Source: a bacterium (GTDB lineage: Bacteria; Electryoneota; RPQS01). From it: a stretch of 64,000 nt of DNA. Numbering within the stretch: the stretch's first letter is position 1; every line of letters starts with the position of its first letter. The notes under the pieces are model-generated. The model was not told where the DNA came from and did not search any database. It was given only the letters and a program-made list of their open reading frames with translations. Both the position numbers and the translations under genes were made by a program. Shown here one piece after another: positions 1 through 64,000 of the stretch. Where the stretch lies: contig JABWCQ010000002.1 in the NCBI GenBank assembly GCA_013360195.1, forward strand, positions 250,932 to 314,931, written 5' to 3'.

Positions 1-2338
1 CACTTTCCACTACTTCCGAAACTTTTTCAGAAGTTTGCACAATCTGGCATGGAACCACAGTCTCTGCAACCAAAGAACCAAGAACATCAAGAGTGAACAC
101 AGAACCAGACTTATCCAGAGGTCTATTTCCAGATCCGCACTTCGGTGACTGAATACACGAAGGGCACCCCTCATCGCACACACACGACGCAATCAGATCT
201 CGAGTACGTTGAAGCAAATCCTCCATCGAAGTGTAAATACATTCAGCGATGCCGACACCGCCAGGATAACCGTCATAAAAGAAGATCGCCCCATTAGAAA
301 GCTGCGGGTGGCGTGTGAAGCTGATGCCTCCTAGATCATTTCGATCACAAAGCGCAAGCAGAGGAGTCAAAGATATTGCTGCGTGTTCAATTGCATGAAT
401 TGAACCCATGAAATGGAAGTCTTCTTCATCAAGCATGGCTTTCAATCCTGCCGGCAATTCGATCCAACAACCAAGAGTATTGAAGCTCTGTGGCGGTAGT
501 TCCAATGGCTCAACGCTCAATAACTCTTGCGAATAAAGATGTCGTCTCTCGTAGCCGACAAAATATTCAGTAACCTTTAGCAACCCTAATCGGGTGACAA
601 ATGAACCTGCAATTCGAGTATCACGCACATCAAGGATTTCTGTTTCCTTCTGTGAACGTACCATCGTGTACACTCTATCGTCAAACGGGCGAACATGCAC
701 AGACTTCCGGCGCAGATCAAGTTTCTCTACCAGATAAGGTTCACCGCGATGTAAGTAAACAGCACCATCATGACATTCACGAAATACGGAATTGCCAGCG
801 AGCGAACCAATAGCCTTCTTGTCATTCCGAGATTCATCGATAATGTCGAATACCCCACCCACGTTCCTCAAATTCACGTATGCATGCGGTCTCGGTCTGC
901 CGGGAAACCATTGTTTTCCGGATGCACTCCTAAGCAACATCCGCTTTCTTTCCAGATCGGCGATTGTCTCAGCATGTTCGGCAACATTAATGTATGGGTC
1001 GTCATACATGAGAGGAACTTCGGCTGCAGCGGCAGGCAAGTGTTGCTTCAAGATGTGATCATTCCTGGCATTCACAAGCGCTCGTTCTAACGGACGGCTC
1101 AGGAGTGAATCAACATTTCGCGCGAAGTACTGATCCAATTGATCAGCACCAGTTACTAGAATGATTCCGCTTGGCGAACCCCGTCGGCCAACTCGTCCAG
1201 CCCTTTGCCACAAGGACATCATGCTCCCGGGAAAACCCGCAAGAATGCAAACATCCAGGCCCCCTATATCAATGCCAAGTTCAAGCGCGCTAGTGCTTAC
1301 AACACCCTGCAGTTTTCCGGAAGACAAATCATGCTCAATTTCGCGGCGCTCTTCAGGCAGAAACCCAGCCCTATACGAGCTAATTCTCGACGCAAGATCC
1401 GGCCGGGACTCTTTTATTGAACGGTAGATGATCTCGGTCGCTACTCTGCTCTTCGTAAAGACAATTGTCTTGTACCCAAGATCAAGGGCATGAGTCATTG
1501 CCCGTGTAACGGTGCCTGATAACGACATTTCAGGCGCATTCAATACCATGAAATCGCGTTCAGGGACTGGAGCACCAGATTCCTTAATGACTGAGACTCT
1601 CTCTCCAATCAGCCCCGATGCGAACTCTGCGGGATTCGAAATGGTTGCGGACAGGCAGACAAATTGCGGCCTGCTGCCATAGTAATGCAGCAGGCGCTTC
1701 AGGCGTTTGAATACTTGAAGAATATGCGAACCGAAGACGCCGCGGTAGGCATGAAGCTCGTCGAGAACGATGAACCTAAGACGCCTGAAGAGTTTCTCCC
1801 ATCCCTGATGATAGGCCAGGATACCCATGTGAAGCATGTCCGGATTGCTGATTAGCAAATTAGGCGGACTCTTCTTGATTTTCTGCCGAATCGCCGAAGG
1901 AGTATCTCCATCAAAGATGGCCTTGGAGAAGATCAGATCATTCTTCAGCAGCTGTTGCCAAACGTCAAGTTTCGCTGACTGATCTTGCTCGAGAGCCTTT
2001 AGTGGAAAGAGCAGAAGTCCAGTTGTTTCTGGTTCTCGCTCAATCCGTTCAAGCAAAGGTAAAACGTAGCTTAGCGACTTGCCACTTGCCGTGGGCGTTA
2101 CGACAACGATGTTTTCGCCATTACGGAGTCGATGAAGAGCCTCATACTGGTGACTATATAGCCTTTGAATACCCTGAACACTTAGAGCCGTGCGGATTGA
2201 TGAAGGCAATTCGTAGTGAGTGTAATCGAATGAAGCTTCCCGGCCGGCAAGAGTTCCTCGATAGATCAGAGAATTGCCGAGGAGTGGATCACTATTTATC
2301 GCCTTCGCCAGACCGTTCAGATTCACGATCGTCTCCAT
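1..2338 (-). CDS. MrfA/YprA-type DEAD/DEAH-box helicase with DUF1998 domain (3' end outside window)
   Basis: A frame of about 779 codons is open from an ATG at 2338 to the left edge; only the last residues are missing. Near residues 80-90 is the ATP-binding motif TPTASGKS, then the DEAD-box variant DELH, the SAT motif SATIS, and a helicase C-terminal half with the TSALELGID and QRAGRVGRRG motifs. The C-terminus has the DUF1998 zinc-binding pattern CxC-xxG-CPSC-IQSPKC. The order matches the Bacillus MrfA (YprA) ATP-dependent 3'-5' helicase, which repairs mitomycin-type damage; that role is inferred by family. The partner nuclease MrfB, if present, would lie outside the window. The ATG at 2338 has only a weak ribosome site, and GTG at 2326 is an alternative. 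The frame is intact. Confidence 0.9.
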   Translation of the reverse strand, partial: METIVNLNGLAKAINSDPLLGNSLIYRGTLAGREASFDYTHYELPSSIRTALSVQGIQRLYSHQYEALHRLRNGENIVVVTPTASGKSLSYVLPLLERIEREPETTGLLLFPLKALEQDQSAKLDVWQQLLKNDLIFSKAIFDGDTPSAIRQKIKKSPPNLLISNPDMLHMGILAYHQGWEKLFRRLRFIVLDELHAYRGVFGSHILQVFKRLKRLLHYYGSRPQFVCLSATISNPAEFASGLIGERVSVIKESGAPVPERDFMVLNAPEMSLSGTVTRAMTHALDLGYKTIVFTKSRVATEIIYRSIKESRPDLASRISSYRAGFLPEERREIEHDLSSGKLQGVVSTSALELGIDIGGLDVCILAGFPGSMMSLWQRAGRVGRRGSPSGIILVTGADQLDQYFARNVDSLLSRPLERALVNARNDHILKQHLPAAAAEVPLMYDDPYINVAEHAETIADLERKRMLLRSASGKQWFPGRPRPHAYVNLRNVGGVFDIIDESRNDKKAIGSLAGNSVFRECHDGAVYLHRGEPYLVEKLDLRRKSVHVRPFDDRVYTMVRSQKETEILDVRDTRIAGSFVTRLGLLKVTEYFVGYERRHLYSQELLSVEPLELPPQSFNTLGCWIELPAGLKAMLDEEDFHFMGSIHAIEHAAISLTPLLALCDRNDLGGISFTRHPQLSNGAIFFYDGYPGGVGIAECIYTSMEDLLQRTRDLIASCVCDEGCPSCIQSPKCGSGNRPLDKSGSVFTLDVLGSLVAETVVPCQIVQTSEKVSEVVES

Positions 2339-2456
2339 ATAGCCAATTGCCGCGGTGCTTAGGCCGGCGCGTGTATGCCTTGGGGTTATCCTCTATTTTC
2401 GGAGGCTTCAGTGGCAATGGTATTCGCCTTTTCACTTTTTTCTGCTTCTTCCCCAT
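2292..2456 (-). CDS. small basic hypothetical protein, 54 aa
   Basis: A short frame between the SDR gene and the helicase, overlapping the helicase 5' end by 47 bases. The product starts MGKKQKKVKRR, then a proline/lysine stretch (PLPLKPPK) and KAYTRRPKHRG; it is strongly basic with no hydrophobic segment. Short Lys/Arg/Pro proteins like this occur in FCB genomes, which is why I list it, but I do not recognise the family. No strong ribosome site is visible, so it could be a chance frame; the gap between the SDR stop and the helicase start is otherwise unusually long for this operon. Function unknown. Confidence 0.4.
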   Translation of the reverse strand: MGKKQKKVKRRIPLPLKPPKIEDNPKAYTRRPKHRGNWLYGDDRESERSGEGDK

Positions 2457-2465
2457 CGCCTGTGG

Positions 2466-3443
2466 TCATATCCAGTTTCGTTGACGATAAAATTCGAAGG
2501 TTTTGCGAACGACTGACTCCAAGTCATCCTTGCACTGAAAGCCAAGTACCGACTCAGCCTTGCTAACACTGCACATCCAGCTCTCGGCAAGTATCTCCTT
2601 CACCTTCTCAGAATTCAATAGCACGGGTTTGCGACTAATTCTCATAGAATAGTCACCGAAAACTCCGATTATCCGAGATACAAAAGCAGGTACAACAACT
2701 CTACGTGGCCTACGACCACAAACATTGCTGAAAGCATGGGCGACGTCCCTCCACTCATATGGCAATGACATTCCTACAAAAAATGTGTCGTTTGTAACAG
2801 GCGAGAATGCTGACAACTTCAATGCGCGTACTAAATCATGAACGCCAATCATGCTGTATTTGCGCGGATGCCCGCCAACATCGGTAAAGACTCTCCATCG
2901 CCACATCATTTTGAACAATGGTACAAACTGTTCATCACGCGGGCCCATGACGGCTGGCGGACGGAGGATCTGCCATGACGTATTTCTCAGGACGCGTTTT
3001 AATGCAAGCTCCCCCTCAAACTTGCTTCTGCCATAGTTGGTGATGGGTGAAACTTCATCCTCTTCCCTATGCGGAACATTCTTTGAAGGACCACATACTG
3101 CGAGCGTCGAACAATAAACAAAGCGATTGACACCTTGTTGCTCGCTCACTTCCGCAAGGAGCTGAGTGGCATCTTTGTTTATCCGGTAGTATTCTCCGAT
3201 ATCAACTGCTTTTGTAACTCCCGCACAGTGGATTACGATATCGACAGACTCAACGGCACTACTTAGCACTGCGGAATCAGTCAAATCACCCACAATAATT
3301 TCATACTTATTCCTGTCAAACCATCTCAGTTTGCGAGGATCTCTAACAAGCAATCTGACAATGCAACCATCTGCCAACAGACTTTCGGCAAGATGACTCC
3401 CCACAAAACCCGTTGAACCTGTGACAAGTATGCGGACGCTCAT
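2466..3443 (-). CDS. NAD-dependent epimerase/dehydratase (extended SDR)
   Basis: 325 residues, typical of extended short-chain dehydrogenases. The N-terminus carries the NAD(P)-binding glycine motif TGSTGFVGSHLAE (residues 8-20), a VDIVIHCAG segment near residue 70, and the active-site pair YGRSK near residue 140 (Tyr-x-x-x-Lys). It probably acts on a nucleotide sugar, sterol-like or polyketide-type substrate; the sequence does not decide which. The ATG start overlaps the thioesterase stop by four bases (ATGA), so the two are translationally coupled. It lies downstream of accA and a YbgC-like thioesterase, which hints at lipid or envelope metabolism but is not proof. Confidence 0.85.
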   Translation of the reverse strand: MSVRILVTGSTGFVGSHLAESLLADGCIVRLLVRDPRKLRWFDRNKYEIIVGDLTDSAVLSSAVESVDIVIHCAGVTKAVDIGEYYRINKDATQLLAEVSEQQGVNRFVYCSTLAVCGPSKNVPHREEDEVSPITNYGRSKFEGELALKRVLRNTSWQILRPPAVMGPRDEQFVPLFKMMWRWRVFTDVGGHPRKYSMIGVHDLVRALKLSAFSPVTNDTFFVGMSLPYEWRDVAHAFSNVCGRRPRRVVVPAFVSRIIGVFGDYSMRISRKPVLLNSEKVKEILAESWMCSVSKAESVLGFQCKDDLESVVRKTFEFYRQRNWI

Positions 3444-3850
3444 GATTGATAGAACTGCTTAAACGAATCGGGCGGCCGCTTTGGCCGACCCTTCGAATCA
3501 ACGAAGCAGTGTACAGTCGATCCTTCTGCAATCAACGCATCAGACGTCGCATCCCGAACTTCATACTGAAAATGAAGCTTTATCCCCTCAAGCAACAGGA
3601 CAGTATAGATATCAAGTTCGTCTTCATATCGAGCGCCACTAACGTATCTGCACTTCGCTTCAATGACGGGGAGACGTAAATCATCTTCTTCCTCAATGCT
3701 GCGATACGATTTCCAAAGTGACCGAATCAAGTCAGAACGTGCAACTTCAAAGTAATGCAAGTAACATGCGTAATAGACCCAGCCCATTGCATCGGTCTCC
3801 GCATATCTAACACGAATCCGAGATGTGTGTGTTTTAGAATTGACGCTCAA
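3440..3850 (-). CDS. acyl-CoA thioesterase, YbgC/4HBT hot-dog family
   Basis: 136 residues, a single hot-dog domain. The family signature appears at residues 15-38: YAETDAMGWVYYACYLHYFE, with the catalytic Asp of the E-T-D motif. Proteins of this family hydrolyse acyl-CoA thioesters; E. coli YbgC associates with the Tol-Pal region and phospholipid enzymes. The start is TTG at 3850, overlapping the accA stop (TTGA); the next Met is inside the hot-dog motif, so TTG is the only sensible start. No clear ribosome site is present, so translation is probably coupled to accA. Position after accA suggests a role in fatty acid or membrane lipid turnover (inference). Confidence 0.85.
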   Translation of the reverse strand: MSVNSKTHTSRIRVRYAETDAMGWVYYACYLHYFEVARSDLIRSLWKSYRSIEEEDDLRLPVIEAKCRYVSGARYEDELDIYTVLLLEGIKLHFQYEVRDATSDALIAEGSTVHCFVDSKGRPKRPPDSFKQFYQS

Positions 3851-4890
3851 GATTCGAGGAAGAAGCCAATTCGCTCATACTTTTTGTGTCGAGCTTCCAA
3901 CAGTTTCTCGCGAGATTCGGAAGAGAGTTCCGGCAATGTTGTTAGAATTCGCTCCTTGACTCGCGCGGCGATCTCATCAAAGTTTTCGTGTGCGCCGCCA
4001 GGAGGTTCCGGTATTATTCCATCGATGATACCCAGTTCAAGCAAGTCATCTGCCGTCAACTTGAGGGCCTCAGCCGCTTGAGGCGCCTGACCGGCATCTC
4101 TGTAAAGTATTGACGCGCAACCTTCCGGTGAAATGACTGAGTAGATCGAATACTCCAGCATAAAAATTCTATCAGCAATGGAGATAGCAAGGGCGCCTCC
4201 GGACCCACCTTCTCCAATAACGAATGTTACAATCGGAACTCCCAATCTTGACATTTCATAAAGACTTCGTGCTATCGCCTCAGCTTGGCCACGCTCCTCT
4301 GCACCAAGTCCGGGATACGCGCCCGGAGTGTCAATGAAAGTCACTACAGGCAACCTGAACTTCTGAGCGAGTGCCAAGTGACGTATCGCTTTTCGGTAGC
4401 CTTCAGGATTCGCCATCCCAAAATTCCGGAATATGTTCTCTTTAGTGCCACGGCCCTTTTGGTGGCCCATGATAAGAAAGCTGCTTCCATCAATTTCACC
4501 AATTCCTGAAATCAATGCATGATCGTCAGCAAAGCAACGATCACCATGAAGCTCCATGAATTGAGAGCAAATCCGTTCGATATAGTCCAATGTATAAGGC
4601 CGTCGAGGATGCCGTGCCAATTGCACTTTTTGCCAGCGAGAAAGCTTGGAAAACACTTCCTCGCGCATTTTCAGCGCCTTCTTTTGCATGCGATCGATCT
4701 CGACGGACAAATTGCCCATGCCGGAACTTTCGGCAAGCGCCCTCATTTCCGCGATCTTGTTTTCAAGCTCAACTATTGGTTTCTCAAATTCAAGAACAAA
4801 GCCGGAAGCGAAGCCTTGCTTTGCTTGAGCTGTACCGTTTTGAGACATTGAGCCAGTGCGAGACTTGTCTTGAACAGCATGGCTACTCAT
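3847..4890 (-). CDS. accA: acetyl-CoA carboxylase, carboxyltransferase subunit alpha
   Basis: 347 residues, of which the last ~320 match AccA: an N-terminal helical segment (FEKPIVELENKI), then the crotonase-like carboxyltransferase core with GHQKGRGTKENI, the TFIDTPGAYPG segment and GEGGSGGALAI near residue 230. It transfers the carboxyl group from biotin to acetyl-CoA, making malonyl-CoA for fatty acid synthesis, and needs AccD, which is not in the window. About 25 residues precede the conserved N-terminus (MSSHAVQDKS...), longer than usual. The ATG at 4890 has a good ribosome site, GGAGGA, 6 bases upstream. The downstream thioesterase starts inside the accA stop codon. Confidence 0.96.
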   Translation of the reverse strand: MSSHAVQDKSRTGSMSQNGTAQAKQGFASGFVLEFEKPIVELENKIAEMRALAESSGMGNLSVEIDRMQKKALKMREEVFSKLSRWQKVQLARHPRRPYTLDYIERICSQFMELHGDRCFADDHALISGIGEIDGSSFLIMGHQKGRGTKENIFRNFGMANPEGYRKAIRHLALAQKFRLPVVTFIDTPGAYPGLGAEERGQAEAIARSLYEMSRLGVPIVTFVIGEGGSGGALAISIADRIFMLEYSIYSVISPEGCASILYRDAGQAPQAAEALKLTADDLLELGIIDGIIPEPPGGAHENFDEIAARVKERILTTLPELSSESREKLLEARHKKYERIGFFLES

Positions 4891-4928
4891 GACCGTCCTC
4901 CGTGTTAGGGCTTAACAGACAGAACAAG

Positions 4929-5789
4929 TTAGTGTCCAATGTATTTCTCCAGCCAGGCGCGAAAGCCAATTCCCTTGTCGATCAGATCAAATGCGGGCGG
5001 AGGAAGGTGTCTCCAGTGCTTAGACATGTAAATTCTCATCGCACGATAAAACTCGTAGTTTGCAGTGTCTCTTACTTGACTCATACTGTGACCGCCGATG
5101 TGCGTAATCCGTGCTGATGGAACAAACCATACTTCACGGCCGACGAGCGAAATTCTCTTGCATAGATCAACATCTTCGCCAAACAAAAAGAACTGCTCGT
5201 CAAAACCACCGATTCTGTCAAAATCAGACCTGCGAATCAAAATGCATGCTCCCGAAATGCAGTCGACAAGTGCCTCACGATTGAATCCGAGCCAGGGCAA
5301 GCTGTAACCCGATATGCCCCGGCTTCTGGTAAACAGCTTTTCAAGAAAGAACAGTTTACCAAGAGCATTTAGAGGAGTCGGGAATCCCCTTCGGCAGGCC
5401 GGGTCCGGCACACCTTTGCCGTTTCGAATAAGCGGACCGCAGCATCCCGCCGCTGATCTGGAGTCAAGAAAGCAGACCAAGTTTAGTATCGTGTCTCGGT
5501 CAACAGTTGCGTCTGGATTTAGAAACAGTATGAACTCTGAATTGCTCTCATCGGCACCAGAGTTGCAAGCGCGACCGAAGCCTTGGTTCACTTTATTTTC
5601 GATCAGCCGAATGCCATTAGAGTTCTTCCTGATGACATCGCATGTACGATCTGATGATGCATTGTCAACGACAATGAATGAATCTATCAAATCAATTGAA
5701 GTATCAAACACCGAGCTGATGCACGCCGAAATCGTCGATTCCGAATTGTAAGAGACCACCACAACTGACACGCATTTACGCGCAATCAT
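4929..5789 (-). CDS. glycosyltransferase family 2, rhamnosyltransferase-like
   Basis: 286 residues. The GT-A fold begins VSVVVVSYNSESTISACISS, followed by a VVDNASSDRT nucleotide-sugar loop and an FLNPDATVD motif (the DxD-like metal site, near residue 95). The region GGFDEQFFLFGEDVDLCKRI is typical of the rhamnosyltransferase-like branch that builds O-antigen or capsule chains. It acts at the inner face of the membrane on a lipid-linked acceptor (family knowledge). The ATG directly follows the stop of the upstream mannosyltransferase gene (TAGATG), so the two are coupled. Sugar and acceptor are not determinable here. Confidence 0.88.
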   Translation of the reverse strand: MIARKCVSVVVVSYNSESTISACISSVFDTSIDLIDSFIVVDNASSDRTCDVIRKNSNGIRLIENKVNQGFGRACNSGADESNSEFILFLNPDATVDRDTILNLVCFLDSRSAAGCCGPLIRNGKGVPDPACRRGFPTPLNALGKLFFLEKLFTRSRGISGYSLPWLGFNREALVDCISGACILIRRSDFDRIGGFDEQFFLFGEDVDLCKRISLVGREVWFVPSARITHIGGHSMSQVRDTANYEFYRAMRIYMSKHWRHLPPPAFDLIDKGIGFRAWLEKYIGH

Positions 5790-6503
5790 CTAAAGTCTGC
5801 CAAACATGGATTTCAGTCGGAGTTTCCACACCATCCAAACGGCTTCGCGAACAATTGCCTTCGACATTTTAGAGTGGCCGGCTCTCCGATCAACAAAGAT
5901 AATCGGGATCTCGACATATTTGAAGCCCTTCTTCCACGCCTTAAAATTCATTTCGATTTGGAAGCTGTAACCGTTTGACTTGACACCGTCAAGATCAATG
6001 GCTTTTAGCGTTGAGGTCCGAAAACATTTGAACCCTCCGGTCGGGTCCTTGATAGGCATGCCCGTTATCCACCTTGTATAGTACGAGGCGAAGTAGCTCA
6101 ACATAAGCCGGGAAAGCGGCCAGTTTACGACAGATATCCCGTTTACATACCGGGAGCCAAGAACAAAGTCGTGATCTCGGATTTTCTCAAGGAACTGAGG
6201 TAAGACAAGCGGATCATGGGAGAAATCTGCATCCATTTCAAACACTGCATCATAATCGTTTTCAATTGCATACTTGAAGCCAGTTACGTAGGCAGTACCT
6301 AATCCCATTTTCCCGGGGCGCTCAATTAGATGCAGACCAGCGAGATTCGCCTGCAGATTTCGCACAATTTGTCCAGTCCCGTCGGGAGAGTTATCATCCA
6401 CAATTAGTACATCAACACCAAGGTTCTGATCGAGCACGGCGCGAATGATTGCTTCGATCCCTTCTTTCTCGTTGTAGGTTGGGATGATGACAAGAGCTCT
6501 CAC
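5790..6503 (-). CDS. polyprenol monophosphomannose synthase-like glycosyltransferase
   Basis: 237 residues, the normal length of bacterial Dpm1-type enzymes. Motifs in order: VIIPTYNEKEGI (residues 4-15), LIVDDNSPDGTG (34-45), EMDADFSHDP (the DxD site, near residue 90), GSRYVNG, and DPTGGFKCFRTSTL near residue 155. The enzyme transfers mannose (or glucose) from GDP/UDP-sugar to undecaprenyl phosphate, giving a membrane donor for later glycosylation. It lacks the C-terminal membrane domain found in some homologues. It starts with GTG, overlapping the purE stop (GTGA). The DUF2723 protein at 7856 belongs to a family that may use such lipid-linked sugars; this link is inference. Confidence 0.9.
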   Translation of the reverse strand: MRALVIIPTYNEKEGIEAIIRAVLDQNLGVDVLIVDDNSPDGTGQIVRNLQANLAGLHLIERPGKMGLGTAYVTGFKYAIENDYDAVFEMDADFSHDPLVLPQFLEKIRDHDFVLGSRYVNGISVVNWPLSRLMLSYFASYYTRWITGMPIKDPTGGFKCFRTSTLKAIDLDGVKSNGYSFQIEMNFKAWKKGFKYVEIPIIFVDRRAGHSKMSKAIVREAVWMVWKLRLKSMFGRL

Positions 6504-6961
6504 AATCGAGCTCCGGCCTTTTTGAAATCGCGCAACTTCTCTCTGATTTCAGGCTGCTTGACCGCAAGGATTTGCGCTGCGAGAATGACAGCATTGCGTG
6601 CGCCCGCTTTTCCAATTGCAACCGTGGCTACCGGCACTCCGGCAGGCATCTGAACAGTGGAAAGCAGTGCGTCCAATCCACCCAGTGTGGATCCCGCACC
6701 GGGCACTCCGATAACCGGAAGTACGGAATGCGCGGCGCACGCACCCGCGAGATGGGCAGCCATCCCGGCGCAGGCGATTAACACCTCTGTTCCTTGCTGC
6801 TCTGCTTCGGCAATCCTATTTACGAGTCGGTCAGGATTCCTGTGTGCTGAGATTACTTCCAAGGACCAAGTCAGTCCGAAAAACTCAGCATACTTTGCCG
6901 TATCGTCAAACTGTTCGCGATCGCTTTCGGATCCAAGCAGGATCAAAATATCTGTGGCCAT
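6500..6961 (-). CDS. purE: N5-carboxyaminoimidazole ribonucleotide mutase
   Basis: 153 residues, usual for PurE. Visible signatures are ILLGSESDREQ at the N-terminus, the SAHRNPDRL loop with the catalytic His near residue 43, an ACAGMAAHLAG segment, and GVPGAGSTLGGLDALLS. It converts N5-CAIR to CAIR in de novo purine synthesis in the cytoplasm; PurK is expected elsewhere. It is the first gene of the purE-glycosyltransferase-accA group: a strong terminator lies just upstream (6991-7024). I could not identify a convincing promoter in the short gap. The downstream mannosyltransferase starts inside its stop codon. Confidence 0.93.
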   Translation of the reverse strand: MATDILILLGSESDREQFDDTAKYAEFFGLTWSLEVISAHRNPDRLVNRIAEAEQQGTEVLIACAGMAAHLAGACAAHSVLPVIGVPGAGSTLGGLDALLSTVQMPAGVPVATVAIGKAGARNAVILAAQILAVKQPEIREKLRDFKKAGARL

Positions 6962-6990
6962 AAGAATTCCAGTTTATTGGTCATATTAGG

Positions 6991-7024
6991 AAAAAGACCA
7001 CCCTGCCGTGCAGCCAGGATGGTC
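6991..7024 (-). terminator. rho-independent terminator after the barrel gene at 7051
   Basis: Reading leftward, a 10-bp stem (GACCATCCTG with CAGGGTGGTC, one G-T pair) with a 9-base loop is followed directly by TTTTT. It lies 27 bases after the stop of the upstream barrel gene and before purE, so it separates two transcription units. Confidence 0.85.
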
Positions 7025-7050
7025 AGTTTTCCGGAATACAATAAGTCAGA

Positions 7051-7794
7051 TTAGCGACTGAAGTCAATCGGCTTTGTGACCTTGTCGAAGTACATACGCA
7101 GACCAAGTTGGCCGTAACCACCTGTCAAATTCACTTCCATCGGCCGGCTGCCGCCAAGGACGGAAACGCCTGACCGGACGCCGGGTGATGATTCGTAGGT
7201 AAAGTTATTCGAGTTTACCAATCTCCCACCTCCACCGAGGTAAAGACCAAGTCGTTCACTCAGTCCCAGCTCGATACCGAGTGATCCGACAAGACCGAAA
7301 GCACGGCCGACCGCATCGTAATAGAATCGACGTGTAAAATCGTCTTGAACTTGAAGCTCAGTATTGTAGTAGGCAATGCCGACACCGAAGTTCAGGTTAA
7401 GGCGTTCGGCCGGATACGTTACAATCACTGCCTTTGCATAGAATTCATTTCCATGCATCAGAATCTGTCCACTGGAATCACCGGCGGCGTTCTCAACCAG
7501 ATTCTCAACGTCAAACAGCGGGTTGTACCCCACTTCCCACATTTGGTGACGGGCAGGGCGATAAATAATCGCGATATTGCCCATCGGCCCGCCATCGCTG
7601 GTCGAAGCAGTATTGCCGGGACGCAGTCCCAACAGATAATCAGTGCCGAGCGATACATCGCCCATGTCATAAATGCCAAAGCCTCCACCCAACTGCACAC
7701 CATACTTTCGCGGGCTGTCGTACGCGAGACTTGACGTCGTGACCGACAGTGTCAACAAAGCTGCGATGCACAAGAGTCCCATTAGTCGGTTCAT
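7051..7794 (-). CDS. outer membrane beta-barrel protein, unknown function
   Basis: 247 residues with a clear Sec signal peptide (residues 1 to about 24, ending SSLAYDS). The mature part is rich in alternating Gly/aromatic strands (for example YGVQLGGGFGIYDMGDVSLG, LGLYLGGGGRLV) and ends in a short strand, as expected of an eight- to ten-strand outer membrane barrel of the OmpX/OmpW size class. I do not recognise a specific family. The ATG at 7794 has a good ribosome site, GGAGG. It is the last gene of the glycosyltransferase/DUF2723 unit, separated from it by about 60 bases that hold three short TTGCTAA-like repeats, and is followed by a strong terminator. Confidence 0.7.
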   Translation of the reverse strand: MNRLMGLLCIAALLTLSVTTSSLAYDSPRKYGVQLGGGFGIYDMGDVSLGTDYLLGLRPGNTASTSDGGPMGNIAIIYRPARHQMWEVGYNPLFDVENLVENAAGDSSGQILMHGNEFYAKAVIVTYPAERLNLNFGVGIAYYNTELQVQDDFTRRFYYDAVGRAFGLVGSLGIELGLSERLGLYLGGGGRLVNSNNFTYESSPGVRSGVSVLGGSRPMEVNLTGGYGQLGLRMYFDKVTKPIDFSR

Positions 7795-7855
7795 TCTCTG
7801 CCTCCGGATTCCAAAGGTTGCTAAGGTTGCTTAGTAATTGCTAATTTGTTAAGAG

Positions 7856-10768
7856 CTACTGCGCGGAATTCGTGTCACGAACAGCGACACGACCGCGCAA
7901 ATCTTCAAGCCGTCGACGCGCACTCGCGTCATTTGGTGTAGTCACCAGCCAGTTCTCGAGTAATGTAATTGCCTTCTCAGTTTGACCAAGGCGCTCGTAG
8001 CTTTGAAGCAAACCGCCCACGGCTTGACCGTTACGCGGATCAAGTTGCATAACCCGTTCAAAGAACTCAGCTGCCATGTCAAATGCTTCCGAGCCATACA
8101 TTGTGGATCCGGCGGAATAAAGCTGCTCGGCAGTCGGATTCTCACCAAGCGATGCGCGTGCAATTTCCGCAGCCCGAGCTTTGTCCTTCAGTTGACCTGC
8201 GTAAGAACCGGCAATTCGCAGTCTTGCGTCAAATGGTAAGTCGCTGCGCTGCTCAGCCCAATCGAGCCTGCGCCGAAGCTCCTCCGTGTCACCCAGATCG
8301 CTAAACATTCGCCCTATTTGAAGAGACAATTCGACATTTGAAATCGGTCGAACCGATTCTGGAATCAGTTCATCCATTCTTCGCATTAATGCTAGCGCCT
8401 TGTCGCGATTGGAAAGCTGATCAAAGTTCGCGAGTTGCTCTGAAAGTGACGAAAACTGTCGTGGCTGGAAACCTGCCGGATCCGGAGTCGATCGGTAATG
8501 ATAGGCAAGTTGAAGGAATGCTGACCGGTAGTTCTGCAGCAGCTTGGAAACATTGTCATCAAAATGAACCGAAGGATCATCAATTCCACGGAAATGGTCC
8601 TTGAAAACGACAAGGATGTTCTCTCTCAGCTTTTCATGGTCAATTCCTCGGCCACTGCCACCTGGAGAAACCCGGAATACAAGTCCTTCCATGCTCAGAT
8701 AATCCCGCAAACCAATCATGTTCGTATTGGCAACTGTAACCGAAAAGTAAATCGGACGCGGGTTAGCAGTTTTCGCAGGATCATAGTTCGTACGAAGAAT
8801 ATCCAGAATCATCTGATCCTGAACCCTAAGGAAGTTGGGTTCTCTCGACTCGCCTTGCTTGTACTGAATATACATTGCGCCCGGCACATCCCAAGACATT
8901 CTGCCTTGCGGTGTATTGAGCTCGACTCGACGTTTTTCCGCCGGCCAGTACCTCGAAAGCAACGCCTGTGCATCTTGACCATCAATGTACCGGTCAATAT
9001 ACGTATCGTTAAACGAGATTGGCACTTTCGGTTCGCGGTCACGAAGCTGCTTTATGTACCACCCAGTATTTAACAAGCTCAGATTGACAATTCGAACATC
9101 CTTCCGGACACCTTCGACTTCCTGCAGGTACCATACAGGAAATGTATCATTGTCGCCATTCGTGAATAAAATTCCGTTTGGCGCACACGACATCAATGTA
9201 TTGTAGCTGTAATCCCACGCGACTGCGTTGCCTGAACGGTCGTTCATGGAGTAATTGCGAGCCAGCAGTATACCCGGACTTAGGATCAAGAGAAGTGCCA
9301 ATGCACCGATGACGGCCTGCTTTGAGCCTTTCAGCTTCTTGGACACCCATTCCAAAGCTGCATATGCACCAAATCCTATCCACAACGCGAATGCGAAAAA
9401 CGCGCCCACATAGGAGTAGTCCCGCTCACGCGGCTGAGGATCATCCTGATTCAAATACAGGATAATGGCATAGCCGGTCATGAAGAAAATGGTCGCGACG
9501 ACCAGCCACCCGTTGCGATCCCGTCCGTATTGGTGAAAGAAACCCCAAAATCCAAGTAGTAAGGGAGCGCAGGTCAGAATCGCCAGCCACCTCAATATGC
9601 CAGCAGGGCTTGAACTCAACAAGCTTAGAATGGAATACTTCGGATCTACCCCAGCATCCTGAAACTCCTGCTGCGGCGCACCTTCACGACCAACAAACTG
9701 CCACAATAGATACCTATTGAACATTTTGTTGATCTGATAGTCCCAGAAGAAATCCCATTCGCTTGAATATGCAGGATTTCCCTTCCAGACTCGGGGAAAC
9801 ATTGCCCTGTCACCGTACTGCTCGCGATTAAGATAGCTTAGAAACGCTGCCGGTGTCTCAGGATCATTCTCATCGATCGGCGGATTCAACCCCGACCGAA
9901 TGTAAATCATCGTGTAAGTTGAATAACCGATAATGACCAATAAGAGACCGGCCATGGCCGTACCTATTATGCCATGACGTTCCTTGACTGCCCACCAGAA
10001 TATTCCGCCAAGCAACAATACGACAATAAGAGGAGCATAAAGACTTTCAAATCTGCTTGCGAGGGCTGGCAGCCACTTCACGACTCCGGGATAAACCAGT
10101 ATGAACACAAGTCCCGTAGCTACAATCAAGCCGACAAAACTTTTCAACTCGAACTGGCGGCGGCGGAAGTACATCACCAATGCCAGCGCGGGAATTGCGA
10201 GGATCATGAGCAAATGGACACCAGTCGCAAGCCCAACAACATAACCGATCAACAGCAGCAAGCGTTCGTTACCCGGCTCATCTGCCTTTTCATGCCAAAC
10301 CAGAATCAGCCAGACCACCAGATGTGTCAGCAACTGGCTCATTGCATAAACTTCAGACTCTACTGCATTAAACCACATCGAATACGAAAACGCGAGAGTC
10401 AGCGAGCCTATCATGGCACCACCGTAAACAAGGAGTTTGTCAATCTCAGACTCCTCGCGTCCACGGAATATTCGAATCAAGCGTACGATGATCAAGAAAG
10501 CCAGAAGAATAGCAAATGCGCTTGAGAGAACGGACATCCAGGTCACACGGACAGCAATGTCCGAAGAAATCGGAACCATCGAGAACACCCGGCCGACAAG
10601 TAGAAACAACGGTGAGCCCGGTGGATGCGGAACAGACAAGGTATAAGAACAAGCAGCAAATTCACCACAGTCCCAAAACGAGACGGTGTCCGCCATGGTC
10701 AACGAATAGACCACCAGCGATATTGCAAAAACGGCGGCGGCGAACCACCACTTCGTATCTAATTTCAC
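7856..10768 (-). CDS. DUF2723 multi-spanning membrane protein with C-terminal TPR repeats
   Basis: 970 residues. The first ~500 form a polytopic membrane region starting WWFAAAVFAISLVVYSLTMADTVSFWDCGEF, the hallmark of the DUF2723 family (GT117-like; distant to protein O-mannosyltransferases), with a cytoplasmic YLNQDDPQPRERDYSY segment near residue 450. A soluble domain with FTNGDNDTFPVWYLQ follows, then TPR helices from about residue 800 (EQLYSAGSTMYGSEAFDMAAEFFERV). It probably transfers a sugar from a lipid carrier to a protein or glycan outside the cytoplasmic membrane (inference). The GTG start overlaps the upstream glycosyltransferase stop (GTGA). DUF2723 proteins are common in Bacteroidetes and related phyla. 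Confidence 0.88.
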   Translation of the reverse strand: MKLDTKWWFAAAVFAISLVVYSLTMADTVSFWDCGEFAACSYTLSVPHPPGSPLFLLVGRVFSMVPISSDIAVRVTWMSVLSSAFAILLAFLIIVRLIRIFRGREESEIDKLLVYGGAMIGSLTLAFSYSMWFNAVESEVYAMSQLLTHLVVWLILVWHEKADEPGNERLLLLIGYVVGLATGVHLLMILAIPALALVMYFRRRQFELKSFVGLIVATGLVFILVYPGVVKWLPALASRFESLYAPLIVVLLLGGIFWWAVKERHGIIGTAMAGLLLVIIGYSTYTMIYIRSGLNPPIDENDPETPAAFLSYLNREQYGDRAMFPRVWKGNPAYSSEWDFFWDYQINKMFNRYLLWQFVGREGAPQQEFQDAGVDPKYSILSLLSSSPAGILRWLAILTCAPLLLGFWGFFHQYGRDRNGWLVVATIFFMTGYAIILYLNQDDPQPRERDYSYVGAFFAFALWIGFGAYAALEWVSKKLKGSKQAVIGALALLLILSPGILLARNYSMNDRSGNAVAWDYSYNTLMSCAPNGILFTNGDNDTFPVWYLQEVEGVRKDVRIVNLSLLNTGWYIKQLRDREPKVPISFNDTYIDRYIDGQDAQALLSRYWPAEKRRVELNTPQGRMSWDVPGAMYIQYKQGESREPNFLRVQDQMILDILRTNYDPAKTANPRPIYFSVTVANTNMIGLRDYLSMEGLVFRVSPGGSGRGIDHEKLRENILVVFKDHFRGIDDPSVHFDDNVSKLLQNYRSAFLQLAYHYRSTPDPAGFQPRQFSSLSEQLANFDQLSNRDKALALMRRMDELIPESVRPISNVELSLQIGRMFSDLGDTEELRRRLDWAEQRSDLPFDARLRIAGSYAGQLKDKARAAEIARASLGENPTAEQLYSAGSTMYGSEAFDMAAEFFERVMQLDPRNGQAVGGLLQSYERLGQTEKAITLLENWLVTTPNDASARRRLEDLRGRVAVRDTNSAQ

Positions 10769-11808
10769 GAGTTCTTTCTTAATTGAGTGTACGTCTTCTG
10801 CTTCCGAACGTAATAGCGATACACAATTGAAATTGGCAAAATGACATGTTGAAGGTCTTCATCACTGACAATTCGTTCAGCCTGCACTCCCCTTCTCTTC
10901 TGAAGGATTCGCGGAATTGCAGCCAAGATGTAAGCATGAGCCCACATTATTGCCAAGGACCTCTTTGGTTCGCCTTTGAAGGGAGACACAAAAAAAGCGA
11001 CCCAATCGAGTAATAACCGGACGGGCAGTCTGAAGCAAAGATTTCGCAGCCCATAATTCTTGATCATCATGGCAAGGCTGTTCCGATGGTTCAGATACAT
11101 CTTGCGCACTCGATCAGCAGACAGCGCGGCACCGGCCCAATGATACACTACCCCCTTGGGTACCACAACAATTCTCTGGCCATTTAGCCAAATTCGCCAA
11201 CACAAGTCGAGTTCTTCCATGTGCATGAAGAAGTCCTCGTCAAGCCCCCCGACCTTGAGGAAAGTCTCACGTCTGACGATAAGAGATGCTCCAGTTGCCC
11301 AAAACACCTCAACGGGATCATCATACTGCCCACTGTCCGGCTCCGTTTCATCAAAAATCCTGCCCCGGACGAATGGAAAGCCGTAAGCATCCAAGAATCC
11401 GCCAGATCCGCCAGAGTATTCAAAGCGATCGTGATCTTGATACTGCTTAAGCTTGGGTTGCGCCGCCGCAATCGAGGAGTCTTGCTCCATGAACTCAATC
11501 GCATCATCCAGCCAACCAGGCTCTACTTCGACATCGAAGTTCAATAAAACACAATACTTACCACTGACTACGTGAATTGCACGGTTATACGCACCACTGT
11601 AGCCGTAGTTAGTCCCGAATTCGAGTACTCTGACGTCAGGATGTTGTTTGCGGACGTATTCAAGGCTGCCGTCACTCGATCCATTGTCCGCTACTACTAT
11701 TTCAACGGGTGCATATACTGTCTTTCCAAGGCTTTCGAGACATCTTGGAAGGAACTTTAACCCGTTGTAATTTAAGATTATGATGGTGACAAGCGGGCGC
11801 GGGGTCAT
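10765..11808 (-). CDS. glycosyltransferase family 2
   Basis: 347 residues. N-terminal GT-A domain: VTIIILNYNGLKFLPRCLESL, VVADNGSSDGS, LLNFDVEVEPGW (metal site near residue 95) and GLDEDFFMHMEELDLCWRI. After residue 245 comes a less conserved tail with two hydrophobic stretches (RLLLDWVAFFVSPF; IMWAHAYILAAIPRIL), probably membrane-associated. It resembles family-2 rhamnosyl/galactosyl transferases of surface polysaccharides. It starts at an ATG with a G-rich ribosome site and is first in a unit with the DUF2723 gene; a good promoter lies 28 bases upstream. The stop overlaps the DUF2723 GTG start, so the two products likely work together. Confidence 0.88.
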   Translation of the reverse strand: MTPRPLVTIIILNYNGLKFLPRCLESLGKTVYAPVEIVVADNGSSDGSLEYVRKQHPDVRVLEFGTNYGYSGAYNRAIHVVSGKYCVLLNFDVEVEPGWLDDAIEFMEQDSSIAAAQPKLKQYQDHDRFEYSGGSGGFLDAYGFPFVRGRIFDETEPDSGQYDDPVEVFWATGASLIVRRETFLKVGGLDEDFFMHMEELDLCWRIWLNGQRIVVVPKGVVYHWAGAALSADRVRKMYLNHRNSLAMMIKNYGLRNLCFRLPVRLLLDWVAFFVSPFKGEPKRSLAIMWAHAYILAAIPRILQKRRGVQAERIVSDEDLQHVILPISIVYRYYVRKQKTYTQLRKNS

Positions 11809-11835
11809 TTGCCCCCATTTGGCGGGAAATGTAAA

Positions 11836-11864
11836 AAAATAAGGAATATCCGAGGGAATGTCAA
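11836..11864 (-). promoter_or_regulatory. promoter of the glycosyltransferase/DUF2723 unit
   Basis: Leftward reading gives a perfect -35 TTGACA (11864-11859), a 17-base spacer and -10 TATTTT (11841-11836). The predicted start lies about 20 bases before the ATG at 11808. It lies in the only sizeable gap between the Bat operon and this unit. Confidence 0.6.
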
Positions 11865-11891
11865 GCCGCAGAAAGCAGTCAATTGGATTGA

Positions 11892-12509
11892 CTAATTGGT
11901 AATTTTTAGGACGCGTGCATCATAGAATCCGCCAGCCATAGCTACTCGGTACAAGGAATCCGCAGATTCTCTGCTTAAGAATTCGCCAAATCTGATCCTG
12001 AAGAATGGCCAGTCACTTAAAATCTTTCCTGTTATCCCGAGCACAGCGTTCGCACGGGCACAGAATTCATCAGCCTTATCGCGGTCAAGGAATGTACCCA
12101 GCTGAACAGTGAAATAAGACACAGATGGCGTCTCTATTGCTGGCAAGACAGCCGCTTGGGAAACGTTCAATACTGAGTCTGTTACAACCAGTTTTCCATC
12201 GCCACGACTCTGAACACCAGTAGAATCTGAAGCAACGCCTCTTGCACCTATTATCGTTTCAGCACCTAATCTGCTTTCAACGTCAGCCTGTGGATTCGGA
12301 TAGTTTCCAAACGTATCCTGTTGAAACACATCCGGTCCGAGTGACCACGGATCAATTAGTAAAAGTGTCGAATCAATTGAAGTTGCTGCTCCGGACGGAC
12401 GATGAAGTACAGACCGGGTTGAACCACAGCTTGTGACGCCAAACATGGCAATCACAGTCATTACAACTGGAATGCTCAACACGATTCTCTCAAATAGTCT
12501 CAACATCAT
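11892..12509 (-). CDS. SPOR-domain lipoprotein
   Basis: About 205 residues. A lipoprotein signal ends FGVTSCGS, with the lipobox Cys near residue 29. A low-complexity linker follows, then a C-terminal SPOR domain from about residue 130 (SYFTVQLGTFLDRDKADEFCARAN ... GKILSDWPFFRIRFGEF). SPOR domains bind glycan strands stripped of stem peptides, usually at division sites, so it should be an outer-membrane-anchored, wall-binding protein. The start is uncertain: GTG at 12512, ATG 12509 and ATG 12506 are consecutive; I chose 12509. It overlaps the batE stop by about 20 bases, tying a wall-binding protein to the Bat operon. Confidence 0.75.
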   Translation of the reverse strand: MMLRLFERIVLSIPVVMTVIAMFGVTSCGSTRSVLHRPSGAATSIDSTLLLIDPWSLGPDVFQQDTFGNYPNPQADVESRLGAETIIGARGVASDSTGVQSRGDGKLVVTDSVLNVSQAAVLPAIETPSVSYFTVQLGTFLDRDKADEFCARANAVLGITGKILSDWPFFRIRFGEFLSRESADSLYRVAMAGGFYDARVLKITN

Positions 12510-13224
12510 CACTGGCTATCCAACCCTTTCGACCATCAGTGAGCTGTATCTCTGTCCAGGCAGAAAGCTTCTCACCTATTGAAACCTTGGTGCCGGCATG
12601 CAACGAGAAAAGTTGAGTAGAATTCTCAGATGGACTCGAGTATACATCCGTTTTCTCGACCATTACAATCGCGTAAGGGTTCGTCAGTGCACTGCTGCGC
12701 CAGGAATAAAGAAAAAGGACAATAACCGCCAATCCGGCAAACAAAAGCACAGCTCGATTGGCGATTTCACGTACTCTGTCGTTGGCATAAATTATAACTC
12801 CAACGATAACCGCCAGACAGGCGTTCGAGACAATCAACAAAGTTCTCAACAATCCTAGCGAAAAATAATCTCGAACTGATATCAAGTAGCTCCAAACACC
12901 AAGTTTCGGCGCGGTCGCAATCTGATCAACTATGCCTCGATTCGCAAGCGCCAGATTCTTGATTGCGTCATCGTCACCGGGATTTAGTTTGAGCGAACGC
13001 TCGTAATGCAGAATTGCGCGTTCAATATTACCTAGTCGAAAATAAGCATTCCCAAGATTATACTCAACAGATGCACTAGTCTGTCCGGAAGCCGTAATAC
13101 TCTCCCACTGTTGAATTGCGCCTGTCCAGTCCTCCTTATTGTATGCCAGCAGTCCCGCTTCAAATACTGTGTTAGCAAGTACAGACTTGCACATGAGAAG
13201 GACCAACACAAGTGCCAGTTTCAC
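12490..13224 (-). CDS. batE: BatE-like TPR/SH3 membrane protein
   Basis: 244 residues from GTG at 13224, which overlaps the batD stop (GTGA) and has the ribosome site GGAGGGG. Upstream frame extension would put about 70 unconserved residues before the signal peptide, so I reject it. Order: signal peptide (KLALVLVLLMCKSVLA), two or three TPR repeats (TVFEAGLLAYNKEDWTGAIQ; ASVEYNLGNAYFRLGNIERA), two transmembrane helices (LLRTLLIVSNACLAVIVGVIIYA; RAVLLFAGLAVIVLFLYSW), and a C-terminal SH3-like domain from about residue 190 (DVYSSPSENSTQLFSLHAGT ... RKGWIASDDVE). This is the BatE layout of Bacteroidetes-type aerotolerance operons. The exact role in the Bat complex is unknown. Confidence 0.8.
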   Translation of the reverse strand: MKLALVLVLLMCKSVLANTVFEAGLLAYNKEDWTGAIQQWESITASGQTSASVEYNLGNAYFRLGNIERAILHYERSLKLNPGDDDAIKNLALANRGIVDQIATAPKLGVWSYLISVRDYFSLGLLRTLLIVSNACLAVIVGVIIYANDRVREIANRAVLLFAGLAVIVLFLYSWRSSALTNPYAIVMVEKTDVYSSPSENSTQLFSLHAGTKVSIGEKLSAWTEIQLTDGRKGWIASDDVETI

Positions 13225-14990
13225 TTTCCGTTCCCCTCCAACTCCATGCACACTTTCTTCAATTCTCCAATTGCCGATCCTAACTCCGCAGAAACTGTCG
13301 TACCACCGGCAAACCTCATTCGCTCGCAGGTCTCCTTTGCATTGACAAGAGCCACCCACAGTGAATCGGGGAGACCATGCTCGTGCCAGGCAAGCGCAAA
13401 CTCCTCGATCGTAGCAGTAGGACTTTTTATTCCAGTCCACTCACGGGCAATCGCAGTTACTGCATCCGAAACGATTCTTGTTGCGTCGACTTGTTTCCTC
13501 CCCACCATTGCCTCTTCCGCCGTGGTCAATTTAGTGCGCAATGACTTCAGTAGTTTCTGTCTCCGCGCACCTGAAGTTTGACCGAACCTCTCGCGACGGC
13601 GGACGGCAAATACAGCGCCTGCAAGCAATACCCATGGACTTGCCAATCCGATCCAGAAGCCCGAAGTATTGTGCGGCAAGCGATCAGCGATTGTGAGTGT
13701 ACCAATAGAGTTCTTCACATAGGCTATGTCTTGACCGATGGATTGAACTTCTCGTTTACTTGCGACCGGTAAGGAATTATCGCTTACCCTGTTTGCTCCA
13801 CGTTGAACCTCCAATCGTAACTCTGGAGAAGACACTTCCTCGTATCTTCGAGTTTCAGGATCAAAAAATGTAAGCGAAACAGGAGGAATAATTTGTGACC
13901 CGGCGGCACGGGGAATGATTACATACTCATAGGTTTTGCTGCCGCTTATGTGATCAGGTCCACGTTTGATCTGATCAACAGTCTTAGGGTCAAACACTTC
14001 AAAGTCGGTTGGAATCCTCACTTTTGGAATCGGTAGCGTCTTAATATTCCCAGTACCCCGGACAAGAATCGACAATGTCACAGCATCATTAGTTTCACAC
14101 TGGTTCTTGTCAAGCCTCGCCGAAACTGAATACCGACCAACGGCAATGTCACCGACTGGCTTTCCATCATCAGGCAAAGGCTTTATGCGCAGGGTTAATG
14201 AACGGCATGAGACTTCAACCGATTCTCTTCGCCTTCCAAAACTGAAAAAGGGGTCGTTGAAAGGATCATTGGTGCGTCCGCGTGAGCCCTGTCTTCGTTC
14301 AACTTGAACAACTGCAGTTAACGGATCAACCGTCAATTCTCCAGACGTAGTACCGAACAACGCAACCTTGCGAATGACAACCGACTTGTAACTTTGACCG
14401 TCAACGACTTCATCCCGTGGCACAAGCTGAGATGGCATGTCGAATTCTTCCATCCAGAACCCGGGTGTCTTCGGCAATTCCTTGAATTCAGGCGCATAAA
14501 CAGAAGTTGCGAAATAGAGTTTGTAAGTCAGAACAATCTCTTCGCCAACAAATGCCTCGCGCTTATCCGGAACGACCTGGATGAAAACTTCTTCACGCTG
14601 GCCCCCACGCGCACGCTCGCCTGCGGGCGTGACTTGTATCTCAATGGGTGCAGTGGTGTAGATTCTGCCTTTTATGTTCGCCTGCACGGCTCCGATTACG
14701 GCCTTGCCGGGTGAATTTGCCCGAAAATAATATGTGAAGCTCTTTTCGGAGGAAACTCTCCCGTTGACTATGCTTGTTTGCGTCGATGTGGATGGTCCGC
14801 CGACAAGATCCAGATTTGAGAATTCCTTTGGCTGAGGCGTTGGAACACCCGTTGCCGCGCCGATAATCGTAAATGTAACTTCAAAAGTTTGACCGGCCGC
14901 AATCGAAGATGCACTCGCATTCGCCCTAAACTCAATTTGGGCCCATACATTTGATGCCAACAACAGTAGAGTGAGTGCCGCGTAGAACAT
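13221..14990 (-). CDS. batD: BatD (oxygen tolerance) protein
   Basis: 589 residues. Signal peptide (residues 1 to about 17, ending NVWAQ), a large periplasmic region of Ig-like beta domains (IEFRANASASSIAAGQTFEV; KSFTYYFRANSPGKAVIGAV; YSVSARLDKNQCETNDAVTL), one transmembrane helix near residue 445 (FWIGLASPWVLLAGAVFAV) and a cytoplasmic helical tail. This matches PF13584 (BatD). I start it at the ATG 14990, whose first base is the last base of the batC stop (TAATG) and which follows the ribosome site AAGGA; a TTG two codons earlier is less likely. It probably scaffolds the BatA/BatB complex in the periplasm (family inference). Confidence 0.87.
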   Translation of the reverse strand: MFYAALTLLLLASNVWAQIEFRANASASSIAAGQTFEVTFTIIGAATGVPTPQPKEFSNLDLVGGPSTSTQTSIVNGRVSSEKSFTYYFRANSPGKAVIGAVQANIKGRIYTTAPIEIQVTPAGERARGGQREEVFIQVVPDKREAFVGEEIVLTYKLYFATSVYAPEFKELPKTPGFWMEEFDMPSQLVPRDEVVDGQSYKSVVIRKVALFGTTSGELTVDPLTAVVQVERRQGSRGRTNDPFNDPFFSFGRRRESVEVSCRSLTLRIKPLPDDGKPVGDIAVGRYSVSARLDKNQCETNDAVTLSILVRGTGNIKTLPIPKVRIPTDFEVFDPKTVDQIKRGPDHISGSKTYEYVIIPRAAGSQIIPPVSLTFFDPETRRYEEVSSPELRLEVQRGANRVSDNSLPVASKREVQSIGQDIAYVKNSIGTLTIADRLPHNTSGFWIGLASPWVLLAGAVFAVRRRERFGQTSGARRQKLLKSLRTKLTTAEEAMVGRKQVDATRIVSDAVTAIAREWTGIKSPTATIEEFALAWHEHGLPDSLWVALVNAKETCERMRFAGGTTVSAELGSAIGELKKVCMELEGNGK

Positions 14991-15727
14991 TACCAATCCT
15001 TTACACGCTTCTTGCGTTGGGCAACTTTAGCTTTCCTTACATGTTCAAGTGTGTTCTGTTCATCCTGCAAAAGGGCGTTAAGCAATTGCTCAGCTTCTTC
15101 CTTTGACATTTGCTGCTGCGGCACAGGTTCAGGCGAACTTTGGTTCGAATCAGCAGGTTGCTGTTCGTTTTGCTGCGCTTGATCCTGATCTTGCTGCGGC
15201 TGCTTATCATCCTGTTTATTGTTCTGTGATTCGTTATTCTGTTCCTGCTTCTGATCGTCACTCTTCTCTTGCTGATTCTGATCCTGCTTTTCTTGCTGAT
15301 TCTGTGACTCGCGTCTCAATTTCAACGCCAATTCAAGATTCTGCTTTGCATCCATATCGGTAGGATCATGGCGAAGTGCTTCAATATACGAGGCTATGGC
15401 TTCATCATACTTCTGAGCTTGAAGGTGTGAGTTGCCCAAATTATAGAAAGTGTTGCGCAACTGATCATGAGATCTTGATGAGTCCAATGCAGCGCCATAT
15501 ACTTTAACTGCTCGATCATACTCTCCGGAATTGTACATCACATTGCCAAGATTATACATCACGATAGAAGTATCGGCACCAAATTCGAGGGCCTTTACAT
15601 AGTGATACTGTGCTTGATCCGACTGCCCGGCAAGTGCAGACTCATTACCTTTACTTACTTCACGAGAGGGCAATCCCGCAATAACGATTTCAGCAAGCAA
15701 CATTACTATTGCGAAAGCAACTGTCAC
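14990..15727 (-). CDS. batC: BatC-like TPR protein with Gln/Asn-rich tail
   Basis: 245 residues. N-terminal signal or anchor (VAFAIVMLLAEIVIAGL), about three TPR motifs (residues 30-140: YHYVKALEFGADTSIVMYNL; AVKVYGAALDSSRSHDQLRN; AIASYIEALRHDPTDMDAKQ), then about 65 residues made almost only of Gln, Asn, Asp, Glu and Lys (residues 145-210) and a charged C-terminal helix (KEEAEQLLNALLQDEQNTLE). The layout is that of BatC. The GTG start overlaps the batB stop (GTGA) and has a strong ribosome site, GAGGAGG. The low-complexity part may be a flexible linker; its length is likely to vary between strains. Confidence 0.82.
   Translation of the reverse strand: MTVAFAIVMLLAEIVIAGLPSREVSKGNESALAGQSDQAQYHYVKALEFGADTSIVMYNLGNVMYNSGEYDRAVKVYGAALDSSRSHDQLRNTFYNLGNSHLQAQKYDEAIASYIEALRHDPTDMDAKQNLELALKLRRESQNQQEKQDQNQQEKSDDQKQEQNNESQNNKQDDKQPQQDQDQAQQNEQQPADSNQSSPEPVPQQQMSKEEAEQLLNALLQDEQNTLEHVRKAKVAQRKKRVKDW
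15130..15310 (-). repeat. Gln/Asn-rich low-complexity coding repeat inside batC
   Basis: Imperfect short repeats of CTG-ATT-CTG and CTT-GCT-GAT type on the plus strand encode runs such as NQQEKQDQNQQEKSDDQ and QPQQDQDQAQQNEQQ. It is in frame, with no stops, and stands out from the flanking TPR sequence. Such tracts can change length by slippage. Confidence 0.7.
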
Positions 15728-16767
15728 TTTGCCCTCCTCGGCTTAAAGACAAATCCAGAGAATTGGCCGATACGCTCCCCAATCAGGAACTCAAGGACTA
15801 ATAGAAAGAGTGCAGGAATTGCAAAGTACGCGAATCGATCTTCGTAACCCGCGAACTGCATTTGCCCAAACTCGGTTTTCTCCATCTCGCTTAGGTTTTC
15901 CCAAATCAAGTCAAGTTCCTTGCCGCCGGGGTTAGCGCGCTGATACACTCCCCCCCCTGCCTCTGCTATTTCTGCCAAATGCGTTTCATTCAGTTGTGAT
16001 ACAATCACTTGCCCGTTCTGGTCTTTCTTGTATCCGGCGCGTCGACCGGCAGCGTCGATCAACGGTATCGGTGACCCATTTGGAGTGCCCATTCCTATCG
16101 TGTAGACTTTTATGCCGGAAGCGTTAGCTTCAGACGCGGCGTCTATTGCCGCATCTTCGTGATCTTCTCCGTCAGTGATGATAATTAGAACCTTGCTTTT
16201 CGACTCCGCGTGCTCGTCAAAAGTTTGGATCGCCATGCGAATTGCGTCAGCTACTGCCGTGCCCGGTTCAGGTACAATCGAAGGCGACAATACACGATTG
16301 AGCAGCTTTACAGCGCCATAGTCCGTGGTCAACGGGCAATGATAAACAGCGCTCCCTGCAAATGCTATCAAGCCAACACGATCCCCGTTGAGGCCATTCA
16401 CAAACTTCTGTATGGCAAACTTCGCGCTCTCAAGTCTAGAGGGTGAAAAATCCTCGCTCAACATGCTGAAAGAAAGGTCAACCGCAATCAATACGTCGAC
16501 TCCTTCGCGCTTTATCTCTTCGAGCCTTGTTCCTATCTGCGGCCGTGCCACGGCAATAATAAGAAGTGAGAAGGCGAGCAACCATATTGACATCCGCAAC
16601 CATTTTCTGGTTTCCGACTGTCCGTACGCGACTCGAATCAGATTCGGACTTGGAACAACTCTTTGCGCATCCTTCTGACTTCTTCGCAACAAAACAATCC
16701 AGCCAACCAAGACGACCGGTACAAGCAGGAGTAGCCAAAGAAGCTCAGGGGATTCAAACTTGATCAT
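15724..16767 (-). CDS. batB: BatB, von Willebrand factor A membrane protein
   Basis: 347 residues from ATG 16767, which overlaps the batA stop (ATGA) and follows the ribosome site AGGAAG; earlier in-frame starts would add about 24 residues lying in batA. Order: short periplasmic start, transmembrane helix (LLWLLLLVPVVLVGWIVLL), second helix near residue 60 (WLLAFSLLIIAVARPQIG), vWA domain with the metal-site motif DLSFS (near 95) and ITDGEDHED, and a C-terminal helix (FAYFAIPALFLLVLEFLIG). It pairs with BatA; metal-dependent adhesion is inferred from the intact DxSxS. Bat proteins are linked to stress or oxygen tolerance, but the molecular role is unresolved. Confidence 0.88.
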   Translation of the reverse strand: MIKFESPELLWLLLLVPVVLVGWIVLLRRSQKDAQRVVPSPNLIRVAYGQSETRKWLRMSIWLLAFSLLIIAVARPQIGTRLEEIKREGVDVLIAVDLSFSMLSEDFSPSRLESAKFAIQKFVNGLNGDRVGLIAFAGSAVYHCPLTTDYGAVKLLNRVLSPSIVPEPGTAVADAIRMAIQTFDEHAESKSKVLIIITDGEDHEDAAIDAASEANASGIKVYTIGMGTPNGSPIPLIDAAGRRAGYKKDQNGQVIVSQLNETHLAEIAEAGGGVYQRANPGGKELDLIWENLSEMEKTEFGQMQFAGYEDRFAYFAIPALFLLVLEFLIGERIGQFSGFVFKPRRAK

Positions 16768-17747
16768 GGCAGCTTCCTGTACCAAGTCAGACCAAGAATC
16801 GCCTCGAGCACAAGGCAAAAGAGAGCAGTTGATAGCCATGGACCGAACAACTCTGCGGTCTCTTTGTACTCCTCAACTTGAATCTTCGTTCGCTCGAGCC
16901 TGTCGATCTCGTCATAAATGTGAGATAGGGTCGCTTCGTCCGTCGCTCGGTAGTAACGCCCACCTGTCTCCGTGGCTATTTGCTTTAGCATTTCTTCGTC
17001 AATGTTCACTTGCACGTTTTGGTACCGTTTTCCGAACACGGTTTCGATCGGATATGGAGCCATTCCACGTGTGCCAACGCCAATTGAATAAATTCTTATG
17101 CCAAGGGCTTTTGCCGCTTGAGCGGCCGTCACAGGGTCTATTTCGCCACGGTTATTCTGCCCATCAGTGAGAAGTATGACTACCTTTGACTTCGCGTCCG
17201 ACTCTCTGAGACGATTAGCCGCAGTGGCCAGTGCCATTCCAATTGCCGTTCCATCTTCAACCATTCTCATTTGGATCTGGCTCAGAAGGCTCAATACAAC
17301 TTTATGGTCGGTTGTTAGAGGCACTTGCGTAAAACTCTGTGCTGCAAACGGTACGATTCCGATTCGGTCATGATCGCGTTTTTCGACGAATTGGGCGGCG
17401 ACGCGTTTGGCGGCTTCAAGGCGGTCAGGTTTCAGATCCTCCGCATCCATTGACGTTGAAATATCAATGCAAAGAACAATGTCTATACCTTCAATCGACC
17501 GTTTGCTTTCGCTGTCAAATTCTTGCGGTCTGGCAAGCGCAACTGTAAGTAAAATCAAGGCCAGGGACCGCAAAAGGAACGGAATGTGCCGGGTTTTGAC
17601 GCGAAAAGTCTTTGCAAGCGCTGAAACATGCACCAGAGTTGGAAATCTGAAATCTGTCAGCCTCTCTCTTTCACGAAAGAAGTTTATGTAGGCTAAAACT
17701 GGCAGAATTAGCAGCAACCAGAAGAATTCGGGATTCGCAAAGTTCAT
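16764..17747 (-). CDS. batA: BatA, von Willebrand factor A membrane protein
   Basis: 327 residues. N-terminal BatA segment (FANPEFFWLLLILPVLAYINFF), a second helix (IPFLLRSLALILLTVALARPQ), a vWA domain from about residue 90 with the metal-site motif DISTS, LTTDH (the conserved Thr) and LLTDGQNNRG, and a C-terminal helix (GPWLSTALFCLVLEAILGLTW). The ATG overlaps the preceding stop (ATGA). Both BatA and BatB keep all metal-site residues. The order moxR-DUF58-(this group)-batA-batB-batC-batD-batE is the canonical one in Bacteroidetes. Confidence 0.9.
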   Translation of the reverse strand: MNFANPEFFWLLLILPVLAYINFFRERERLTDFRFPTLVHVSALAKTFRVKTRHIPFLLRSLALILLTVALARPQEFDSESKRSIEGIDIVLCIDISTSMDAEDLKPDRLEAAKRVAAQFVEKRDHDRIGIVPFAAQSFTQVPLTTDHKVVLSLLSQIQMRMVEDGTAIGMALATAANRLRESDAKSKVVILLTDGQNNRGEIDPVTAAQAAKALGIRIYSIGVGTRGMAPYPIETVFGKRYQNVQVNIDEEMLKQIATETGGRYYRATDEATLSHIYDEIDRLERTKIQVEEYKETAELFGPWLSTALFCLVLEAILGLTWYRKLP

Positions 17748-18640
17748 TTCACTTCGTCATTCACGACTGATTCTGCGTGCGGTTTCGTCATCTCGATTAT
17801 TCTAAAGCCCAGATCCACAATCAGATTGGCAGAAGAAAGCGTAGGAACTTCCTTTGCGAACTTGACAAGATCTGCTTCCCGCAACGCCGGCAACAGTTCC
17901 TCGTAAAGGCAGCTAGGCAGGTCTTCACGCTTTAATTCATGTGCGAGTTCAAAGGTTGTCATTTCCAAAGCAGGGAAACTCCACGATCGCTCCATGTAGC
18001 GGCGGAGAATCTCCGAAAATTCGCTATAATGCTCTTTCAGCATGCCGCGTTCAGGATACTTCTTGTCCCGAAAGGCAATTAGCTCACGAATGGCGATCTC
18101 CGAGGGCGGCAATTCAAGAACTGAAGGCACTGCCGAAATTGCCTGCTTGTTTCGAAAGTACTTGCGCCAAACGTACAAGACACCAAGTGCCAGGATTCCG
18201 AATAGAGCCCAAGGCCAGAATTCTCGCACGACATCCGCAAATCGAAGCGGGTGGCTTTCAAAAGGCTTGATCGGCCGCGGAGTCAATGCCGTATCAGGCA
18301 GAATTGCCTCAACTATTATCTCACGATCTTCAGTTACGACGGAATCAATAACCTGCCCGTTCTTTAGCAAGAGTAGTGTGAATGGCGGAACTTGAATAAC
18401 ACCTGTGTCATATGACGCCGCGGAAAATTCAAACTTTCCATCGCGCTTAGACAATTGGTCATATGGCAAGATTCTAATTCTTGCATCAGCAGGTTCAATT
18501 ACGACCACACTATCAGCTTCTGGAACATTTACTGAATAGTGAAACGGATCACCTATTTTCAAAGACTGAAGCGCGAATCCAGTTTGTACGAGAAACGCGA
18601 AGATGAGGAAAGCAGCCAACAACTTCGAAATCTGACTCAC
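17744..18640 (-). CDS. BatI-like membrane protein of the Bat operon
   Basis: 298 residues between DUF58 and batA. It has a signal peptide (ISKLLAAFLIFAFLVQTGFA), a periplasmic beta-rich domain (about residues 25-140), one transmembrane helix near 155 (FWPWALFGILALGVLYVW) and a cytoplasmic helical domain (ELIAFRDKKYPERGMLKEHY). This layout and position match the poorly characterised BatI/DUF4381-like proteins that sit before batA; assignment is by position and topology rather than by a known motif. The GTG start overlaps the DUF58 stop (GTGA). Confidence 0.6.
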   Translation of the reverse strand: MSQISKLLAAFLIFAFLVQTGFALQSLKIGDPFHYSVNVPEADSVVVIEPADARIRILPYDQLSKRDGKFEFSAASYDTGVIQVPPFTLLLLKNGQVIDSVVTEDREIIVEAILPDTALTPRPIKPFESHPLRFADVVREFWPWALFGILALGVLYVWRKYFRNKQAISAVPSVLELPPSEIAIRELIAFRDKKYPERGMLKEHYSEFSEILRRYMERSWSFPALEMTTFELAHELKREDLPSCLYEELLPALREADLVKFAKEVPTLSSANLIVDLGFRIIEMTKPHAESVVNDEVK

Positions 18641-19515
18641 CTTCTCAGTTCCCGTCTCTTGAACATCGTGACAAGACTGCGAACATAATCTTCCGAAACA
18701 TCGAGCTGCATGTAATCAGCGCCGGATCTTTGAATATTCTGCTTGACAGAATCCTGCCATCGCATAAACTGACCAAAGAGTTCGCGCTTCCCTTGCTTCG
18801 ATGAACTGTCAACCCATAGCGGCTTTCCAGACTCTGCGTCATGCAGTTTCACCAAACCGAGGTCCGGCCATACATATTCACGCGGATCAATCAAGTGAAG
18901 TGCGAGGAGATCGTGCTTTCGCGCACAGATTCTCAAAGGTTTGGCGTACCCGTCGTCAATGAAATCAGAAATCAAGAAAACAATCGCTCTCTTTTTCGTG
19001 ATATTCAGCATGTACTCAAGCGCTTGAGACAGGCTTGTGCCGCATCTTTTTGGTTCAAAAGTTATCAATTCACGAAGAATCCGGAGTATATGCGATCTCC
19101 CTTTGCGCGGAGCGACAAATTTCTCGACGTGATCGGTAAAGAGCAGCAGTCCGACTTTGTCGTTATTCTTAATCGCGGAAAACGATAGCACAGCGGCAAG
19201 CTCGGCGGCGATTTCCATCTTAAGCGAACGTCCAGATCCGAACAGCGACGAGCTAGAAACATCACACATCAGCATGACGACCAGCTCCCTCTCTTCTTCG
19301 AACAGCTTTACATGCGGCTTTCCAGTTCGTGCAGAGACATTCCAGTCAATGGTTCGGACGTCATCACCGATTTGATACTCGCGAACTTCGGAGAAATTCA
19401 TACCCCGTCCTTTGAACACCGCATGGTACTCTCCAGACATGACTTCGTTTACCAGCCCGCGCGTCTTGATTTCAATTTGGCGGACCTTCTTGACTATTTC
19501 GCGTGTTTCAAGCAC
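18637..19515 (-). CDS. DUF58 (vWA-like) protein
   Basis: 292 residues. The DUF58 signature GDDVRTIDWNVSARTGKPHV lies near residues 50-70, preceded by RGMNFSEVREY. Downstream is a vWA-like fold with CDVSSSSLFGS (DxSxS near 88) and FLISDFIDDGY. DUF58 proteins travel with MoxR ATPases and the Bat vWA proteins; they are thought to be clients or partners of MoxR. It starts at GTG 19515, just past the moxR stop, with a weak ribosome site (GAGGT), and its stop overlaps the next start. Confidence 0.88.
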   Translation of the reverse strand: MLETREIVKKVRQIEIKTRGLVNEVMSGEYHAVFKGRGMNFSEVREYQIGDDVRTIDWNVSARTGKPHVKLFEEERELVVMLMCDVSSSSLFGSGRSLKMEIAAELAAVLSFSAIKNNDKVGLLLFTDHVEKFVAPRKGRSHILRILRELITFEPKRCGTSLSQALEYMLNITKKRAIVFLISDFIDDGYAKPLRICARKHDLLALHLIDPREYVWPDLGLVKLHDAESGKPLWVDSSSKQGKRELFGQFMRWQDSVKQNIQRSGADYMQLDVSEDYVRSLVTMFKRRELRR

Positions 19516-19517
19516 GT

Positions 19518-20507
19518 TTACGGTACCTCAACTGCACCGAAAATCTTCTCTACGATCGACTCGCTGTTAATTTCTTCAGCTTCCGCCTCATAAGTTACCC
19601 CGATGCGATGTCGCAGAACATCCATACCAATTGCACGAATATCTTCTGGTACGACGTATCCTCGGTGCCGCAAGAACGCGTGAGCACGTGCAGCCTTGAG
19701 AAGGAAAATCGAGGCTCGCGGCGAGGCGCCGTATTGAATCAGTGGTTTGAGTTCAGGGAGTTTGTGTTTGTCCGGATGGCGACTTGTAAACACTAGATCC
19801 AGCACATACTCTTCAATCTTCGGGTCGACGTAAATGGACTCCACCAAGGCCCGGATGCGGATCAGCTCGGCGGTAGTTGCCACTGGATTAATTGACGGCT
19901 GTGCACTTCTGGAAAAAGTCCGCATTATTCTCGCCTCTTCTTCCCTGCGAGGATAGTCCACAGTGACCTTCAGCATAAAACGATCAACCTGCGCCTCGGG
20001 CAAAGGGTATGTTCCCTCTTGCTCGATGGGGTTCTGAGTGGCGAGTACGAGAAAGGGCTGTGGCAGCGGGTAAGTGGAATCTCCAATCGTCACCTGCTGT
20101 TCCTGCATTGCCTCGAGCAAAGCGGATTGAACCTTCGCCGGCGCCCTGTTAATTTCGTCAGCAAGCACGAAATTTGTGAAAACGGGGCCCTTCTTCGTCG
20201 TAAAAGCTCCGTCCTTCTGGTTGTACACAAGCGTTCCAACAAGGTCGGCCGGCAATAAGTCAGGCGTAAATTGGATGCGTTGAAACTGTGCGTTGACAGT
20301 GGAGGAAAGAGTCTTGATCGTCAGAGTTTTGGCCAAGCCGGGGACTCCTTCGAGCAGCACATGCCCATTGCTGAAGAGTCCAATCAGGAGCCGCTCTAAC
20401 ATGTATTTCTGACCTACAACAACTTTCCCAGCTTCGGCGAGTATTCTGTCCGCAAGTTCAGCCTCCCGCTCTACTCTGAGCGTCAATTCTCGAATATCTG
20501 CATCCAT
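19518..20507 (-). CDS. MoxR-family AAA ATPase
   Basis: 329 residues, the usual MoxR size. Walker A GVPGLAKT (near residue 56), Walker B LADEINRAP followed by KVQSALLEAMQEQQVT, sensor 1 ATQNPIEQEGTYPLPEAQ and a C-terminal lid (ASPRASIFLLKAARAHAFLR). It is a chaperone-like ATPase expected to act on the DUF58/vWA proteins encoded downstream, possibly in metal insertion or complex assembly (family inference). It is first in the Bat operon; the upstream gap holds only a weak promoter candidate and one arm of an inverted repeat (20569-20578). Confidence 0.93.
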   Translation of the reverse strand: MDADIRELTLRVEREAELADRILAEAGKVVVGQKYMLERLLIGLFSNGHVLLEGVPGLAKTLTIKTLSSTVNAQFQRIQFTPDLLPADLVGTLVYNQKDGAFTTKKGPVFTNFVLADEINRAPAKVQSALLEAMQEQQVTIGDSTYPLPQPFLVLATQNPIEQEGTYPLPEAQVDRFMLKVTVDYPRREEEARIMRTFSRSAQPSINPVATTAELIRIRALVESIYVDPKIEEYVLDLVFTSRHPDKHKLPELKPLIQYGASPRASIFLLKAARAHAFLRHRGYVVPEDIRAIGMDVLRHRIGVTYEAEAEEINSESIVEKIFGAVEVP

Positions 20508-20568
20508 GCAAGTTATTGCTTTCTATGTTTTTAGGTACAATATTTCGAATTATCAGTCAGTAAACACA

Positions 20569-20637
20569 GTTGTGCCACTGTAGGTTCCCGTGTGCACAAA
20601 AAATTAGACCCCCTCTCGGGGATCTATGTGGCACAAC
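20569..20637. repeat. 10-bp perfect inverted repeat bracketing a terminator
   Basis: GTTGTGCCAC at 20569-20578 and its exact complement GTGGCACAAC at 20628-20637 are separated by 49 bases that contain the terminator hairpin at 20606-20625. The right arm belongs to the end of the lipoprotein transcript, the left arm to the moxR upstream region. They could form an outer stem or be two half-sites for one regulator. Confidence 0.55.
20596..20625 (-). terminator. rho-independent terminator after the TPR lipoprotein gene
   Basis: Leftward reading: an 8-bp stem (AGATCCCC with GGGGGTCT, one G-T pair), a GAGA tetraloop, then AATTTTTT. It separates the HIT/lipoprotein unit from moxR. Confidence 0.85.
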
Positions 20638-20653
20638 AAAACGCGATTTTCGC

Positions 20654-21067
20654 TCATCCTTGCTTTGCAGCAGAGTCAGGCGTGCCAATCAGCTTATTTA
20701 ACTCATCTATCTCATTTACGTCCTGACCAAGGTGGTCAAGCTCCCACTGGGCGTCCTTGACGAGACTGTCATCAGGATAGTTACGAATGAATGCCTGGTA
20801 AGCCGCCCGGGCCTTCTCTGTGTCTTTCAAGTGATTCGCATAAAGGTAACCCACCATAAATTGACACTTTGGAGCATAGTCCGACTTGGGATATCGCTGG
20901 ACCAGCTCTTCATACGCCTTGATTGCTGTTGGGAAGTCACTTTGACCTTGAGCAGTATTTGCTCTTTCAAAAAGTTCCTGATCTGTTGGTCCCGACTTGC
21001 ATCCCAAGCTGAGCAGGGTCAGCGCTAGCCCCGTGAGAATACTTCCACGAATCAAATATCGCAGCAT
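20654..21067 (-). CDS. TPR lipoprotein, BamD/YbgF-like
   Basis: 137 residues. Lipoprotein signal with lipobox LLSLGCKS (Cys near residue 23), then two to three TPR-like helical pairs (ELFERANTAQGQSDFPTAIK; YEELVQRYPKSDYAPKCQF; ARAAYQAFIRNYPDDSLVKD). The YPxS/D and A-x-Y-x-x-L patterns are those of BamD and the CpoB/YbgF TPR. It is too short for full BamD (about 240 residues), so it may be an accessory envelope lipoprotein. It follows the HIT gene by about 30 bases and ends in a strong terminator. Confidence 0.72.
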   Translation of the reverse strand: MLRYLIRGSILTGLALTLLSLGCKSGPTDQELFERANTAQGQSDFPTAIKAYEELVQRYPKSDYAPKCQFMVGYLYANHLKDTEKARAAYQAFIRNYPDDSLVKDAQWELDHLGQDVNEIDELNKLIGTPDSAAKQG

Positions 21068-21099
21068 TTGAAAAACCTCTTATTTACAATAGCTTACAG

Positions 21100-21444
21100 T
21101 TAACCGGGCGGCCAGCGAAACTCCCGGCCTCCAAGGAGATGAACATGCAAATGGGGGACAGATTGACCTGCAGACTCACCGTTATTGATGACAATTCGAT
21201 ACCCGCTGCTCGAAATTCCTGTTTGTACTGCCAACTCCCTTGCCGCGCTGATAAGCTTCCCAAGCAGAACTGTATCCTCAGAAGATGAATCCGAAACACC
21301 GACAATGTTCTTCTTGGGTATAATTAGCAGATGAACAGGAGCCTGAGGATTAATGTCACGTATTGCAATTAAATCTTCGTTTTCCAATAACTTATCTGCC
21401 GGAATTTCACCCGCGATTATTCTGCCAAAAATGGTCTCTGGCAT
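21100..21444 (-). CDS. HIT (histidine triad) family protein, HINT branch
   Basis: 114 residues, a complete HINT-type protein. It starts TIFGRIIAGEIPADKLLE, has PQAPVHLLIIPKK mid-protein and the catalytic triad HLHVHLLGG near residue 100. HINT proteins hydrolyse nucleoside phosphoramidates and can remove adenylates from lysyl-tRNA synthetase adducts (family knowledge). Its ATG lies one base from the stop of the 32-residue protein upstream, and the two share a promoter at 21578-21606. Confidence 0.92.
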   Translation of the reverse strand: MPETIFGRIIAGEIPADKLLENEDLIAIRDINPQAPVHLLIIPKKNIVGVSDSSSEDTVLLGKLISAARELAVQTGISSSGYRIVINNGESAGQSVPHLHVHLLGGREFRWPPG

Positions 21445-21445
21445 A

Positions 21446-21544
21446 CTAACTCTTTGAAGCAGCTTTACTCGCCTTGATTTTTGCTTTCACGCGGCGCTTC
21501 TTGCTTCTGTGGTGCCGCTTCATGATAGTCTTGTTACGTCCCAT
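21446..21544 (-). CDS. 32-residue highly basic protein
   Basis: ATG at 21544, TAG at 21446-21448. The product begins MGRNKTIMKRHHRSKKRR and continues with VKAKIKAS repeats: about half the residues are Lys, Arg or His. It has one of the best ribosome sites in the window (GAGGTGAT, 2 bases before the ATG) and a good promoter 34 bases upstream, so it is almost surely expressed. The composition resembles tiny ribosome-associated proteins (bTHX/bS22 type), but I see no specific match, so the function is unknown. Its stop and the HIT start are one base apart. Confidence 0.75.
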   Translation of the reverse strand: MGRNKTIMKRHHRSKKRRVKAKIKASKAASKS

Positions 21545-21577
21545 GTATCACCTCGGTTGTTTTATAAGCATCGCTTC

Positions 21578-21606
21578 AATATAGGGCTAGTTGCGAAAAT
21601 ATTCAA
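21578..21606 (-). promoter_or_regulatory. promoter of the small basic protein/HIT/lipoprotein unit
   Basis: Leftward: -35 TTGAAT (21606-21601), 17-base spacer, -10 TATATT (21583-21578). The predicted start is about 27 bases before the ATG at 21544. Confidence 0.7.
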
Positions 21607-21647
21607 GCCCTTAGCCCAAATTTGAAGCTTGCCAGCAAAATGTGTTC

Positions 21648-21676
21648 TTGACAAGTTCAGGGAAAATCATTAGATT
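21648..21676 (+). promoter_or_regulatory. promoter of tRNA-Asn
   Basis: -35 TTGACA (21648-21653), 17-base spacer, -10 TAGATT (21671-21676). The predicted start is only a few bases before the mature tRNA 5' end at 21687. Confidence 0.75.
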
Positions 21677-21686
21677 CGTGCTTCTT

Positions 21687-21758
21687 TCCGGAGTAGCTCA
21701 GCGGTAGAGCGGGTGGCTGTTAACCACTAGGTCGGGGGTTCGAATCCCTCCTCCGGAG
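21687..21758 (+). tRNA. tRNA-Asn (GTT anticodon)
   Basis: 72 bases with a full cloverleaf: acceptor TCCGGAG pairs with CTCCGGA, D arm GCTC/GAGC, anticodon arm GGTGG-CTGTTAA-CCACT (anticodon GTT), T arm GGGGG-TTCGAAT-CCCTC, discriminator G. The 3' CCA is not encoded in full (the bases after G are CC, then GA). A consensus promoter lies just upstream and a strong terminator just downstream, so it is a single-gene unit. Confidence 0.97.
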
Positions 21759-21761
21759 CCG

Positions 21762-21797
21762 ATGGCCGTCAAACTAAGTTTGACGGCCATTTTTTTG
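21762..21797 (+). terminator. rho-independent terminator after tRNA-Asn
   Basis: A near-perfect palindrome (arms ATGGCCGTCAAACT and its complement, 21762-21790) followed by seven or eight T, ending 39 bases past the tRNA. Confidence 0.93.
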
Positions 21798-21840
21798 TTA
21801 TTAACCAAGTGATTATGGATGAATTAGTCCGTTTTTGTGC

Positions 21841-21869
21841 TTGAAGTTCAGCAAATTTCCCTCTATATT
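21841..21869 (+). promoter_or_regulatory. promoter of the glgB unit
   Basis: -35 TTGAAG (21841-21846), 17-base spacer, -10 TATATT (21864-21869). Start predicted near 21876, about 26 bases before the glgB ATG. Confidence 0.6.
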
Positions 21870-21901
21870 GACTAGGATAGAAGCCTACCACAGGTCTAAC
21901 G

Positions 21902-23812
21902 ATGTCCACTCAAATAACACCACACGATCGATACTTGTTTAATGAAGGTAGCCATTTCCGGCTATACCAGAAGCTGGGTGCACATTTGGGACATCAAGAT
22001 GGACGCCACGGGGTATCCTTTGCCGTTTGGGCACCAGATGCTCGAAGTGTATCGTTGATCGGGGATTTCAACGGATGGAACCCGGACAGAACACCGATGA
22101 CTCAAATTGAATCAAGCGGCATCTGGCACACATTTGTTGACGGACTTAAGGCAGGCGATGCATACAAATATCACATTTGGTCTCGGGTCTCCCGCTATGA
22201 AGTTGACAAGACCGATCCTTTCGCTTTCAGGACGGAAATGCCGCCAAAGTCTGCGGCGATTGTCCATGACAATTCGTATGCTTGGCACGATCAATCATGG
22301 ATGAAAAACCGGGCGGATCGAAATGCGGACCGCGCACCCATCAGCATTTATGAAATGCATCTTGGCAGCTGGGACAGGGTAAGGCACGATGGAAACCGGT
22401 CACTTCATTACAGAGAGCTTGCACCACGCCTAATCCGGTACTTGAAAGAGAATGGGTTTACGCACGTGGAGTTCCTGCCAGTCATGGAACATCCGTATTA
22501 TGGTTCATGGGGATACCAGACGAGTTCTTACTTCGCCCCATCAGCACGCTACGGGACGCCGCAAGACTTGATGTATCTCATAGACCAGCTGCACTTGAAT
22601 GAAATCGGAGTCATTCTGGACTGGGTTCCGTCTCATTTCGCTACAGATGAGTTTTCACTGGGATACTTTGATGGCACGTTCGTTTTTGAACATGCCGATC
22701 GGCGGCAGGGCTTCCACCCCGACTGGGGCAGTTTCATCTTTAATTATGGCAGAGATGAGGTGAGGAGCTTCCTGATTAGTTCAGCCTTCTATTGGCTTGA
22801 CGTTTACCATGCTGATGGTTTACGTGTTGACGGAGTCGCGTCAATGCTGTACCTTGACTACTCACGAAAGCACGGTGAGTGGATTCCTAACAAGTACGGC
22901 GGGAAGGAAAATATCGATGCCATTGAATTTCTGAAGAGGCTCAATCACGAAGTCGGTACCGCGTTCCCTGGCACAATTTCGATTGCAGAGGAAAGCACAT
23001 CTTGGCCAATGGTATCTCGGCCTCCGTACATTGGAGGTCTGGGATTTCGGATGAAGTGGGATATGGGATGGATGCATGACACACTTGAATACATGCGGCT
23101 GGATCCGATATTCAGGAAGTACCATCATCATCTGCTGACCTTCAGAATGCTTTACGCATGGACAGAGAATTTCGTTTTGCCGCTGTCCCACGATGAAGTC
23201 GTTCACGGCAAAGGATCGCTCCTGAACAAAATGAGCGGTGACATGTGGCAGAAGTTCGCGAATCTAAGACTGCTCTATGCTTATATGTGGGGAATGCCGG
23301 GGAAGAAGCTTTTATTCATGGGAGGAGAATTTGCACAGTGGCGCGAATGGAACCATGATGACTCCCTGGACTGGAACTTGCTTGACTTTGATTCGCATGC
23401 CGGAATGCAGCGATGGATCAAGGATCTGAATCATTTGTACGCAAGCGAGCCGGCTTTGCACAAGATTGAGTTTGATCAAGTCGGATTCGAATGGATTGAT
23501 TGCCACGATAGCGATCAATCTGTATTCATATTCATTCGAAAGGGAGAGGAGTACGATTCTCAGATTCTGGTCGCACTGAACTTCACACCGGTAGTGAGGT
23601 ACGATTACAAAATTGGCGTTCCGATGGCCGGCCATTGGCACGAATGTCTGAATTCCGATGCTGTGAGTTACTGGGGATCCGGTGTTGGAAACTTAGGGGG
23701 AGTAAACACGGTCGACGAACCTTCACATGGTCATAAGCATTCTATTCATTTAACCATACCGCCTTTGGGAGCCGTGTTTCTTAGAAGCCCGAAGCCGCAT
23801 CAAAGCAAGTAA
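21902..23812 (+). CDS. glgB: 1,4-alpha-glucan branching enzyme
   Basis: 636 residues. N-terminal CBM48 domain (VSFAVWAPDARSVSLIGDFN, residues 39-58), then the GH13 barrel: ISIYEMHLGSW, the FTHVEFLPVMEHP region, DGLRVDGVASMLYLDY with the nucleophile Asp (near residue 308), SIAEESTSWP with the acid/base Glu, and LPLSHDEVVHGKGSLL with the third carboxylate and its His-Asp pair. It makes alpha-1,6 branches in glycogen. It lacks the long extra N-terminal domain of E. coli GlgB, which is normal for many phyla. No other glycogen gene is nearby. The next gene starts inside its stop (TAATG). Confidence 0.95.
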   Translation: MSTQITPHDRYLFNEGSHFRLYQKLGAHLGHQDGRHGVSFAVWAPDARSVSLIGDFNGWNPDRTPMTQIESSGIWHTFVDGLKAGDAYKYHIWSRVSRYEVDKTDPFAFRTEMPPKSAAIVHDNSYAWHDQSWMKNRADRNADRAPISIYEMHLGSWDRVRHDGNRSLHYRELAPRLIRYLKENGFTHVEFLPVMEHPYYGSWGYQTSSYFAPSARYGTPQDLMYLIDQLHLNEIGVILDWVPSHFATDEFSLGYFDGTFVFEHADRRQGFHPDWGSFIFNYGRDEVRSFLISSAFYWLDVYHADGLRVDGVASMLYLDYSRKHGEWIPNKYGGKENIDAIEFLKRLNHEVGTAFPGTISIAEESTSWPMVSRPPYIGGLGFRMKWDMGWMHDTLEYMRLDPIFRKYHHHLLTFRMLYAWTENFVLPLSHDEVVHGKGSLLNKMSGDMWQKFANLRLLYAYMWGMPGKKLLFMGGEFAQWREWNHDDSLDWNLLDFDSHAGMQRWIKDLNHLYASEPALHKIEFDQVGFEWIDCHDSDQSVFIFIRKGEEYDSQILVALNFTPVVRYDYKIGVPMAGHWHECLNSDAVSYWGSGVGNLGGVNTVDEPSHGHKHSIHLTIPPLGAVFLRSPKPHQSK

Positions 23813-24762
23813 TGTCTGAACTCCGAATAGTCACATTAACTGCAAGTGCCACGGAGATTGTGTGCGCGCTTGGCGCCGAACGAAACCTCGTCGGCATTAG
23901 TCATGAATGTGATTATCCGGAACATATTCTGAACCGTCCACGATGCACAAGGACCCTTATAGACCCGAATCTTGAAAGCAGTGAAATCGATGAGCAGGTC
24001 AGACAATTTTCTGCGAGCGGTGTCTCCCTGTATCAAGTAGATGAATCTTTGCTCAAGTCGCTGCGGCCGAATGTAATCATCACTCAAACGCAGTGCGAAG
24101 TTTGCGCGGTGAGCCCAAGTGACCTAGAATTTCTTGGCAGCAAGGAGTTTGACGGTAGCCCCTTGCTCCTGAATTTGGAAATGTCACATTTGTCAGGTCT
24201 CTACGATGACATTTTGGAAGTGGCAAGGGCTATTCGGAAGGAAAGCGCAGCGTTCGAATTGTGCGCAGCATTGCGAAAAAGACTTGAGCGCATTCGCAAA
24301 CGGACATATTCCTTTCCGAAGAGAAGTGTTGTTTGCATTGAATGGTTGGATCCAATCATGATTTCAGGGAATTGGATGCCCGAGCTTGTGGAGTGCGCTG
24401 GCGGCAGGTCCTTACTCAATGATGCGGGTGGCAGAAGCGCGACCATTTCCTTTCAGGATATTGTGGCCGCTAATCCGGATGTAATCGTTTTTCTGCCTTG
24501 TGGTTTTCCACTTCTGAGAACCTTGAATGAATTCGAAAGGGTAGTTCAATTACACGATTGGGAATCGTTGCCCGCATTCCGGAGAGGCACAGTGTATGCC
24601 GCAGACGGCAATGCGTACTTCAACCGTCCCGGTCCTCGACTGGCCGACTCTGCTGAAATTCTCGCTCAAATTCTCCATCCAGCTGTTTTCGATTTTCCTG
24701 ATATCGAGAACGCCTACAGGCAGATTACTTCTGACTTTCACAAAATGAAGCAAAAGCAGTGA
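23812..24762 (+). CDS. BtuF-like cobalamin/Fe-siderophore-binding protein lacking a signal peptide
   Basis: 316 residues. It opens straight with RIVTLTASATEIVCALGAE and VGISHECDYPE, the first-domain signature of BtuF-type class III binding proteins, and later VCIEWLDPIMISGNWMPEL and the second-domain ANPDVIVFLPCG. No signal peptide or lipobox precedes it, so it should be cytoplasmic; such leaderless homologues are widespread and their role is unclear. Cysteines near residues 99 and 102 (ECEVCAV-like, CEVC) could bind a ligand or metal. It starts in the glgB stop (TAATG) and its stop overlaps the transporter start (GTGA). Confidence 0.82.
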   Translation: MSELRIVTLTASATEIVCALGAERNLVGISHECDYPEHILNRPRCTRTLIDPNLESSEIDEQVRQFSASGVSLYQVDESLLKSLRPNVIITQTQCEVCAVSPSDLEFLGSKEFDGSPLLLNLEMSHLSGLYDDILEVARAIRKESAAFELCAALRKRLERIRKRTYSFPKRSVVCIEWLDPIMISGNWMPELVECAGGRSLLNDAGGRSATISFQDIVAANPDVIVFLPCGFPLLRTLNEFERVVQLHDWESLPAFRRGTVYAADGNAYFNRPGPRLADSAEILAQILHPAVFDFPDIENAYRQITSDFHKMKQKQ

Positions 24763-26417
24763 AATCAAGAACACAGCACCTGTTCGGACAAATTGCGCTG
24801 TTTGGCCGCCCGTTCTGGATGGTAAACGTGATGGAGATGATCGAGCGTCTCGCCTATTATGGTGTGCGCGTGGTCATTCCAATTTACATTGCCCAAGCCG
24901 ACGAAATTAACGGCCTGCATTTCACGCAGATTCAGAAAGGAATAATATTCTTCTATTGGGCATTGGTTCAATCACTTGTGCCAATGTTTTCTGGAGGATT
25001 TGCCGACAGGTACGGTTACAAACGTACAATTGCATTAAGTATTACGCTTAACATTGCGGGATATCTCTTGATGGCAACCCAACGGGAGTTTTATCCTTTC
25101 CTCTTCGCGTGCTGCGTACTGGCACTTGGCACTGCAATCTTTAAACCTGGAATACAAGGGACACTGGTTCAGTCGATTTCAAAGGATTCGTCCTCGGTCG
25201 GATGGGGCATGTTCTATATGGTGGTAAATATCGGCGGTTTCCTTGGGCCTCCGCTTGCGCACTTTCTTTATGGGATATCTTGGCCGGCCGTTTTCTACGG
25301 ATGCGCTGCAATCATTAGCCTGAATTACTTGATGCTCCTGACGTATAAGGAGGTTCAGGCAGGCGGTGATCAGACAGGAACTCCGTGGACGATCTTCAAG
25401 ACCACGTGCGTCAATATGGTCAGGCCATGGTGGCTGATTCCGGCTGCAGCCGGCACTATCATCCTGTCTTTTATTCTTCCGTTGCCGGGATCAATTCGCG
25501 TTGGTACGGTTCTGGTTTCGCTCGGAATGCTTATTATTCGGACAACGCGAGTCGGTGCGTTTATATGGCTGATGTCAGGTTTCTGGCTCATGTTCATGCA
25601 ATTGTTTGACATACTCCCCAATTTCATCGTCGATTGGGTGGATAGCTCAATGATTGTACAGTCACTTAATTTGCCCTCATGGATGACCGACGTCACGCCA
25701 CGGGGGACAATGATCACCCAAGAATGGATGATCAACGCGAATTCGGGACTGATAGTTCTCTTTGTTGTCTTCGTGTCCTACATGGTGGCAAAAATGCGTC
25801 GTCTCACATCCATTCTACTTGGGATGACCATATCGGCCGCCGGACTGGTGGCTGCCGGCTTCACAATGTCAGGATACTTGTGCTTGATGGGCATACTGTT
25901 GTTTAGCATTGGAGAAATGCTGGCCAGCCCGAAAATGAACGACTATCTCGGAGTGATTGCCCCGGAAGGTCAGAAGGCTCTCTACATGGGCTATGCGAAT
26001 ATTCCGCTTGCCATCGGCTGGAGTTATGGTTCGCTAATGGGCGGTGAGGTTTACGACAAAATGGGGGACAAGGCAAATCTTGCGCTTAGGTACTTGGAAA
26101 GCAATTTTGGATTTACCAAATCGCTTAGTATTGAGGATGCAGTCAACAAGGCTCAAGCGGCAGGCATCGATTCGCTTGCAGCAGTGAACGCGGTATCGGA
26201 AGCATTTGTTCAGGGAGAGGGAATTTCTCGTTCCGGAGCAACAGCATTTTTGGGCACGATTAGTAATATGGATGCCGCGCAAGTGACTAAACTGTTGTGG
26301 GACACCTATCATCCCTACAAATTGTGGTACCAATTCGCCGCAATAGGCATCGCTTCCGCCATAGGTGTCGCAATTTACGCTCACTTTGCGCATAAGTGGC
26401 AATCAAAGGACATTTGA
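24759..26417 (+). CDS. MFS transporter, POT/PTR2-like
   Basis: 552 residues with at least twelve hydrophobic spans. The N-terminal half has MIERLAYYGVRVVIPIYI and GGFADRYGYKRTIALSI (the MFS motif A loop after helix 2), then ALGTAIFKPGIQGTLVQ and FYMVVNIGGFLGPPLAHF, which resemble proton-coupled oligopeptide transporters. A soluble stretch of about 80 residues (near 455-520) sits before the last helix, unusual for plain POT members. It is likely a proton-driven importer of peptides or similar solutes; the substrate is not clear. It starts GTG overlapping the preceding stop. Confidence 0.8.
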   Translation: MKSRTQHLFGQIALFGRPFWMVNVMEMIERLAYYGVRVVIPIYIAQADEINGLHFTQIQKGIIFFYWALVQSLVPMFSGGFADRYGYKRTIALSITLNIAGYLLMATQREFYPFLFACCVLALGTAIFKPGIQGTLVQSISKDSSSVGWGMFYMVVNIGGFLGPPLAHFLYGISWPAVFYGCAAIISLNYLMLLTYKEVQAGGDQTGTPWTIFKTTCVNMVRPWWLIPAAAGTIILSFILPLPGSIRVGTVLVSLGMLIIRTTRVGAFIWLMSGFWLMFMQLFDILPNFIVDWVDSSMIVQSLNLPSWMTDVTPRGTMITQEWMINANSGLIVLFVVFVSYMVAKMRRLTSILLGMTISAAGLVAAGFTMSGYLCLMGILLFSIGEMLASPKMNDYLGVIAPEGQKALYMGYANIPLAIGWSYGSLMGGEVYDKMGDKANLALRYLESNFGFTKSLSIEDAVNKAQAAGIDSLAAVNAVSEAFVQGEGISRSGATAFLGTISNMDAAQVTKLLWDTYHPYKLWYQFAAIGIASAIGVAIYAHFAHKWQSKDI

Positions 26418-26451
26418 CCAAAGGGATTTTCAACTAACGAGCTGGATCTTT

Positions 26452-27663
26452 ATGAGTGTAATGAAATCCATCAAACCCGCAATCAGAACCGAACGAGTTA
26501 CCTACGCCGTTCGAGACGTAGTTGTTCTTGCAAAGCAAGTAGCGGCGACCGGCAAGGAAATGCTCTATCTTAATATCGGCGACCCCAATCTGTTCGATTT
26601 TGCAACACCTGAACACGTCATAGAAGCGACGGCAAAGGCAATGCGCGAGAATAGAAACGGTTATGCGCCGTCTTCAGGGATTGCAGCAGCACTTTCGGCA
26701 ATTGCGCGTGACGCAGAGAGAAATAACATTTCCAACATTCAAGACATTTTCGTTACAACCGGTGCGAGCGAGGCCATTGACATATGTCTATCAGCACTTG
26801 TAAATGCTGGTGAGAATGTTTTGACACCTACCCCGGGTTACCCGCTGTACACTGCTCTGCTGGCCAAGCTGGAGGCACAGGAAGTACCTTATTATCTCGA
26901 CGAAGACAACGGGTGGCAGCCTGATCTTGACGACATTGCTTCAAAGATTAACAACAAGACGCGGGCTATAGTTCTCATTAATCCGAATAATCCAACCGGA
27001 TCTGTTTGCGATAGAAAAACACTGGAAGGAATTCTCGAGCTCGCTCGCAAACACTCTCTTGTTGTGTTTGCGGACGAAATCTATGACAAGCTGATACTCG
27101 ACGGAGGCCGTCATGTCTCGATCGCTTCACTGGACAAAAGTCACCCGATTGTAACATTTAACGGACTCTCAAAAGCGTATGTTGCACCTGGGTTCCGAAT
27201 TGGATGGGGCATCATCAGCGGTGACAGGTCACGAGTCAGCGATTACGTTGAGGCGGTTAACAAATTGCTTCGCGCAAGGCTCTCCGCAAACCATCCCGAG
27301 CAGTTCGCCATTGCACCTGCATTGGACGGAGACCAATCTCACTTGGAAATACTGAAACAGAAGCTTTCGCGTCGTCGCGATATTTCTGTTGACATGCTGA
27401 ACTCTATTCCGGGTGTCTCGTGCGTGGCACCAACCGGCGCATTTTACGCGTTCCCTCGTCTGCAGATTGAACAAGAGGACGAATTGTTTGTGCAAGAGCT
27501 CATCAAAGCGACCGGCGTTGTAACAGTCCACGGCTCCGGATTTGGCCAGCGGCCTGGAACAAAGCATTTCCGGATTGTGTTCTTGCCGCCTGAAGACACG
27601 CTTCGCAAGGCATACGGTCTGATCGGCCAATTCATCTCCCAATTCTCCGCAGTTACGGCTTAG
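26452..27663 (+). CDS. class I/II aminotransferase, AlaA-like
   Basis: 403 residues from ATG 26452; an earlier in-frame ATG lies inside the transporter gene and would add unconserved residues, while ATG 26461 is the other option. Visible motifs: YLNIGDPNLFDF near residue 40, TTGASEAIDI (cofactor loop), INPNNPTGSV, FADEIYDKLI and the PLP-lysine segment FNGLSKAYVAPGFRIGW near residue 245. This pattern is that of the AlaA/YfdZ branch, which makes alanine from pyruvate and glutamate, though aspartate- or aromatic-specific members look alike. It is last in the glgB unit and is followed by a bidirectional terminator. Confidence 0.87.
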   Translation: MSVMKSIKPAIRTERVTYAVRDVVVLAKQVAATGKEMLYLNIGDPNLFDFATPEHVIEATAKAMRENRNGYAPSSGIAAALSAIARDAERNNISNIQDIFVTTGASEAIDICLSALVNAGENVLTPTPGYPLYTALLAKLEAQEVPYYLDEDNGWQPDLDDIASKINNKTRAIVLINPNNPTGSVCDRKTLEGILELARKHSLVVFADEIYDKLILDGGRHVSIASLDKSHPIVTFNGLSKAYVAPGFRIGWGIISGDRSRVSDYVEAVNKLLRARLSANHPEQFAIAPALDGDQSHLEILKQKLSRRRDISVDMLNSIPGVSCVAPTGAFYAFPRLQIEQEDELFVQELIKATGVVTVHGSGFGQRPGTKHFRIVFLPPEDTLRKAYGLIGQFISQFSAVTA

Positions 27664-27688
27664 ACCGGCCCTAACCATGAATGTAGAA

Positions 27689-27716
27689 AGCCCTTGCAGC
27701 GATGCAAGGGCTTCAT
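27689..27716. terminator. bidirectional terminator between the aminotransferase gene and nuoN
   Basis: A perfect 10-bp stem AGCCCTTGCA/TGCAAGGGCT with a GCGA loop (27689-27712), lying between converging genes. A T-rich stretch follows on the plus strand (TCATATTTTA). Confidence 0.75.
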
Positions 27717-27741
27717 ATTTTACTGTTTGTCAATCGTCAAA

Positions 27742-29169
27742 TCACGGAACGGCTCTCAGCATAGCCTCGACCAATTGGTCTGGAAACATTCCAATGACAA
27801 TTATGAGTATCGATGAGATTGCCAAGGCAGCTTTATAGCCAAACGGCTGGGGCACAGTCACGTCCCCTTCGGGCTTTGACATATACATCGTGGATATGAC
27901 TCTCAAGTAATAGTAAGCGGCAATCGCACTATTGAGCAGACCGATGATGGCAAGGAGTAGATGACCTTCCTTAATGGCAGCTGAAAAAACATAAAGTTTG
28001 CCGAAGAAGCCTGCCGTCGGAGGAATGCCGATCAAAGACAACATAAAAACTGCCATCGTCAAGCCCAGGACCGGATGCACAGTTCCCATTCCCTTCAAGG
28101 CGTCAAACGAGTAGTCACCCTTGCCCCTCTGATTCAAGAGAATCAAAACTCCAAAAGCACCGAGATTCATCAGCGCGTAGCCAATCAAATAGTAACCTGA
28201 CGCGGCAAACGCCTCCCGCGAACCTGCAACAATACCTACGAGTAAGTAACCGGCGTGTGCAATCGACGAATAGGCGAGCATTCGTTTCAAATTCTGCTGC
28301 CTAAGGGCTACCACATTTCCGACAGTCATCGTAACTACCGCAACAGCAGAAAGAGCGGTAACCCAATGCTCAGACGTCGTCGCAAGTGACTGACCAAAAA
28401 CCCGAATCAAGCCGATGAATGCCGCGGCTTTGGCACCTGTCGACATGAACGCGGTAATCGTTGTAGGAGCTCCCTCATAGACATCAGGCGACCAGAAGTG
28501 AAAAGGAACTGCCGAAATCTTAAATGCAAATCCGACAAGTAACAGCGCAATTCCGCTGGCAGTCATCGGGCCGATTCCTTCGCTTTCACGAAGAGTCTGC
28601 GCGATGACATTGTATTCAAGCGACCCAATTCCACCGTAGATAAGTGCCATACCGTAAAGCAGAAATGCTGATGAGAAGGCGCCGAGCACTAGATACTTCA
28701 TCCCACCTTCTACCGAGGCGGGATCATCGCGCCTTAGTCCGACAAGCACATACAACGAAATGGACATTGTCTCCAAGCCAACGAAGAACAGCAACAGACT
28801 CGCCGCAGAGGCCATGACCATCATGCCGAATACGCACATCGCCAGCAAAGCATAGTACTCACCAAGTCGTATATGCCGGAACTTAAGGTAGATAGGTGAG
28901 AAGATTGCCGTCAAAACACCCACAAATGCGAAAAGAGCACGAAACCAGGCGGCGAAGCCGTCATTGAAAACTTGCCCATATAACAACATCTCGGCGTCCG
29001 TTGCGGCGAATATGGAAAGCACTCCGGCTATTCCCAGTCCGAAGACCACAACACCCTGCGATGCCGATACATTACGCTCCTTCGCGGCAATATCAACAAC
29101 GATCGCGAGCAGTGCCGTAAAAACGACTACTAATTCAGGCAGAATTCCGAGTAGATCGTTCAAACTCAT
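27742..29169 (-). CDS. nuoN: NADH-quinone oxidoreductase subunit N
   Basis: 475 residues, about 14 hydrophobic spans, a proton-antiporter-like subunit of complex I. Typical segments include GLETMSISLYVLVGLRRDD with the conserved membrane Glu near residue 130, FKISAVPFHFWSPDVYEGAP, and KRMLAYSSIAHAGYLLVG. It conducts protons across the cytoplasmic membrane as part of the NuoLMN antiporter arm. It is last in a nuoJKLMN run; its ATG overlaps the nuoM stop (ATGA). Confidence 0.95.
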   Translation of the reverse strand: MSLNDLLGILPELVVVFTALLAIVVDIAAKERNVSASQGVVVFGLGIAGVLSIFAATDAEMLLYGQVFNDGFAAWFRALFAFVGVLTAIFSPIYLKFRHIRLGEYYALLAMCVFGMMVMASAASLLLFFVGLETMSISLYVLVGLRRDDPASVEGGMKYLVLGAFSSAFLLYGMALIYGGIGSLEYNVIAQTLRESEGIGPMTASGIALLLVGFAFKISAVPFHFWSPDVYEGAPTTITAFMSTGAKAAAFIGLIRVFGQSLATTSEHWVTALSAVAVVTMTVGNVVALRQQNLKRMLAYSSIAHAGYLLVGIVAGSREAFAASGYYLIGYALMNLGAFGVLILLNQRGKGDYSFDALKGMGTVHPVLGLTMAVFMLSLIGIPPTAGFFGKLYVFSAAIKEGHLLLAIIGLLNSAIAAYYYLRVISTMYMSKPEGDVTVPQPFGYKAALAISSILIIVIGMFPDQLVEAMLRAVP

Positions 29170-30680
29170 CGTGGCAACGCTCCAATCATCTGTGAGAACT
29201 CAGACTGCTGGAATTTCTCGAGCACAAGTTGAAGTGACGGTTCCATCCTGACGATCAGCGGGTCCGGATAAACGCCGATCCAAATTGCCAAAATCACGAG
29301 GATGATTATCGGAAACGCTTCGACAGCCGTAATGTCCTTCAGCTTCGCGTTTTCTTCGTGAGTAATTTGTCCGTAAAATACTCTTTGATACATCCACAAC
29401 AGATAGACGGCGGCCAAAATCACGCCCGACGTGGCGATGACACCATATAAAGTATTTGCGGAAAATGCACCAAGCAAGATTAGAAACTCGCCGACAAATC
29501 CATTTGTCGTCGGCAATCCGATCGAAGACAAGGCAATGATCAGAAACAACGCAGCGTACAAAGGCATGGCTTTCGCGATGCCGCCGTAGTCCGCAATGAT
29601 TCTGGTGTGCCTGCGTTCATAGACGACTCCAACCAGCAAGAACAGTGCTCCGGTCGAAATGCCATGGTTGATCTGCTGCAAAAGCGAACCGGTCAGACCT
29701 TGTTGATTAAGAGCAAAAGTACCCAGCATGACAAACCCGAGGTGCGCGACGGAAGAATAAGCAACGAGCTTTTTCATGTCCTTTTGGACCATCGCCACAA
29801 GCGCTCCGTATACAATTCCAATGAGAGCAAGCCAGCTAATCCACGGAACAAACTCGAGAGTCGCTTGGGGGAACATCGGCAAGCAGAAACGCAGAAAACC
29901 GTATGTCCCCATTTTGAGAAGAACACCGGCAAGGATGACCGAACCAGCAGTCGGAGCTTCGGTGTGTGCGTCCGGAAGCCAGGTATGGAGAGGAAATAGG
30001 GGAACCTTGATTGCGAAAGCTAAACCGAAAGCCAAAAACAGCCAGCGTTGCACGTCGAGTGCGTACTTTGCCTGTTCAGTGGCAAGTAGCAGGTTGAATG
30101 TGTGTGCACCGGTAGCAGGATCAACTGTATTGAAATATACGTACAGAATTCCTGCCAACATCAAAACCGAGCCGGCCATCGTGAACAGGAAGAACTTGAT
30201 GGTCGCGTAAAGTCTGTTCTTGCCGCCCCAAACGCCAATGAGAAAGAACATTGGCACCAGCATGACTTCCCACATTACATAGAATACGAACAGGTCAAGA
30301 GCCGCAAATACTCCTATCATCCCCGCTTCCAGCAAGAGGAAGAAGAAGTGGTATTCCTGAACTCTTTCGTGGATACTGTTCCAGCTGGCAATGATACAAA
30401 GAACAGTTAGTAGAGTCGTAAGGATTATCAGAAACAGACTAATTCCGTCAACACCAAGATGCCAATCCGCGCCAATCGATGGGATCCATGCAAGCTTTTC
30501 CACCATTTGGAAGCCCGCTTCCCCGACCTGGAAATTCGCGTAAATTGCCAGTGAGACAATAAACGCAGCGACCGAGGCGCCCAACGAAGTCCAACGAATC
30601 AGGCTGATCGAGGTTCGCGGCAACAGGAGTACCAACAGACTCGCGATTGCAGGAATAGCTATGGAAAGAGTCAGGAGCAT
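29166..30680 (-). CDS. nuoM: NADH-quinone oxidoreductase subunit M
   Basis: 504 residues with about 14 spans. Signature stretches: WHLGVDGISLFLIILTTLLT, FYVMWEVMLVPMFFLIGVWG with the key Glu near residue 140, KVPLFPLHTWLPDAHTEAPT (near 235) and KKLVAYSSVAHLGFVMLG. It is a proton-pumping subunit of complex I. The start is an ATG five bases downstream of the nuoL stop. Confidence 0.95.
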   Translation of the reverse strand: MLLTLSIAIPAIASLLVLLLPRTSISLIRWTSLGASVAAFIVSLAIYANFQVGEAGFQMVEKLAWIPSIGADWHLGVDGISLFLIILTTLLTVLCIIASWNSIHERVQEYHFFFLLLEAGMIGVFAALDLFVFYVMWEVMLVPMFFLIGVWGGKNRLYATIKFFLFTMAGSVLMLAGILYVYFNTVDPATGAHTFNLLLATEQAKYALDVQRWLFLAFGLAFAIKVPLFPLHTWLPDAHTEAPTAGSVILAGVLLKMGTYGFLRFCLPMFPQATLEFVPWISWLALIGIVYGALVAMVQKDMKKLVAYSSVAHLGFVMLGTFALNQQGLTGSLLQQINHGISTGALFLLVGVVYERRHTRIIADYGGIAKAMPLYAALFLIIALSSIGLPTTNGFVGEFLILLGAFSANTLYGVIATSGVILAAVYLLWMYQRVFYGQITHEENAKLKDITAVEAFPIIILVILAIWIGVYPDPLIVRMEPSLQLVLEKFQQSEFSQMIGALPR

Positions 30681-30685
30681 TCAGG

Positions 30686-32605
30686 TTATCCCAATACCGA
30701 CCATATTAGCATACCAAGCAGAACCACGGTACCCATACCCATCATCACGGCGTAATTCTGCGTCACTCCGGTCTGGATCTTACGGACAAGCCCACCAAAA
30801 CTGACAACCGTCGTCCCCACCCCGTTCACGGCACCATCCACCGTCCCTTGATCAACATACTTCGCAAAAATCTCCGACACCTTCACTAACGGTTGAGAAA
30901 TCACTGTATCGTAAATCTGATCAACCCAGTACTTGTTATACAGAAGATTTCGCATTCCGGACTTCCCAAGGGATTCTACCGTCGACGACTTTCCAAGGTA
31001 CCAGCTGCGAGCGAGCATGATTCCAATCACTGCGACAAGTACGGAGACTGCCATCAAGACATACTCTGCCGTCGGAACGCCGTGATGTTCGCCTCCATGT
31101 GTAACACCATGAGATGAAAGCACCGGCAAAAGCCAATCGTGAAAATAATTGTGCCCTCCCAAAGCATGCGGCACACCGACGTATCCGCCGATGGCAGACA
31201 AAACCGCAAGTATAATCAGCGGTACAGTCATCAGCTTTGGAGACTCATGAACATGATGCTCTTGAGCCTTTGAACCGCGGAACTTGCCGAAGAATGTCAG
31301 GAACAAGAGCCGGAACATGTAGAAAGCAGTGCAGAAAGCAGCAGTTATACCAATTCCCCACAGGATTACGTGGTGTGACTCATAAGTCTTCCACAGAATC
31401 TCATCTTTCGAAAAGAATCCGGCTAACCCGGGAATGCCCGCAATGGCAAGTGTGCCAATGAGAAAAGTCCAGTAAGTTGTGGGCATTTTGCTTTTCAAGC
31501 CACCCATAACCCGGATATCCTGCTCATTGGACATGCCGTGAATGACTGAACCGGAACCTAGGAATAGCAGTCCCTTGAAGAAAGCGTGGGTCATCAAATG
31601 AAAAATGGCCGCAGTGTAGGCACCGACACCGCAAGCCAGAAACATGAATCCCAGCTGGCTTACTGTAGAATAGGCTAGAACCTTTTTTATGTCCGTTTGA
31701 ACAAGGCCAATGGTCGCCGCAAACAATGCCGTCAACCCTCCAACCCACGCCACAACCAGCATGGCATCGGGCGACAGAGAGAACAGGAAATTCGAGCGCA
31801 CGATCATGTATACGCCTGCTGTAACCATTGTCGCAGCGTGGATGAGTGCCGAGACAGGAGTAGGACCTGCCATCGCATCAGGCAACCAGGTATAGAGCGG
31901 AAGTTGCGCAGATTTGCCGGTTGCACCTGTAAACAGCAAAAGGCAAATAGCCGTGATTACGCCAGCTCCAACCGGATAGGCCTGCGCCATCGGTTCAATT
32001 TCAGCGAAATTGATTGTACCGAAGGTGGTCCAAATCAGGAAGATTGCGAGCAAGAATCCAAAGTCGCCGATTCTGTTCATGATGAAGGCTTTCTTTCCTG
32101 CCGAAGCCTTCAATTCGTCGGTGTACCAGAATCCGATCAACAAATAGGAACACAGTCCTACGCCTTCCCAACCGACAAACATGACAAGGTAGTTGTTGCC
32201 CATAACAAGCAACAACATGAAAAAGACAAACAGGTTCAGATATATGAAGAATTTCCGAAATCCTTCATCACCGTGCATGTACCCAATTGAATAAATGTGA
32301 ATGAGTGCAGACACACCGGTAACGATGAGCATCATCACCATCGACAGCGGGTCTGCAAGGAACCCGGCTTGGGCTGCAAAGTCCCCCACGATTATCCATC
32401 TGAAGAGATCAAGTTCAAAGTGACGCGAGTCTGCTGGCATTCCCAGCAGCTCGAAAAAACCTCCCAGCGCCACTATAAAGCTTGCCGCTACCATAAGCGA
32501 CGCCACTCCGCCAACAACCTTTTCTGATTGTCCACGAAGCGCGAATGTGTTGAGCAGCACGCCCAACAATGGAAAAACCGGTATTAAATAGAGAAGCTCC
32601 AGCAT
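30686..32605 (-). CDS. nuoL: NADH-quinone oxidoreductase subunit L
   Basis: 639 residues from ATG 32605, whose A is the last base of the nuoK stop (TGATG); an earlier in-frame start adds 18 residues lying in nuoK. Typical features: FVGWEGVGLCSYLLIGFWY, KSAQLPLYTWLPDAMAGPTP, KKVLAYSTVSQLGFMFLACG and the long C-terminal lateral helix region after residue 520. It also has His-rich loops (HHVHESPK; HGVTHGGEHHGVP) in the C-terminal third. It is the distal proton pump of complex I. Confidence 0.95.
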   Translation of the reverse strand: MLELLYLIPVFPLLGVLLNTFALRGQSEKVVGGVASLMVAASFIVALGGFFELLGMPADSRHFELDLFRWIIVGDFAAQAGFLADPLSMVMMLIVTGVSALIHIYSIGYMHGDEGFRKFFIYLNLFVFFMLLLVMGNNYLVMFVGWEGVGLCSYLLIGFWYTDELKASAGKKAFIMNRIGDFGFLLAIFLIWTTFGTINFAEIEPMAQAYPVGAGVITAICLLLFTGATGKSAQLPLYTWLPDAMAGPTPVSALIHAATMVTAGVYMIVRSNFLFSLSPDAMLVVAWVGGLTALFAATIGLVQTDIKKVLAYSTVSQLGFMFLACGVGAYTAAIFHLMTHAFFKGLLFLGSGSVIHGMSNEQDIRVMGGLKSKMPTTYWTFLIGTLAIAGIPGLAGFFSKDEILWKTYESHHVILWGIGITAAFCTAFYMFRLLFLTFFGKFRGSKAQEHHVHESPKLMTVPLIILAVLSAIGGYVGVPHALGGHNYFHDWLLPVLSSHGVTHGGEHHGVPTAEYVLMAVSVLVAVIGIMLARSWYLGKSSTVESLGKSGMRNLLYNKYWVDQIYDTVISQPLVKVSEIFAKYVDQGTVDGAVNGVGTTVVSFGGLVRKIQTGVTQNYAVMMGMGTVVLLGMLIWSVLG

Positions 32606-32910
32606 CAGCCTTTTAGCGCACTCATCGCGTCCACATTCATACTGCCGCGTTTGCGCCACACAGATATCAGAATTGCCAGTCCGACGGCCACTTCAGCCGC
32701 AGCTACACACAAGACAAAAAACACAATGACTTGCGCCTCCTGGTCTGCAGCATGCCTCGCAAGCGCAATGAAACTCAGATTCACGGAATTCAGCATCAAT
32801 TCAACGGACATCAGTATGATAATGAGGTTCTTTCGTGTCAGAACTCCCATGGCTCCGATGCCGAACAGAACTGCTCCGAGCAGGAGGTAATGCGCAAGTT
32901 CAACTTGCAT
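32605..32910 (-). CDS. nuoK: NADH-quinone oxidoreductase subunit K
   Basis: 101 residues, the normal NuoK size, from ATG 32910, with a very strong ribosome site (GGAGGGAGG) that overlaps the end of nuoJ; a start 11 codons earlier is rejected. Three helices are visible: YLLLGAVLFGIGAMGVL, NLIIILMSVELMLNSVNLSFI (with the conserved Glu) and FFVLCVAAAEVAVGLAILIS (second conserved Glu). It couples quinone-site changes to the antiporter arm. It overlaps nuoJ by 11 bases. Confidence 0.95.
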   Translation of the reverse strand: MQVELAHYLLLGAVLFGIGAMGVLTRKNLIIILMSVELMLNSVNLSFIALARHAADQEAQVIVFFVLCVAAAEVAVGLAILISVWRKRGSMNVDAMSALKG

Positions 32911-33424
32911 CTTTACCTCCCTCCTTGCCGTCTTTCCGGACAAGCGCTACCGCACCAATCATGGCCGCCAGCAGGAGCACCGAGGTCGCCTCAAATGCAT
33001 AAAGGTATTTTGTAAAGAGAATTTTACCAAGTTCAGAAACCTTGCCAAAACCGGTCGGAACGTCCGGCATCGCGGGCAATACAGAGCTTCCTCTAACAAT
33101 TGCCAGAAACATCGTAAACAGAATCAGCCCGGACACAACCAGGCCGGCCACTCGCCAAGTTTTGGGTAGCACCTCTTCTATGCGCCGCAGATTGAGAAGC
33201 ATGATAACAAAAAGCAGGAGCACAATAATGGCTCCTGCGTAGACGATAATCTGAATCGCGGCAAGAAACGGTGCGGACAACAAGACATAGAGACCGGCAA
33301 GACAAAACATGGTCCCGACAAGGTACAGGGCCGACCCGATGGGAGAAGGTGAGGTGACGACCAGCAAGGCCGTCAAGACCGCACCTACCGCCAGTAGCAA
33401 GAATAAGATTGTCTCAAGGCCCAT
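32900..33424 (-). CDS. nuoJ: NADH-quinone oxidoreductase subunit J
   Basis: 174 residues, five hydrophobic spans: ETILFLLLAVGAVLTALLVV, SALYLVGTMFCLAGLYVLLS, AIQIIVYAGAIIVLLLFVIM (containing the pi-bulge helix typical of NuoJ) and SVLLLAAMIGAVALV. It is first in the run and has no clear ribosome site, though a strong promoter lies at 33474-33502. The remaining complex I genes (nuoA-I) are not in this window. Confidence 0.93.
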   Translation of the reverse strand: MGLETILFLLLAVGAVLTALLVVTSPSPIGSALYLVGTMFCLAGLYVLLSAPFLAAIQIIVYAGAIIVLLLFVIMLLNLRRIEEVLPKTWRVAGLVVSGLILFTMFLAIVRGSSVLPAMPDVPTGFGKVSELGKILFTKYLYAFEATSVLLLAAMIGAVALVRKDGKEGGKDAS

Positions 33425-33473
33425 GAAACGGTCAGAATCTGCGCGGGTACTCTATAACATCCATAGATTGCTG

Positions 33474-33502
33474 AATATAGCCATATCTCTACAAAAAGTC
33501 AA
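33474..33502 (-). promoter_or_regulatory. promoter of nuoJKLMN
   Basis: Leftward: -35 TTGACT (33502-33497), 17-base spacer, -10 TATATT (33479-33474). The predicted start is about 43 bases before the nuoJ ATG. It lies in the 192-base AT-rich gap after lpxK, which otherwise shows nothing clear. Confidence 0.75.
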
Positions 33503-33616
33503 TCATTTTGTGAAGGTTTGCTCAAGCATGATTATGCGTAAAATAATAAATATCAGAATATTACAGAATACCGTGCTGAAAACCATTGAAAACTCGATGC
33601 TCTCAACAATCTCATA

Positions 33617-34597
33617 CTATCGCAGGCTAAAGTCAACCTTAGTACTTAACCAGTTTACGAAGTTCTCTGAGTCCATAATCTCGAGGCTATAGGGGATGAC
33701 TACAATTTGCAAACTACCGCGCCACGGATACATACGTATATAGTCTTTAGAAGTTGTAAGAATGACATCTGCTCCCGCATTCTCCGCTTCACGTGAAACA
33801 TTCTTGAGTTCCTGCTCTGAAAATACGTGATGGTCCCGAAATGCACGCTCGCCAACGATCTGAATACCCACGGATTCGGCAGACAATTTGACTCTGTTGG
33901 GACGTGCCACACCCGTCACCAGAAAACAGGGTCCCTTTGGCTTGTCCGCCCAAGTTTGCGACAATTTAGCCGGCAGTGCCCTCCAGGAAATCTTGTTGAA
34001 TGACTTTGCATAAGGCACGGCTGATTCCCCAGATCCAACCGTTACGAGCGCCGTCGCCCGCCCCAAGGATGAAGGATGCTCTCGCAGGCGTCCTGCCGGT
34101 AACATCTTGCCGTTGTCAATCGGCATCATGCTGTCCAGCAGAACGAGATCAACATCCCGGGCAAGCCGCCGATGCTGAAACCCGTCGTCCAGAATAATCA
34201 GCTTCGCTCCGAAATCGTTGGCCGCGACCTTGGCCGATTCGACCCGGTTCGCATTTGAGATGACAAGGGTTTGTGGACAACTTCGTTTAATCAGAAGCGG
34301 CTCGTCCCCGGTGTCCTGCCAATGCGAGTCTATTTCGGCAATGGTCAGTTCCTTGGACTTCCTCCCATAGCCCCGGCTGAGCACGGCAATGCGGTTGCGC
34401 TCTCTCAGATGCGGGAAATGCTGTTCAAGCAACTTGATCAACGCAATCACAAACGGAGTTTTGCCGTTGCCGCCCACAGTTATGTTGCCAACCGATATCA
34501 CAGGAACAGGTGCGCGCCATCCGCCGCGCCTATCCCAATGGCGATGATAAGCTCCGGCCACGACACCGTACGCATATTCGGCTAGCGCGAGGATCAT
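33617..34597 (-). CDS. lpxK: tetraacyldisaccharide 4'-kinase
   Basis: 326 residues. N-terminal membrane-associated helix, then the P-loop region VISVGNITVGGNGKTPF (residues 35-51), LSRGYGRKS, and LIILDDGFQHRRLARDVDLVLLD with the catalytic Asp and the DDGFQH motif near residue 135. It phosphorylates the 4' position of the lipid A disaccharide precursor at the inner membrane. This is direct evidence for a lipid A-bearing outer membrane. It is last in a long minus-strand run, just before the nuo promoter. Confidence 0.95.
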   Translation of the reverse strand: MILALAEYAYGVVAGAYHRHWDRRGGWRAPVPVISVGNITVGGNGKTPFVIALIKLLEQHFPHLRERNRIAVLSRGYGRKSKELTIAEIDSHWQDTGDEPLLIKRSCPQTLVISNANRVESAKVAANDFGAKLIILDDGFQHRRLARDVDLVLLDSMMPIDNGKMLPAGRLREHPSSLGRATALVTVGSGESAVPYAKSFNKISWRALPAKLSQTWADKPKGPCFLVTGVARPNRVKLSAESVGIQIVGERAFRDHHVFSEQELKNVSREAENAGADVILTTSKDYIRMYPWRGSLQIVVIPYSLEIMDSENFVNWLSTKVDFSLR

Positions 34598-34603
34598 CGA
34601 GTC

Positions 34604-35575
34604 TTAGTTCGTCCATCCATCATGAATAGACTTGAGTCCATTGAGAAGGTGGTCATACCACGTTCGTTCAATGCTCGTGTCTAATGAATCGCCGATTTCC
34701 GTGCTGTGCGGAACCGTTGGATCAAAGTCTTCTTCCAGTACCTTTATGGCCATAAAGCTTGCATCGGCAATTCCTGCAGAATCGCGCGAGCTGTAGGCAA
34801 GTTCGAGCGTCAATCCCCAGCCTACAAATGAGTTTTCATTATAGTGAAAGATTGTGTCAATCCACGTACGCGCCTTAAGAGTATCTCCGTCACCCCATAA
34901 GCGCCAGAAATTCCCTTCGTAGGCCGCGATGCTGTCCATCAGGCTCTTTGCCGGGAAGTTGACATACAGTTCCCCACCTGTTCTTCCATGAACGTCATTG
35001 GGGATACTCGCTGAAGGGCGCATGACTAATTGCCAGTTGCCGACAGGCAGGTCCCAGACATCATAAAGCAGCACTACATCCCTTTGTCCGGCGCGAACTT
35101 TCATATCAATTGTCCCCGTCCCTCCCATTCGCCGAAACCTGTACTTGACTTGCGATGAATCAAGATACGGCTGTGCCTTCATTACATCGGAAGACCCATC
35201 AAATATCTGCGGTTTGAACCAGTTCTGCGGAGTTTTGCCGCTCAAATTGTAGTCTTGATCTGAATCGTTCAACAGTGTAATTAGCACTTGTACTGTATCA
35301 TTCAGTCCTGGTGCCAGCGAAAAATGATTTGGTGGCGAGTACTTTTCTACGAGGCTTAATAGGTAAGGATCCGTGTTTTGCATTGCGCCATTCAAACGTC
35401 CCTCACCTTGCCAGCTTGGGCGCGCCGGCAACCAAACACCGGGCATATAGTAACCGACATCACTGAATCCCATTTGAAGCCCCCGAAAGTGCGCTTGTAC
35501 ATCCTTTGAACTGAAGATCGCAAAAAGGACGAGTATGCTGACTTCAGGGGTCACTTTGCGGAAAGACTCAGTCAC
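34604..35575 (-). CDS. secreted protein of unknown function
   Basis: 323 residues with a signal-peptide-like N-terminus (RKVTPEVSILVLFAIFSSKDVQA). The mature part has WxG and aromatic-rich segments (MPGVWLPARPSWQGEGRLNG; DVWDLPVGNWQLVMRPS) and a helical C-terminal third (TWIDTIFHYNENSFVGWGLT). I do not recognise a family. The GTG start at 35575 overlaps the nrdR stop (GTGA). It lies between nrdR and lpxK and probably acts in the periplasm; nothing more can be said. Confidence 0.65.
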   Translation of the reverse strand: MTESFRKVTPEVSILVLFAIFSSKDVQAHFRGLQMGFSDVGYYMPGVWLPARPSWQGEGRLNGAMQNTDPYLLSLVEKYSPPNHFSLAPGLNDTVQVLITLLNDSDQDYNLSGKTPQNWFKPQIFDGSSDVMKAQPYLDSSQVKYRFRRMGGTGTIDMKVRAGQRDVVLLYDVWDLPVGNWQLVMRPSASIPNDVHGRTGGELYVNFPAKSLMDSIAAYEGNFWRLWGDGDTLKARTWIDTIFHYNENSFVGWGLTLELAYSSRDSAGIADASFMAIKVLEEDFDPTVPHSTEIGDSLDTSIERTWYDHLLNGLKSIHDGWTN

Positions 35576-36060
35576 TCGAGTGAACCCTTATCCAGTCTTC
35601 GCTCGTACTTATCACTCTGAATCTTCTTCAGCTCTTCTAAAAACTCATTAACCGACATATATCTCTTATAAACAGAAGCAAACCGCACATAGGCAACTTC
35701 ATCCACATTGACCAGCTCCTCGAGTATCCATTGACCGATTTGGGCGGCTGTGACTTCGCGGTCGGTTTCAGCGAGCACGCGGGCTTCGATTGCATCGGTC
35801 ATGTTTTCAATAGTATTGGGCGAAACAGGCCGCTTAATGCAGGCAATAGATAGCCCGCGATACACCTTTTCACGATCGAAAGGTTCGCGGGCTCCGTCGG
35901 ATTTTATAACGTGTACGATACGGACTTCGATGGATTCGTAGGTTGTAAAGCGATGGCCGCACTTCAGGCATTCGCGGCGGCGGCGAATCGCGCGACCTTC
36001 CTTTGCAGGCCGCGAGTCTATGACCCGGTCATCGTCAGTGCTGCAAAACGGGCAGCGCAA
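35572..36060 (-). CDS. nrdR: transcriptional repressor NrdR
   Basis: 162 residues. N-terminal zinc ribbon (CPFC near residue 3 and CLKC near 31) followed by an ATP-cone (REPFDREKVYRGLSIACIKR). It represses ribonucleotide reductase genes according to ATP/dATP level; no nrd gene is in the window. The start is TTG at 36060: it gives the invariant M-x-CPFC beginning and follows the strong ribosome site AGGAG by 5 bases, while no ATG lies near. It sits between glyA and a secreted-protein gene. Confidence 0.95.
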   Translation of the reverse strand: MRCPFCSTDDDRVIDSRPAKEGRAIRRRRECLKCGHRFTTYESIEVRIVHVIKSDGAREPFDREKVYRGLSIACIKRPVSPNTIENMTDAIEARVLAETDREVTAAQIGQWILEELVNVDEVAYVRFASVYKRYMSVNEFLEELKKIQSDKYERRLDKGSLE

Positions 36061-36068
36061 ATTTACTC

Positions 36069-37382
36069 CTAAACATTGTAACGCAGTGCTTGCGGATAAA
36101 GCGGGAAGCCGCGGGTCAACTCATGAACTTGAGCTTTTACCTTGGCAATCATTTCAGCCGACTCAAGATTTTGAATAACATTATCCATCAGTTCCGCAAT
36201 TTTCCTCATTTCAGTCACTCCCATTCCGCGCGATGTCACAGCGGGAGAACCGATACGCACACCGGATGTCACCAGCGGCTTCTGCGGATCGTAGGGCACC
36301 ATATTCTTGTTGACGGTGATGTCGGCGGCTTCGAGTGCCTTTTCGGCAGCTTTACCCGTCTTCCCCATGGGTGACAGATCGAGCAACACCAGGTGCGTGT
36401 CCGTTCCTCCGGAAACGACCTTATATCCGCGCGACATAAACTCATCAGCCAGCGTCTTTGCATTCTCGACAACGTTACGAGCATACTCGCGAAACTCCGG
36501 TTTCAGCGCTTCGCCGAATGCGACGGCCTTGGCCGCAATCACATGCATCAGCGGGCCGCCCTGTACGCCCGGAAAAACCCAGCTGTCAAACGCATCCCAA
36601 TAGCTTTTGGGTTTAGGCATACCTCCGAGCAGCAGCTCTCCACCCTCTTCATTGGACAGCACAATTCCACCGCGCGGCCCGCGAAGAGTCTTGTGAGTCG
36701 TGGACGTTACGGCATGACAGTACGGCAGAACATCGGGATGAATTCTACCTGCCACCAATCCGGAGAAGTGCGACATATCGCAAATCAGATACGCGCCGAT
36801 TTCGTCCGCAATCTCTCTGAACTTCGCCAGATGCCAATTGCGCGGATAGGCAGAAGATCCTGTCATGATGAGCTTCGGCTTGTGTTCGCGCGCCTTGGCA
36901 ACAACATCATCCATGTCGATCAAATTCGAATCGCGTGTGACACCATAGCTGACCACCTCATACATGCGGCCTGAAAAATTCACAGGCGAGCCGTGTGTCA
37001 AATGGCCGCCGTGCGCCAGATCCATACCCAGAATTTTGTCGCCGGGTTTGAGCAGCGTGAAGTAAACAGCCATATTCGCCTGCGCGCCCGAATGCGGCTG
37101 GACGTTAGCCCACTTCGCTCCGAAAAGCTCTTTTGCTCGGTCAATCGCCAATGTTTCAACTTCGTCCACATGACGACATCCGCCGTAATACCTCTTGCCC
37201 GGAAGACCTTCGGCATACTTGTTCGTCATCACATTTCCCATTGCCTCCAGGACAGCGGGTGACACGAAATTCTCCGAGGCGATAAGTTCCAATCCTTCAT
37301 TTTGCCGCGACCGCTCGCGATCCATGATTGCGGATACGTCCGGGTCGCTGTTTGCCAATATGTTTCTTAAGTGATTGCTCAT
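36069..37382 (-). CDS. glyA: serine hydroxymethyltransferase
   Basis: 437 residues. Signatures: [43 protein letters not shown] and the PLP-lysine segment [15 protein letters not shown] near residue 235. It interconverts serine and glycine with tetrahydrofolate and is the main one-carbon source. The coding GC looks higher than in the flanking genes, as often seen for highly expressed genes. It starts at an ATG a few bases past the barrel gene and is followed by nrdR, a frequent pairing. Confidence 0.96.
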
Positions 37383-37387
37383 GATTC

Positions 37388-38638
37388 TCAGTCCCGCAGT
37401 TTGCGCCGTTCACGATGGAACCAGCGCTCATGCATATCAAGCTGTAAATATAGTCTGGTAAACGTTTCGTCAACATCCACATCCGAAGCGGTGCGCACGC
37501 CGAACTCAAGCGCCGCATGAAGTTTGCCCGTGCTTTGCGCAAGAGGAACGGAGACCCCAAGCGAAAGCGCTGTCTCAATCACATCGCCGACCGCTCCTTC
37601 AGAATAGACCTGCCACGGCTGCAAGCGGTAAGCGGCACCCGCACGATAATCCCAGCGGTCGAATCCTTCATCAGTTATACGTGTACCGCCCTGTTTCTCA
37701 ACACCAAACATGACAGCAAAACCGCTGCGCTCCTCGAGTCCCTTTTCTTCAAAAACGGGCCCGTAATGCTTTTCCTTCCACGATTGGGATCTCAGGTCGG
37801 CGTATGCAGACCAATCACGCCTCCATTTGTGTCCGATGCCAAATCCGAACTCTCCCGGTCGCGATCCATTTTCTTCAGAAAACCGGTATTCTCCGCCATG
37901 ATTCACTCGCTGCTCAAACTCCCATGTCCCGTCCGCTTCTGATTTCCAGTATCCACCCAAAGTCCAAGCGGGGGAAAGTTTAGCGAGTGCCGACACGCCA
38001 CCCCAGAAACCGTGAAATCGTTGAACATCGTGGTAGTGCACATCGCGTGCTCCTCCAGAATTTCCAGAAGTCGGAAAGTCCAATATGGAATTCACTTCAA
38101 GGTAGGTAGTCGTAAACGCTGCCGTCAGCCCGATGCTGAATTTGTCGGAAAGACCAAATGCGTGGTCCCAACGAATGTCCGTAGCGCTGCCTAGCCAAAC
38201 ATTTCGGCGCTCAAATCGCTCGACAACTGCGCCGGTGTCTGATTCATAGGTTAAACTGTCGTTGGCGAATGTCCGTAGGTCAGTCCGGGAAACAGGGTCT
38301 AATCCAAACGCCATTTTGTAACGCGGATGAATATTTAACATTAAACGAAAACTCTGCCAACCAAACTCACTGTCAAGATCTGATTTGTTTTGGTCAGAAG
38401 TGCCGTAAATGCTGCCATAGAGACCGGCGCGAAGCACCGACCCTGTCAACTGGGTCATTGCGGCAGCGTTTTCTCCATGGATACCAATGCTGTCAGTTGC
38501 CGCCAGACCCGCGCCGCTCAGCCCCATTGATCGCACGCCGCCATTCGGCAGAGGATCTCCCGTTGGCTGTGTGCCGAATATTGAACCTCCAGCCCATGCA
38601 GTCGCTGCAAGTATCAAGAGTGTCAAGATGTTTATCAT
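37388..38638 (-). CDS. outer membrane beta-barrel protein, unknown
   Basis: 416 residues from ATG 38638, which overlaps the preceding lipoprotein stop (ATGA); the slightly earlier in-frame start is rejected. Signal peptide ([18 protein letters not shown]), then [20 protein letters not shown] and ENAAAMTQL, the N-terminal pattern of PorV/FadL-like barrels, and many alternating strands ([38 protein letters not shown]). A porin- or channel-like role is plausible. It pairs with the lipoprotein encoded just upstream, suggesting that the two form one outer membrane complex (inference). Confidence 0.7.
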
Positions 38639-39846
38639 GGCTCTACCCACCAGATCTCAAGTTGCGGCCGAAGTGAATCCACTTCGCTGTTATGGCCATG
38701 GAAATACTGCCGGGAGAGGATATCACTCTCAAGTGAAGCTTGAATTGAAAAGCCTCCGTTCGTGGATGGATTTCCGACCATTCCGACAAGACTGTTCGTC
38801 ACTTCAAATGATATTTTTCTATTGTCAGATTGAAAGGCCGTGGAGTTTAGAGCAATGAAATTCTGCGTGGCACTGTCAGGTACCGCAAACCATGCGGTGT
38901 CTATCAAGGAAGCATCTTTGTACAGAAAGTTTGAACCTTGGTACACAAGGCTGTTCGGAGCATTCAGGTCGGCGTAAAAGTGCACCCAGGCCCTCACAAC
39001 TGTCCGAAGAGGGTTAACCGTCATACTGTCTAACGGGAAATAAAGCAGCGCTCGTCTGTAACTTCCCTGGCTGACTCGCAATCGGCCGGATAAGGAATCG
39101 CTCAAGTCTGTCGCAAGATAGCCATCATCTGCAGGAAGCACGATTTGGGACCAAGGTGTTTCCGCAAAATTGGAATCTTCCGGAAACTGTGACCCGACAA
39201 GCTCAAGCTGAATACGATAGGCTTCGGCACCCTCCTCACTTTGGATGCCGACGATTACATTGGGATTCTCCGCTTCAAGCAATATTCCGTGATTCAGTGT
39301 ATCCTCGGTAATCCATGCATTCAATATTGAATCCGGAACAGTCCAATAAACAGCAGGAGGAAGCGTGTCTCCTGCTCCCAGCGGAGCCGTCGTAAGCAGT
39401 ATCGTATCAATGACTGAATACTCACTGCGATTGGGAAGGGTATCTTCCTTCAGCTGATCCTCCGTCCAATCTTCTGCCACACTTTTTATCAGCATTCGCA
39501 AGTCCGGCGCATTGCCCCGTCCGGGATAAACTTGATCCACCCGGAAGCGAATTCGCGCAGTGTCAATAACAAAGCTGTCAGGCAGAATCGCTGCAAGTTC
39601 AAATCTGACAGCCGAAACGACTTTGAAACCTTGCGCCTCCCCGACTTGGAGCACTGCGCCCCGGCCCGGAGACAGGTCAAGGTCCCATTCGGCAGAACGT
39701 GTTGCTCCGACAAATGTTTTTCCCTCGCTCTCATCCGGAGCAACAGGAATAGCATTTACTCCAACGTCGGTTTCGCGTTGAGCACACGCTGCCGCGAGAA
39801 AAAGTGCCGACAGCACAAGCAGAAGTTTGATTGATCGAGTTTGCAA
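38635..39846 (-). CDS. lipoprotein with repeated beta domains, unknown
   Basis: 403 residues. TTG start at 39846 gives an ideal lipoprotein signal (LLLVLSALFLAAACAQ; lipobox Cys near residue 21) and no ATG is close. The rest is beta-rich and seems duplicated: both halves hold a jellyroll-like segment (SVIDTILLTTAPLGAGDTLP and LRTVVRAWVHFYADLNAPNS). This recalls DNRLRE/DUF4270-type extracellular domains, but weakly. It is probably anchored in the outer membrane and coupled to the downstream barrel. Function unknown. Confidence 0.65.
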   Translation of the reverse strand: MQTRSIKLLLVLSALFLAAACAQRETDVGVNAIPVAPDESEGKTFVGATRSAEWDLDLSPGRGAVLQVGEAQGFKVVSAVRFELAAILPDSFVIDTARIRFRVDQVYPGRGNAPDLRMLIKSVAEDWTEDQLKEDTLPNRSEYSVIDTILLTTAPLGAGDTLPPAVYWTVPDSILNAWITEDTLNHGILLEAENPNVIVGIQSEEGAEAYRIQLELVGSQFPEDSNFAETPWSQIVLPADDGYLATDLSDSLSGRLRVSQGSYRRALLYFPLDSMTVNPLRTVVRAWVHFYADLNAPNSLVYQGSNFLYKDASLIDTAWFAVPDSATQNFIALNSTAFQSDNRKISFEVTNSLVGMVGNPSTNGGFSIQASLESDILSRQYFHGHNSEVDSLRPQLEIWWVEP

Positions 39847-39899
39847 GCTATTGAAAGGTTTGAGGTGTTTAATCGGAAGACGATGCGACTGACAAAAAG

Positions 39900-40199
39900 C
39901 TAAAGCGTAGATTCCTGCGTACCCGGACGCAAAGCAAAGCGAAGATTTCGGACGTAGATCACCATGGCAAGCAAGTAGCCGGCTATAAAGACCGGATCTT
40001 TACGGACAAAGGAATACAAGAGCAACACAAGTGCTCCCAATATTGAAAAGTACCAGAAAGATGTTGGCACGACAGTTCGCTTGGCACGTTCGGTAGCAAT
40101 CCACTGTATAATGAATCGCATGAAGAACAAGACCTGACCCGCAAGTCCAACGATTGTCCAGATGTCAACTTTGAAGTCACCAACAAACGGAAGTGACAT
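39900..40199 (-). CDS. LAB_N domain protein (lipid A biosynthesis N-terminal-like), stand-alone
   Basis: 99 residues, three hydrophobic spans (WTIVGLAGQVLFFMRFIIQW; SFWYFSILGALVLLLYSFV; DPVFIAGYLLAMVIYVRN). The segment FFMRFIIQWIATERAKRTVV and the following PTSFWYFSILG are the LAB_N signature (PF07578) seen as an N-terminal part of some LpxB proteins and as a lone membrane protein in many genomes. Its biochemical role is not known; a part in lipid A or sugar-lipid export has been suggested. It begins a few bases after the rho stop. Confidence 0.87.
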   Translation of the reverse strand: MSLPFVGDFKVDIWTIVGLAGQVLFFMRFIIQWIATERAKRTVVPTSFWYFSILGALVLLLYSFVRKDPVFIAGYLLAMVIYVRNLRFALRPGTQESTL

Positions 40200-40202
40200 C
40201 GC

Positions 40203-41453
40203 TTAAGACTTCGTCATCAATTCGAAAAACTCAGCGTTTGAACGTGTATCCCGCATTTTGTCCAGAATGAATTTCATCGTTTCGACGGAATTATTGTGGT
40301 CGAGAACACTTCGCAGTGCGTACATTTTCTGGAGCACCATTGGAGTCAGAAGCTGTTCCTCGCGTCTGGTGCCGGATCGAAGCACATCAATGGCAGGGAA
40401 AATGCGGAACTCGGCGAGCCTGCGGTCAAGAACCAGTTCAAGATTGCCTGTTCCCTTGAACTCTTCGAAAATGACTTCGTCCGCTCTGGAGCCGGTTTCA
40501 ATCAGCGCAGTTGCAAGTATCGTGAGGCTGCCGCCTTCTTCAATATTTCGTGCGGCGCCGAAGAATCGCTTTGGCTCGTACAATGCGCTGGCATCAATTC
40601 CTCCGGACAGCACACGTCCGGAATGAGGCATAACCGCATTGTGCGCTCGCGCCAATCTTGTAATCGAGTCGAGCAGGACAACGACATTCTTACCCATTTC
40701 AACCATGCGTTTGGCGCGCTCGAGCACCATATTGGCAACTTGAACATGACGTTCCGCCTTTTCGTCAAAAGTTGACGAAACAACTTCACCTTTCACAGAA
40801 CGCTCCATGTCAGTGACTTCCTCTGGCCGTTCATCAATCAACAGAACGAGCAGTTCGACATCGGGATGATTTGTTGTGATTGCATTAGCAATCTTTTGCA
40901 GGATAATGGTCTTGCCTGTTCTTGGAGGAGCCACCACTAAACCGCGCTGTCCCATTCCGACAGGCGAGAAAATATCTACTACACGTAGAGTGAGGTCTTT
41001 GGCGTCCAACTCCATTTTGAACTTCTTGTTCGGATATATTGGAGTCAAATCGTCAAAATGAACAATCTCTTTTGCAACGTCCGGATTCGTTCCATTGACG
41101 TGGTGGACTTTCAATAGAGCGAAGAATCGCTCGCCCTCTTTCGGTGGACGGACCTGACCGGATATCAAGTGTCCGGTTCGCAACCCAAACCGCTTAATCT
41201 GGGACGGTGATACGTAGACATCGTCGGGGCTGGGCAAGTATGAAGCCTGCGCGCTGCGCAGAAAGCCATACCCGTCAGGCAAAATCTCCAGTACCCCACT
41301 TGCCGTCAGGATTTCATCCTTGGCAGATTGCCGGTTCAGAATCTTGAAAATTAGCTCATGCTTTGGCAGGCCGGACGTTTCTTGCACCTCGAGTTGCTTA
41401 CCGAGGGTAATCAGATCGGGGACAGTCATCGCCTGAAGTGTTGAAATATCCAT
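40203..41453 (-). CDS. rho: transcription termination factor Rho
   Basis: 416 residues. Rho_N helical domain (residues 1-45), cold-shock RNA-binding domain ([20 protein letters not shown] near 60), then the RecA-type motor: [15 protein letters not shown] (Walker A, near 180), [15 protein letters not shown], and [17 protein letters not shown] (Walker B). It lacks the long insertions of some actinobacterial and Bacteroidetes Rho proteins. The ATG has no good ribosome site. The 89-base gap upstream has a perfect -35 TTGACA (41528-41523) but no convincing -10, so promoter use is uncertain. Confidence 0.96.
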
Positions 41454-41542
41454 GGCTTGTAGGTGAAAAGGTAGGTTTGATTGCAGGTGGGAAAACTCAG
41501 AAATTCAACTGAGCAAATTCCATGTCAAACTTCTGTTGTGGG

Positions 41543-42376
41543 CTAGCTTTGCGGCAGGGCGACAAATTTTGAAAGGCTTTCGACCGAAACGGCGGACACT
41601 TCTACTTGGAAATTCAAAGGGAACAAAGACTCGACTACGCGATATAGGGCTTCTGTCACATCACTTGAAAACACTTTAACGCTGCCAGGTCCAGCTGTCT
41701 CAAGCGCGTTGTGCGACTCAAGCCATTGATCAAGTTCAGCTGCAGTAGCACGGGGCGTGTCAACAAGAATCACATCATCTCCCATTGCATGCTGAATATG
41801 ATCACGAAAGTACTCGTAGTGAGTACATCCCAGAACAACTGTGTCCACTCGCGCCTCAATAAGCGAGCCCAGATAGTGTTCCACAATAGATCGCGGGATG
41901 TCGCCTTCGGTCCACCCTTCTTCTACCAAAGGAACAAGAAGGGGACATCCCTGTGACGTGACCTGCACACCAGGGACAAGTTCATTAAGAACGACCGAGT
42001 ATGTGTTGCGTTTTACAGTGGCTGAAGTTGCAAGAACCCCAATCCTCTTGTTGCGTGTGGCTTGAGCAGCTGCCGCGGCAGTGGGATGCAAGACATTGAT
42101 CACAGGGATGGAAAAGACTTTTTCCACCTCCCGCAGGGCGACAGCAGATACGGTATTGCACGCAATCACCGCCGCCTTTGGCTCATGAGAGCTTAGAAAT
42201 CCGGCCGATTCACAGGCGTATCTGGTTATTAAGTTAGGGCTGAGCGACGCATAAGGAACGCGTGCTCTATCTGCAAAGAAAACGAAGTTCTCGTGCGGCA
42301 TCATCCTATATAATGCTGCGACCACCGTCAGTCCCCCAAGACCCGAATCAAACACCGCGATCGGTTTCCTGCTCAT
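41543..42376 (-). CDS. murI: glutamate racemase
   Basis: 277 residues from ATG 42376, which overlaps the amidase stop (ATGA); the earlier in-frame start would add 42 residues that lie within the amidase gene. Motifs: VFDSGLGGLTVV near residue 8 (catalytic Asp), AVIACNTVSAVAL (first catalytic Cys near 72) and VVLGCTHYEYF (second Cys near 182). It supplies D-glutamate for peptidoglycan. A weak hairpin (41496-41513) follows its stop, before rho. Confidence 0.95.
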   Translation of the reverse strand: MSRKPIAVFDSGLGGLTVVAALYRMMPHENFVFFADRARVPYASLSPNLITRYACESAGFLSSHEPKAAVIACNTVSAVALREVEKVFSIPVINVLHPTAAAAAQATRNKRIGVLATSATVKRNTYSVVLNELVPGVQVTSQGCPLLVPLVEEGWTEGDIPRSIVEHYLGSLIEARVDTVVLGCTHYEYFRDHIQHAMGDDVILVDTPRATAAELDQWLESHNALETAGPGSVKVFSSDVTEALYRVVESLFPLNFQVEVSAVSVESLSKFVALPQS

Positions 42377-43560
42377 CGAGCGGCCGCTTCCATTTCTGAT
42401 TTCATTTTCACAATGGACATTGCGATCGCATCGGCGATTCTCTGCCTGCCACGCTCGGCTCCAAGCATTCGGGCATCGTCCGGGTTCGACAAATAGCCGC
42501 ATTCCAGAAGAATCGCAGGCATGGATGCTCCCATCAGCACATAAAAACCCGCTTGGTCAACTCCTCGAACATTCATTCCGGCGGAGTTTTTCAGTTCATC
42601 AATGACAATTTCAGCCCATGTCTCACTGTCATGCAAGTACTGACTCGTCGCCATGGAAAGCAGAATATAGTTCTCTTCGGTCAGCGCATCGTACTGCTCT
42701 GCATCGCGTTCAAAATCGACAACTTGATTTTCCCGTGCCGCAACATCAATCGCGCGCTCGGTTCTGGCGGGCTTAAGGATGTAGCACTCCGCGCCGCCCA
42801 CATCGGGATCTGTAAAATGATTACAGTGGAGTGATATGAACAAGTCGCCTGACTCTGCATTCGCCTGGCGTGTCCTTTCCCCTAAAGTCAGAAACTTGTC
42901 GTCCCGCCGTGTCATGACGACTGGAATTCCCTTTGACTTTAACGCTGTCTCAGTTCGTTTGGCAATGTCAAGTACGATGAATTTCTCTTCAAGTTCCAAC
43001 AGACCTTTGCACCCCGGGTCCTTTCCGCCGTGTCCCGGGTCCAAGATGACCTTGCCGAAGGTCCATACCTGTTCCAGCGGTTTAGAGTGCTGAAGCGGTG
43101 TAACTACTCCCGAAGCAGAATCGACAATTCCAAGCAGCCTTATGTAGTCTTCTGAGTCGCCAAGTTCCACAGTTGTCGGAAACAACTCAGGCAGTTGCTG
43201 AAGCGGTATCCACAACGAACCATCCCACACTTCAACAGGTACCGGCAATTGAACGAAGGCGCCATTCACTTCCGCAAAACTGTTTTTTGGCGAAAGTGTC
43301 GTCTGACAGTCATATGATTCCACAAGGTACTTTCCACGATCAACGGATATCTCAAATCCGGCGAACTTTCCAAGCATGCTCAAAGGAATAATGCGCACGT
43401 CACCCCGATTCATAAAAGGCAAACCAGTGACCGGCGCACCGGCAAGATCAGTGACTTTGACGACGGGTGCGGATACTGAAGGCAACGCGATCAACACGAG
43501 TTGTGCAAGCACAACCCAGTACTGAATGATGAACTTTCGCGAAAAACTGAGTGATACCAT
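42373..43560 (-). CDS. N-acetylmuramoyl-L-alanine amidase (Amidase_3)
   Basis: 395 residues from ATG 43560. Signal peptide (QYWVVLAQLVLIALPSVSA), an N-terminal AMIN/copper-amine-like domain of about 140 residues, and the zinc amidase domain from about residue 170: VILDPGHGGKDPGCKG (Zn His), LFISLHCNHFTD (second His) and the C-terminal ECGYLSN with the catalytic Glu. It cuts the amide between muramic acid and L-Ala in the periplasm, usually at division. Paired with murI by a 4-base overlap, it links wall synthesis and remodelling. The start is separated from the preceding stop by one base. Confidence 0.92.
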   Translation of the reverse strand: MVSLSFSRKFIIQYWVVLAQLVLIALPSVSAPVVKVTDLAGAPVTGLPFMNRGDVRIIPLSMLGKFAGFEISVDRGKYLVESYDCQTTLSPKNSFAEVNGAFVQLPVPVEVWDGSLWIPLQQLPELFPTTVELGDSEDYIRLLGIVDSASGVVTPLQHSKPLEQVWTFGKVILDPGHGGKDPGCKGLLELEEKFIVLDIAKRTETALKSKGIPVVMTRRDDKFLTLGERTRQANAESGDLFISLHCNHFTDPDVGGAECYILKPARTERAIDVAARENQVVDFERDAEQYDALTEENYILLSMATSQYLHDSETWAEIVIDELKNSAGMNVRGVDQAGFYVLMGASMPAILLECGYLSNPDDARMLGAERGRQRIADAIAMSIVKMKSEMEAAAR

Positions 43561-43561
43561 T

Positions 43562-44380
43562 TCACTTTCGTCCGATCTTCGAAACAAGCGCGCTCAATGG
43601 GTCCAGAAACAGAAGATAAACGTAAGACATAAACTTAGCAGCCGGCGAAGATTTTAGTCTTGCGTGAAGCAATCCGAGACTTCTGAGCTTTCGCTTCTGC
43701 TTTCTGAGACTGCTATGCCCGCCGAGAGAAGATGAAACCTTGTGCCAAACCCGCGCAGTAGGCACATAAATCGTCTGTATACTGCTTTTTCCGGCACGCA
43801 AACAGTACTCGACATCTTCATAATAGAGTTTGAAATCCTCGTCGAGCCGACCAATCGTCTCGATAACTTTGCGTGGTATCCACAGCGCACAACCCGTTCC
43901 CCAGGACGTGGGCTCCTCCACATCATACTGTCCTTTGTCCCTGTCACGAATTCCACGATGAGCAATTCTGCCGTACTTCCAGATACCGCCTGCATACCAC
44001 AGAGTCTCACGGTCGCTATAGTACAGGATCTTCGGGCATAAGAGACTCAATGGGTGTCTCATAGACGCTTCGCGCAGGTCATCTAGAGTGGACTTCTCGA
44101 CGATCGTGTCATTGTTGAGCAGCAGGATTGCGTCACAACCTTTTTCCATCGCTGTCTGCACACCGGCATTGTTACCGCCCGCAAAAAGCAAATTAGTGCC
44201 TGTTTGAATGAGACAGATACTGTCTCCAAACTCCGACTTCAGTATCTGAACACTATCATCCGTTGAGCCGTTGTCAACAACAAACAGTTCAACCCACTGA
44301 GGCACAGGTAAAAGTGAATTCAGACATTCACGGGTGTCCTGATAGCCGTTCCAATTCAAGAGTATCACTCCCAGCTTCAT
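43562..44380 (-). CDS. glycosyltransferase family 2
   Basis: 272 residues. GT-A domain: GVILLNWNGYQDTRECLNSL, VVDNGSTDDS, LLNNDTIVEKST (metal site near 95), TSWGTGCALWIPRKV and IGRLDEDFKLYYEDVEYCLR. The rhamnosyltransferase-like pattern is the same as in the enzymes at 4929 and 10765, so it probably adds a sugar to surface glycan. It has no visible ribosome site, with its ATG directly behind the previous stop. It precedes the amidase gene by one base. Confidence 0.87.
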   Translation of the reverse strand: MKLGVILLNWNGYQDTRECLNSLLPVPQWVELFVVDNGSTDDSVQILKSEFGDSICLIQTGTNLLFAGGNNAGVQTAMEKGCDAILLLNNDTIVEKSTLDDLREASMRHPLSLLCPKILYYSDRETLWYAGGIWKYGRIAHRGIRDRDKGQYDVEEPTSWGTGCALWIPRKVIETIGRLDEDFKLYYEDVEYCLRAGKSSIQTIYVPTARVWHKVSSSLGGHSSLRKQKRKLRSLGLLHARLKSSPAAKFMSYVYLLFLDPLSALVSKIGRK

Positions 44381-44385
44381 GGAGG

Positions 44386-46023
44386 CTACCGGGAAATACT
44401 CATCGATACAGCAGTCTCAACGTCATCGGACGACACGGAGCTACTTGTCCAGGCAAGCTTGGTGCCAATGCTGATCGACTTCGTGACATAAGACATCCAA
44501 GCGATTAATCTTGTACCGTTGCCGAACAGCTGTTCAAATGGATACGCACCTGAAACATTTCTCTCATAAACCGAGAGTGGAAAATCCAATTCAGACAGAT
44601 TGAACTCCGCGACACGAACTCCAGGTCTGAGCTTGCCGCGGTTCTTCATCACCTGCATGTGGATATAGCTCCCATTGCCGAACTCAGAGCCGTCATTAGT
44701 TTCGAATCTGCGATACTCAAGTCTAGCCGATACATTTATGGCTTCGCCCCAGACCGGGTCACAGCGAAACGTCAAACTTCGCCGGCCTCCGCTCTCTGAA
44801 CTTCTCTCAGACAATCGCAAGCGCGACGTCAAACCAAAAACCTCATTGAAAGGTGCGTGCCACAGCAATGCGAAATTGTTCCGGCTATCTCCGGGCACGG
44901 TGTTGGATTCTTTTGAGCTGTTCAGGTCAAATGCAAATTCGTGGCGACTAACATAGGTACCGGCCTTGGCACCGACGACGGCAGTTCCCTCAAGTTCCTC
45001 GCCAAAATCGAAAGGTCCTTGACTTCGCGGTGCAAAGTAGCCGGCAGGCGCATATATCGAATATAACGCTCCCTGCCATTGCAGAGTTCCGTGGGTAAGA
45101 GTCGCCGCCCATGCCGTATTATCTGCGCTTCTTGCGATTTCGCTGATAGCGAATCCGCCTTCCCACCCAATTTTGAAATAGCCGGACTGCGAGTTTAATG
45201 TTGGTGCGTTCGTCGGTGACGGTTCGAAATTACTTTGTTGAGCCAAGACACCGGCATGGATAAGACTGTGACGAAGCCCTACAAAACCACCAAAACCTGA
45301 CTCTGACACCTTGTCGCGTACGTCGGAACGAAAGTTCAGGGGCGAATACACCCCGGTAAGTGAAACTTGACCGGAATCGTTGACGGCATTCCAATCGCGC
45401 GAGTTTGCAAATACTCCGAGGTCTAAGCAACTAACTTGCTTTTCAATTGTTACTCCTCGCAGCCAAGCGGACTCACGGCTTGTGGTACGCGCAATTACTC
45501 CCCGACCTTCCTTTATTCTTGCGGATCGGACAACCGAAAGAGAACGCATGGCGCCGAAGGAGCCACTCGATAATACGCCCATCCCCCATTCGATCTGATA
45601 CGTGCCAAGCACGTACTTTATGCCCAGAGAACTGTTGACGCCCGAAATAGACAGGTGCAGTTCATCAATAGTGCGGGGATCATGCGCCCTTCGTACCAGC
45701 AGCAAGTCTGCACTAAGAATGTCCCGCGTGTACACAGTCAGCCTTGTTCTCGCCCACGTACCTCTTAAGTCTTCGAGCGAACTCGAGTTATCCCATGAGG
45801 CTGAAGTCCAGAAACGGACGCGTTTCGTCAGTAATGGCAAGTCATCATGGGAACAGGAGTCACTGCCGGCCGAGTATAAGAACTGCGCTGCTGCCAGTTC
45901 GAGTGAGTCTGCAAGGGACGACTCCCCGTCGGCATTTGTAATCAGCTCTTCAATATCACCGTCAATCGCTTGTGCCGCCATTGTAATTGGCAAAAGGAAC
46001 ACAAACGCCAGCAGCAGCATCAT
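44386..46023 (-). CDS. large outer membrane beta-barrel protein
   Basis: 545 residues. Signal peptide (LLLAFVFLLPITMAAQA), a short acidic N-terminal region (DGDIEELITNADGESSLADS), and about 450 residues of alternating strands ending in ETAVSMSISR, a typical barrel C-terminus. The layout recalls the barrel proteins that carry a ComEA-like helix-hairpin-helix in Bacteroidetes, but I see no such domain here. Starts are ATG-ATG at 46023/46020; the first overlaps the PorV-like stop (ATGA). Function unknown. Confidence 0.65.
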   Translation of the reverse strand: MMLLLAFVFLLPITMAAQAIDGDIEELITNADGESSLADSLELAAAQFLYSAGSDSCSHDDLPLLTKRVRFWTSASWDNSSSLEDLRGTWARTRLTVYTRDILSADLLLVRRAHDPRTIDELHLSISGVNSSLGIKYVLGTYQIEWGMGVLSSGSFGAMRSLSVVRSARIKEGRGVIARTTSRESAWLRGVTIEKQVSCLDLGVFANSRDWNAVNDSGQVSLTGVYSPLNFRSDVRDKVSESGFGGFVGLRHSLIHAGVLAQQSNFEPSPTNAPTLNSQSGYFKIGWEGGFAISEIARSADNTAWAATLTHGTLQWQGALYSIYAPAGYFAPRSQGPFDFGEELEGTAVVGAKAGTYVSRHEFAFDLNSSKESNTVPGDSRNNFALLWHAPFNEVFGLTSRLRLSERSSESGGRRSLTFRCDPVWGEAINVSARLEYRRFETNDGSEFGNGSYIHMQVMKNRGKLRPGVRVAEFNLSELDFPLSVYERNVSGAYPFEQLFGNGTRLIAWMSYVTKSISIGTKLAWTSSSVSSDDVETAVSMSISR

Positions 46024-46859
46024 CGGAAGAAAAGGTCGAAGCCAATCGTATGGCTAGCACCGAGTTCACCGTGCCACAGCAACGCATAGTGCAGGCTTGC
46101 CGCTCTATGTTTGACAGAGAAGCCCGCAGTGTATTCAGATGGATTGAAGCGTGCGCCGGCGCGAACCGTGAGCTGCTTCAAGACCTGATTGCTCACACCG
46201 ACCCTGAGTTCCATCGGAAATCCCCGGGGCTGTTCCGCTTCGACACCAAGGCGTGTGGTTTCATCAACTTGAGCGAGTGCGCCGATTCCTAACGATGTGG
46301 GAAGCTCGTCTTGATAATTCGACAGGCTTGATCGAGTGAAGTTGTTCCATGCGAATCCAGCGGTAATGGACTCAGTAATTTCACCAATAGCACCAGCATT
46401 GAAGACCGCCGCACGTCCCGTTGGCAGGCCGGAAATCCTGACAATATTCGCTGCAGCCGAGAGTCCAATCATCACTCGATCTGACAGCGGTGTACACCCT
46501 GAAATCAAGGCTGACTGTTCTTGATAGATGTCATCACCCATACGGGAAAGTGATACCCCCAGGCCAATATTACGAACCGGAAGCGATGCGACAAGTCGTT
46601 CAGATTGAAGTTCCTTGAGACCGTAGGGCTGTTCCCACCAAACTCCCAAACTTGGTCCGTAACCTAAAGCCGGGTTCGAGAGAAATCCCCCGGACCTGCG
46701 GGTCAACATTCCAACTTGCCCCATTCCCATGGCCTGCGGGTCCGAAACCATCCTCTCGAAAGCCGGGTAAGCGATACTCGGCACCAAAAGAACAAAAAGA
46801 ACAACGATTAGTGCGATGTCCTTGACAATCCCGTCACCAATCCTTATACTCTTCGGCAT
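46020..46859 (-). CDS. PorV/PorQ-like outer membrane protein
   Basis: 279 residues. N-terminal hydrophobic signal (DIALIVVLFVLLVPSIAYPA), then SDPQAMGMGQVGMLTRRSGG and NPALG, the start of PorV/UPF0164-type barrels, followed by 14 or so strands ending HTIGFDLFFR. PorV-like proteins carry cargo for type IX secretion or act as fatty-acid-type channels; I see no other T9SS gene here. Its ATG shares the bases CATG with the divergent DUF4835 gene, so it has no upstream gap of its own. Expression may depend on the promoter at 47712-47740, far upstream on the same strand. Confidence 0.75.
   Translation of the reverse strand: MPKSIRIGDGIVKDIALIVVLFVLLVPSIAYPAFERMVSDPQAMGMGQVGMLTRRSGGFLSNPALGYGPSLGVWWEQPYGLKELQSERLVASLPVRNIGLGVSLSRMGDDIYQEQSALISGCTPLSDRVMIGLSAAANIVRISGLPTGRAAVFNAGAIGEITESITAGFAWNNFTRSSLSNYQDELPTSLGIGALAQVDETTRLGVEAEQPRGFPMELRVGVSNQVLKQLTVRAGARFNPSEYTAGFSVKHRAASLHYALLWHGELGASHTIGFDLFFR
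46822..46850 (+). promoter_or_regulatory. strong promoter of the DUF4835 gene, predicted leaderless
   Basis: -35 TTGACA (46822-46827, perfect), 17-base spacer, -10 TATACT (46845-46850). Seven bases separate the -10 from the ATG at 46858, so the transcript should begin at or within a base of the start codon. The site lies inside the first codons of the opposite-strand PorV-like gene. Confidence 0.8.
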
Positions 46860-47703
46860 GAAGTACCCATTATTCTTATGGATTTCCCTGACCGTTACCC
46901 TTTGCGGCCATTCTGGACAGGCAGTCGCGCAGTTGCTTTATCCTGAAGTCACGGTTGATCTGCAAAGACTACCTGAGGAAGCCCAAGTCAAACTGCGGGG
47001 AATCGACTCCACTCTCACCCAGTATATCACAGAAAGCAGACATCCGTGGAATCGCGATGACGGTGGCTACGACGTGGATGTGCAAATCAGCATCTACTTC
47101 ACAGAATACAGCCCGAACCCGACGGAAGACAAATTCAAAGCCAACTTAATCGTCACAAACAAGCAGGATTTCCGTTACGAAGACAAGCGCGTCGAATTCG
47201 GTTTTCGAACGCCGTATCAGCCCGGACAGGGTTCGTACGATTCGTTCTTTGCGGTAATCGAGTTTTATTTGTGGTTGATTATTGGAAATGAAGAAGACAA
47301 GTATGAGAAGCTGGGCGGGAATCGCTACTTCGACCGTGCCAGACAGGTTCAGCTGTCGAGCACGTCATCCATTTACTACAACGGATGGGATAAACGAGGC
47401 GATTTATTGAAGGATATTACAAGCGAGAGCAACAAGACCTTCAGAGAGTTTGAGTTCTTTTACCACACCGGCTTGTATTATGACGAGCAAATGCAATACG
47501 AAGACGCAAAGGCATATCTTCATTACGCCCTGCTTAAGCTGGACGCTCTGCCGCTGGACAAACGCAACGAGATACTTGAAAGCGAGCACAGGAACCTGGC
47601 TGTGGCCCTGAAGAACTGTAATTATGAAAAGGGTATTGAGGCCCTTCGGCAAATGGATTTCGTCAGAAAGAACGTCTACGATGAGATTTTCCGGACTCCT
47701 TAA
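46858..47703 (+). CDS. DUF4835 family secreted protein
   Basis: 281 residues from ATG 46858; an earlier in-frame ATG (46816) would place the promoter inside the gene, so I reject it. Signal peptide (LFLWISLTVTLCGHSGQAVAQ), then beta-rich sequence with VDVQISIYFTEYSPNPTEDK, RTPYQPGQGSYDSFFAVIEF, YYNGWDKRGDLLKDI and a helical C-terminal half (YHTGLYYDEQMQYEDAKAYL), as in the DUF4835 family of Bacteroidetes and relatives. Its role is unknown; it may act in the outer membrane or in glycan export. It is the only plus-strand gene in this half of the window. Confidence 0.82.
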   Translation: MKYPLFLWISLTVTLCGHSGQAVAQLLYPEVTVDLQRLPEEAQVKLRGIDSTLTQYITESRHPWNRDDGGYDVDVQISIYFTEYSPNPTEDKFKANLIVTNKQDFRYEDKRVEFGFRTPYQPGQGSYDSFFAVIEFYLWLIIGNEEDKYEKLGGNRYFDRARQVQLSSTSSIYYNGWDKRGDLLKDITSESNKTFREFEFFYHTGLYYDEQMQYEDAKAYLHYALLKLDALPLDKRNEILESEHRNLAVALKNCNYEKGIEALRQMDFVRKNVYDEIFRTP

Positions 47704-47711
47704 GCCAATGG

Positions 47712-47740
47712 AATATAGACAAACCGCCTCGGTTTGTCAA
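47712..47740 (-). promoter_or_regulatory. strong leftward promoter antisense to the DUF4835 gene
   Basis: Leftward: -35 TTGACA (47740-47735, perfect), 17-base spacer, -10 TATATT (47717-47712). The predicted start, about 47705, falls at the DUF4835 stop codon. The spacer holds most of a perfect palindrome (next entry). No minus-strand gene starts within the next 840 bases until the PorV-like ATG at 46859. Confidence 0.75.
47718..47738. promoter_or_regulatory. palindromic operator-like site inside the antisense promoter
   Basis: Arms GACAAACCG (47718-47726) and CGGTTTGTC (47730-47738) with a CCT centre: a perfect 9-base-arm inverted repeat that fills the promoter spacer and runs four bases into the -35. 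It could be a binding site for a dimeric repressor. It has no T run on either side, so it does not look like a terminator. Confidence 0.6.
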
Positions 47741-47765
47741 GCCAGAATTGACTCTATATTAAGCA

Positions 47766-47797
47766 GAATCCGGCTCTTCGAGCCGGATTCGCTTTTT
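47766..47797 (+). terminator. rho-independent terminator after the DUF4835 gene
   Basis: Perfect 11-bp stem (GAATCCGGCTC/GAGCCGGATTC, loop TTC) followed by GCTTTTT. It ends the plus-strand gene and may also stop the lexA transcript coming from the other side. Confidence 0.88.
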
Positions 47798-47814
47798 CGA
47801 AGTTTCCCCAAACT

Positions 47815-48441
47815 TCAGAACTTTCGCATCAGCCCGACGACCTTCCCCAAGATATGAAAACCGGGAGTCCCCTGCTCCACAATAATCGGCTTAAACCTGG
47901 AGTTGGCGGGTTCCAGGAGTATCCGACCAGCCACGGGCTTGTAGTACTTGACCGTTGCCTCTTCACCGATTAATGCCACTACGATATCCCCTGCATCCGC
48001 AGTTCTTTGCGGCCTGGCAAAGATAACGTCACCTTCACGAATTCCAGCGTCTATCATTGATTCACCACGGACTCGAAGAGCGAAGGTATCATCCGCAGGG
48101 GCAAACGACTTGTCTACCGACAGGCGACCTTCAATATTCTCAGTTGCAGTAACCGGCAAACCTGCCGCAATTCGCCCGATTATCGGCACTTCCCGAACCT
48201 CGGATTTCGGTGCAGCCTTGCCAGATCGGTCTGTCAGCTCTATTCCCCTCGATAACATAGGACTGCGCTCCAAATAGCCCTTCCGCACCAGAGCATCCAA
48301 AACATAACGGACCCCATTTGTGGAGGACACGCCGATTTGGCTTCCGATTTCGCGAAGAGTTGGAGGGCGTCCCCTGTCTGTGATTTCCGACTGTATAAAT
48401 TGCAGCGCACGCTGCTGTTTTTCTGTAAGTTGCATTCCCAT
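47815..48441 (-). CDS. lexA: LexA repressor
   Basis: 208 residues from ATG 48441 (ribosome site AGAAGGA); the ATG six bases further in is an alternative. N-terminal winged helix (LTEKQQRALQFIQSEITDRG; REIGSQIGVSSTNGVRYVLD), Ala-Gly cleavage site in RIAAGLP near residue 85, catalytic Ser in RGESMID near 125 and Lys in EEATVKYYKP near 163. It represses SOS genes and self-cleaves when RecA is active. It lies after dtd and has its own promoter with an embedded LexA-like box. Confidence 0.96.
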   Translation of the reverse strand: MGMQLTEKQQRALQFIQSEITDRGRPPTLREIGSQIGVSSTNGVRYVLDALVRKGYLERSPMLSRGIELTDRSGKAAPKSEVREVPIIGRIAAGLPVTATENIEGRLSVDKSFAPADDTFALRVRGESMIDAGIREGDVIFARPQRTADAGDIVVALIGEEATVKYYKPVAGRILLEPANSRFKPIIVEQGTPGFHILGKVVGLMRKF

Positions 48442-48470
48442 TGATTGTCCTTCTAACTTGACCTTGAACA

Positions 48471-48499
48471 AATATACAAAACATCTGTTCATAAGTCAA
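48471..48499 (-). promoter_or_regulatory. lexA promoter with embedded LexA box
   Basis: Leftward: -35 TTGACT (48499-48494), 17-base spacer, -10 TATATT (48476-48471). In the spacer, 48479-48490 reads GAACAGATGTTT on the minus strand, 10 of 12 matches to the Firmicute-type box GAACATATGTTC. This predicts autoregulation. Confidence 0.75.
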
Positions 48500-48523
48500 G
48501 GGGTCAGACAGGGTTTTTTCCGT

Positions 48524-48973
48524 TTAGTTATGCATTTTCTTCTCGATAACTAAAGTCACCGGGCCGTCATTTACAATAAAAACCTGCATTTTCGCGCCGA
48601 ATACTCCAGTGGAAGTTGTAATGCCTCTGTTTCTCAGACCAGATACAAACCTCTCATAAAGTGGAACGGCGACTTCCGGAGCCGCAGCCTCAATGAAGCT
48701 TGGTCTCCTGCCTTTCTGGATGTCTCCGAACAAAGTGAATTGACTGACGACCAGTACCGCGCCCCCTACCTCTTCGAGACTACGGTTGAACTTCTCGGCA
48801 GAATCCGGGAAGATCCGCAGCTCGCAGATCTTGTTCACACCCCAGTCAATCTCGGATTCAGAATCCCCCTGTGCAATACCAAGCAATATGACCAGCCCGA
48901 TCCCTATCTCCCCCACAGTTCGACCGTTCACCTCGACGCGTGCTTCCGAAACCCGTTGCAGTACAATCTTCAC
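48524..48973 (-). CDS. dtd: D-aminoacyl-tRNA deacylase
   Basis: 149 residues, full length. KIVLQRVSEARVEVNGRTVG at the N-terminus, the catalytic loop VVSQFTLFGD near residue 77 and the NDGPVTLVIEKK motif at the C-terminus (Gly-Pro cross-subunit motif). It removes D-amino acids and glycine wrongly attached to tRNA. The start is GTG at 48973, three bases from the preceding stop. It sits well among genes that make D-amino acids (ddl) but is a housekeeping proofreader. Confidence 0.95.
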   Translation of the reverse strand: MKIVLQRVSEARVEVNGRTVGEIGIGLVILLGIAQGDSESEIDWGVNKICELRIFPDSAEKFNRSLEEVGGAVLVVSQFTLFGDIQKGRRPSFIEAAAPEVAVPLYERFVSGLRNRGITTSTGVFGAKMQVFIVNDGPVTLVIEKKMHN

Positions 48974-48976
48974 CCT

Positions 48977-49939
48977 TCACTCCAGAAACGACATACACTG
49001 CGGTATCGGCTGCACAAACAAAGTATCCTGGACTTCCGGAGGTGAGGTCTCAGGACTTACTCTGACGACCATACTCTGACGCGGGCAGACGACAAAAAAT
49101 GCGCCGCTTGCTTGCGAATAACGCACTCTGACAGCGCTTGTACCACAACGCAAGTCGCTCGAACTTCCGTTAAACAGATCATAGATTCTGGCGTCACCGC
49201 GGGTCGAGTCAACTGCCATCAAGTATTGACCGTCCGTCGAGATTCCTAGATCAACCACAGAACCAAACATACCGAGTGAATCGAGAACTTCACCGTCCGC
49301 TGCATCTAGAATCATCAACTGATCTGACGAAGGCAACGCACAATAGACGAGAGCCCCGTCAGGCGAGAATTCAATGTCCGTGCAGGGTCCGTTGAAGCGG
49401 ACACGGGACTCCTCAAAGAAGCCTTGTTCCTTTACAATCCGGACGGTGCTGTCTCCGGGGCAAGCGATCCACGTCCATTGGTCACCGGGGCGCATTTTCA
49501 ATCGTCGGGGTTCTATCCCGGTTTCGACGGTATCCACTTGAATATTCGCAAATGAAATTCGGTAGTAGCGGGAGTTGTGAGTCAGAAGATGTGCTGTCAG
49601 TGAACTGCGCGCAACCCTGAGGTCCACGGGAGTGCCTGCGATGTCGACCTGTTCGAATCGATTGACTTCGGGCAAATAGAACAGAGAAAGTGCACCCACG
49701 TCATTGTCCGTCGCGACGAGAGTGACACCGGACGGAAGCAACTCACAAGCGGTCGCCCAGCCGGGCATAACAGCATGTCGAATGACATGAAGATCGACCA
49801 GGTCAAAAAAAGTCAGCTGTCCCTCAGTCGCACTGGCAATAACGCCATACGGAGGTGTCAGCTGACCGCAATCGTCGCAACCGTTGTCCTTTTCGCGGCA
49901 ACTTGTCACTATCAACATGACAAGCCACAGGCAAAGCAA
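48977..49939 (-). CDS. beta-propeller lipoprotein (YncE/WD-like)
   Basis: 320 residues. TTG start at 49939, after ribosome site AGGAAA; no ATG or GTG lies between it and an in-frame stop upstream. Lipoprotein signal (LWLVMLIVTSC, Cys near 14), a short Cys pair (GCDDCG), then about six repeats of four-strand blades such as FSPDGALVYCALPSSDQLMI and ISTDGQYLMAVDSTRGDARI. It is probably exposed at the outer membrane and binds a protein or polymer; the function is unknown. Confidence 0.72.
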   Translation of the reverse strand: MLCLWLVMLIVTSCREKDNGCDDCGQLTPPYGVIASATEGQLTFFDLVDLHVIRHAVMPGWATACELLPSGVTLVATDNDVGALSLFYLPEVNRFEQVDIAGTPVDLRVARSSLTAHLLTHNSRYYRISFANIQVDTVETGIEPRRLKMRPGDQWTWIACPGDSTVRIVKEQGFFEESRVRFNGPCTDIEFSPDGALVYCALPSSDQLMILDAADGEVLDSLGMFGSVVDLGISTDGQYLMAVDSTRGDARIYDLFNGSSSDLRCGTSAVRVRYSQASGAFFVVCPRQSMVVRVSPETSPPEVQDTLFVQPIPQCMSFLE

Positions 49940-49967
49940 TGTAGATTTCCTAAGCAGGAACCCCTCC

Positions 49968-51194
49968 CTACTTTAATTCAATCAAGTGACCGAGTTTGTC
50001 ACGCTTAGCTGCCAGATATTTTCTGTTACTTTTTGTTGGTTCGCTTGATGCAGGCACGCGCTCGACTACGTCAATTCCAAATTTCTTGAGATCCGAAAGT
50101 TTTGCCGGATTATTGGTGATCAGCCGCACCTGACGGATTCCAAGCTGCTTCAGGATTTGCGCACAGTTCGCGTATCCTCGTTGGTCGGCCTTGAATCCAA
50201 GTTTGAGATTTGCCTCAACAGTGTCAAGACCGCTATCCTGAAGTTTGTAGGCCTGCAGCTTGGCTGCCAAGCCTATCCCGCGCCCTTCCTGCCGCAAGTA
50301 AACGAGCACACCTGATCCTTCTCTCTCCATACGAGACAATGCAGACTCAAGCTGTGCGCCGCAATCGCAACGAGAACTTCCAAAAACATCGCCCGTCAGA
50401 CATTCCGAGTGAGCGCGAACGAGTACCGGCCTGGTCACCTCGAGCGGCTCTTTGACAATCGCAAGGTGATCCTCACCTTTTATGGTATCGACAAAATGGA
50501 CGAGCTTGAACTCACCGAATTTCGTTGGAAACGGTACTCGAACACGTTCTTCCATGAAAGACTCGGTTTGTGCCCTGTGAATTGCAATCTGCTCAACCGA
50601 AATAATTTTCAGGCCGTGACGATTCGCATAGGCTCGCAGACCCTCACCCCTGAGCATCCTTCCATCGTCCCCCATGATTTCGCAGAGCACTCCTGAAGGA
50701 TACAATCCTGCGAGCCGCGCAAGATCCACGGTGGCTTCGGTTTGGCCCGGCCGGCCTAAGACGCCACCTGGATGCGCGCGCAGTGGATGAATGTGACCCG
50801 GTCTTCCCAAATCTGCAGGGGACGTTTCAGGATCAATCATTGCGCGAATCGTTTTCGCCCGATCAAACGCCGAAATTCCGGTAGTTGTACCGTGCAGGTA
50901 ATCGACAGATTCGGTAAACGCCGTGCCGAGTTTAGCGGTATTTTCGGTGACTTGCTGACGCAGATTCAGCTCCGCGCAGCGCTCGGAGGTCAGACAAATG
51001 CAGATCATCCCACGTCCGTAAGTGGCCATGAAATTCACGGCCTCAGGTGTGACAAATGAGCTTGCCATGACCAGATCACCTTCATTCTCGCGATCTTCAT
51101 CGTCCACGACAATCACCATTTTACCGGCTGCTATGTCGCGCAAGCCTTCCTCAAACGTATCAAGGAGACCGTGCTTATGGTTATTGTTACTCAT
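49968..51194 (-). CDS. ribBA: bifunctional 3,4-DHBP synthase/GTP cyclohydrolase II
   Basis: 408 residues. The N-terminal DHBP synthase half has IVVDDEDRENEGDLVMAS (residues 28-45) and RPGHIHPLRA; the C-terminal GTP cyclohydrolase II half has the zinc site SECLTGDVFGSSRCDCG near 265 and RQEGRGIGLAAKLQAY. It makes both carbon-skeleton precursors of riboflavin. It ends a ribD-ribE-ribBA run. No FMN riboswitch is visible upstream. Confidence 0.96.
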   Translation of the reverse strand: MSNNNHKHGLLDTFEEGLRDIAAGKMVIVVDDEDRENEGDLVMASSFVTPEAVNFMATYGRGMICICLTSERCAELNLRQQVTENTAKLGTAFTESVDYLHGTTTGISAFDRAKTIRAMIDPETSPADLGRPGHIHPLRAHPGGVLGRPGQTEATVDLARLAGLYPSGVLCEIMGDDGRMLRGEGLRAYANRHGLKIISVEQIAIHRAQTESFMEERVRVPFPTKFGEFKLVHFVDTIKGEDHLAIVKEPLEVTRPVLVRAHSECLTGDVFGSSRCDCGAQLESALSRMEREGSGVLVYLRQEGRGIGLAAKLQAYKLQDSGLDTVEANLKLGFKADQRGYANCAQILKQLGIRQVRLITNNPAKLSDLKKFGIDVVERVPASSEPTKSNRKYLAAKRDKLGHLIELK

Positions 51195-51209
51195 GCTACC
51201 TCAAAAAAA

Positions 51210-51812
51210 TCACAGCGCTCGCAGCTTTTCCGGCAACAGCTTCTCAATGTACTTACCAACCATGTCAACCTCAATGTTGACCGGGTCACCGACCATGTAA
51301 TTATGAAAAACGGTGTTCCGATATGTGTGCGGAATGATGCCAATAACGACAGATTGCTGCTTCACCTCCGCTGCCGTAAGCGAGACACCGTCCACGGCAA
51401 TGGAGCCTGTGTGAACAACATACTTCATCAGCTCGGCAGGCAATTGGAATTCAAAGACACGATTGTCTCCATCCTCGACAATTGAAACTACTTTGCCGAG
51501 ACCATCAACATGACCCTGCACGAGATGACCACCTAACTCGGCACCAAATTTCAAAGGCCTTTCAAGATTCACTTCGCTGCCAAGCACCAATTTACCCAGC
51601 GAGGTCTTTTCCAGGGTTATTCGCATCAATTCGCAGGTAAATCCTTCCGATTTGTCAGGTATCGACGTCGTGCAACAACCATTTATGGCAAGGCTTGAAC
51701 CGACATTCAAGCTCTTAATCCAATCCGGACCGGTAATGCGGATTTTTCTGAATTCTATTCCGTCATGTATCTCCGCGACCTGACCTACGGTTTCAACAAT
51801 TCCCGTAAACAT
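51210..51812 (-). CDS. ribE: riboflavin synthase, alpha chain
   Basis: 200 residues from ATG 51812, with ribosome site GGAGAG; an earlier in-frame start adds residues inside ribD. Two lumazine-binding repeats: MFTGIVETVGQVAEIHDG with SLAINGCCTTSIPD, and GHLVQGHVDGLGKVVSIVED with IAVDGVSLTAAEV. It forms riboflavin from two molecules of lumazine. It overlaps the ribD 3' end by 20 bases. The lumazine synthase gene (ribH) is not in the window. Confidence 0.94.
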   Translation of the reverse strand: MFTGIVETVGQVAEIHDGIEFRKIRITGPDWIKSLNVGSSLAINGCCTTSIPDKSEGFTCELMRITLEKTSLGKLVLGSEVNLERPLKFGAELGGHLVQGHVDGLGKVVSIVEDGDNRVFEFQLPAELMKYVVHTGSIAVDGVSLTAAEVKQQSVVIGIIPHTYRNTVFHNYMVGDPVNIEVDMVGKYIEKLLPEKLRAL

Positions 51813-52923
51813 TTCTCTCCAAATAGAACCAATAATCTTCTTCAAACTGCTCCGTCTTGTGTACTTTGAACCGCGGAGCATTTTCTAATAAAGTCAAATT
51901 AAGTTCACCAATTCCAGGGCGTCCCTCAGAACCGATAATGATTGGCGCTATTGCAACAATCAACTCATCCCACAGATTTTCCGACAGTAATGCTGCGTGA
52001 ATCGTACCGCCGCCCTCGACAAGAATGGACGCGACGTTTAATTCAGCAAGCCGGCGCAAAGCATCATTGAAGTCCACCCTGCCATTCGGCGCGGCGGCAC
52101 ATACAATAACGGAGACTCCGGCCTTCTTGAGTCTGCCGATCTTTTTGTCATCAACACCGTCAGTTGTAAGAATCCATGTTCTCTTCTTGTCTTTATGTGC
52201 GAGAACTCGCGATGATTCTGGGATTCTAAGCCTGGAGTCTGCGATTACACGGATGGGATTTCGGCCTTTCGCAAGCCTTACGTTCAGTTCCGGATCATCG
52301 TCAATAATAGTTTGCACACCGACCAGAACGGCGTCAAGTCTTGTTCTGATTCTGTGCACTTCCGTTCTAGAGGATTCGCCCGTTATCCACCTTGATTGAC
52401 CGTTTGCAAGTGCGATTCGACCGTCAATACTTTGAGCAACTTTCAGTAGAATCCACGGACGGCCAGCAGTGATGAAAGTATTAAACGGTGCGTTCAAACG
52501 GCGGGCTTCACTTTCGCAGACGCCGCACAATACATCAATACCTGCGTTTCTAAGCTGCTCCATGCCTTTGCCATTGACCAGAGGATTAGGGTCCTGCTGC
52601 GCGATAACTACGCGTTTGACACCAGCCGAAATCAGTGCCGACGTGCAGGGAGCGGTTTTCCCATGATGGCAGCATGGTTCAAGATTGACATAAATCGTTG
52701 CGCCATTTGCCTGTTGCGGCGCAAGCTTGCTAAGCAGGGAGGTCTCAGCATGCATATCGCCAAATCTTTTGTGATATGCCTTGGCAAGTACTTTCCCGTC
52801 CTTAACGGCGATGGCTCCGACCATCGGATTCGGGCTGACACAACCAGCACCCTTTACGGCCATCCGAAGGGCAAATTGCATGAACTTTTCGTCTTCGGCG
52901 AGCTTTCGCCGCTTCTCCGTCAA
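51793..52923 (-). CDS. ribD: bifunctional riboflavin deaminase/reductase
   Basis: 376 residues. Deaminase half: VSPNPMVGAIAVKDG, GDMHAETSLL and the zinc motif EPCCHHGKTAPC near residue 82; reductase half: LLKVAQSIDGRIA near 160 and SILVEGGGTIHAAL. It carries out the second and third steps of riboflavin synthesis. The start is TTG at 52923: it sits 8 bases after the strong ribosome site GAGGAG and puts the conserved EDEKFMQFAL at the normal place, while the first ATG would cut it. Confidence 0.94.
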   Translation of the reverse strand: MTEKRRKLAEDEKFMQFALRMAVKGAGCVSPNPMVGAIAVKDGKVLAKAYHKRFGDMHAETSLLSKLAPQQANGATIYVNLEPCCHHGKTAPCTSALISAGVKRVVIAQQDPNPLVNGKGMEQLRNAGIDVLCGVCESEARRLNAPFNTFITAGRPWILLKVAQSIDGRIALANGQSRWITGESSRTEVHRIRTRLDAVLVGVQTIIDDDPELNVRLAKGRNPIRVIADSRLRIPESSRVLAHKDKKRTWILTTDGVDDKKIGRLKKAGVSVIVCAAAPNGRVDFNDALRRLAELNVASILVEGGGTIHAALLSENLWDELIVAIAPIIIGSEGRPGIGELNLTLLENAPRFKVHKTEQFEEDYWFYLERNVYGNC

Positions 52924-52945
52924 GAGATATTCTCCTCAACTCCAC

Positions 52946-53983
52946 TCAATGCGCCGGAATCCGGACTGTCCGCCAAGCACACGCAATTATTTTCGCGATT
53001 AACTCTTTTTCGGTCAGTCCGAATGCCTTAGCGGACTTTGGCACAAGAGATGTTGCCGTCATACCCGGCAAAGAATTCAATTCGAGGCAGATAAAACCCG
53101 TCTCGTTGACCAAAAAGTCAACTCTGGCAAATCCTCGCGCGTCGAGTGCCCGAAAGACTGCTGCGGCCGCGGCATGCACCTTCTCGGTCATCTCATCAGA
53201 CAACTCTGCCGGACAGAAATAGTCGGTGCGGCCCGCCGTGTACTTGTTTGTGTAGTCGTAGATTCCCTGTTTCGGTCGTATTTCAACAAGAGGAAATGCT
53301 TGGCCGTCGATGACGGTTGCAGCAATCTCACGACCTACAAACAGTTTTTCTATCAAGGCATTGTCATTTTGTTCACGGACAGCGGAAAGCGCCGGCAGAA
53401 GCTCTTCGGCGGAATTGACCACGGACAGCCCGACAGTTGAACCGCCGCTTTCGGGCTTTACAACAACCGGATACCCGAGTTCGGTTTCAATTCGCTCAGT
53501 AACTTGTTCATGATTCGTGTACTCATCGTATCGGACGCTGAAGCCTTTGGCTACAGGAACGCCCGCGTTTGCCATCAGTGCTTTCGCGGTCGGCTTGTGC
53601 ATGGCCAGCGCACAGCTGCGCGGTCCACTACCTGTGTAAGGCATTCCCACCCATTCGAGCAGAGCTTGCAGCGTCCCATCTTCACCGTATCCGCCATGCA
53701 GAATCGGAAACACCAGATCAATATCTCTCGATGACAGCACGTCAATCAAACCCCGTACAATATTTGGCGAAAACGCGACGTCACCAACTGTCGAGGGGGC
53801 GTCAACTCCGATTGACGATGGTGCCATACGTGCTGTGGCCTCAACAACGCGCCCTGGTTTTTCCGGGTCGTATTTCCATACGTCATGACCGAGTTCCTTA
53901 ATCCAGGTTGCGACCGCATCTCCGGAGGCCAGCGAAACAACACGTTCAGAAGTTCTACCGCCGCAAACGACTAGTATTCTCAT
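52946..53983 (-). CDS. ddl: D-alanine--D-alanine ligase
   Basis: 345 residues from ATG 53983, which overlaps the gltX stop (ATGA); an earlier start would lie in gltX. ATP-grasp enzyme: VVCGGRTSERVVSLASG, FPILHGGYGEDGTLQALLE, YPVVVKPESGGSTVGLSVV, ARVDFLVNETGFICLELNSL. It joins two D-Ala for peptidoglycan. The C-terminal part after NSLPGM is normal in length. Confidence 0.94.
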   Translation of the reverse strand: MRILVVCGGRTSERVVSLASGDAVATWIKELGHDVWKYDPEKPGRVVEATARMAPSSIGVDAPSTVGDVAFSPNIVRGLIDVLSSRDIDLVFPILHGGYGEDGTLQALLEWVGMPYTGSGPRSCALAMHKPTAKALMANAGVPVAKGFSVRYDEYTNHEQVTERIETELGYPVVVKPESGGSTVGLSVVNSAEELLPALSAVREQNDNALIEKLFVGREIAATVIDGQAFPLVEIRPKQGIYDYTNKYTAGRTDYFCPAELSDEMTEKVHAAAAAVFRALDARGFARVDFLVNETGFICLELNSLPGMTATSLVPKSAKAFGLTEKELIAKIIACAWRTVRIPAH

Positions 53984-55446
53984 TTTGACGGCTCTTGTGA
54001 GAGCTTGTGGGCGACAGCCGAGTGAAGCCTGTTCAATGTTCCCTCGCGACCCCACATTCCAATCAACTTGCCTAACTCAGCACCATGCTCTCTGCCGGTC
54101 ATGGCAAGCCTCAAGGTCATCCAAACCGCCTTGCCCTTCATGCCGTGCTTTTCGGCCGCCACGTTTGCAGATCTCTTGAATTCATGAACTAACTCTTCAA
54201 AGTCATTCCATTTTGCCGCAGGCAGAACTGACAGGGCGTCCGCGACATCTCCGATAAAGAGAAGCTGGGTTTCATCGAAAGCGGCATCACTTGAATCCGG
54301 GGCAGCGAACACTTCACAAACTTTGGACGCAAGATCTTGAAAGCTCTCAGCACCCGGGCGAAGCGAAACAACGGCATAACGAACACGGCTCGCTGACTCG
54401 ACAAGAAGTTCTGAGGGAAGCAAAGGCGCCACGCCGTCCCAAATCGCATCATGACTTAATCGCGCAAGATATTCTGTATTCATCCAACGCAGCTTCGCAT
54501 GATCAAAGACCGCGCCGGCCTTGTTAACGCGTTCAAGGGAGAATTCGTTGACAAGTTCATCCAAACTGAAGAACTCCCGTTCATCCTGCGGATGCCAGCC
54601 CAACAGCGCAACGAAGTTCAGCAGGGCTTCCGGCAGGATTCCCTTCTCACGGTAGGCTTCAACGGCAACATCGCCCGAGCGCTTGGACATTTTCGAACGA
54701 TCGGGATTCAGCAGCAGAGGGAGATGTGCAAATTGAGGGACATCCCATCCAAAAAAGCGATACAATAGTACGTGCTTTGGAGTAGACGGCAGCCACTCTT
54801 CGCCGCGGATAACGTGCGAAATTTGCATCGCATGGTCATCAACTACGTTGGCAAGGTGATAGGTGGGAAAGCCATCACTTTTCACAAGTACCTGATCATC
54901 AATCGTCGCCGCTTCGAAACTTACATCTCCTCGAACGACATCGTGAACTTCAATACTTCCACTATCTGGAACCGCCATTCGCCAAACGTGCGGTTCACCC
55001 GCAGCCACCCGTGTCATTGCGTCATCGCGTGAGATCTTTCTGCAGCAGCGATCATACATAGGCGGCAGCCCCCGGGATTGCTGCTCTGCGCGAACCTGTT
55101 CAAGGCGTTCCGGCGTGCAAAAACACGCGTACGCATGGCCAGCATTTGCAAGCGTTGAAATCGCCTCTTGATACAGGTTTAGACGTTCCGATTGCACATA
55201 AGGCGCGTGTGGGCCACCGACTTTCGGACCTTCGTCGAAACGGATACCGAGCCAGTCAAAGATTTCGAGAAAGTTTTCAACAGCACCTTCCACCAGACGA
55301 GTTCTGTCGGTATCCTCAACGCGCAAAAGGAGTTTACCTCCCATTTTGCGGGCAAAAAGGTAGTTGTAGAGTGCAGTCCTTAGGCCTCCGACATGGAGAT
55401 ATCCCGTCGGACTGGGAGCGTATCGAGTTCTGACTTCTTTGTGCAT
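53980..55446 (-). CDS. gltX: glutamyl-tRNA synthetase
   Basis: 488 residues. Class I motifs: the HIGH-like region YAPSPTGYLHVGGLRTAL (residues 9-26), the KMSKR loop in RSKMSKRSGD near 252, and VRGEEWLPSTPKH. The zinc-like Cys pattern (YACFCTPE and YDRCCRK) is partly present. It charges tRNA-Glu and possibly tRNA-Gln. The C-terminal anticodon domain is complete. Confidence 0.96.
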   Translation of the reverse strand: MHKEVRTRYAPSPTGYLHVGGLRTALYNYLFARKMGGKLLLRVEDTDRTRLVEGAVENFLEIFDWLGIRFDEGPKVGGPHAPYVQSERLNLYQEAISTLANAGHAYACFCTPERLEQVRAEQQSRGLPPMYDRCCRKISRDDAMTRVAAGEPHVWRMAVPDSGSIEVHDVVRGDVSFEAATIDDQVLVKSDGFPTYHLANVVDDHAMQISHVIRGEEWLPSTPKHVLLYRFFGWDVPQFAHLPLLLNPDRSKMSKRSGDVAVEAYREKGILPEALLNFVALLGWHPQDEREFFSLDELVNEFSLERVNKAGAVFDHAKLRWMNTEYLARLSHDAIWDGVAPLLPSELLVESASRVRYAVVSLRPGAESFQDLASKVCEVFAAPDSSDAAFDETQLLFIGDVADALSVLPAAKWNDFEELVHEFKRSANVAAEKHGMKGKAVWMTLRLAMTGREHGAELGKLIGMWGREGTLNRLHSAVAHKLSQEPSK

Positions 55447-55448
55447 TC

Positions 55449-55931
55449 CTATTTGTATAGCAGCACTGTTGCCAATGCAGCAATTCCTTCTTTACGGCCG
55501 GTAAATCCCATCTGCTCCAACGTCGTGCCTTTAATAGATACGTACGCAGATTCGATGCCTAACGCGGTTGCCACTTCGTCACGCATTTCCTCGCGATAAG
55601 GTCCAATCTTCGGTTCTTCGCACATAACACTGACATCAACATTGCCAATGCAGTAACCGGACTCCATTACAGCCTTCATCGCAACATGAAGCAATTCGAT
55701 CGATCTTACGTCTTTGTATTGGGGGTCGGTTGGAGGAAATAGCCGCCCCTTGTCGCCAATCGCTGCGGCACCCAGGAGCGCGTCGAGTATAGCATGGGTG
55801 AGCACATCCCCGTCAGAGTGTGCTTCCAGTCCTAAATGAAACGGAATTACGACGCCGCCAAGCACAAGCGGCCTTCCACTCGCGAACTTGTGAGCATCAA
55901 TTCCGACCCCGATGCGATACGGACAACTCAT
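55449..55931 (-). CDS. ispF: 2-C-methyl-D-erythritol 2,4-cyclodiphosphate synthase
   Basis: 160 residues, full length. Metal site GVGIDAHKF (Asp-x-His near residue 10) and EAHSDGDVLTHAILDALLGA (second His near 42). C-terminal TTLEQMGFTGRKEGIAALA. It closes the cyclic diphosphate in the MEP pathway. It sits near ispD but is separated by a 64-base gap. Its stop is two bases before the gltX ATG. Confidence 0.95.
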   Translation of the reverse strand: MSCPYRIGVGIDAHKFASGRPLVLGGVVIPFHLGLEAHSDGDVLTHAILDALLGAAAIGDKGRLFPPTDPQYKDVRSIELLHVAMKAVMESGYCIGNVDVSVMCEEPKIGPYREEMRDEVATALGIESAYVSIKGTTLEQMGFTGRKEGIAALATVLLYK

Positions 55932-55995
55932 AGTGCAGACAATAGAAGAAAACGGGCTTACAGATTAAGTCCTGCAAACCCGAAAGATGTGTTAT

Positions 55996-56691
55996 CTAAT
56001 TTGAGGGAATGTCACGCAAAAATGTTTCGACGCGGGGAAGATCGTGCGGAAGCGTAAGCTTGATGTTTTGCGGATCGCCAAAAACAACTTTGACGGATCC
56101 AAGCTGAAAATACTCAATCAGCGCAGCGTCGTCAGTGCATTGAATCTGATGTTCCTTGGCCATCCGGTGAGCACGCTGGAATTCGCGCAACCTTATCCCC
56201 TGCGGCGTTTGCACAGCAAACAACACCTCACGATTCAATGTCTCACGCACCGTCAAGTTCTTGTCGACTCTCTTAACGGTGTCTGTCACCGGCAGCCCCG
56301 GAACGACAGCAACGTTATGGTCAAGACCTTCCACAACCCTGTCAATCACGTCTCTTGATATTGCAGGTCTGGCAGCATCATGCACAAGTACGTTATCCGC
56401 ACCGGACTTCAGATTGAAGAGCGCTTGGCCAACTGAATCCTGGCGGGTCAATCCACCACTGATCACCGAGATTCGTACAATCTCAACAAAGTCTCCCACT
56501 GACTCTGCAATTGCCGAAATATACTCATCCGGCGCTGCGATTGAGACCTCCTCTAATCTCGAATCCTGAACGAAGCATTTTAGCGACCACCAAATTAGAG
56601 GCTTTCCGTTTACCGGCGTTAATGCTTTTGGCAGTTCGCCGCCGAATCGCTCCCCTTTCCCGGCAGCCGGAATCAACAGTGCGTAACTCAA
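55996..56691 (-). CDS. ispD: 2-C-methyl-D-erythritol 4-phosphate cytidylyltransferase
   Basis: 231 residues. LIPAAGKGERFGGELPKAL (CTP-binding loop, residues 6-24), VLVHDAARPAIS near 100, and FAVQTPQGIRLREFQRAH. It makes CDP-methylerythritol in the MEP pathway. It starts with TTG at 56691, overlapping the queA stop (TTGA); no ribosome site is visible, so it probably depends on coupling to queA. Confidence 0.94.
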   Translation of the reverse strand: MSYALLIPAAGKGERFGGELPKALTPVNGKPLIWWSLKCFVQDSRLEEVSIAAPDEYISAIAESVGDFVEIVRISVISGGLTRQDSVGQALFNLKSGADNVLVHDAARPAISRDVIDRVVEGLDHNVAVVPGLPVTDTVKRVDKNLTVRETLNREVLFAVQTPQGIRLREFQRAHRMAKEHQIQCTDDAALIEYFQLGSVKVVFGDPQNIKLTLPHDLPRVETFLRDIPSN

Positions 56692-57764
56692 ATGATGAGC
56701 ATGCAGTCGCCGTAACTGTAAAAGCGATACTTCTCCTTCACGGCATGGCGATATGCCTTCATAATGAACTCACGGTCACTGAAAGCCGAGACAAGCATCA
56801 GAAGCGTTGAACCTGGCAGGTGAAAATTGGTCAACAGCCTGTCAACGACCTTGAAATGATAGGGCGGATAGATAAACTTGTCCGTCCAGCCGCTTTGCGC
56901 CTTAATACCGCCGCTGAAGTTGGCGACAGTTTCCAGTGTTCTGGTAACAGAAGTTCCGATGGCAATGATTCGATTTCCGCGCTCTATAGCCCCGTTCACT
57001 GTGTCCACTGCGTTTTGCGTGACTTCATAGTATTCAGAATCCATCCTGTGGCGCGATAGATCTTCGACTTGAACCGGCCTGAAAGTTCCTAATCCGACGT
57101 GCAGGACGATTGGAACGAATTCAACGCCCTTCTTCTTCAACTTGGCAACCATTTCCTTCGTGAAATGCAGTCCGGCCGTTGGTGCGGCAACAGCGCCAGA
57201 TTCTTCAGCAAAAATCGTCTGGTAGCGCTCTTTGTCATCTGGAGTGGGTTCGCGGCGAATATACGGAGGCAGCGGCGGCTTGCCGTATTTTTCAACGAGC
57301 GCGGCAAAGTCTCCCTCATAATGAAACCGGACCACTCTTCCACCGCTCGTCGTATTGTCGATTACTTCGCAGACAACTTCATCGCCGATGATAATGTTAT
57401 TCCCGGTTCGGACTTTTCTTGCCGGTTTGACCAGAACTTCCCACAGTTCTTCTGTAAGCTTTCGCAACAGAAAGACCTCAATTTCGGCCTCCGTCTTTTC
57501 CTTGTAGCCGAACAGACGTGCCGGAAAAACACGAGTGGAATTGACGACAACGACATCGCCCTTATTCAGGTAGTTTCCGATGTCGGCAAAAGACTCATCA
57601 CGAAACTCCTTTGTTTCGCGATCAACAACAAGCATGCGGGACATATCGCGACGCTCTAACGGAGTCTGCGCAATCAGCTTCTCGGGCAGATTGTACTTGA
57701 AGTCCGAAAGACGCGGGATTGTCTGCACACCACGCGGTTCATAGACAGCGGAAGTAACGGGCAT
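56688..57764 (-). CDS. queA: S-adenosylmethionine:tRNA ribosyltransferase-isomerase
   Basis: 358 residues, typical QueA. Signatures: LSDFKYNLPEKLIAQTPLERRD, GDVVVVNSTRVFPARLFG, YGKPPLPPYIRREPTPDDKE, VAAPTAGLHFTKEM and NFHLPGSTLLMLVSAFSDRE near residue 315. It attaches the cyclopentene ring in queuosine synthesis on tRNA. It follows ruvB by 48 bases and carries ispD in its stop codon. Confidence 0.96.
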   Translation of the reverse strand: MPVTSAVYEPRGVQTIPRLSDFKYNLPEKLIAQTPLERRDMSRMLVVDRETKEFRDESFADIGNYLNKGDVVVVNSTRVFPARLFGYKEKTEAEIEVFLLRKLTEELWEVLVKPARKVRTGNNIIIGDEVVCEVIDNTTSGGRVVRFHYEGDFAALVEKYGKPPLPPYIRREPTPDDKERYQTIFAEESGAVAAPTAGLHFTKEMVAKLKKKGVEFVPIVLHVGLGTFRPVQVEDLSRHRMDSEYYEVTQNAVDTVNGAIERGNRIIAIGTSVTRTLETVANFSGGIKAQSGWTDKFIYPPYHFKVVDRLLTNFHLPGSTLLMLVSAFSDREFIMKAYRHAVKEKYRFYSYGDCMLII

Positions 57765-57812
57765 TGGTAATCCTTAGTTCAATTGTTGCTCGCGCAATGC
57801 AGGCGATTCATA

Positions 57813-58829
57813 TTAAAGCAGGCGTGTCTGATCCGCAGTACTGCGGCGCACACCAAAGTGTTCAAATGCGCGGATGGTGGCTTGACGTCCGCGGGAAGTC
57901 CGTTCCAAGAAACCCTGCCGGATCAGATAGGGTTCGCACAACTCTTCGAGAGTTCCTTCATCTTCCCCGACCGTTACAGCAAGCGTTCCGAGGCCGACAG
58001 GTCCCCCTCTAAATTTCTCAAGAAGGGCAAGCATCAGCCGTTTGTCCAAATCGTCCAGTCCAAAGTCATCGATCTCAAGAAGTCGCAGGGCCTCTTTCGC
58101 AAGTGCGGGCGTAACCGTGCTGACTCCTCCAACCTGCGCCACGTCACGGACTCGTCTCAAAAGGCGATTGGCCACTCGCGGAGTGCCCCGTGATCTGGAA
58201 GCGATCTCAAATAGACCCTCTTCTGTGCACGTAACACCTATCAGCAGCGCCGTCCGCCGCAGGATCTCCACAAGCTCTTCAGCAGAGTAATAGTCAAGCC
58301 GCAGCGTCACTCCAAACCTTGAGCGGAGTGGAGAAGAAAGCAGCCCGGCGCGAGTCGTGGCACCAACAAGGGTAAACCTGTTCAAGTTGAGCTGCAGAGT
58401 CCGAGCCGCAGCACCCTTGTCAATGAGAATGTCCAGCCTGTAATCTTCCATTGCCGGATACAAGTACTCTTCGACCGTAGAACTCAAACGGTGTATCTCG
58501 TCAACAAAAAGGACGTCACCGTGCTGAAGATTCGTCAGTAATCCTGCAAGGTCAGCCGGACGCTCGAGAACAGGTCCGGTCGTGACTCGGACCTGGGTTC
58601 CCATTTCCTTCGCGATAATATGAGAAAGCGTCGTCTTTCCGAGTCCAGGCGGTCCATAAAACAGGCAATGATCAAGTGCTTCACCGCGCTCCCTTGCCGC
58701 TCGTAGAAAGACTGAAAGCTGCTCTTTGACCCGTTGTTGCCCCACAAACTCCCCGAAGCTTGATGGCCTCAGACTCTGTTCAACGACAACTTCGTCTTCC
58801 TGTAAGACGGGTTCAATAAGTCGGGGCAT
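57813..58829 (-). CDS. ruvB: Holliday junction branch migration helicase RuvB
   Basis: 338 residues. Walker A YGPPGLGKTTLSHIIA (near 55), Walker B LFVDEIHRLSSTVEEYLYPA, sensor GATTRAGLLSSPLRSRFG and winged-helix C-terminus (GFLERTSRGRQATIRAFEHF). It drives branch migration with RuvA. The ATG directly follows the ruvA stop (TAAATG). Confidence 0.97.
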   Translation of the reverse strand: MPRLIEPVLQEDEVVVEQSLRPSSFGEFVGQQRVKEQLSVFLRAARERGEALDHCLFYGPPGLGKTTLSHIIAKEMGTQVRVTTGPVLERPADLAGLLTNLQHGDVLFVDEIHRLSSTVEEYLYPAMEDYRLDILIDKGAAARTLQLNLNRFTLVGATTRAGLLSSPLRSRFGVTLRLDYYSAEELVEILRRTALLIGVTCTEEGLFEIASRSRGTPRVANRLLRRVRDVAQVGGVSTVTPALAKEALRLLEIDDFGLDDLDKRLMLALLEKFRGGPVGLGTLAVTVGEDEGTLEELCEPYLIRQGFLERTSRGRQATIRAFEHFGVRRSTADQTRLL

Positions 58830-59414
58830 TTAGCTCTTACGCAACGCGAATTTAATGATATCCTCTACAATTTCAATATCTTGTGTCCGCGCCGCGTCAA
58901 GACTCTTCTCAATCTCTGCAGGTGACAAACCCAGTGATTGCAGAGCTTGGCGCGCCTGCAGAATCGCATCCGATCCGGAAGGCTGAGTCCCCCCCGTCCA
59001 ATCAATCGGACCTCCCGCAAACTTCTTCCCAAGTTCAAGAACGATGCGATCTGCTATCTTAGCACCAATACCCTTTACCGCCTTTAGACGGGCGGCATCC
59101 CCCGTTGCAATGGCAGTCCGGACTTCTGTGGATTGCATGCCGGAGAGCAATGTTAGCGCGAGCTTTGGCCCCACGCCGCTGATCGAGATCAGTTCCTCAA
59201 AAACCCAGCGTTCATCGCGAGATGCAAAACCGTACAACTCAGGATTCTCATCCCGAATGAAGAGCTTCACCCATATCTGAGTATCAGTGCCGAGCGAAGG
59301 TAACTTATCGTACGCTGAAAGTGAGATTCTCGCTGCGAACGCCACACCGTTCACTTCGACAACAGCTTCAGACGGTGACTTTCCGACAAGCCGGCCGCGG
59401 ACATAGTCTATCAT
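58830..59414 (-). CDS. ruvA: Holliday junction-binding protein RuvA
   Basis: 194 residues. N-terminal OB fold (MIDYVRGRLVGKSPSEAVVE), two helix-hairpin-helix motifs (ISGVGPKLALTLLSG and VKGIGAKIADRIVLELGKKF) and a short C-terminal domain III that contacts RuvB (LQARQALQSLGLSPAEIEKS). It overlaps ruvC by four bases (ATGA). Confidence 0.96.
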   Translation of the reverse strand: MIDYVRGRLVGKSPSEAVVEVNGVAFAARISLSAYDKLPSLGTDTQIWVKLFIRDENPELYGFASRDERWVFEELISISGVGPKLALTLLSGMQSTEVRTAIATGDAARLKAVKGIGAKIADRIVLELGKKFAGGPIDWTGGTQPSGSDAILQARQALQSLGLSPAEIEKSLDAARTQDIEIVEDIIKFALRKS

Positions 59415-59926
59415 GCTGTAGCAGAAAGCTGTTTTGGGCTGCGAAGAGAGCAGGCAGCAATCGCAACGGCCAGAGCATCGGAAACATCCTCTTCTCCATC
59501 GTCAAACTCAATTCCAAGCATCTTGCCAACCATGTAGCTCACCTGATGCTTGGAACTTGCTCCGCTGCCGGTCACCGCCATCTTGACCTCACGAGGAGGA
59601 ATGTCCGTCACGACTCCCGCCTGTTCGTGAATCGCGAGAACAGCACATGCGCGGGCCTGCCCAAGTTTTAACGCAGACATTGCGCCTGTGCCCACATACC
59701 CCGCCTCTACAGCACCGCGCGTCACTTGATGGGCTCGGCAAATCTGTGAAATCTCACTGAACAAGTAGCTCAGCCTCGCGGCCATGGGCTCAGCGGATCT
59801 GGTCCTGAGTTTGCCGCTGTCAACGTATATCAATCTGGAACCGCTTTTCCTGACGACTCCCCATCCGGTGCAGGTCAAACCCGGGTCAATGCCCAGAATG
59901 ACTTCATCCGCGCGATTCACATGCAT
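59411..59926 (-). CDS. ruvC: Holliday junction endonuclease RuvC
   Basis: 171 residues. GIDPGLTCTGWGVVRKSG with the first catalytic Asp near 13, GAVEAGYVG with the Glu, GASSKHQVSYMVGKML and the C-terminal DVSDALAVAIAAC with the last Asp pair. It cuts Holliday junctions made by RuvAB. It shares one base with the yebC stop (TAATG). Confidence 0.95.
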   Translation of the reverse strand: MHVNRADEVILGIDPGLTCTGWGVVRKSGSRLIYVDSGKLRTRSAEPMAARLSYLFSEISQICRAHQVTRGAVEAGYVGTGAMSALKLGQARACAVLAIHEQAGVVTDIPPREVKMAVTGSGASSKHQVSYMVGKMLGIEFDDGEEDVSDALAVAIAACSLRSPKQLSATA

Positions 59927-60675
59927 TATGCGAGACTTTCTATCAACTCGTCGTCCATCTCATAGTTCGAGTAGACATTCTGAGCGTCATCAATCTCTTC
60001 CAGTAACTCGATCAATGTCAGAACAGTTTTTGCAGCTCCGGCGTCCTCAATTTTCACCGTATTCTTTGGAATGAAACTCAATTCAGCGGACTCTACCTTC
60101 TTGCCCTTAGCTTCCAACGCAGCTTTGACCGCATAGAGATCGCTAGTACTGCAGAATACCTCCCAGACATCGCCATCGGACTTCACATCCGACGCGCCGG
60201 CTTCGAGAGCAATCTCCATCATCTCATCTTCAGACCCCTGGTTGACATCGAGAGTCAAATACCCAAGCCGGTCAAACATCCAAGACACAGCACCTGCTTC
60301 CGCCATTGAACCGCCGCGCTTATTGAAGATCGCGCGAATTTCTCCGACAGTCCGGTTTCGGTTGTCCGTCGCACATTCAATCAAGATCGCGACACCGGCC
60401 GGGCCATAACCTTCGTAGACAACTTCTTCCAGAACTTGTCCGTCCAGTTCTCCGGCACCTTTCTTAATCGCTCGTTCGAGGTTTGCCGCAGGCATGTTGG
60501 CAGCCTTGGCGGCGTCAATCGCTGTGCGAAGACGAGGATTCGAATTCGGATCTGATCCTCCCATACGCGAGGAGATCTGGATTTCTCGAATCAGTTTGGT
60601 GAATACCTTGCCGCGCGCGGCGTCAATCTTCTCTTTCTTGCGACGGATTGTCGCCCATTTACTGTGACCGGACAT
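59926..60675 (-). CDS. YebC/PmpR family regulatory protein
   Basis: 249 residues. N-terminal MSGHSKWATIRRKKEKIDAA, FTKLIREIQISSRMGG, PNSNPRLRTAIDAAKAANMP, and NRTVGEIRAIFNKRGGSMAE; these are diagnostic for YebC. Members regulate transcription or rescue ribosomes stalled on proline stretches (family knowledge). yebC next to ruvCAB is a common arrangement. Confidence 0.95.
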   Translation of the reverse strand: MSGHSKWATIRRKKEKIDAARGKVFTKLIREIQISSRMGGSDPNSNPRLRTAIDAAKAANMPAANLERAIKKGAGELDGQVLEEVVYEGYGPAGVAILIECATDNRNRTVGEIRAIFNKRGGSMAEAGAVSWMFDRLGYLTLDVNQGSEDEMMEIALEAGASDVKSDGDVWEVFCSTSDLYAVKAALEAKGKKVESAELSFIPKNTVKIEDAGAAKTVLTLIELLEEIDDAQNVYSNYEMDDELIESLA

Positions 60676-60709
60676 GCTGAGTTATCTTATTGTTGAGAAT
60701 GAGCAGTTC

Positions 60710-61117
60710 TTATGCGGCCCGATGCTGGCTAACCCATTGGCGTATGTACTCGATTGGCTCCGTTGTTGGCGTACCAGGGCCAAACAGCTTTCCGACACCT
60801 TGTTTTTCAAGAACTTCCATGTCGGACTTCGGAATAATTCCACCACCGGTCAGCAAAACATCGCCAATACCTTGTTTTTTCATTAGTTCCAAAACCGCAG
60901 GAAAAAAGGTCATATGTGCGCCTGAGAGAATAGACAAGGCAACCACATCCACGTCCTCCTGAACAGCGGCGTTCACGATCATCTCCGGGGTTTGACGGAG
61001 GCCTGTGTAAATGACTTCCATGCCGGCATCACGGAGTGCGGCGGCCATGACCTTGGCTCCGCGGTCGTGCCCATCCAGCCCTGGCTTCGCGACTAATACT
61101 CTGATTTTTCTATCCAT
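60710..61117 (-). CDS. cobalamin-binding domain protein (methylmalonyl-CoA mutase C-terminal type)
   Basis: 135 residues from ATG 61117; an earlier TTG is less likely. A complete B12-binding domain: [20 protein letters not shown] with the D-x-H-x-x-G site near residue 17 that binds cobalamin base-off/His-on, then [20 protein letters not shown] and [20 protein letters not shown]. It is the size of the lone small subunit of two-subunit mutases. The catalytic subunit is not in this window. It could also be a B12 sensor or carrier. It precedes yebC by about 35 bases. Confidence 0.88.
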
Positions 61118-61201
61118 AGGGAAGCAAGAAATCAACTTAAGAAATTGCTGGAAACAGGATTCGCAAATTGCACGTTTTCATCCAGCTAAGCATTCAATAT
61201 A

Positions 61202-61236
61202 CAAAAAAAACGGCCGGAAATCAACGACTTCCGGCC
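61202..61236 (-). terminator. rho-independent terminator after clpB
   Basis: Leftward: an 8-bp stem (GGCCGGAA/TTCCGGCC) with a 9-base loop, then GTTTTTTTT. It lies about 20 bases after the clpB stop and before the B12-binding gene. Confidence 0.92.
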
Positions 61237-61256
61237 AAAACTCGACCAATGCTGAC

Positions 61257-63881
61257 TCAGACGATTTCAGGGTGTTCAACACGATTGGTGACAGCTAATG
61301 AGATTTCTCCGTTGACAGCCGCAGCCTCCACCCTGCTTCCCGACAACACAGCTCCAGACAGGATAGCTTCTGCCAGAGGGTTTAGCAACAGAGTCTGTAT
61401 TGCCCGCTTCATAGGTCTGGCACCGAAAACCGGGTCATAACCATTGGCAAGGATTAGGTCTTTGGCCTCCTGGGTCAGCTTCAGCTCAATATTCTGTTTC
61501 AAGAGTCGCTTGGCGGCGTGCTCAATCTGGATGTCGAGAATGCGGGTCAGGTCGTCTTTGGTAAGCGGACCGAATACCAGAATTTCGTCAATACGGTTCA
61601 GGAATTCCGGTCGAATAGATCGCTTCAGGAGTTCCAATACGTCTTTGCGCACGTCTTCATATCCGCTTTCACTTTCGAGACTCTCTGCTCGAGCGCTGAT
61701 CATGTCAGAACCGATGTTCGAGGTCATGATGACTATGCTGTTCTTGAAATCCACCGTGCGGCCTTTTGAATCGGTCAAGCGGCCGTCGTCGAGAACTTGC
61801 AGCAGAATGTTCCATACGTCCGGATGGGCTTTCTCAATCTCGTCAAGGAGCAGCACGCTGTAAGGTCTGCGGCGAATCGCTTCGGTGAGTTGTCCACCCT
61901 CTTCGTGACCGACGTAGCCCGGGGGCGCGCCGATCAAGCGTGAGACGGTGTGGCGCTCTTGATACTCTGACATGTCAATGCGAATCATCGCGTGCTCATC
62001 GTTGAAAAGGAATTCACTTAGCGCGCGCGCAAGCTCGGTCTTGCCCACTCCGGTCGGACCTAAGAACAGGAAGCTGCCAATCGGTTTGCTTTCCTCAGAG
62101 AGTCCTGAGCGACCTCGCCTGATTGCCGACGCGACCGCGCTTACGGCAACTTCTTGTCCGACTACTCGCTCATGCAAACGCTCCTCGATGTGGAGGAGTT
62201 TCTCACGCTCACCTTCGAGCATTCTGGAAACCGGAATCCCTGTCCACTTTGAGACGACTTCGGCGATGTCATCTTCGGTTACTTCTTCTTTTAGGAGCGA
62301 TTGCTCAGACTGAAGTTTGTTCATGTCGGCTTGCGCGACCTTAAGTTTGCGTTCGAGTTCACGCAGCACACCATAGCGAATTTCCGAGACCTTGCCCAAG
62401 TCGCCCATGCGCTCGGCTTTTTGTTCCTCAAGCTTGGCGGCTTCAATCTGCTCTTTAATCTGACGGATATTCTGAATGACCTTCTTCTCCTGCTCCCATT
62501 GCAGGCGCAGAGCCTTCTCTTCGGTCTTCAGATTACTAAGTTCTTCGTCAATCGTTTCGAGCCGCTCTTTGGAGGCTGCGTCTTTTTCACGCGCGACAGC
62601 GACCTTCTCGATTTCGAGCTGGCGGATTTTGCGCACGAGCGTGTCAATCTCATCGGGCATCGAGTCGATTTCCAAGCGCAACTTCGACGCGGCTTCATCA
62701 ATCAGGTCAATGGCCTTATCGGGCATGAAGCGGTCGGAGATGTAGCGGTCGGCAAGCTGTGCGGCGGCAATCAACGCGCCGTCGGTAATGCGCACGCCGT
62801 GATGCACTTCGTACTTCTCTTTTAGGCCGCGCAGAATCGAGATCATGTCCTCGACCGAAGGCTCCAAGACCATGATGGGTTGGAAGCGGCGTTCGAGTGC
62901 GGCGTCCTTCTCGATGTGTTTGCGGTATTCGTCAATCGTGGTGGCGCCGACTGCGTGAAGTTCACCGCGAGCGAGTGCGGGCTTCAGCAGGTTTGACGCA
63001 TCCATCGCACCGTCGGTTTTGCCTGCGCCGACCAACTGGTGCATTTCGTCAATGAAGAGGATGATGGCACCTTCCGCGCTCGTCACCTCTTTCAAGACGG
63101 CCTTCAGGCGCTCTTCAAATTCACCGCGATACTTCGCGCCCGCGACGAGGCTGCCCAAGTCGAGCGCGACGACGCGCTTGTTTTTGAGATTCTCGGGCAC
63201 GTCACCGGCGACGATGCGCTGCGCGAGTCCTTCGGCAATGGCGGTCTTCCCCACTCCGGGTTCGCCGATCAGCACGGGGTTGTTTTTCGTGCGGCGCGTC
63301 AGGACTTGCAGGACGCGGCGGATTTCGTCGTCGCGGCCAATGACGGGATCGAGTTTGCCTCGGCGCGCGAGGTCGGTCAGATCGCGACCGTACTTGTCGA
63401 GTGCGCGGTATTTGTCTTCGGGCGATTGGTCCTTGACACGCTGGCCGCCGCGCAGGTCTTTCATCGCTTTCAGAATGTCGGCGTGCTTGATGCGCGACTC
63501 GCGTAAGAGTTTCGCGGCGGAGTCGTCGCCTTTGGTCATGGCGAGCAGCAGATGCTCGACGGAGAGAAACTCATCGCCGAGATCGCTCATCTCTTTTAGC
63601 GCATCTTCAAATAAGCGCGAGGTCTCCGGCGCGAGATAGGTTGAACCTACCGAGCCTGTGACTTTCGGTTGTTTGGCAATCTCGATATCCACGAAACGGC
63701 GCACGTCTTCGGGATGCGCGTCAAGCTTCTTGAGAATTTCGAAAGCGATGCCTTCGGAATCGCGGAGGATGCCGCCGAGCAGATGCAACGGCGTGAGCGC
63801 TTGATGGCTCGCGTCGCGGGCGATTGCCTGCGCGGCTTGCAGGGCTTCCTGCGCCTTAAGTGTCCATTGATCTATGTTCAT
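61257..63881 (-). CDS. clpB: ATP-dependent disaggregase ClpB
   Basis: 874 residues. N-domain repeats (residues 1-150), first ATPase with [15 protein letters not shown] (Walker A, near 205) and [14 protein letters not shown], the coiled-coil middle domain (about 410-525), and second ATPase with [16 protein letters not shown] (near 610) and [13 protein letters not shown]. With DnaK it rescues aggregated proteins. The ATG has ribosome site GGGGGA. I saw neither a CIRCE element nor a clear promoter in the 119 bases upstream. The 5' half (codons 1 to about 430) is visibly richer in G and C than the 3' half. Confidence 0.97.
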
Positions 63882-64000
63882 GTGTTGTCCCCCAAGGTGC
63901 TGTTTTTGCGTTCAATCTTAATAATTGGCGGAACGGGAGTAGTTGGTTTTAATGATGTTCGTTTTTGGGGTTGTGAAATGGGGTGCGAGATACTTGCACG

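Follow-up and report, generated by a model that had tools for sequence, protein, structure and literature searches.

A short open frame, lying just ahead of a gene for a HIT-domain protein, raises the question of whether it encodes a functional protein and, if so, what this protein does. The window (the whole 64,000-nt stretch of DNA analysed here) belongs to a genome of 3.23 Mb in 46 contigs, and the frame occupies its positions 21446–21544 (−), stop codon included. The translation is MGRNKTIMKRHHRSKKRRVKAKIKASKAASKS, a 32-aa basic protein with a pI of about 12 in which Lys, Arg and His account for 16 of 32 residues (50%), as the sequence-only reading of this DNA had estimated. That reading had also described a strong ribosome site and a one-base link to the HIT gene, and both descriptions were correct: the Shine-Dalgarno sequence GAGGTGAT (21547–21554, (−)) is an 8-nt match located 2 nt before the ATG, and exactly one base separates the stop codon from the ATG of HIT.

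We examined conservation with a profile (A1) built from nine small-protein members, the same nine genomes that it finds. It matched 9 of the 11 genomes of the window's taxonomic family and none of 28 genomes from elsewhere in the phylum. G004 and G006, the family genomes in which the small gene is missing, are 56% and 80% complete and likewise yielded no HIT. All nine members are 31–36 aa long, with 39–48% Lys plus Arg and a pI of 11.3–12.0. The N-terminal motif MGRxKPEMxRLHRRK is conserved, with M1, M8, H12, R13 and K15 invariant, while the Lys/Arg/Ala tail is variable. Identity at codon positions 1, 2 and 3 was 64%, 69% and 38%, respectively, and pooled values over codons 2–25 (36 pairs) were pS 0.82 and pN 0.33; as pS is close to saturation, the resulting pN/pS of 0.40 tells which way selection acts and is not a calibrated rate. 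With its order reversed and its composition unchanged, the profile (A5) gave zero matches in 386 genomes. The conserved frame, the synonymous excess and the empty reversed profile together indicate more than chance. The sequence-only reading, which proposed a real functional small protein, had named two findings that would speak against it, an unconserved frame in relatives and a lack of synonymous excess; neither was observed. That the small gene is protein-coding and under selection is thus strongly supported, and we regard 21446–21544 (−) as a genuine gene with near certainty.

Signals for expression were compared among the nine homologues. A Shine-Dalgarno match of at least 5 nt precedes the small gene in eight of them (only 4 nt in G001), a length attained by 4–17% of shuffles. 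The promoter-like site TTGAAT-17-TATATT (21578–21606, (−)), previously called consensus-like, is weak evidence if taken singly, since mononucleotide shuffling of the 180 nt upstream produces such a site in 17% of cases. The proposal gains from the comparison: 5 of 9 homologues (G000, G001, G003, G005 and G009) carry a similar site at a near-equal distance, beginning 62–73 nt before the start and with a 17-nt spacer in all five. The hexamers of the window genome align with those of G001, which is of the same genus (TTGAAT/TTGAAA and TATATT/TATATT), although the 100-nt upstream region as a whole is only 54% identical between these two genomes, which equals the maximum of 200 shuffles.

Downstream, the HIT gene (21100–21444, (−); 114 aa; PF01230, E 7.1e-27) is followed by a TPR lipoprotein-like gene (YfiO/TPR_6; 20654–21067, (−)) and by a terminator-like hairpin (20605–20626, (−)), a type of site of which 3 occur in 1.4 kb against 1.6 expected from shuffles. 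The simplest reading is that the small gene, HIT and the TPR gene form one transcription unit ending at this hairpin. The third gene follows HIT also in G001 and G005, and not in G003, G007, G008, G009 or G010. In 8 of 9 homologous loci the small gene and HIT stand next to each other or overlap, the small gene coming first: the small-gene stop and the HIT start share 4 nt (GTGA/ATGA) in G003, G005, G007, G008 and G010 and 1 nt in G009, while gaps of 1 nt and 5 nt separate them in G000 and G001, respectively. Genes outside this pair vary between genera, so that it is the pair itself that is kept, and translational coupling of the two genes is likely. In G002 the small gene and HIT are on separate contigs; a small gene kept away from HIT indicates that its product works in trans.

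Some further features of the neighbourhood were recorded. The HIT protein begins with MPETIFGR in G000 and MGQTVFGR in G001, at a place where the proteins of G003, G005 and G007–G010 read DC(I/L)FCK or EC(I/L)FCK; the window's genus has lost the two N-terminal cysteines. On the opposite side of the small gene, and divergent from it, lies tRNA-Asn (21687–21760); it comes with a promoter-like TTGACA-17-TAGATT of its own and a terminator-like hairpin of 14 pairs, the whole spanning 21648–21791 (+). Positions 16764–20507 (−) hold one cluster encoding a MoxR ATPase, a DUF58 protein and a third protein which, from its sequence, we take to be of von Willebrand type; this is a usual MoxR/Bat-like arrangement.

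The small protein matches no curated model. None of the Pfam and NCBIfam models reached its cut-off with the single sequence or with the nine members; in NCBIfam no member had a match at E ≤ 10, and in Pfam the nine members matched PF09720 and PF20607 only, both at E ≥ 0.12. The latter, DUF6800, is likewise a family of small basic proteins of unknown function, but it was reached at E 0.2 by one of nine members and stayed below cut-off in every family genome. DUF6800 and Unstab_antitox (one A1 member each), with E-values of 0.09–0.2 only, were attributed to composition. A genome of another phylum (G046, locus L073) does encode a DUF6800 protein over cut-off. A search of the PDB with the single sequence gave 0 matches and with the profile one 22-residue chain (E 1.9), and no ribosomal chain was matched by either; viral contigs gave no match. 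The predicted structure, from a 3-row alignment, is one helix over residues 2–31 (mean pLDDT 91), which for a Lys/Arg/Ala-rich peptide is not strong evidence, and Foldseek returned zero matches with this model at E ≤ 10, as expected for a lone helix.

The protein had been likened to the tiny ribosomal proteins bTHX and bS22, but the tests run gave no sign of kinship with either. bTHX is a tiny basic ribosomal protein, similar in that respect; the small proteins differ in that none of the nine members matched any NCBIfam model, nor any Pfam model above its cut-off. A closer parallel is offered by bS22/mS38 (AURKAIP1/COX24, PF08213) and by eL41, which corresponds to it in structure, both being about 25–35 aa long, very basic, helical and often missed by annotation. 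The bS22 site is the 16S pocket of h2/h27/h44/h45. bS22 differs by an N-terminal SVIKKRRK block, which the small protein lacks in the alignment. Across 61 genomes the COX24_C profile (PF08213) matched no small gene of the family at E ≤ 0.5, and its sole sub-threshold match in the family (G005:C318) lies at another place. As a positive control, the bS22 of G049 matched PDB bS22 chains with E from 8.9e-5 upward. No bS22 was found over cut-off among the searched genomes of the phylum, so its site may be open there. Profile comparison of the small protein with bS22/mS38 gave 9.5 (null mean 10.2), in a test that overlooks true distant members, since a known pair, bS22 from two actinobacteria (Msm+Cac) against algal mS38, also failed. 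An 8-mer of G008, RRKMRKHK, resembles a string that we take to occur in bS22/mS38; it has no profile support and was kept as a lead only. In two sources (PMC10085706, PMC10618245), C. acnes bS22 is described as a helical protein of 33 aa, bS22 and eL41 are given 55–65% positively charged residues, and each is portrayed as a short basic helix sitting in a small-subunit rRNA pocket. The latter source (PMC10618245) calls Borrelia bS22 and bL38 genetically non-annotated and considers that further bacteria are likely to yield bS22, whose short length hampers automated annotation.

A relation to bS21 (PF01165), another small basic ribosomal protein, was suggested by gene order and by shared RRKMRK strings. 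Of the 24 genomes from the phylum's other families that match HIT strongly, 10 have bS21 within 1 kb downstream of HIT and on its strand (G011, with a weak match, was left out; the loci include L022, L025, L028, L031, L032 and L039), which makes the HIT locus a translation neighbourhood there. However, each of the 11 family genomes carries its own bS21 match at another place, and the places listed do not include the small gene. The bS21 frame was also read in G002, G003, G007, G008, G009 and G010 and is apart from HIT in all six; in several of them it lies near a presumably CvpA-like gene, so named from its sequence. The PF01165 profile did not take in the small gene, and the comparison of A1 with the bS21 profile scored 11.7 (null mean 9.0), a level reached by 12/150 column permutations of bS21 and 22/150 of A1. 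A fragment of or replacement for bS21 was therefore ruled out, given a bS21 elsewhere in every family genome and a score at null level.

Outside the phylum, A1 matched a protein of G162 with E 3.5e-5 for one genome, which scales to an expectation of about 0.01 for all 386 genomes that were searched. This protein of 59 aa begins MGRHKNEIKKLHRKKIKKAKEKLKEFEAKK and has basic relatives of 59–75 aa in 21 of 35 genomes of G162's phylum (E ≤ 0.01). This long family (loci L086–L106) is solitary, with varied surroundings. It has no curated family match over cut-off and no PDB match better than E 0.2; eL29, with E-values within 0.09–0.2, was put down to composition. The N-terminal 25 residues of the long family resemble the small protein: over this stretch hhalign gave a probability of 92 and a score of 32.6, reached by 0/150 column permutations on either side (null maximum 18.1). 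When the three most similar long-family members were removed, the score was 27.4, exceeding all 60 permutations. The shared N-terminal motif thus goes beyond composition, with the reversed-profile control at 0/386. Taken alone, the divergent subgroups (L098–L104 and L105–L106) scored at null level against the small family. Nor did profile A3 recover the window's family, and the iterated profile A6 reached no third phylum in 386 genomes; G299 holds a diverged long form by A3, missed by A6. Two other A1 matches were discounted as chance, one in G040 (an open frame broken by stops) and one in G063 (18 residues). The long proteins differ in being twice as long and in a conserved C-terminal block, LNRLAKK..KRxKAGY, before which the window protein ends, and no neighbours common to both families were seen. 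From the N-terminal resemblance, common ancestry of the two families seems likely but unproven.

What would such a protein do? Our preferred reading, to which we give a probability of about one half, is that it would be a trans-acting RNA-binding protein, most likely associated with the ribosome through rRNA. The small gene, at the head of a transcription unit that it shares with HIT and, in the window, with the TPR lipoprotein gene, would yield a product of 31–36 aa, all-helical, highly basic and acting in trans. This product would most likely be a small ribosomal protein specific to the lineage and similar in kind to bS22/eL41, bound to rRNA with its single helix tucked in an RNA pocket, where the MGRxKPEMxRLHRRK motif would make specific contacts and the variable Lys/Arg/Ala tail would add charge. 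The data establish the gene, how it is conserved, the purifying selection on it, its place in an operon and the prediction of a helix; we infer both RNA binding and the ribosome as its target. A ribosome- or RNA-binding role, already put forward by the sequence-only reading, is plausible on the indirect evidence of the composition, the bS22/eL41-like helix model, the HIT neighbourhood (with bS21 in sister families) and the solitary G002 copy, but finds no counterpart among the ribosomal chains of the PDB. For the ribosome speak a distribution confined, within the phylum, to one family (9/11), the pN/pS, the invariant residues, the Lys plus Arg content and pI, the basic helix model, the published features of bS22 and eL41, the bS21 next to HIT in other families, the possibly open bS22 site and the G002 copy away from HIT. 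Against it stand the lack of PDB matches to ribosomal chains, absence in sister families, including two genomes from another family within the order, whose ribosomes presumably do without this protein, a location outside any ribosomal-protein operon, a null-level score against bS22, the empty Foldseek search and a basic helix that suits many nucleic-acid binders. In a global smORF catalogue (PMC11364881), 268 small families are ribosomal among 752 with Pfam annotation, of 2437 multi-phylum small families in all 8 habitat categories; these figures, like the parallels with bS22/eL41, serve as base rates and analogies.

Other explanations were weighed against these data. A non-ribosomal nucleic-acid binder, such as a small peptide that belongs to the nucleoid or serves as an RNA chaperone and coats DNA or RNA with its basic helix, would fit the charge, the single-helix model and a variable Ala/Lys/Arg tail resembling histone-tail sequences; yet no Pfam match over cut-off was obtained, and what is conserved is a specific N-terminal motif (invariant M8, H12, R13 and K15), more than charge, so that we hold this only tentatively. 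The usual company of HIT invites another explanation, in which stop/start coupling sets HIT translation, making the small frame a cis-acting leader, and the peptide itself may bind the HIT protein as a partner. Adjacency in 8 of 9 loci, with a 4-nt overlap in five, a 1-nt overlap in one and a gap of 1 or 5 nt in two, favours it, as does retention of the pair while genes beyond differ between genera. We consider it unlikely: selection acts on the amino-acid sequence, a pure leader is unable to account for the G002 small gene on another contig, and the HIT genes of the phylum's other families do without it. As for a chance open frame in the HIT leader, its shortness and basic low-complexity composition are the kind that might mislead, but frame, start, stop and protein are kept in nine genomes whose third positions are near-saturated, and the reversed profile is empty; the codon-position analysis refutes it, and we give it almost no credence.

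Taken together, these results describe a family of tiny basic proteins matching no curated model, and not a new kind of system. The RNA-binding reading has a stronger form, rather unlikely at present, in which the proteins would constitute a ribosomal protein family that has yet to be described: a single basic helix filling an rRNA pocket, perhaps that of bS22/eL41, which seems to be vacant in this phylum, and existing in two forms, short here and long in the second phylum. It took solved ribosome structures from new lineages for several ribosomal proteins, among them bS22, bL37 and bL38, to be recognised. Conserved in uncultured phyla and uncatalogued, this family of tiny basic proteins is a concrete candidate for the next ribosomal protein to be recognised late, and its MGRxKPEMxRLHRRK motif is precise enough for it to be recognised in density maps or proteomes.

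Follow-up and report, generated by a model that had tools for sequence, protein, structure and literature searches.

In the mogR/flagellar excludon of Listeria monocytogenes, divergent genes are combined with a distal promoter whose transcript is at first a leader antisense to the neighbouring genes and only then becomes coding (PMC7154746). The distal promoter of mogR is SigB-dependent, and a proximal one, P2 (45 nt), serves the gene as well. A second arrangement, the noncontiguous operon menE-menC-MW1733-ytkD-MW1731 of Staphylococcus aureus, places a gene of the opposite strand wholly inside another transcription unit, where it separates the genes of the operon and where the two RNAs pair along the length of the nested gene (PMC7154746). 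On the functional side, the nearest described counterparts are PorD and PorV of the type IX secretion system of Bacteroidota; PorD binds PorW/SprE of the type IX translocon, and P. gingivalis needs it to secrete with maximum efficiency (PMC8754138, PMC10994853).

The locus described here was found in a window of 64,000 nucleotides, by which we mean the whole stretch of DNA analysed, and it invites comparison with all three. Its DUF4835 gene and a PorV-like gene are divergent neighbours with overlapping start codons, and this divergent order is kept across the class. As in the mogR case, a distal promoter is predicted to produce a leader antisense to the neighbour before coding sequence is reached, and the position and conservation of this promoter suggest that the RNA antisense to DUF4835 is also the mRNA of the adjacent gene, provided that one RNA spans both. 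Unlike mogR, only a distal promoter is visible here and it is of the housekeeping type, the leader would cover exactly one gene, and any repression is putative. The likeness to the S. aureus men operon lies in a gene that is nested within a transcription unit of the other strand, with both RNAs again predicted to pair along its length. In our locus, however, DUF4835 sits between lexA and the PorV-like operon, which share a strand, and the leader is set apart from lexA by a hairpin and a further promoter; because the hairpin separates lexA from the promoter, DUF4835 would be nested in a leader that precedes the first gene rather than between genes of one operon. As in Bacteroidota, we find a PorD homologue, a PorV/PorQ-like protein encoded by the first gene of the operon, SprA and Por_Secre_tail domains, although the PorD score of the DUF4835 protein is under the equivalog cut-off.

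The geometry as such is thus already known, and corresponds to a long-5'-UTR excludon; what appears unusual is the conservation of a single antisense promoter. Going by the title of Raghavan et al. 2012 (as cited in PMC4818034), antisense transcription in bacteria is reportedly pervasive but rarely conserved. A strong antisense promoter kept at one exact place in two families, when none of 98 control gene ends has one, is a rare instance in which sequence alone allows a case to be made for selection on antisense transcription. For an uncultured lineage, the locus also connects envelope synthesis with a type IX secretion gene, and it offers a testable case for the question of whether overlap sets the ratio of two neighbouring functions.

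Layout and gene content of the locus

Table 1. Coordinates of genes and predicted signals, numbered from the first nucleotide of the window
Feature	Position	Strand	Basis and remarks
Glutamate racemase, murI	41543..42376	-	TIGR00067, 212 bits; last gene of the tight operon
N-acetylmuramoyl-L-alanine amidase	42373..43560	-	PF01520, E 1e-47
Family 2 glycosyltransferase	43562..44380	-	PF00535, E 6e-15
Second candidate barrel protein	44386..46023	-	Open reading frame and synteny; overlaps the PorV-like gene by 4 nt
PorV/PorQ-family-like outer-membrane barrel	46020..46859	-	First gene of the operon
Plus promoter of DUF4835	46822..46850	+	TTGACA (46822-46827)-N17-TATACT; 11/12; predicted TSS ~46857
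DUF4835 gene	46858..47703	+	PF16119, E 4e-16; relative of type IX secretion protein PorD
Antisense leader predicted for the PorV-like operon	46859..47705	-	~846 nt; complementary to DUF4835 over its entire coding sequence
Minus promoter	47712..47740	-	Sigma-70-type scan: TTGACA from 47740, 17-nt spacer, TATATT ending at 47712 (TTGACA-N17-TATATT); housekeeping-type, reads left; 11/12; predicted TSS ~47705
Perfect 9-bp inverted repeat, GACAAACCG-CCT-CGGTTTGTC	47719..47739	.	Inside the minus promoter; unique in the genome
DUF4835 terminator hairpin	47766..47790	+	Between the minus promoter and the lexA end
lexA	47815..48492	-	TIGR00498, 193 bits; convergent with DUF4835; upstream of the minus promoter

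The features of the locus are collected in Table 1. The preliminary description of this DNA was right in naming the DUF4835 gene, which starts at 46858 and encodes a genuine PF16119 protein, and in stating that its ATG overlaps that of the PorV-like gene at 46859 on the other strand. The encoded protein scores 65.5 bits (E 3.8e-18) against the T9SS_PorD profile NF052317, for which the equivalog cut-off is 170 bits, and the profile is matched by 10/10 DUF4835 homologues of the class; on this sequence evidence it is a PorD homologue, which we do not call an equivalog. DUF4835 is present in 38 of the 41 related genomes searched. Elsewhere in the window's genome we found an SprA match (G000, C5:7954-9222) and at least 150 Por_Secre_tail domain matches, and a type IX system with a large cargo set is therefore likely. 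The gene's own promoter is kept in all ten members of family f1, and because its -10 hexamer lies only 6-9 nt from the ATG in these genomes, the DUF4835 mRNA appears to be leaderless, or nearly so, across the family. Family f2 offers one clear DUF4835 promoter (L062), located 26 nt from the start of the gene. At the other end, an exact-stem search detected a terminator hairpin at the equivalent position in 7/9 family members.

On the minus strand, the PorV-like gene is followed by genes that overlap or are separated by gaps of at most 5 nt. This operon continues as far as murI, ending at 41543, and not merely to 43562, where the preliminary description had closed it after the first three genes; rho lies 90 nt beyond the murI end. 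From the riboflavin genes through rho every gene is on the minus strand, DUF4835 being the sole exception. The putative PorV assignment draws on five of six aligned members, which match PorV_fam (NF033709) with a best E of 1.3e-8, the window protein itself giving no match. A structure model of the window protein (mean pLDDT 74) retrieved FadL-type barrels in a fold search, and PorV (6h3i_F) with a TMq of 0.66. No Pfam family was found for the second candidate barrel protein, whose "barrel" label was taken over from the preliminary description.

Several smaller observations concern the same region. The N-terminal SIRIG..VK stretch of the PorV-like protein is encoded by the complement of the DUF4835 promoter (46822-46859), and in two loci (L053 and L060) a start codon with a purine run resembling a ribosome site lies just inside it; the PorV-like start at 46859 is therefore uncertain. 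A TTGACT-17-TATATT promoter at 48471-48499 falls within the longest lexA reading frame, and the true lexA start is probably near 48441-48444 rather than at 48492. The stretch 37388-38650 gives a sub-cut-off match to the BamG beta-barrel assembly family (NF053685, 103 bits against a cut-off of 250). Searches returned no known RNA family in the region and no sigma-54 motif on either strand between 46.7 and 47.9 kb.

The minus promoter and its conservation

Two facing promoters with TTGACA -35 boxes and 17-nt spacers had been proposed in the preliminary description, and both were located as claimed, each with an 11/12 match, across ~860 bp. They are the top two of nine sigma-70-type sites in 43-51 kb, for which shuffled sequences give 5.8 +/- 2.3 sites. 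The minus promoter had been placed at the DUF4835 stop codon; this is correct for its predicted start of transcription, which falls at that codon, but the -10 hexamer itself lies 8 nt past the stop. A wider view of the genome suggests what kind of promoter this is. The string CTTGACA-N17-TATATT occurs in 43 copies, the site after DUF4835 among them, versus 0 for a reversed control, and 42 of the copies are intergenic as judged with a rough in-house gene caller, including promoters of the 16S rRNA gene (rRNA operon) and of tRNA genes. Given these counts and the presence of the rRNA operon promoter in the set, the sequence is evidently a strong housekeeping promoter of this organism. About a dozen of the 43 copies face a gene of the opposite strand, some belonging to a dispersed repeat and with a miscalled gene in at least one case, so that strong promoters aimed at convergent genes are not unique to this locus. 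Within 450 kb, the combination of a perfect TTGACA, a 17-nt spacer and a 5/6 match to the -10 occurs ten times, always between genes apart from the DUF4835 promoter itself, situated over the start of the PorV-like gene. Among the 311 genes called in 450 kb, DUF4835 is the only one with an antisense site of at least 11/12 at its stop.

Of the two sites, the minus-strand one is the stronger finding. The class comprises 13 genomes; DUF4835 occurs in 12, and in 11 of them a contig includes its 3' end. The minus strand at the DUF4835 end reads TTGAC[A/T]-17-TATATT in all 11 of these checkable genomes, which represent 8 genera and two families, and the last base of the -10 hexamer falls anywhere from 1 nt inside the stop to 8 nt past it. 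An anchored alignment shows C-TTGAC and TATATT without variation, and the hexamers average 1.94 bits per position versus 0.54 elsewhere, so that the core promoter alone has been kept. For each genome, 1500 Markov resamples of the 3' region matched the observed score once at most (0 or 1 times), and when the block's 16 remaining genes were examined in these genomes, 0/98 gene ends had a site of at least 10/12 versus 11/11 for DUF4835. None of 18 DUF4835 loci outside the class has an antisense site of at least 10/12 at the stop. In the sister family f2 the neighbour past DUF4835 is not lexA, yet the promoter is unchanged, which argues that it belongs with DUF4835 and the operon. We also considered the site as a promoter of lexA and rejected it, as it reads away from lexA and is still present where lexA is absent. 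In sum, the minus promoter is kept in every checkable genome of the class, the plus promoter throughout f1, and the divergent gene order across the family, the order and beyond.

A chance match, or some other DNA element such as an inverted repeat, a hairpin or a 3' end signal of DUF4835, would account for the coincidence of the window promoter with a perfect inverted repeat. We regard this as very improbable, since the relatives lose the repeat and keep both hexamers with their 17-nt spacing, and since the genome-wide and gene-end counts given above stand against it. As a candidate operator or terminator the repeat was set aside as well: it is perfect only in the window genome, where it is unique, and its loss as a perfect repeat in the relatives indicates that it is not a conserved operator.

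Probable transcription into the envelope operon and its expected consequences

We consider it likely that the minus site is a genuine housekeeping promoter and the main one of the operon, and that its transcript consists of an antisense leader of ~846 nt followed by the operon. The predicted leader is based on the position of the promoter, on the gene layout and on a scan of the region that revealed no minus-strand terminator; a looser scan of the minus strand within DUF4835 detected weak hairpins only. In the window, no minus-strand site of at least 9/12 lies between 47712 and 44250, and in none of the 11 class genomes does a minus site within 150 nt upstream of the PorV-like start beat resampling. 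Outgroup loci mostly also have no obvious PorV-proximal site, so that the unseen proximal promoter is weak evidence, offering support rather than proof. As the operon has essentially no internal gaps and no nearer promoter beats chance, the best interpretation is a leader that is antisense to DUF4835 over its full length. The statement that no minus-strand start precedes the PorV-like gene needs a small correction, in that one 82-aa TTG reading frame (47652-47404) lies inside DUF4835; it shows no sign of being a gene. Transcripts of lexA are probably stopped before the minus promoter, given that most family members have a hairpin separating this promoter from the end of lexA, and lexA is thus probably not co-transcribed with the leader.

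Termination by Rho is a normal hazard for a long RNA that is not translated, which counts against a leader of this kind. Alternatively, the minus promoter may produce a stand-alone antisense RNA that regulates DUF4835 and ends, through Rho or processing, before the operon, which would have its own proximal promoter of another type. Rho is described as repressing mostly antisense pervasive transcription (PMC5540618), and promoters of alternative sigma factors would be missed by a TTGACA/TATAAT scan. The minus site need not serve a distant operon, given that several other perfect promoters in the genome also face convergent genes, and two outgroup loci (L023 and L025) have a plausible PorV-proximal site ~31-34 nt upstream, above chance in L023 only. 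Moreover, the promoter and the operon co-occur in every class genome, and the comparison therefore cannot separate their link. We nonetheless think this alternative unlikely, because no proximal minus site above chance was found in any of the 11 class genomes and no strong intrinsic minus-strand terminator lies within DUF4835. The base composition of the leader was considered as a sign of Rho avoidance or attenuation and put aside: the antisense-strand C/G ratio is low in several f1 genomes and high in f2, and is confounded by strand skew.

According to our preferred model, in which the operon is driven from the far side of DUF4835, the minus promoter would be the main sigma-70-type promoter of the PorV-like/barrel/glycosyltransferase/amidase/murI operon, and its transcript would start at the DUF4835 stop codon, cross that gene antisense as an untranslated leader and enter the operon. 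DUF4835 would be transcribed in the opposite direction from the conserved promoter that it has over the start of the PorV-like gene; its transcript would have next to no 5' leader and would end at the hairpin at 47766-47790, past the minus promoter. Each transcription unit would then cross the promoter of the other. From the promoter sequences, their conservation and the gene order, we infer that both RNAs are made and that the leader reaches the operon, and very probably the RNAs of the two gene sets overlap and are antisense to each other. Both sides would be expected to be damped by colliding polymerases and by duplex formation, coupling the level of a type IX component to that of the envelope operon.

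In a synthetic Escherichia coli system whose promoters were separated by 850 bp, repression had contributions from both antisense RNA and collision, and head-on encounters cost 43-54% of the polymerases coming from the antisense promoter versus 7-15% of those on the forward, translated gene (PMC4731013). By analogy, transcription of DUF4835 is predicted to damp the operon more than the reverse, and instead of an on/off switch we expect damping that is continuous and that probably affects the operon more strongly. The preliminary description had preferred such a switch, with the leader silencing DUF4835 when the operon is on. A condition-dependent excludon, in which induction of the operon shuts DUF4835 off and expression is exclusive, has in its favour a geometry like that of promoter P1 of Listeria mogR, with its 1,697-nt leader overlapping motility genes (PMC7154746). 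We judge it quite unlikely: both promoters are near the housekeeping consensus, the class alignment contains no conserved operator near the minus promoter, where only the core is kept, and the collision model makes the operon the more damped side. In addition, murI is normally essential and DUF4835 is near-universal in relatives, so that steady co-expression with mutual damping fits better than exclusive states. Of the excludon-like proposal, the layout with facing promoters, a full-length antisense leader and an operon that has no other visible promoter is thus well supported by conservation, whereas the silencing switch is not. It is also possible that the leader is a simple effect of layout, since upstream of the PorV-like gene non-coding DNA begins only past DUF4835. 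A bolder view, which we find doubtful and put forward tentatively, is that the class has inherited an ancient excludon in which a leaderless porD-like gene and a murI-ended peptidoglycan/outer-membrane operon are locked in obligate mutual antisense transcription that would control the ratio of secretion to envelope synthesis.

Similar promoters elsewhere in the genome

Perfect promoters of the same type were also noticed in other settings. A dispersed element starting CTTGACAAACGTTCAATCCATATGTATATTATGCACAGCTAA, with small variations, carries one that is followed directly by an ATG and a three-codon reading frame (L089, L098, L106, L108 and L115), and two of its copies are at contig ends. At another locus, L099 (G000:C9:19640-23669), a LysE-type transporter gene has its 3' end 20 nt from a perfect promoter that faces it, and a methyltransferase-like gene follows on the same strand as the promoter 835 nt on, both gene names having been assigned by reading the translations. 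L099 may possibly represent a second locus with the DUF4835-type layout.
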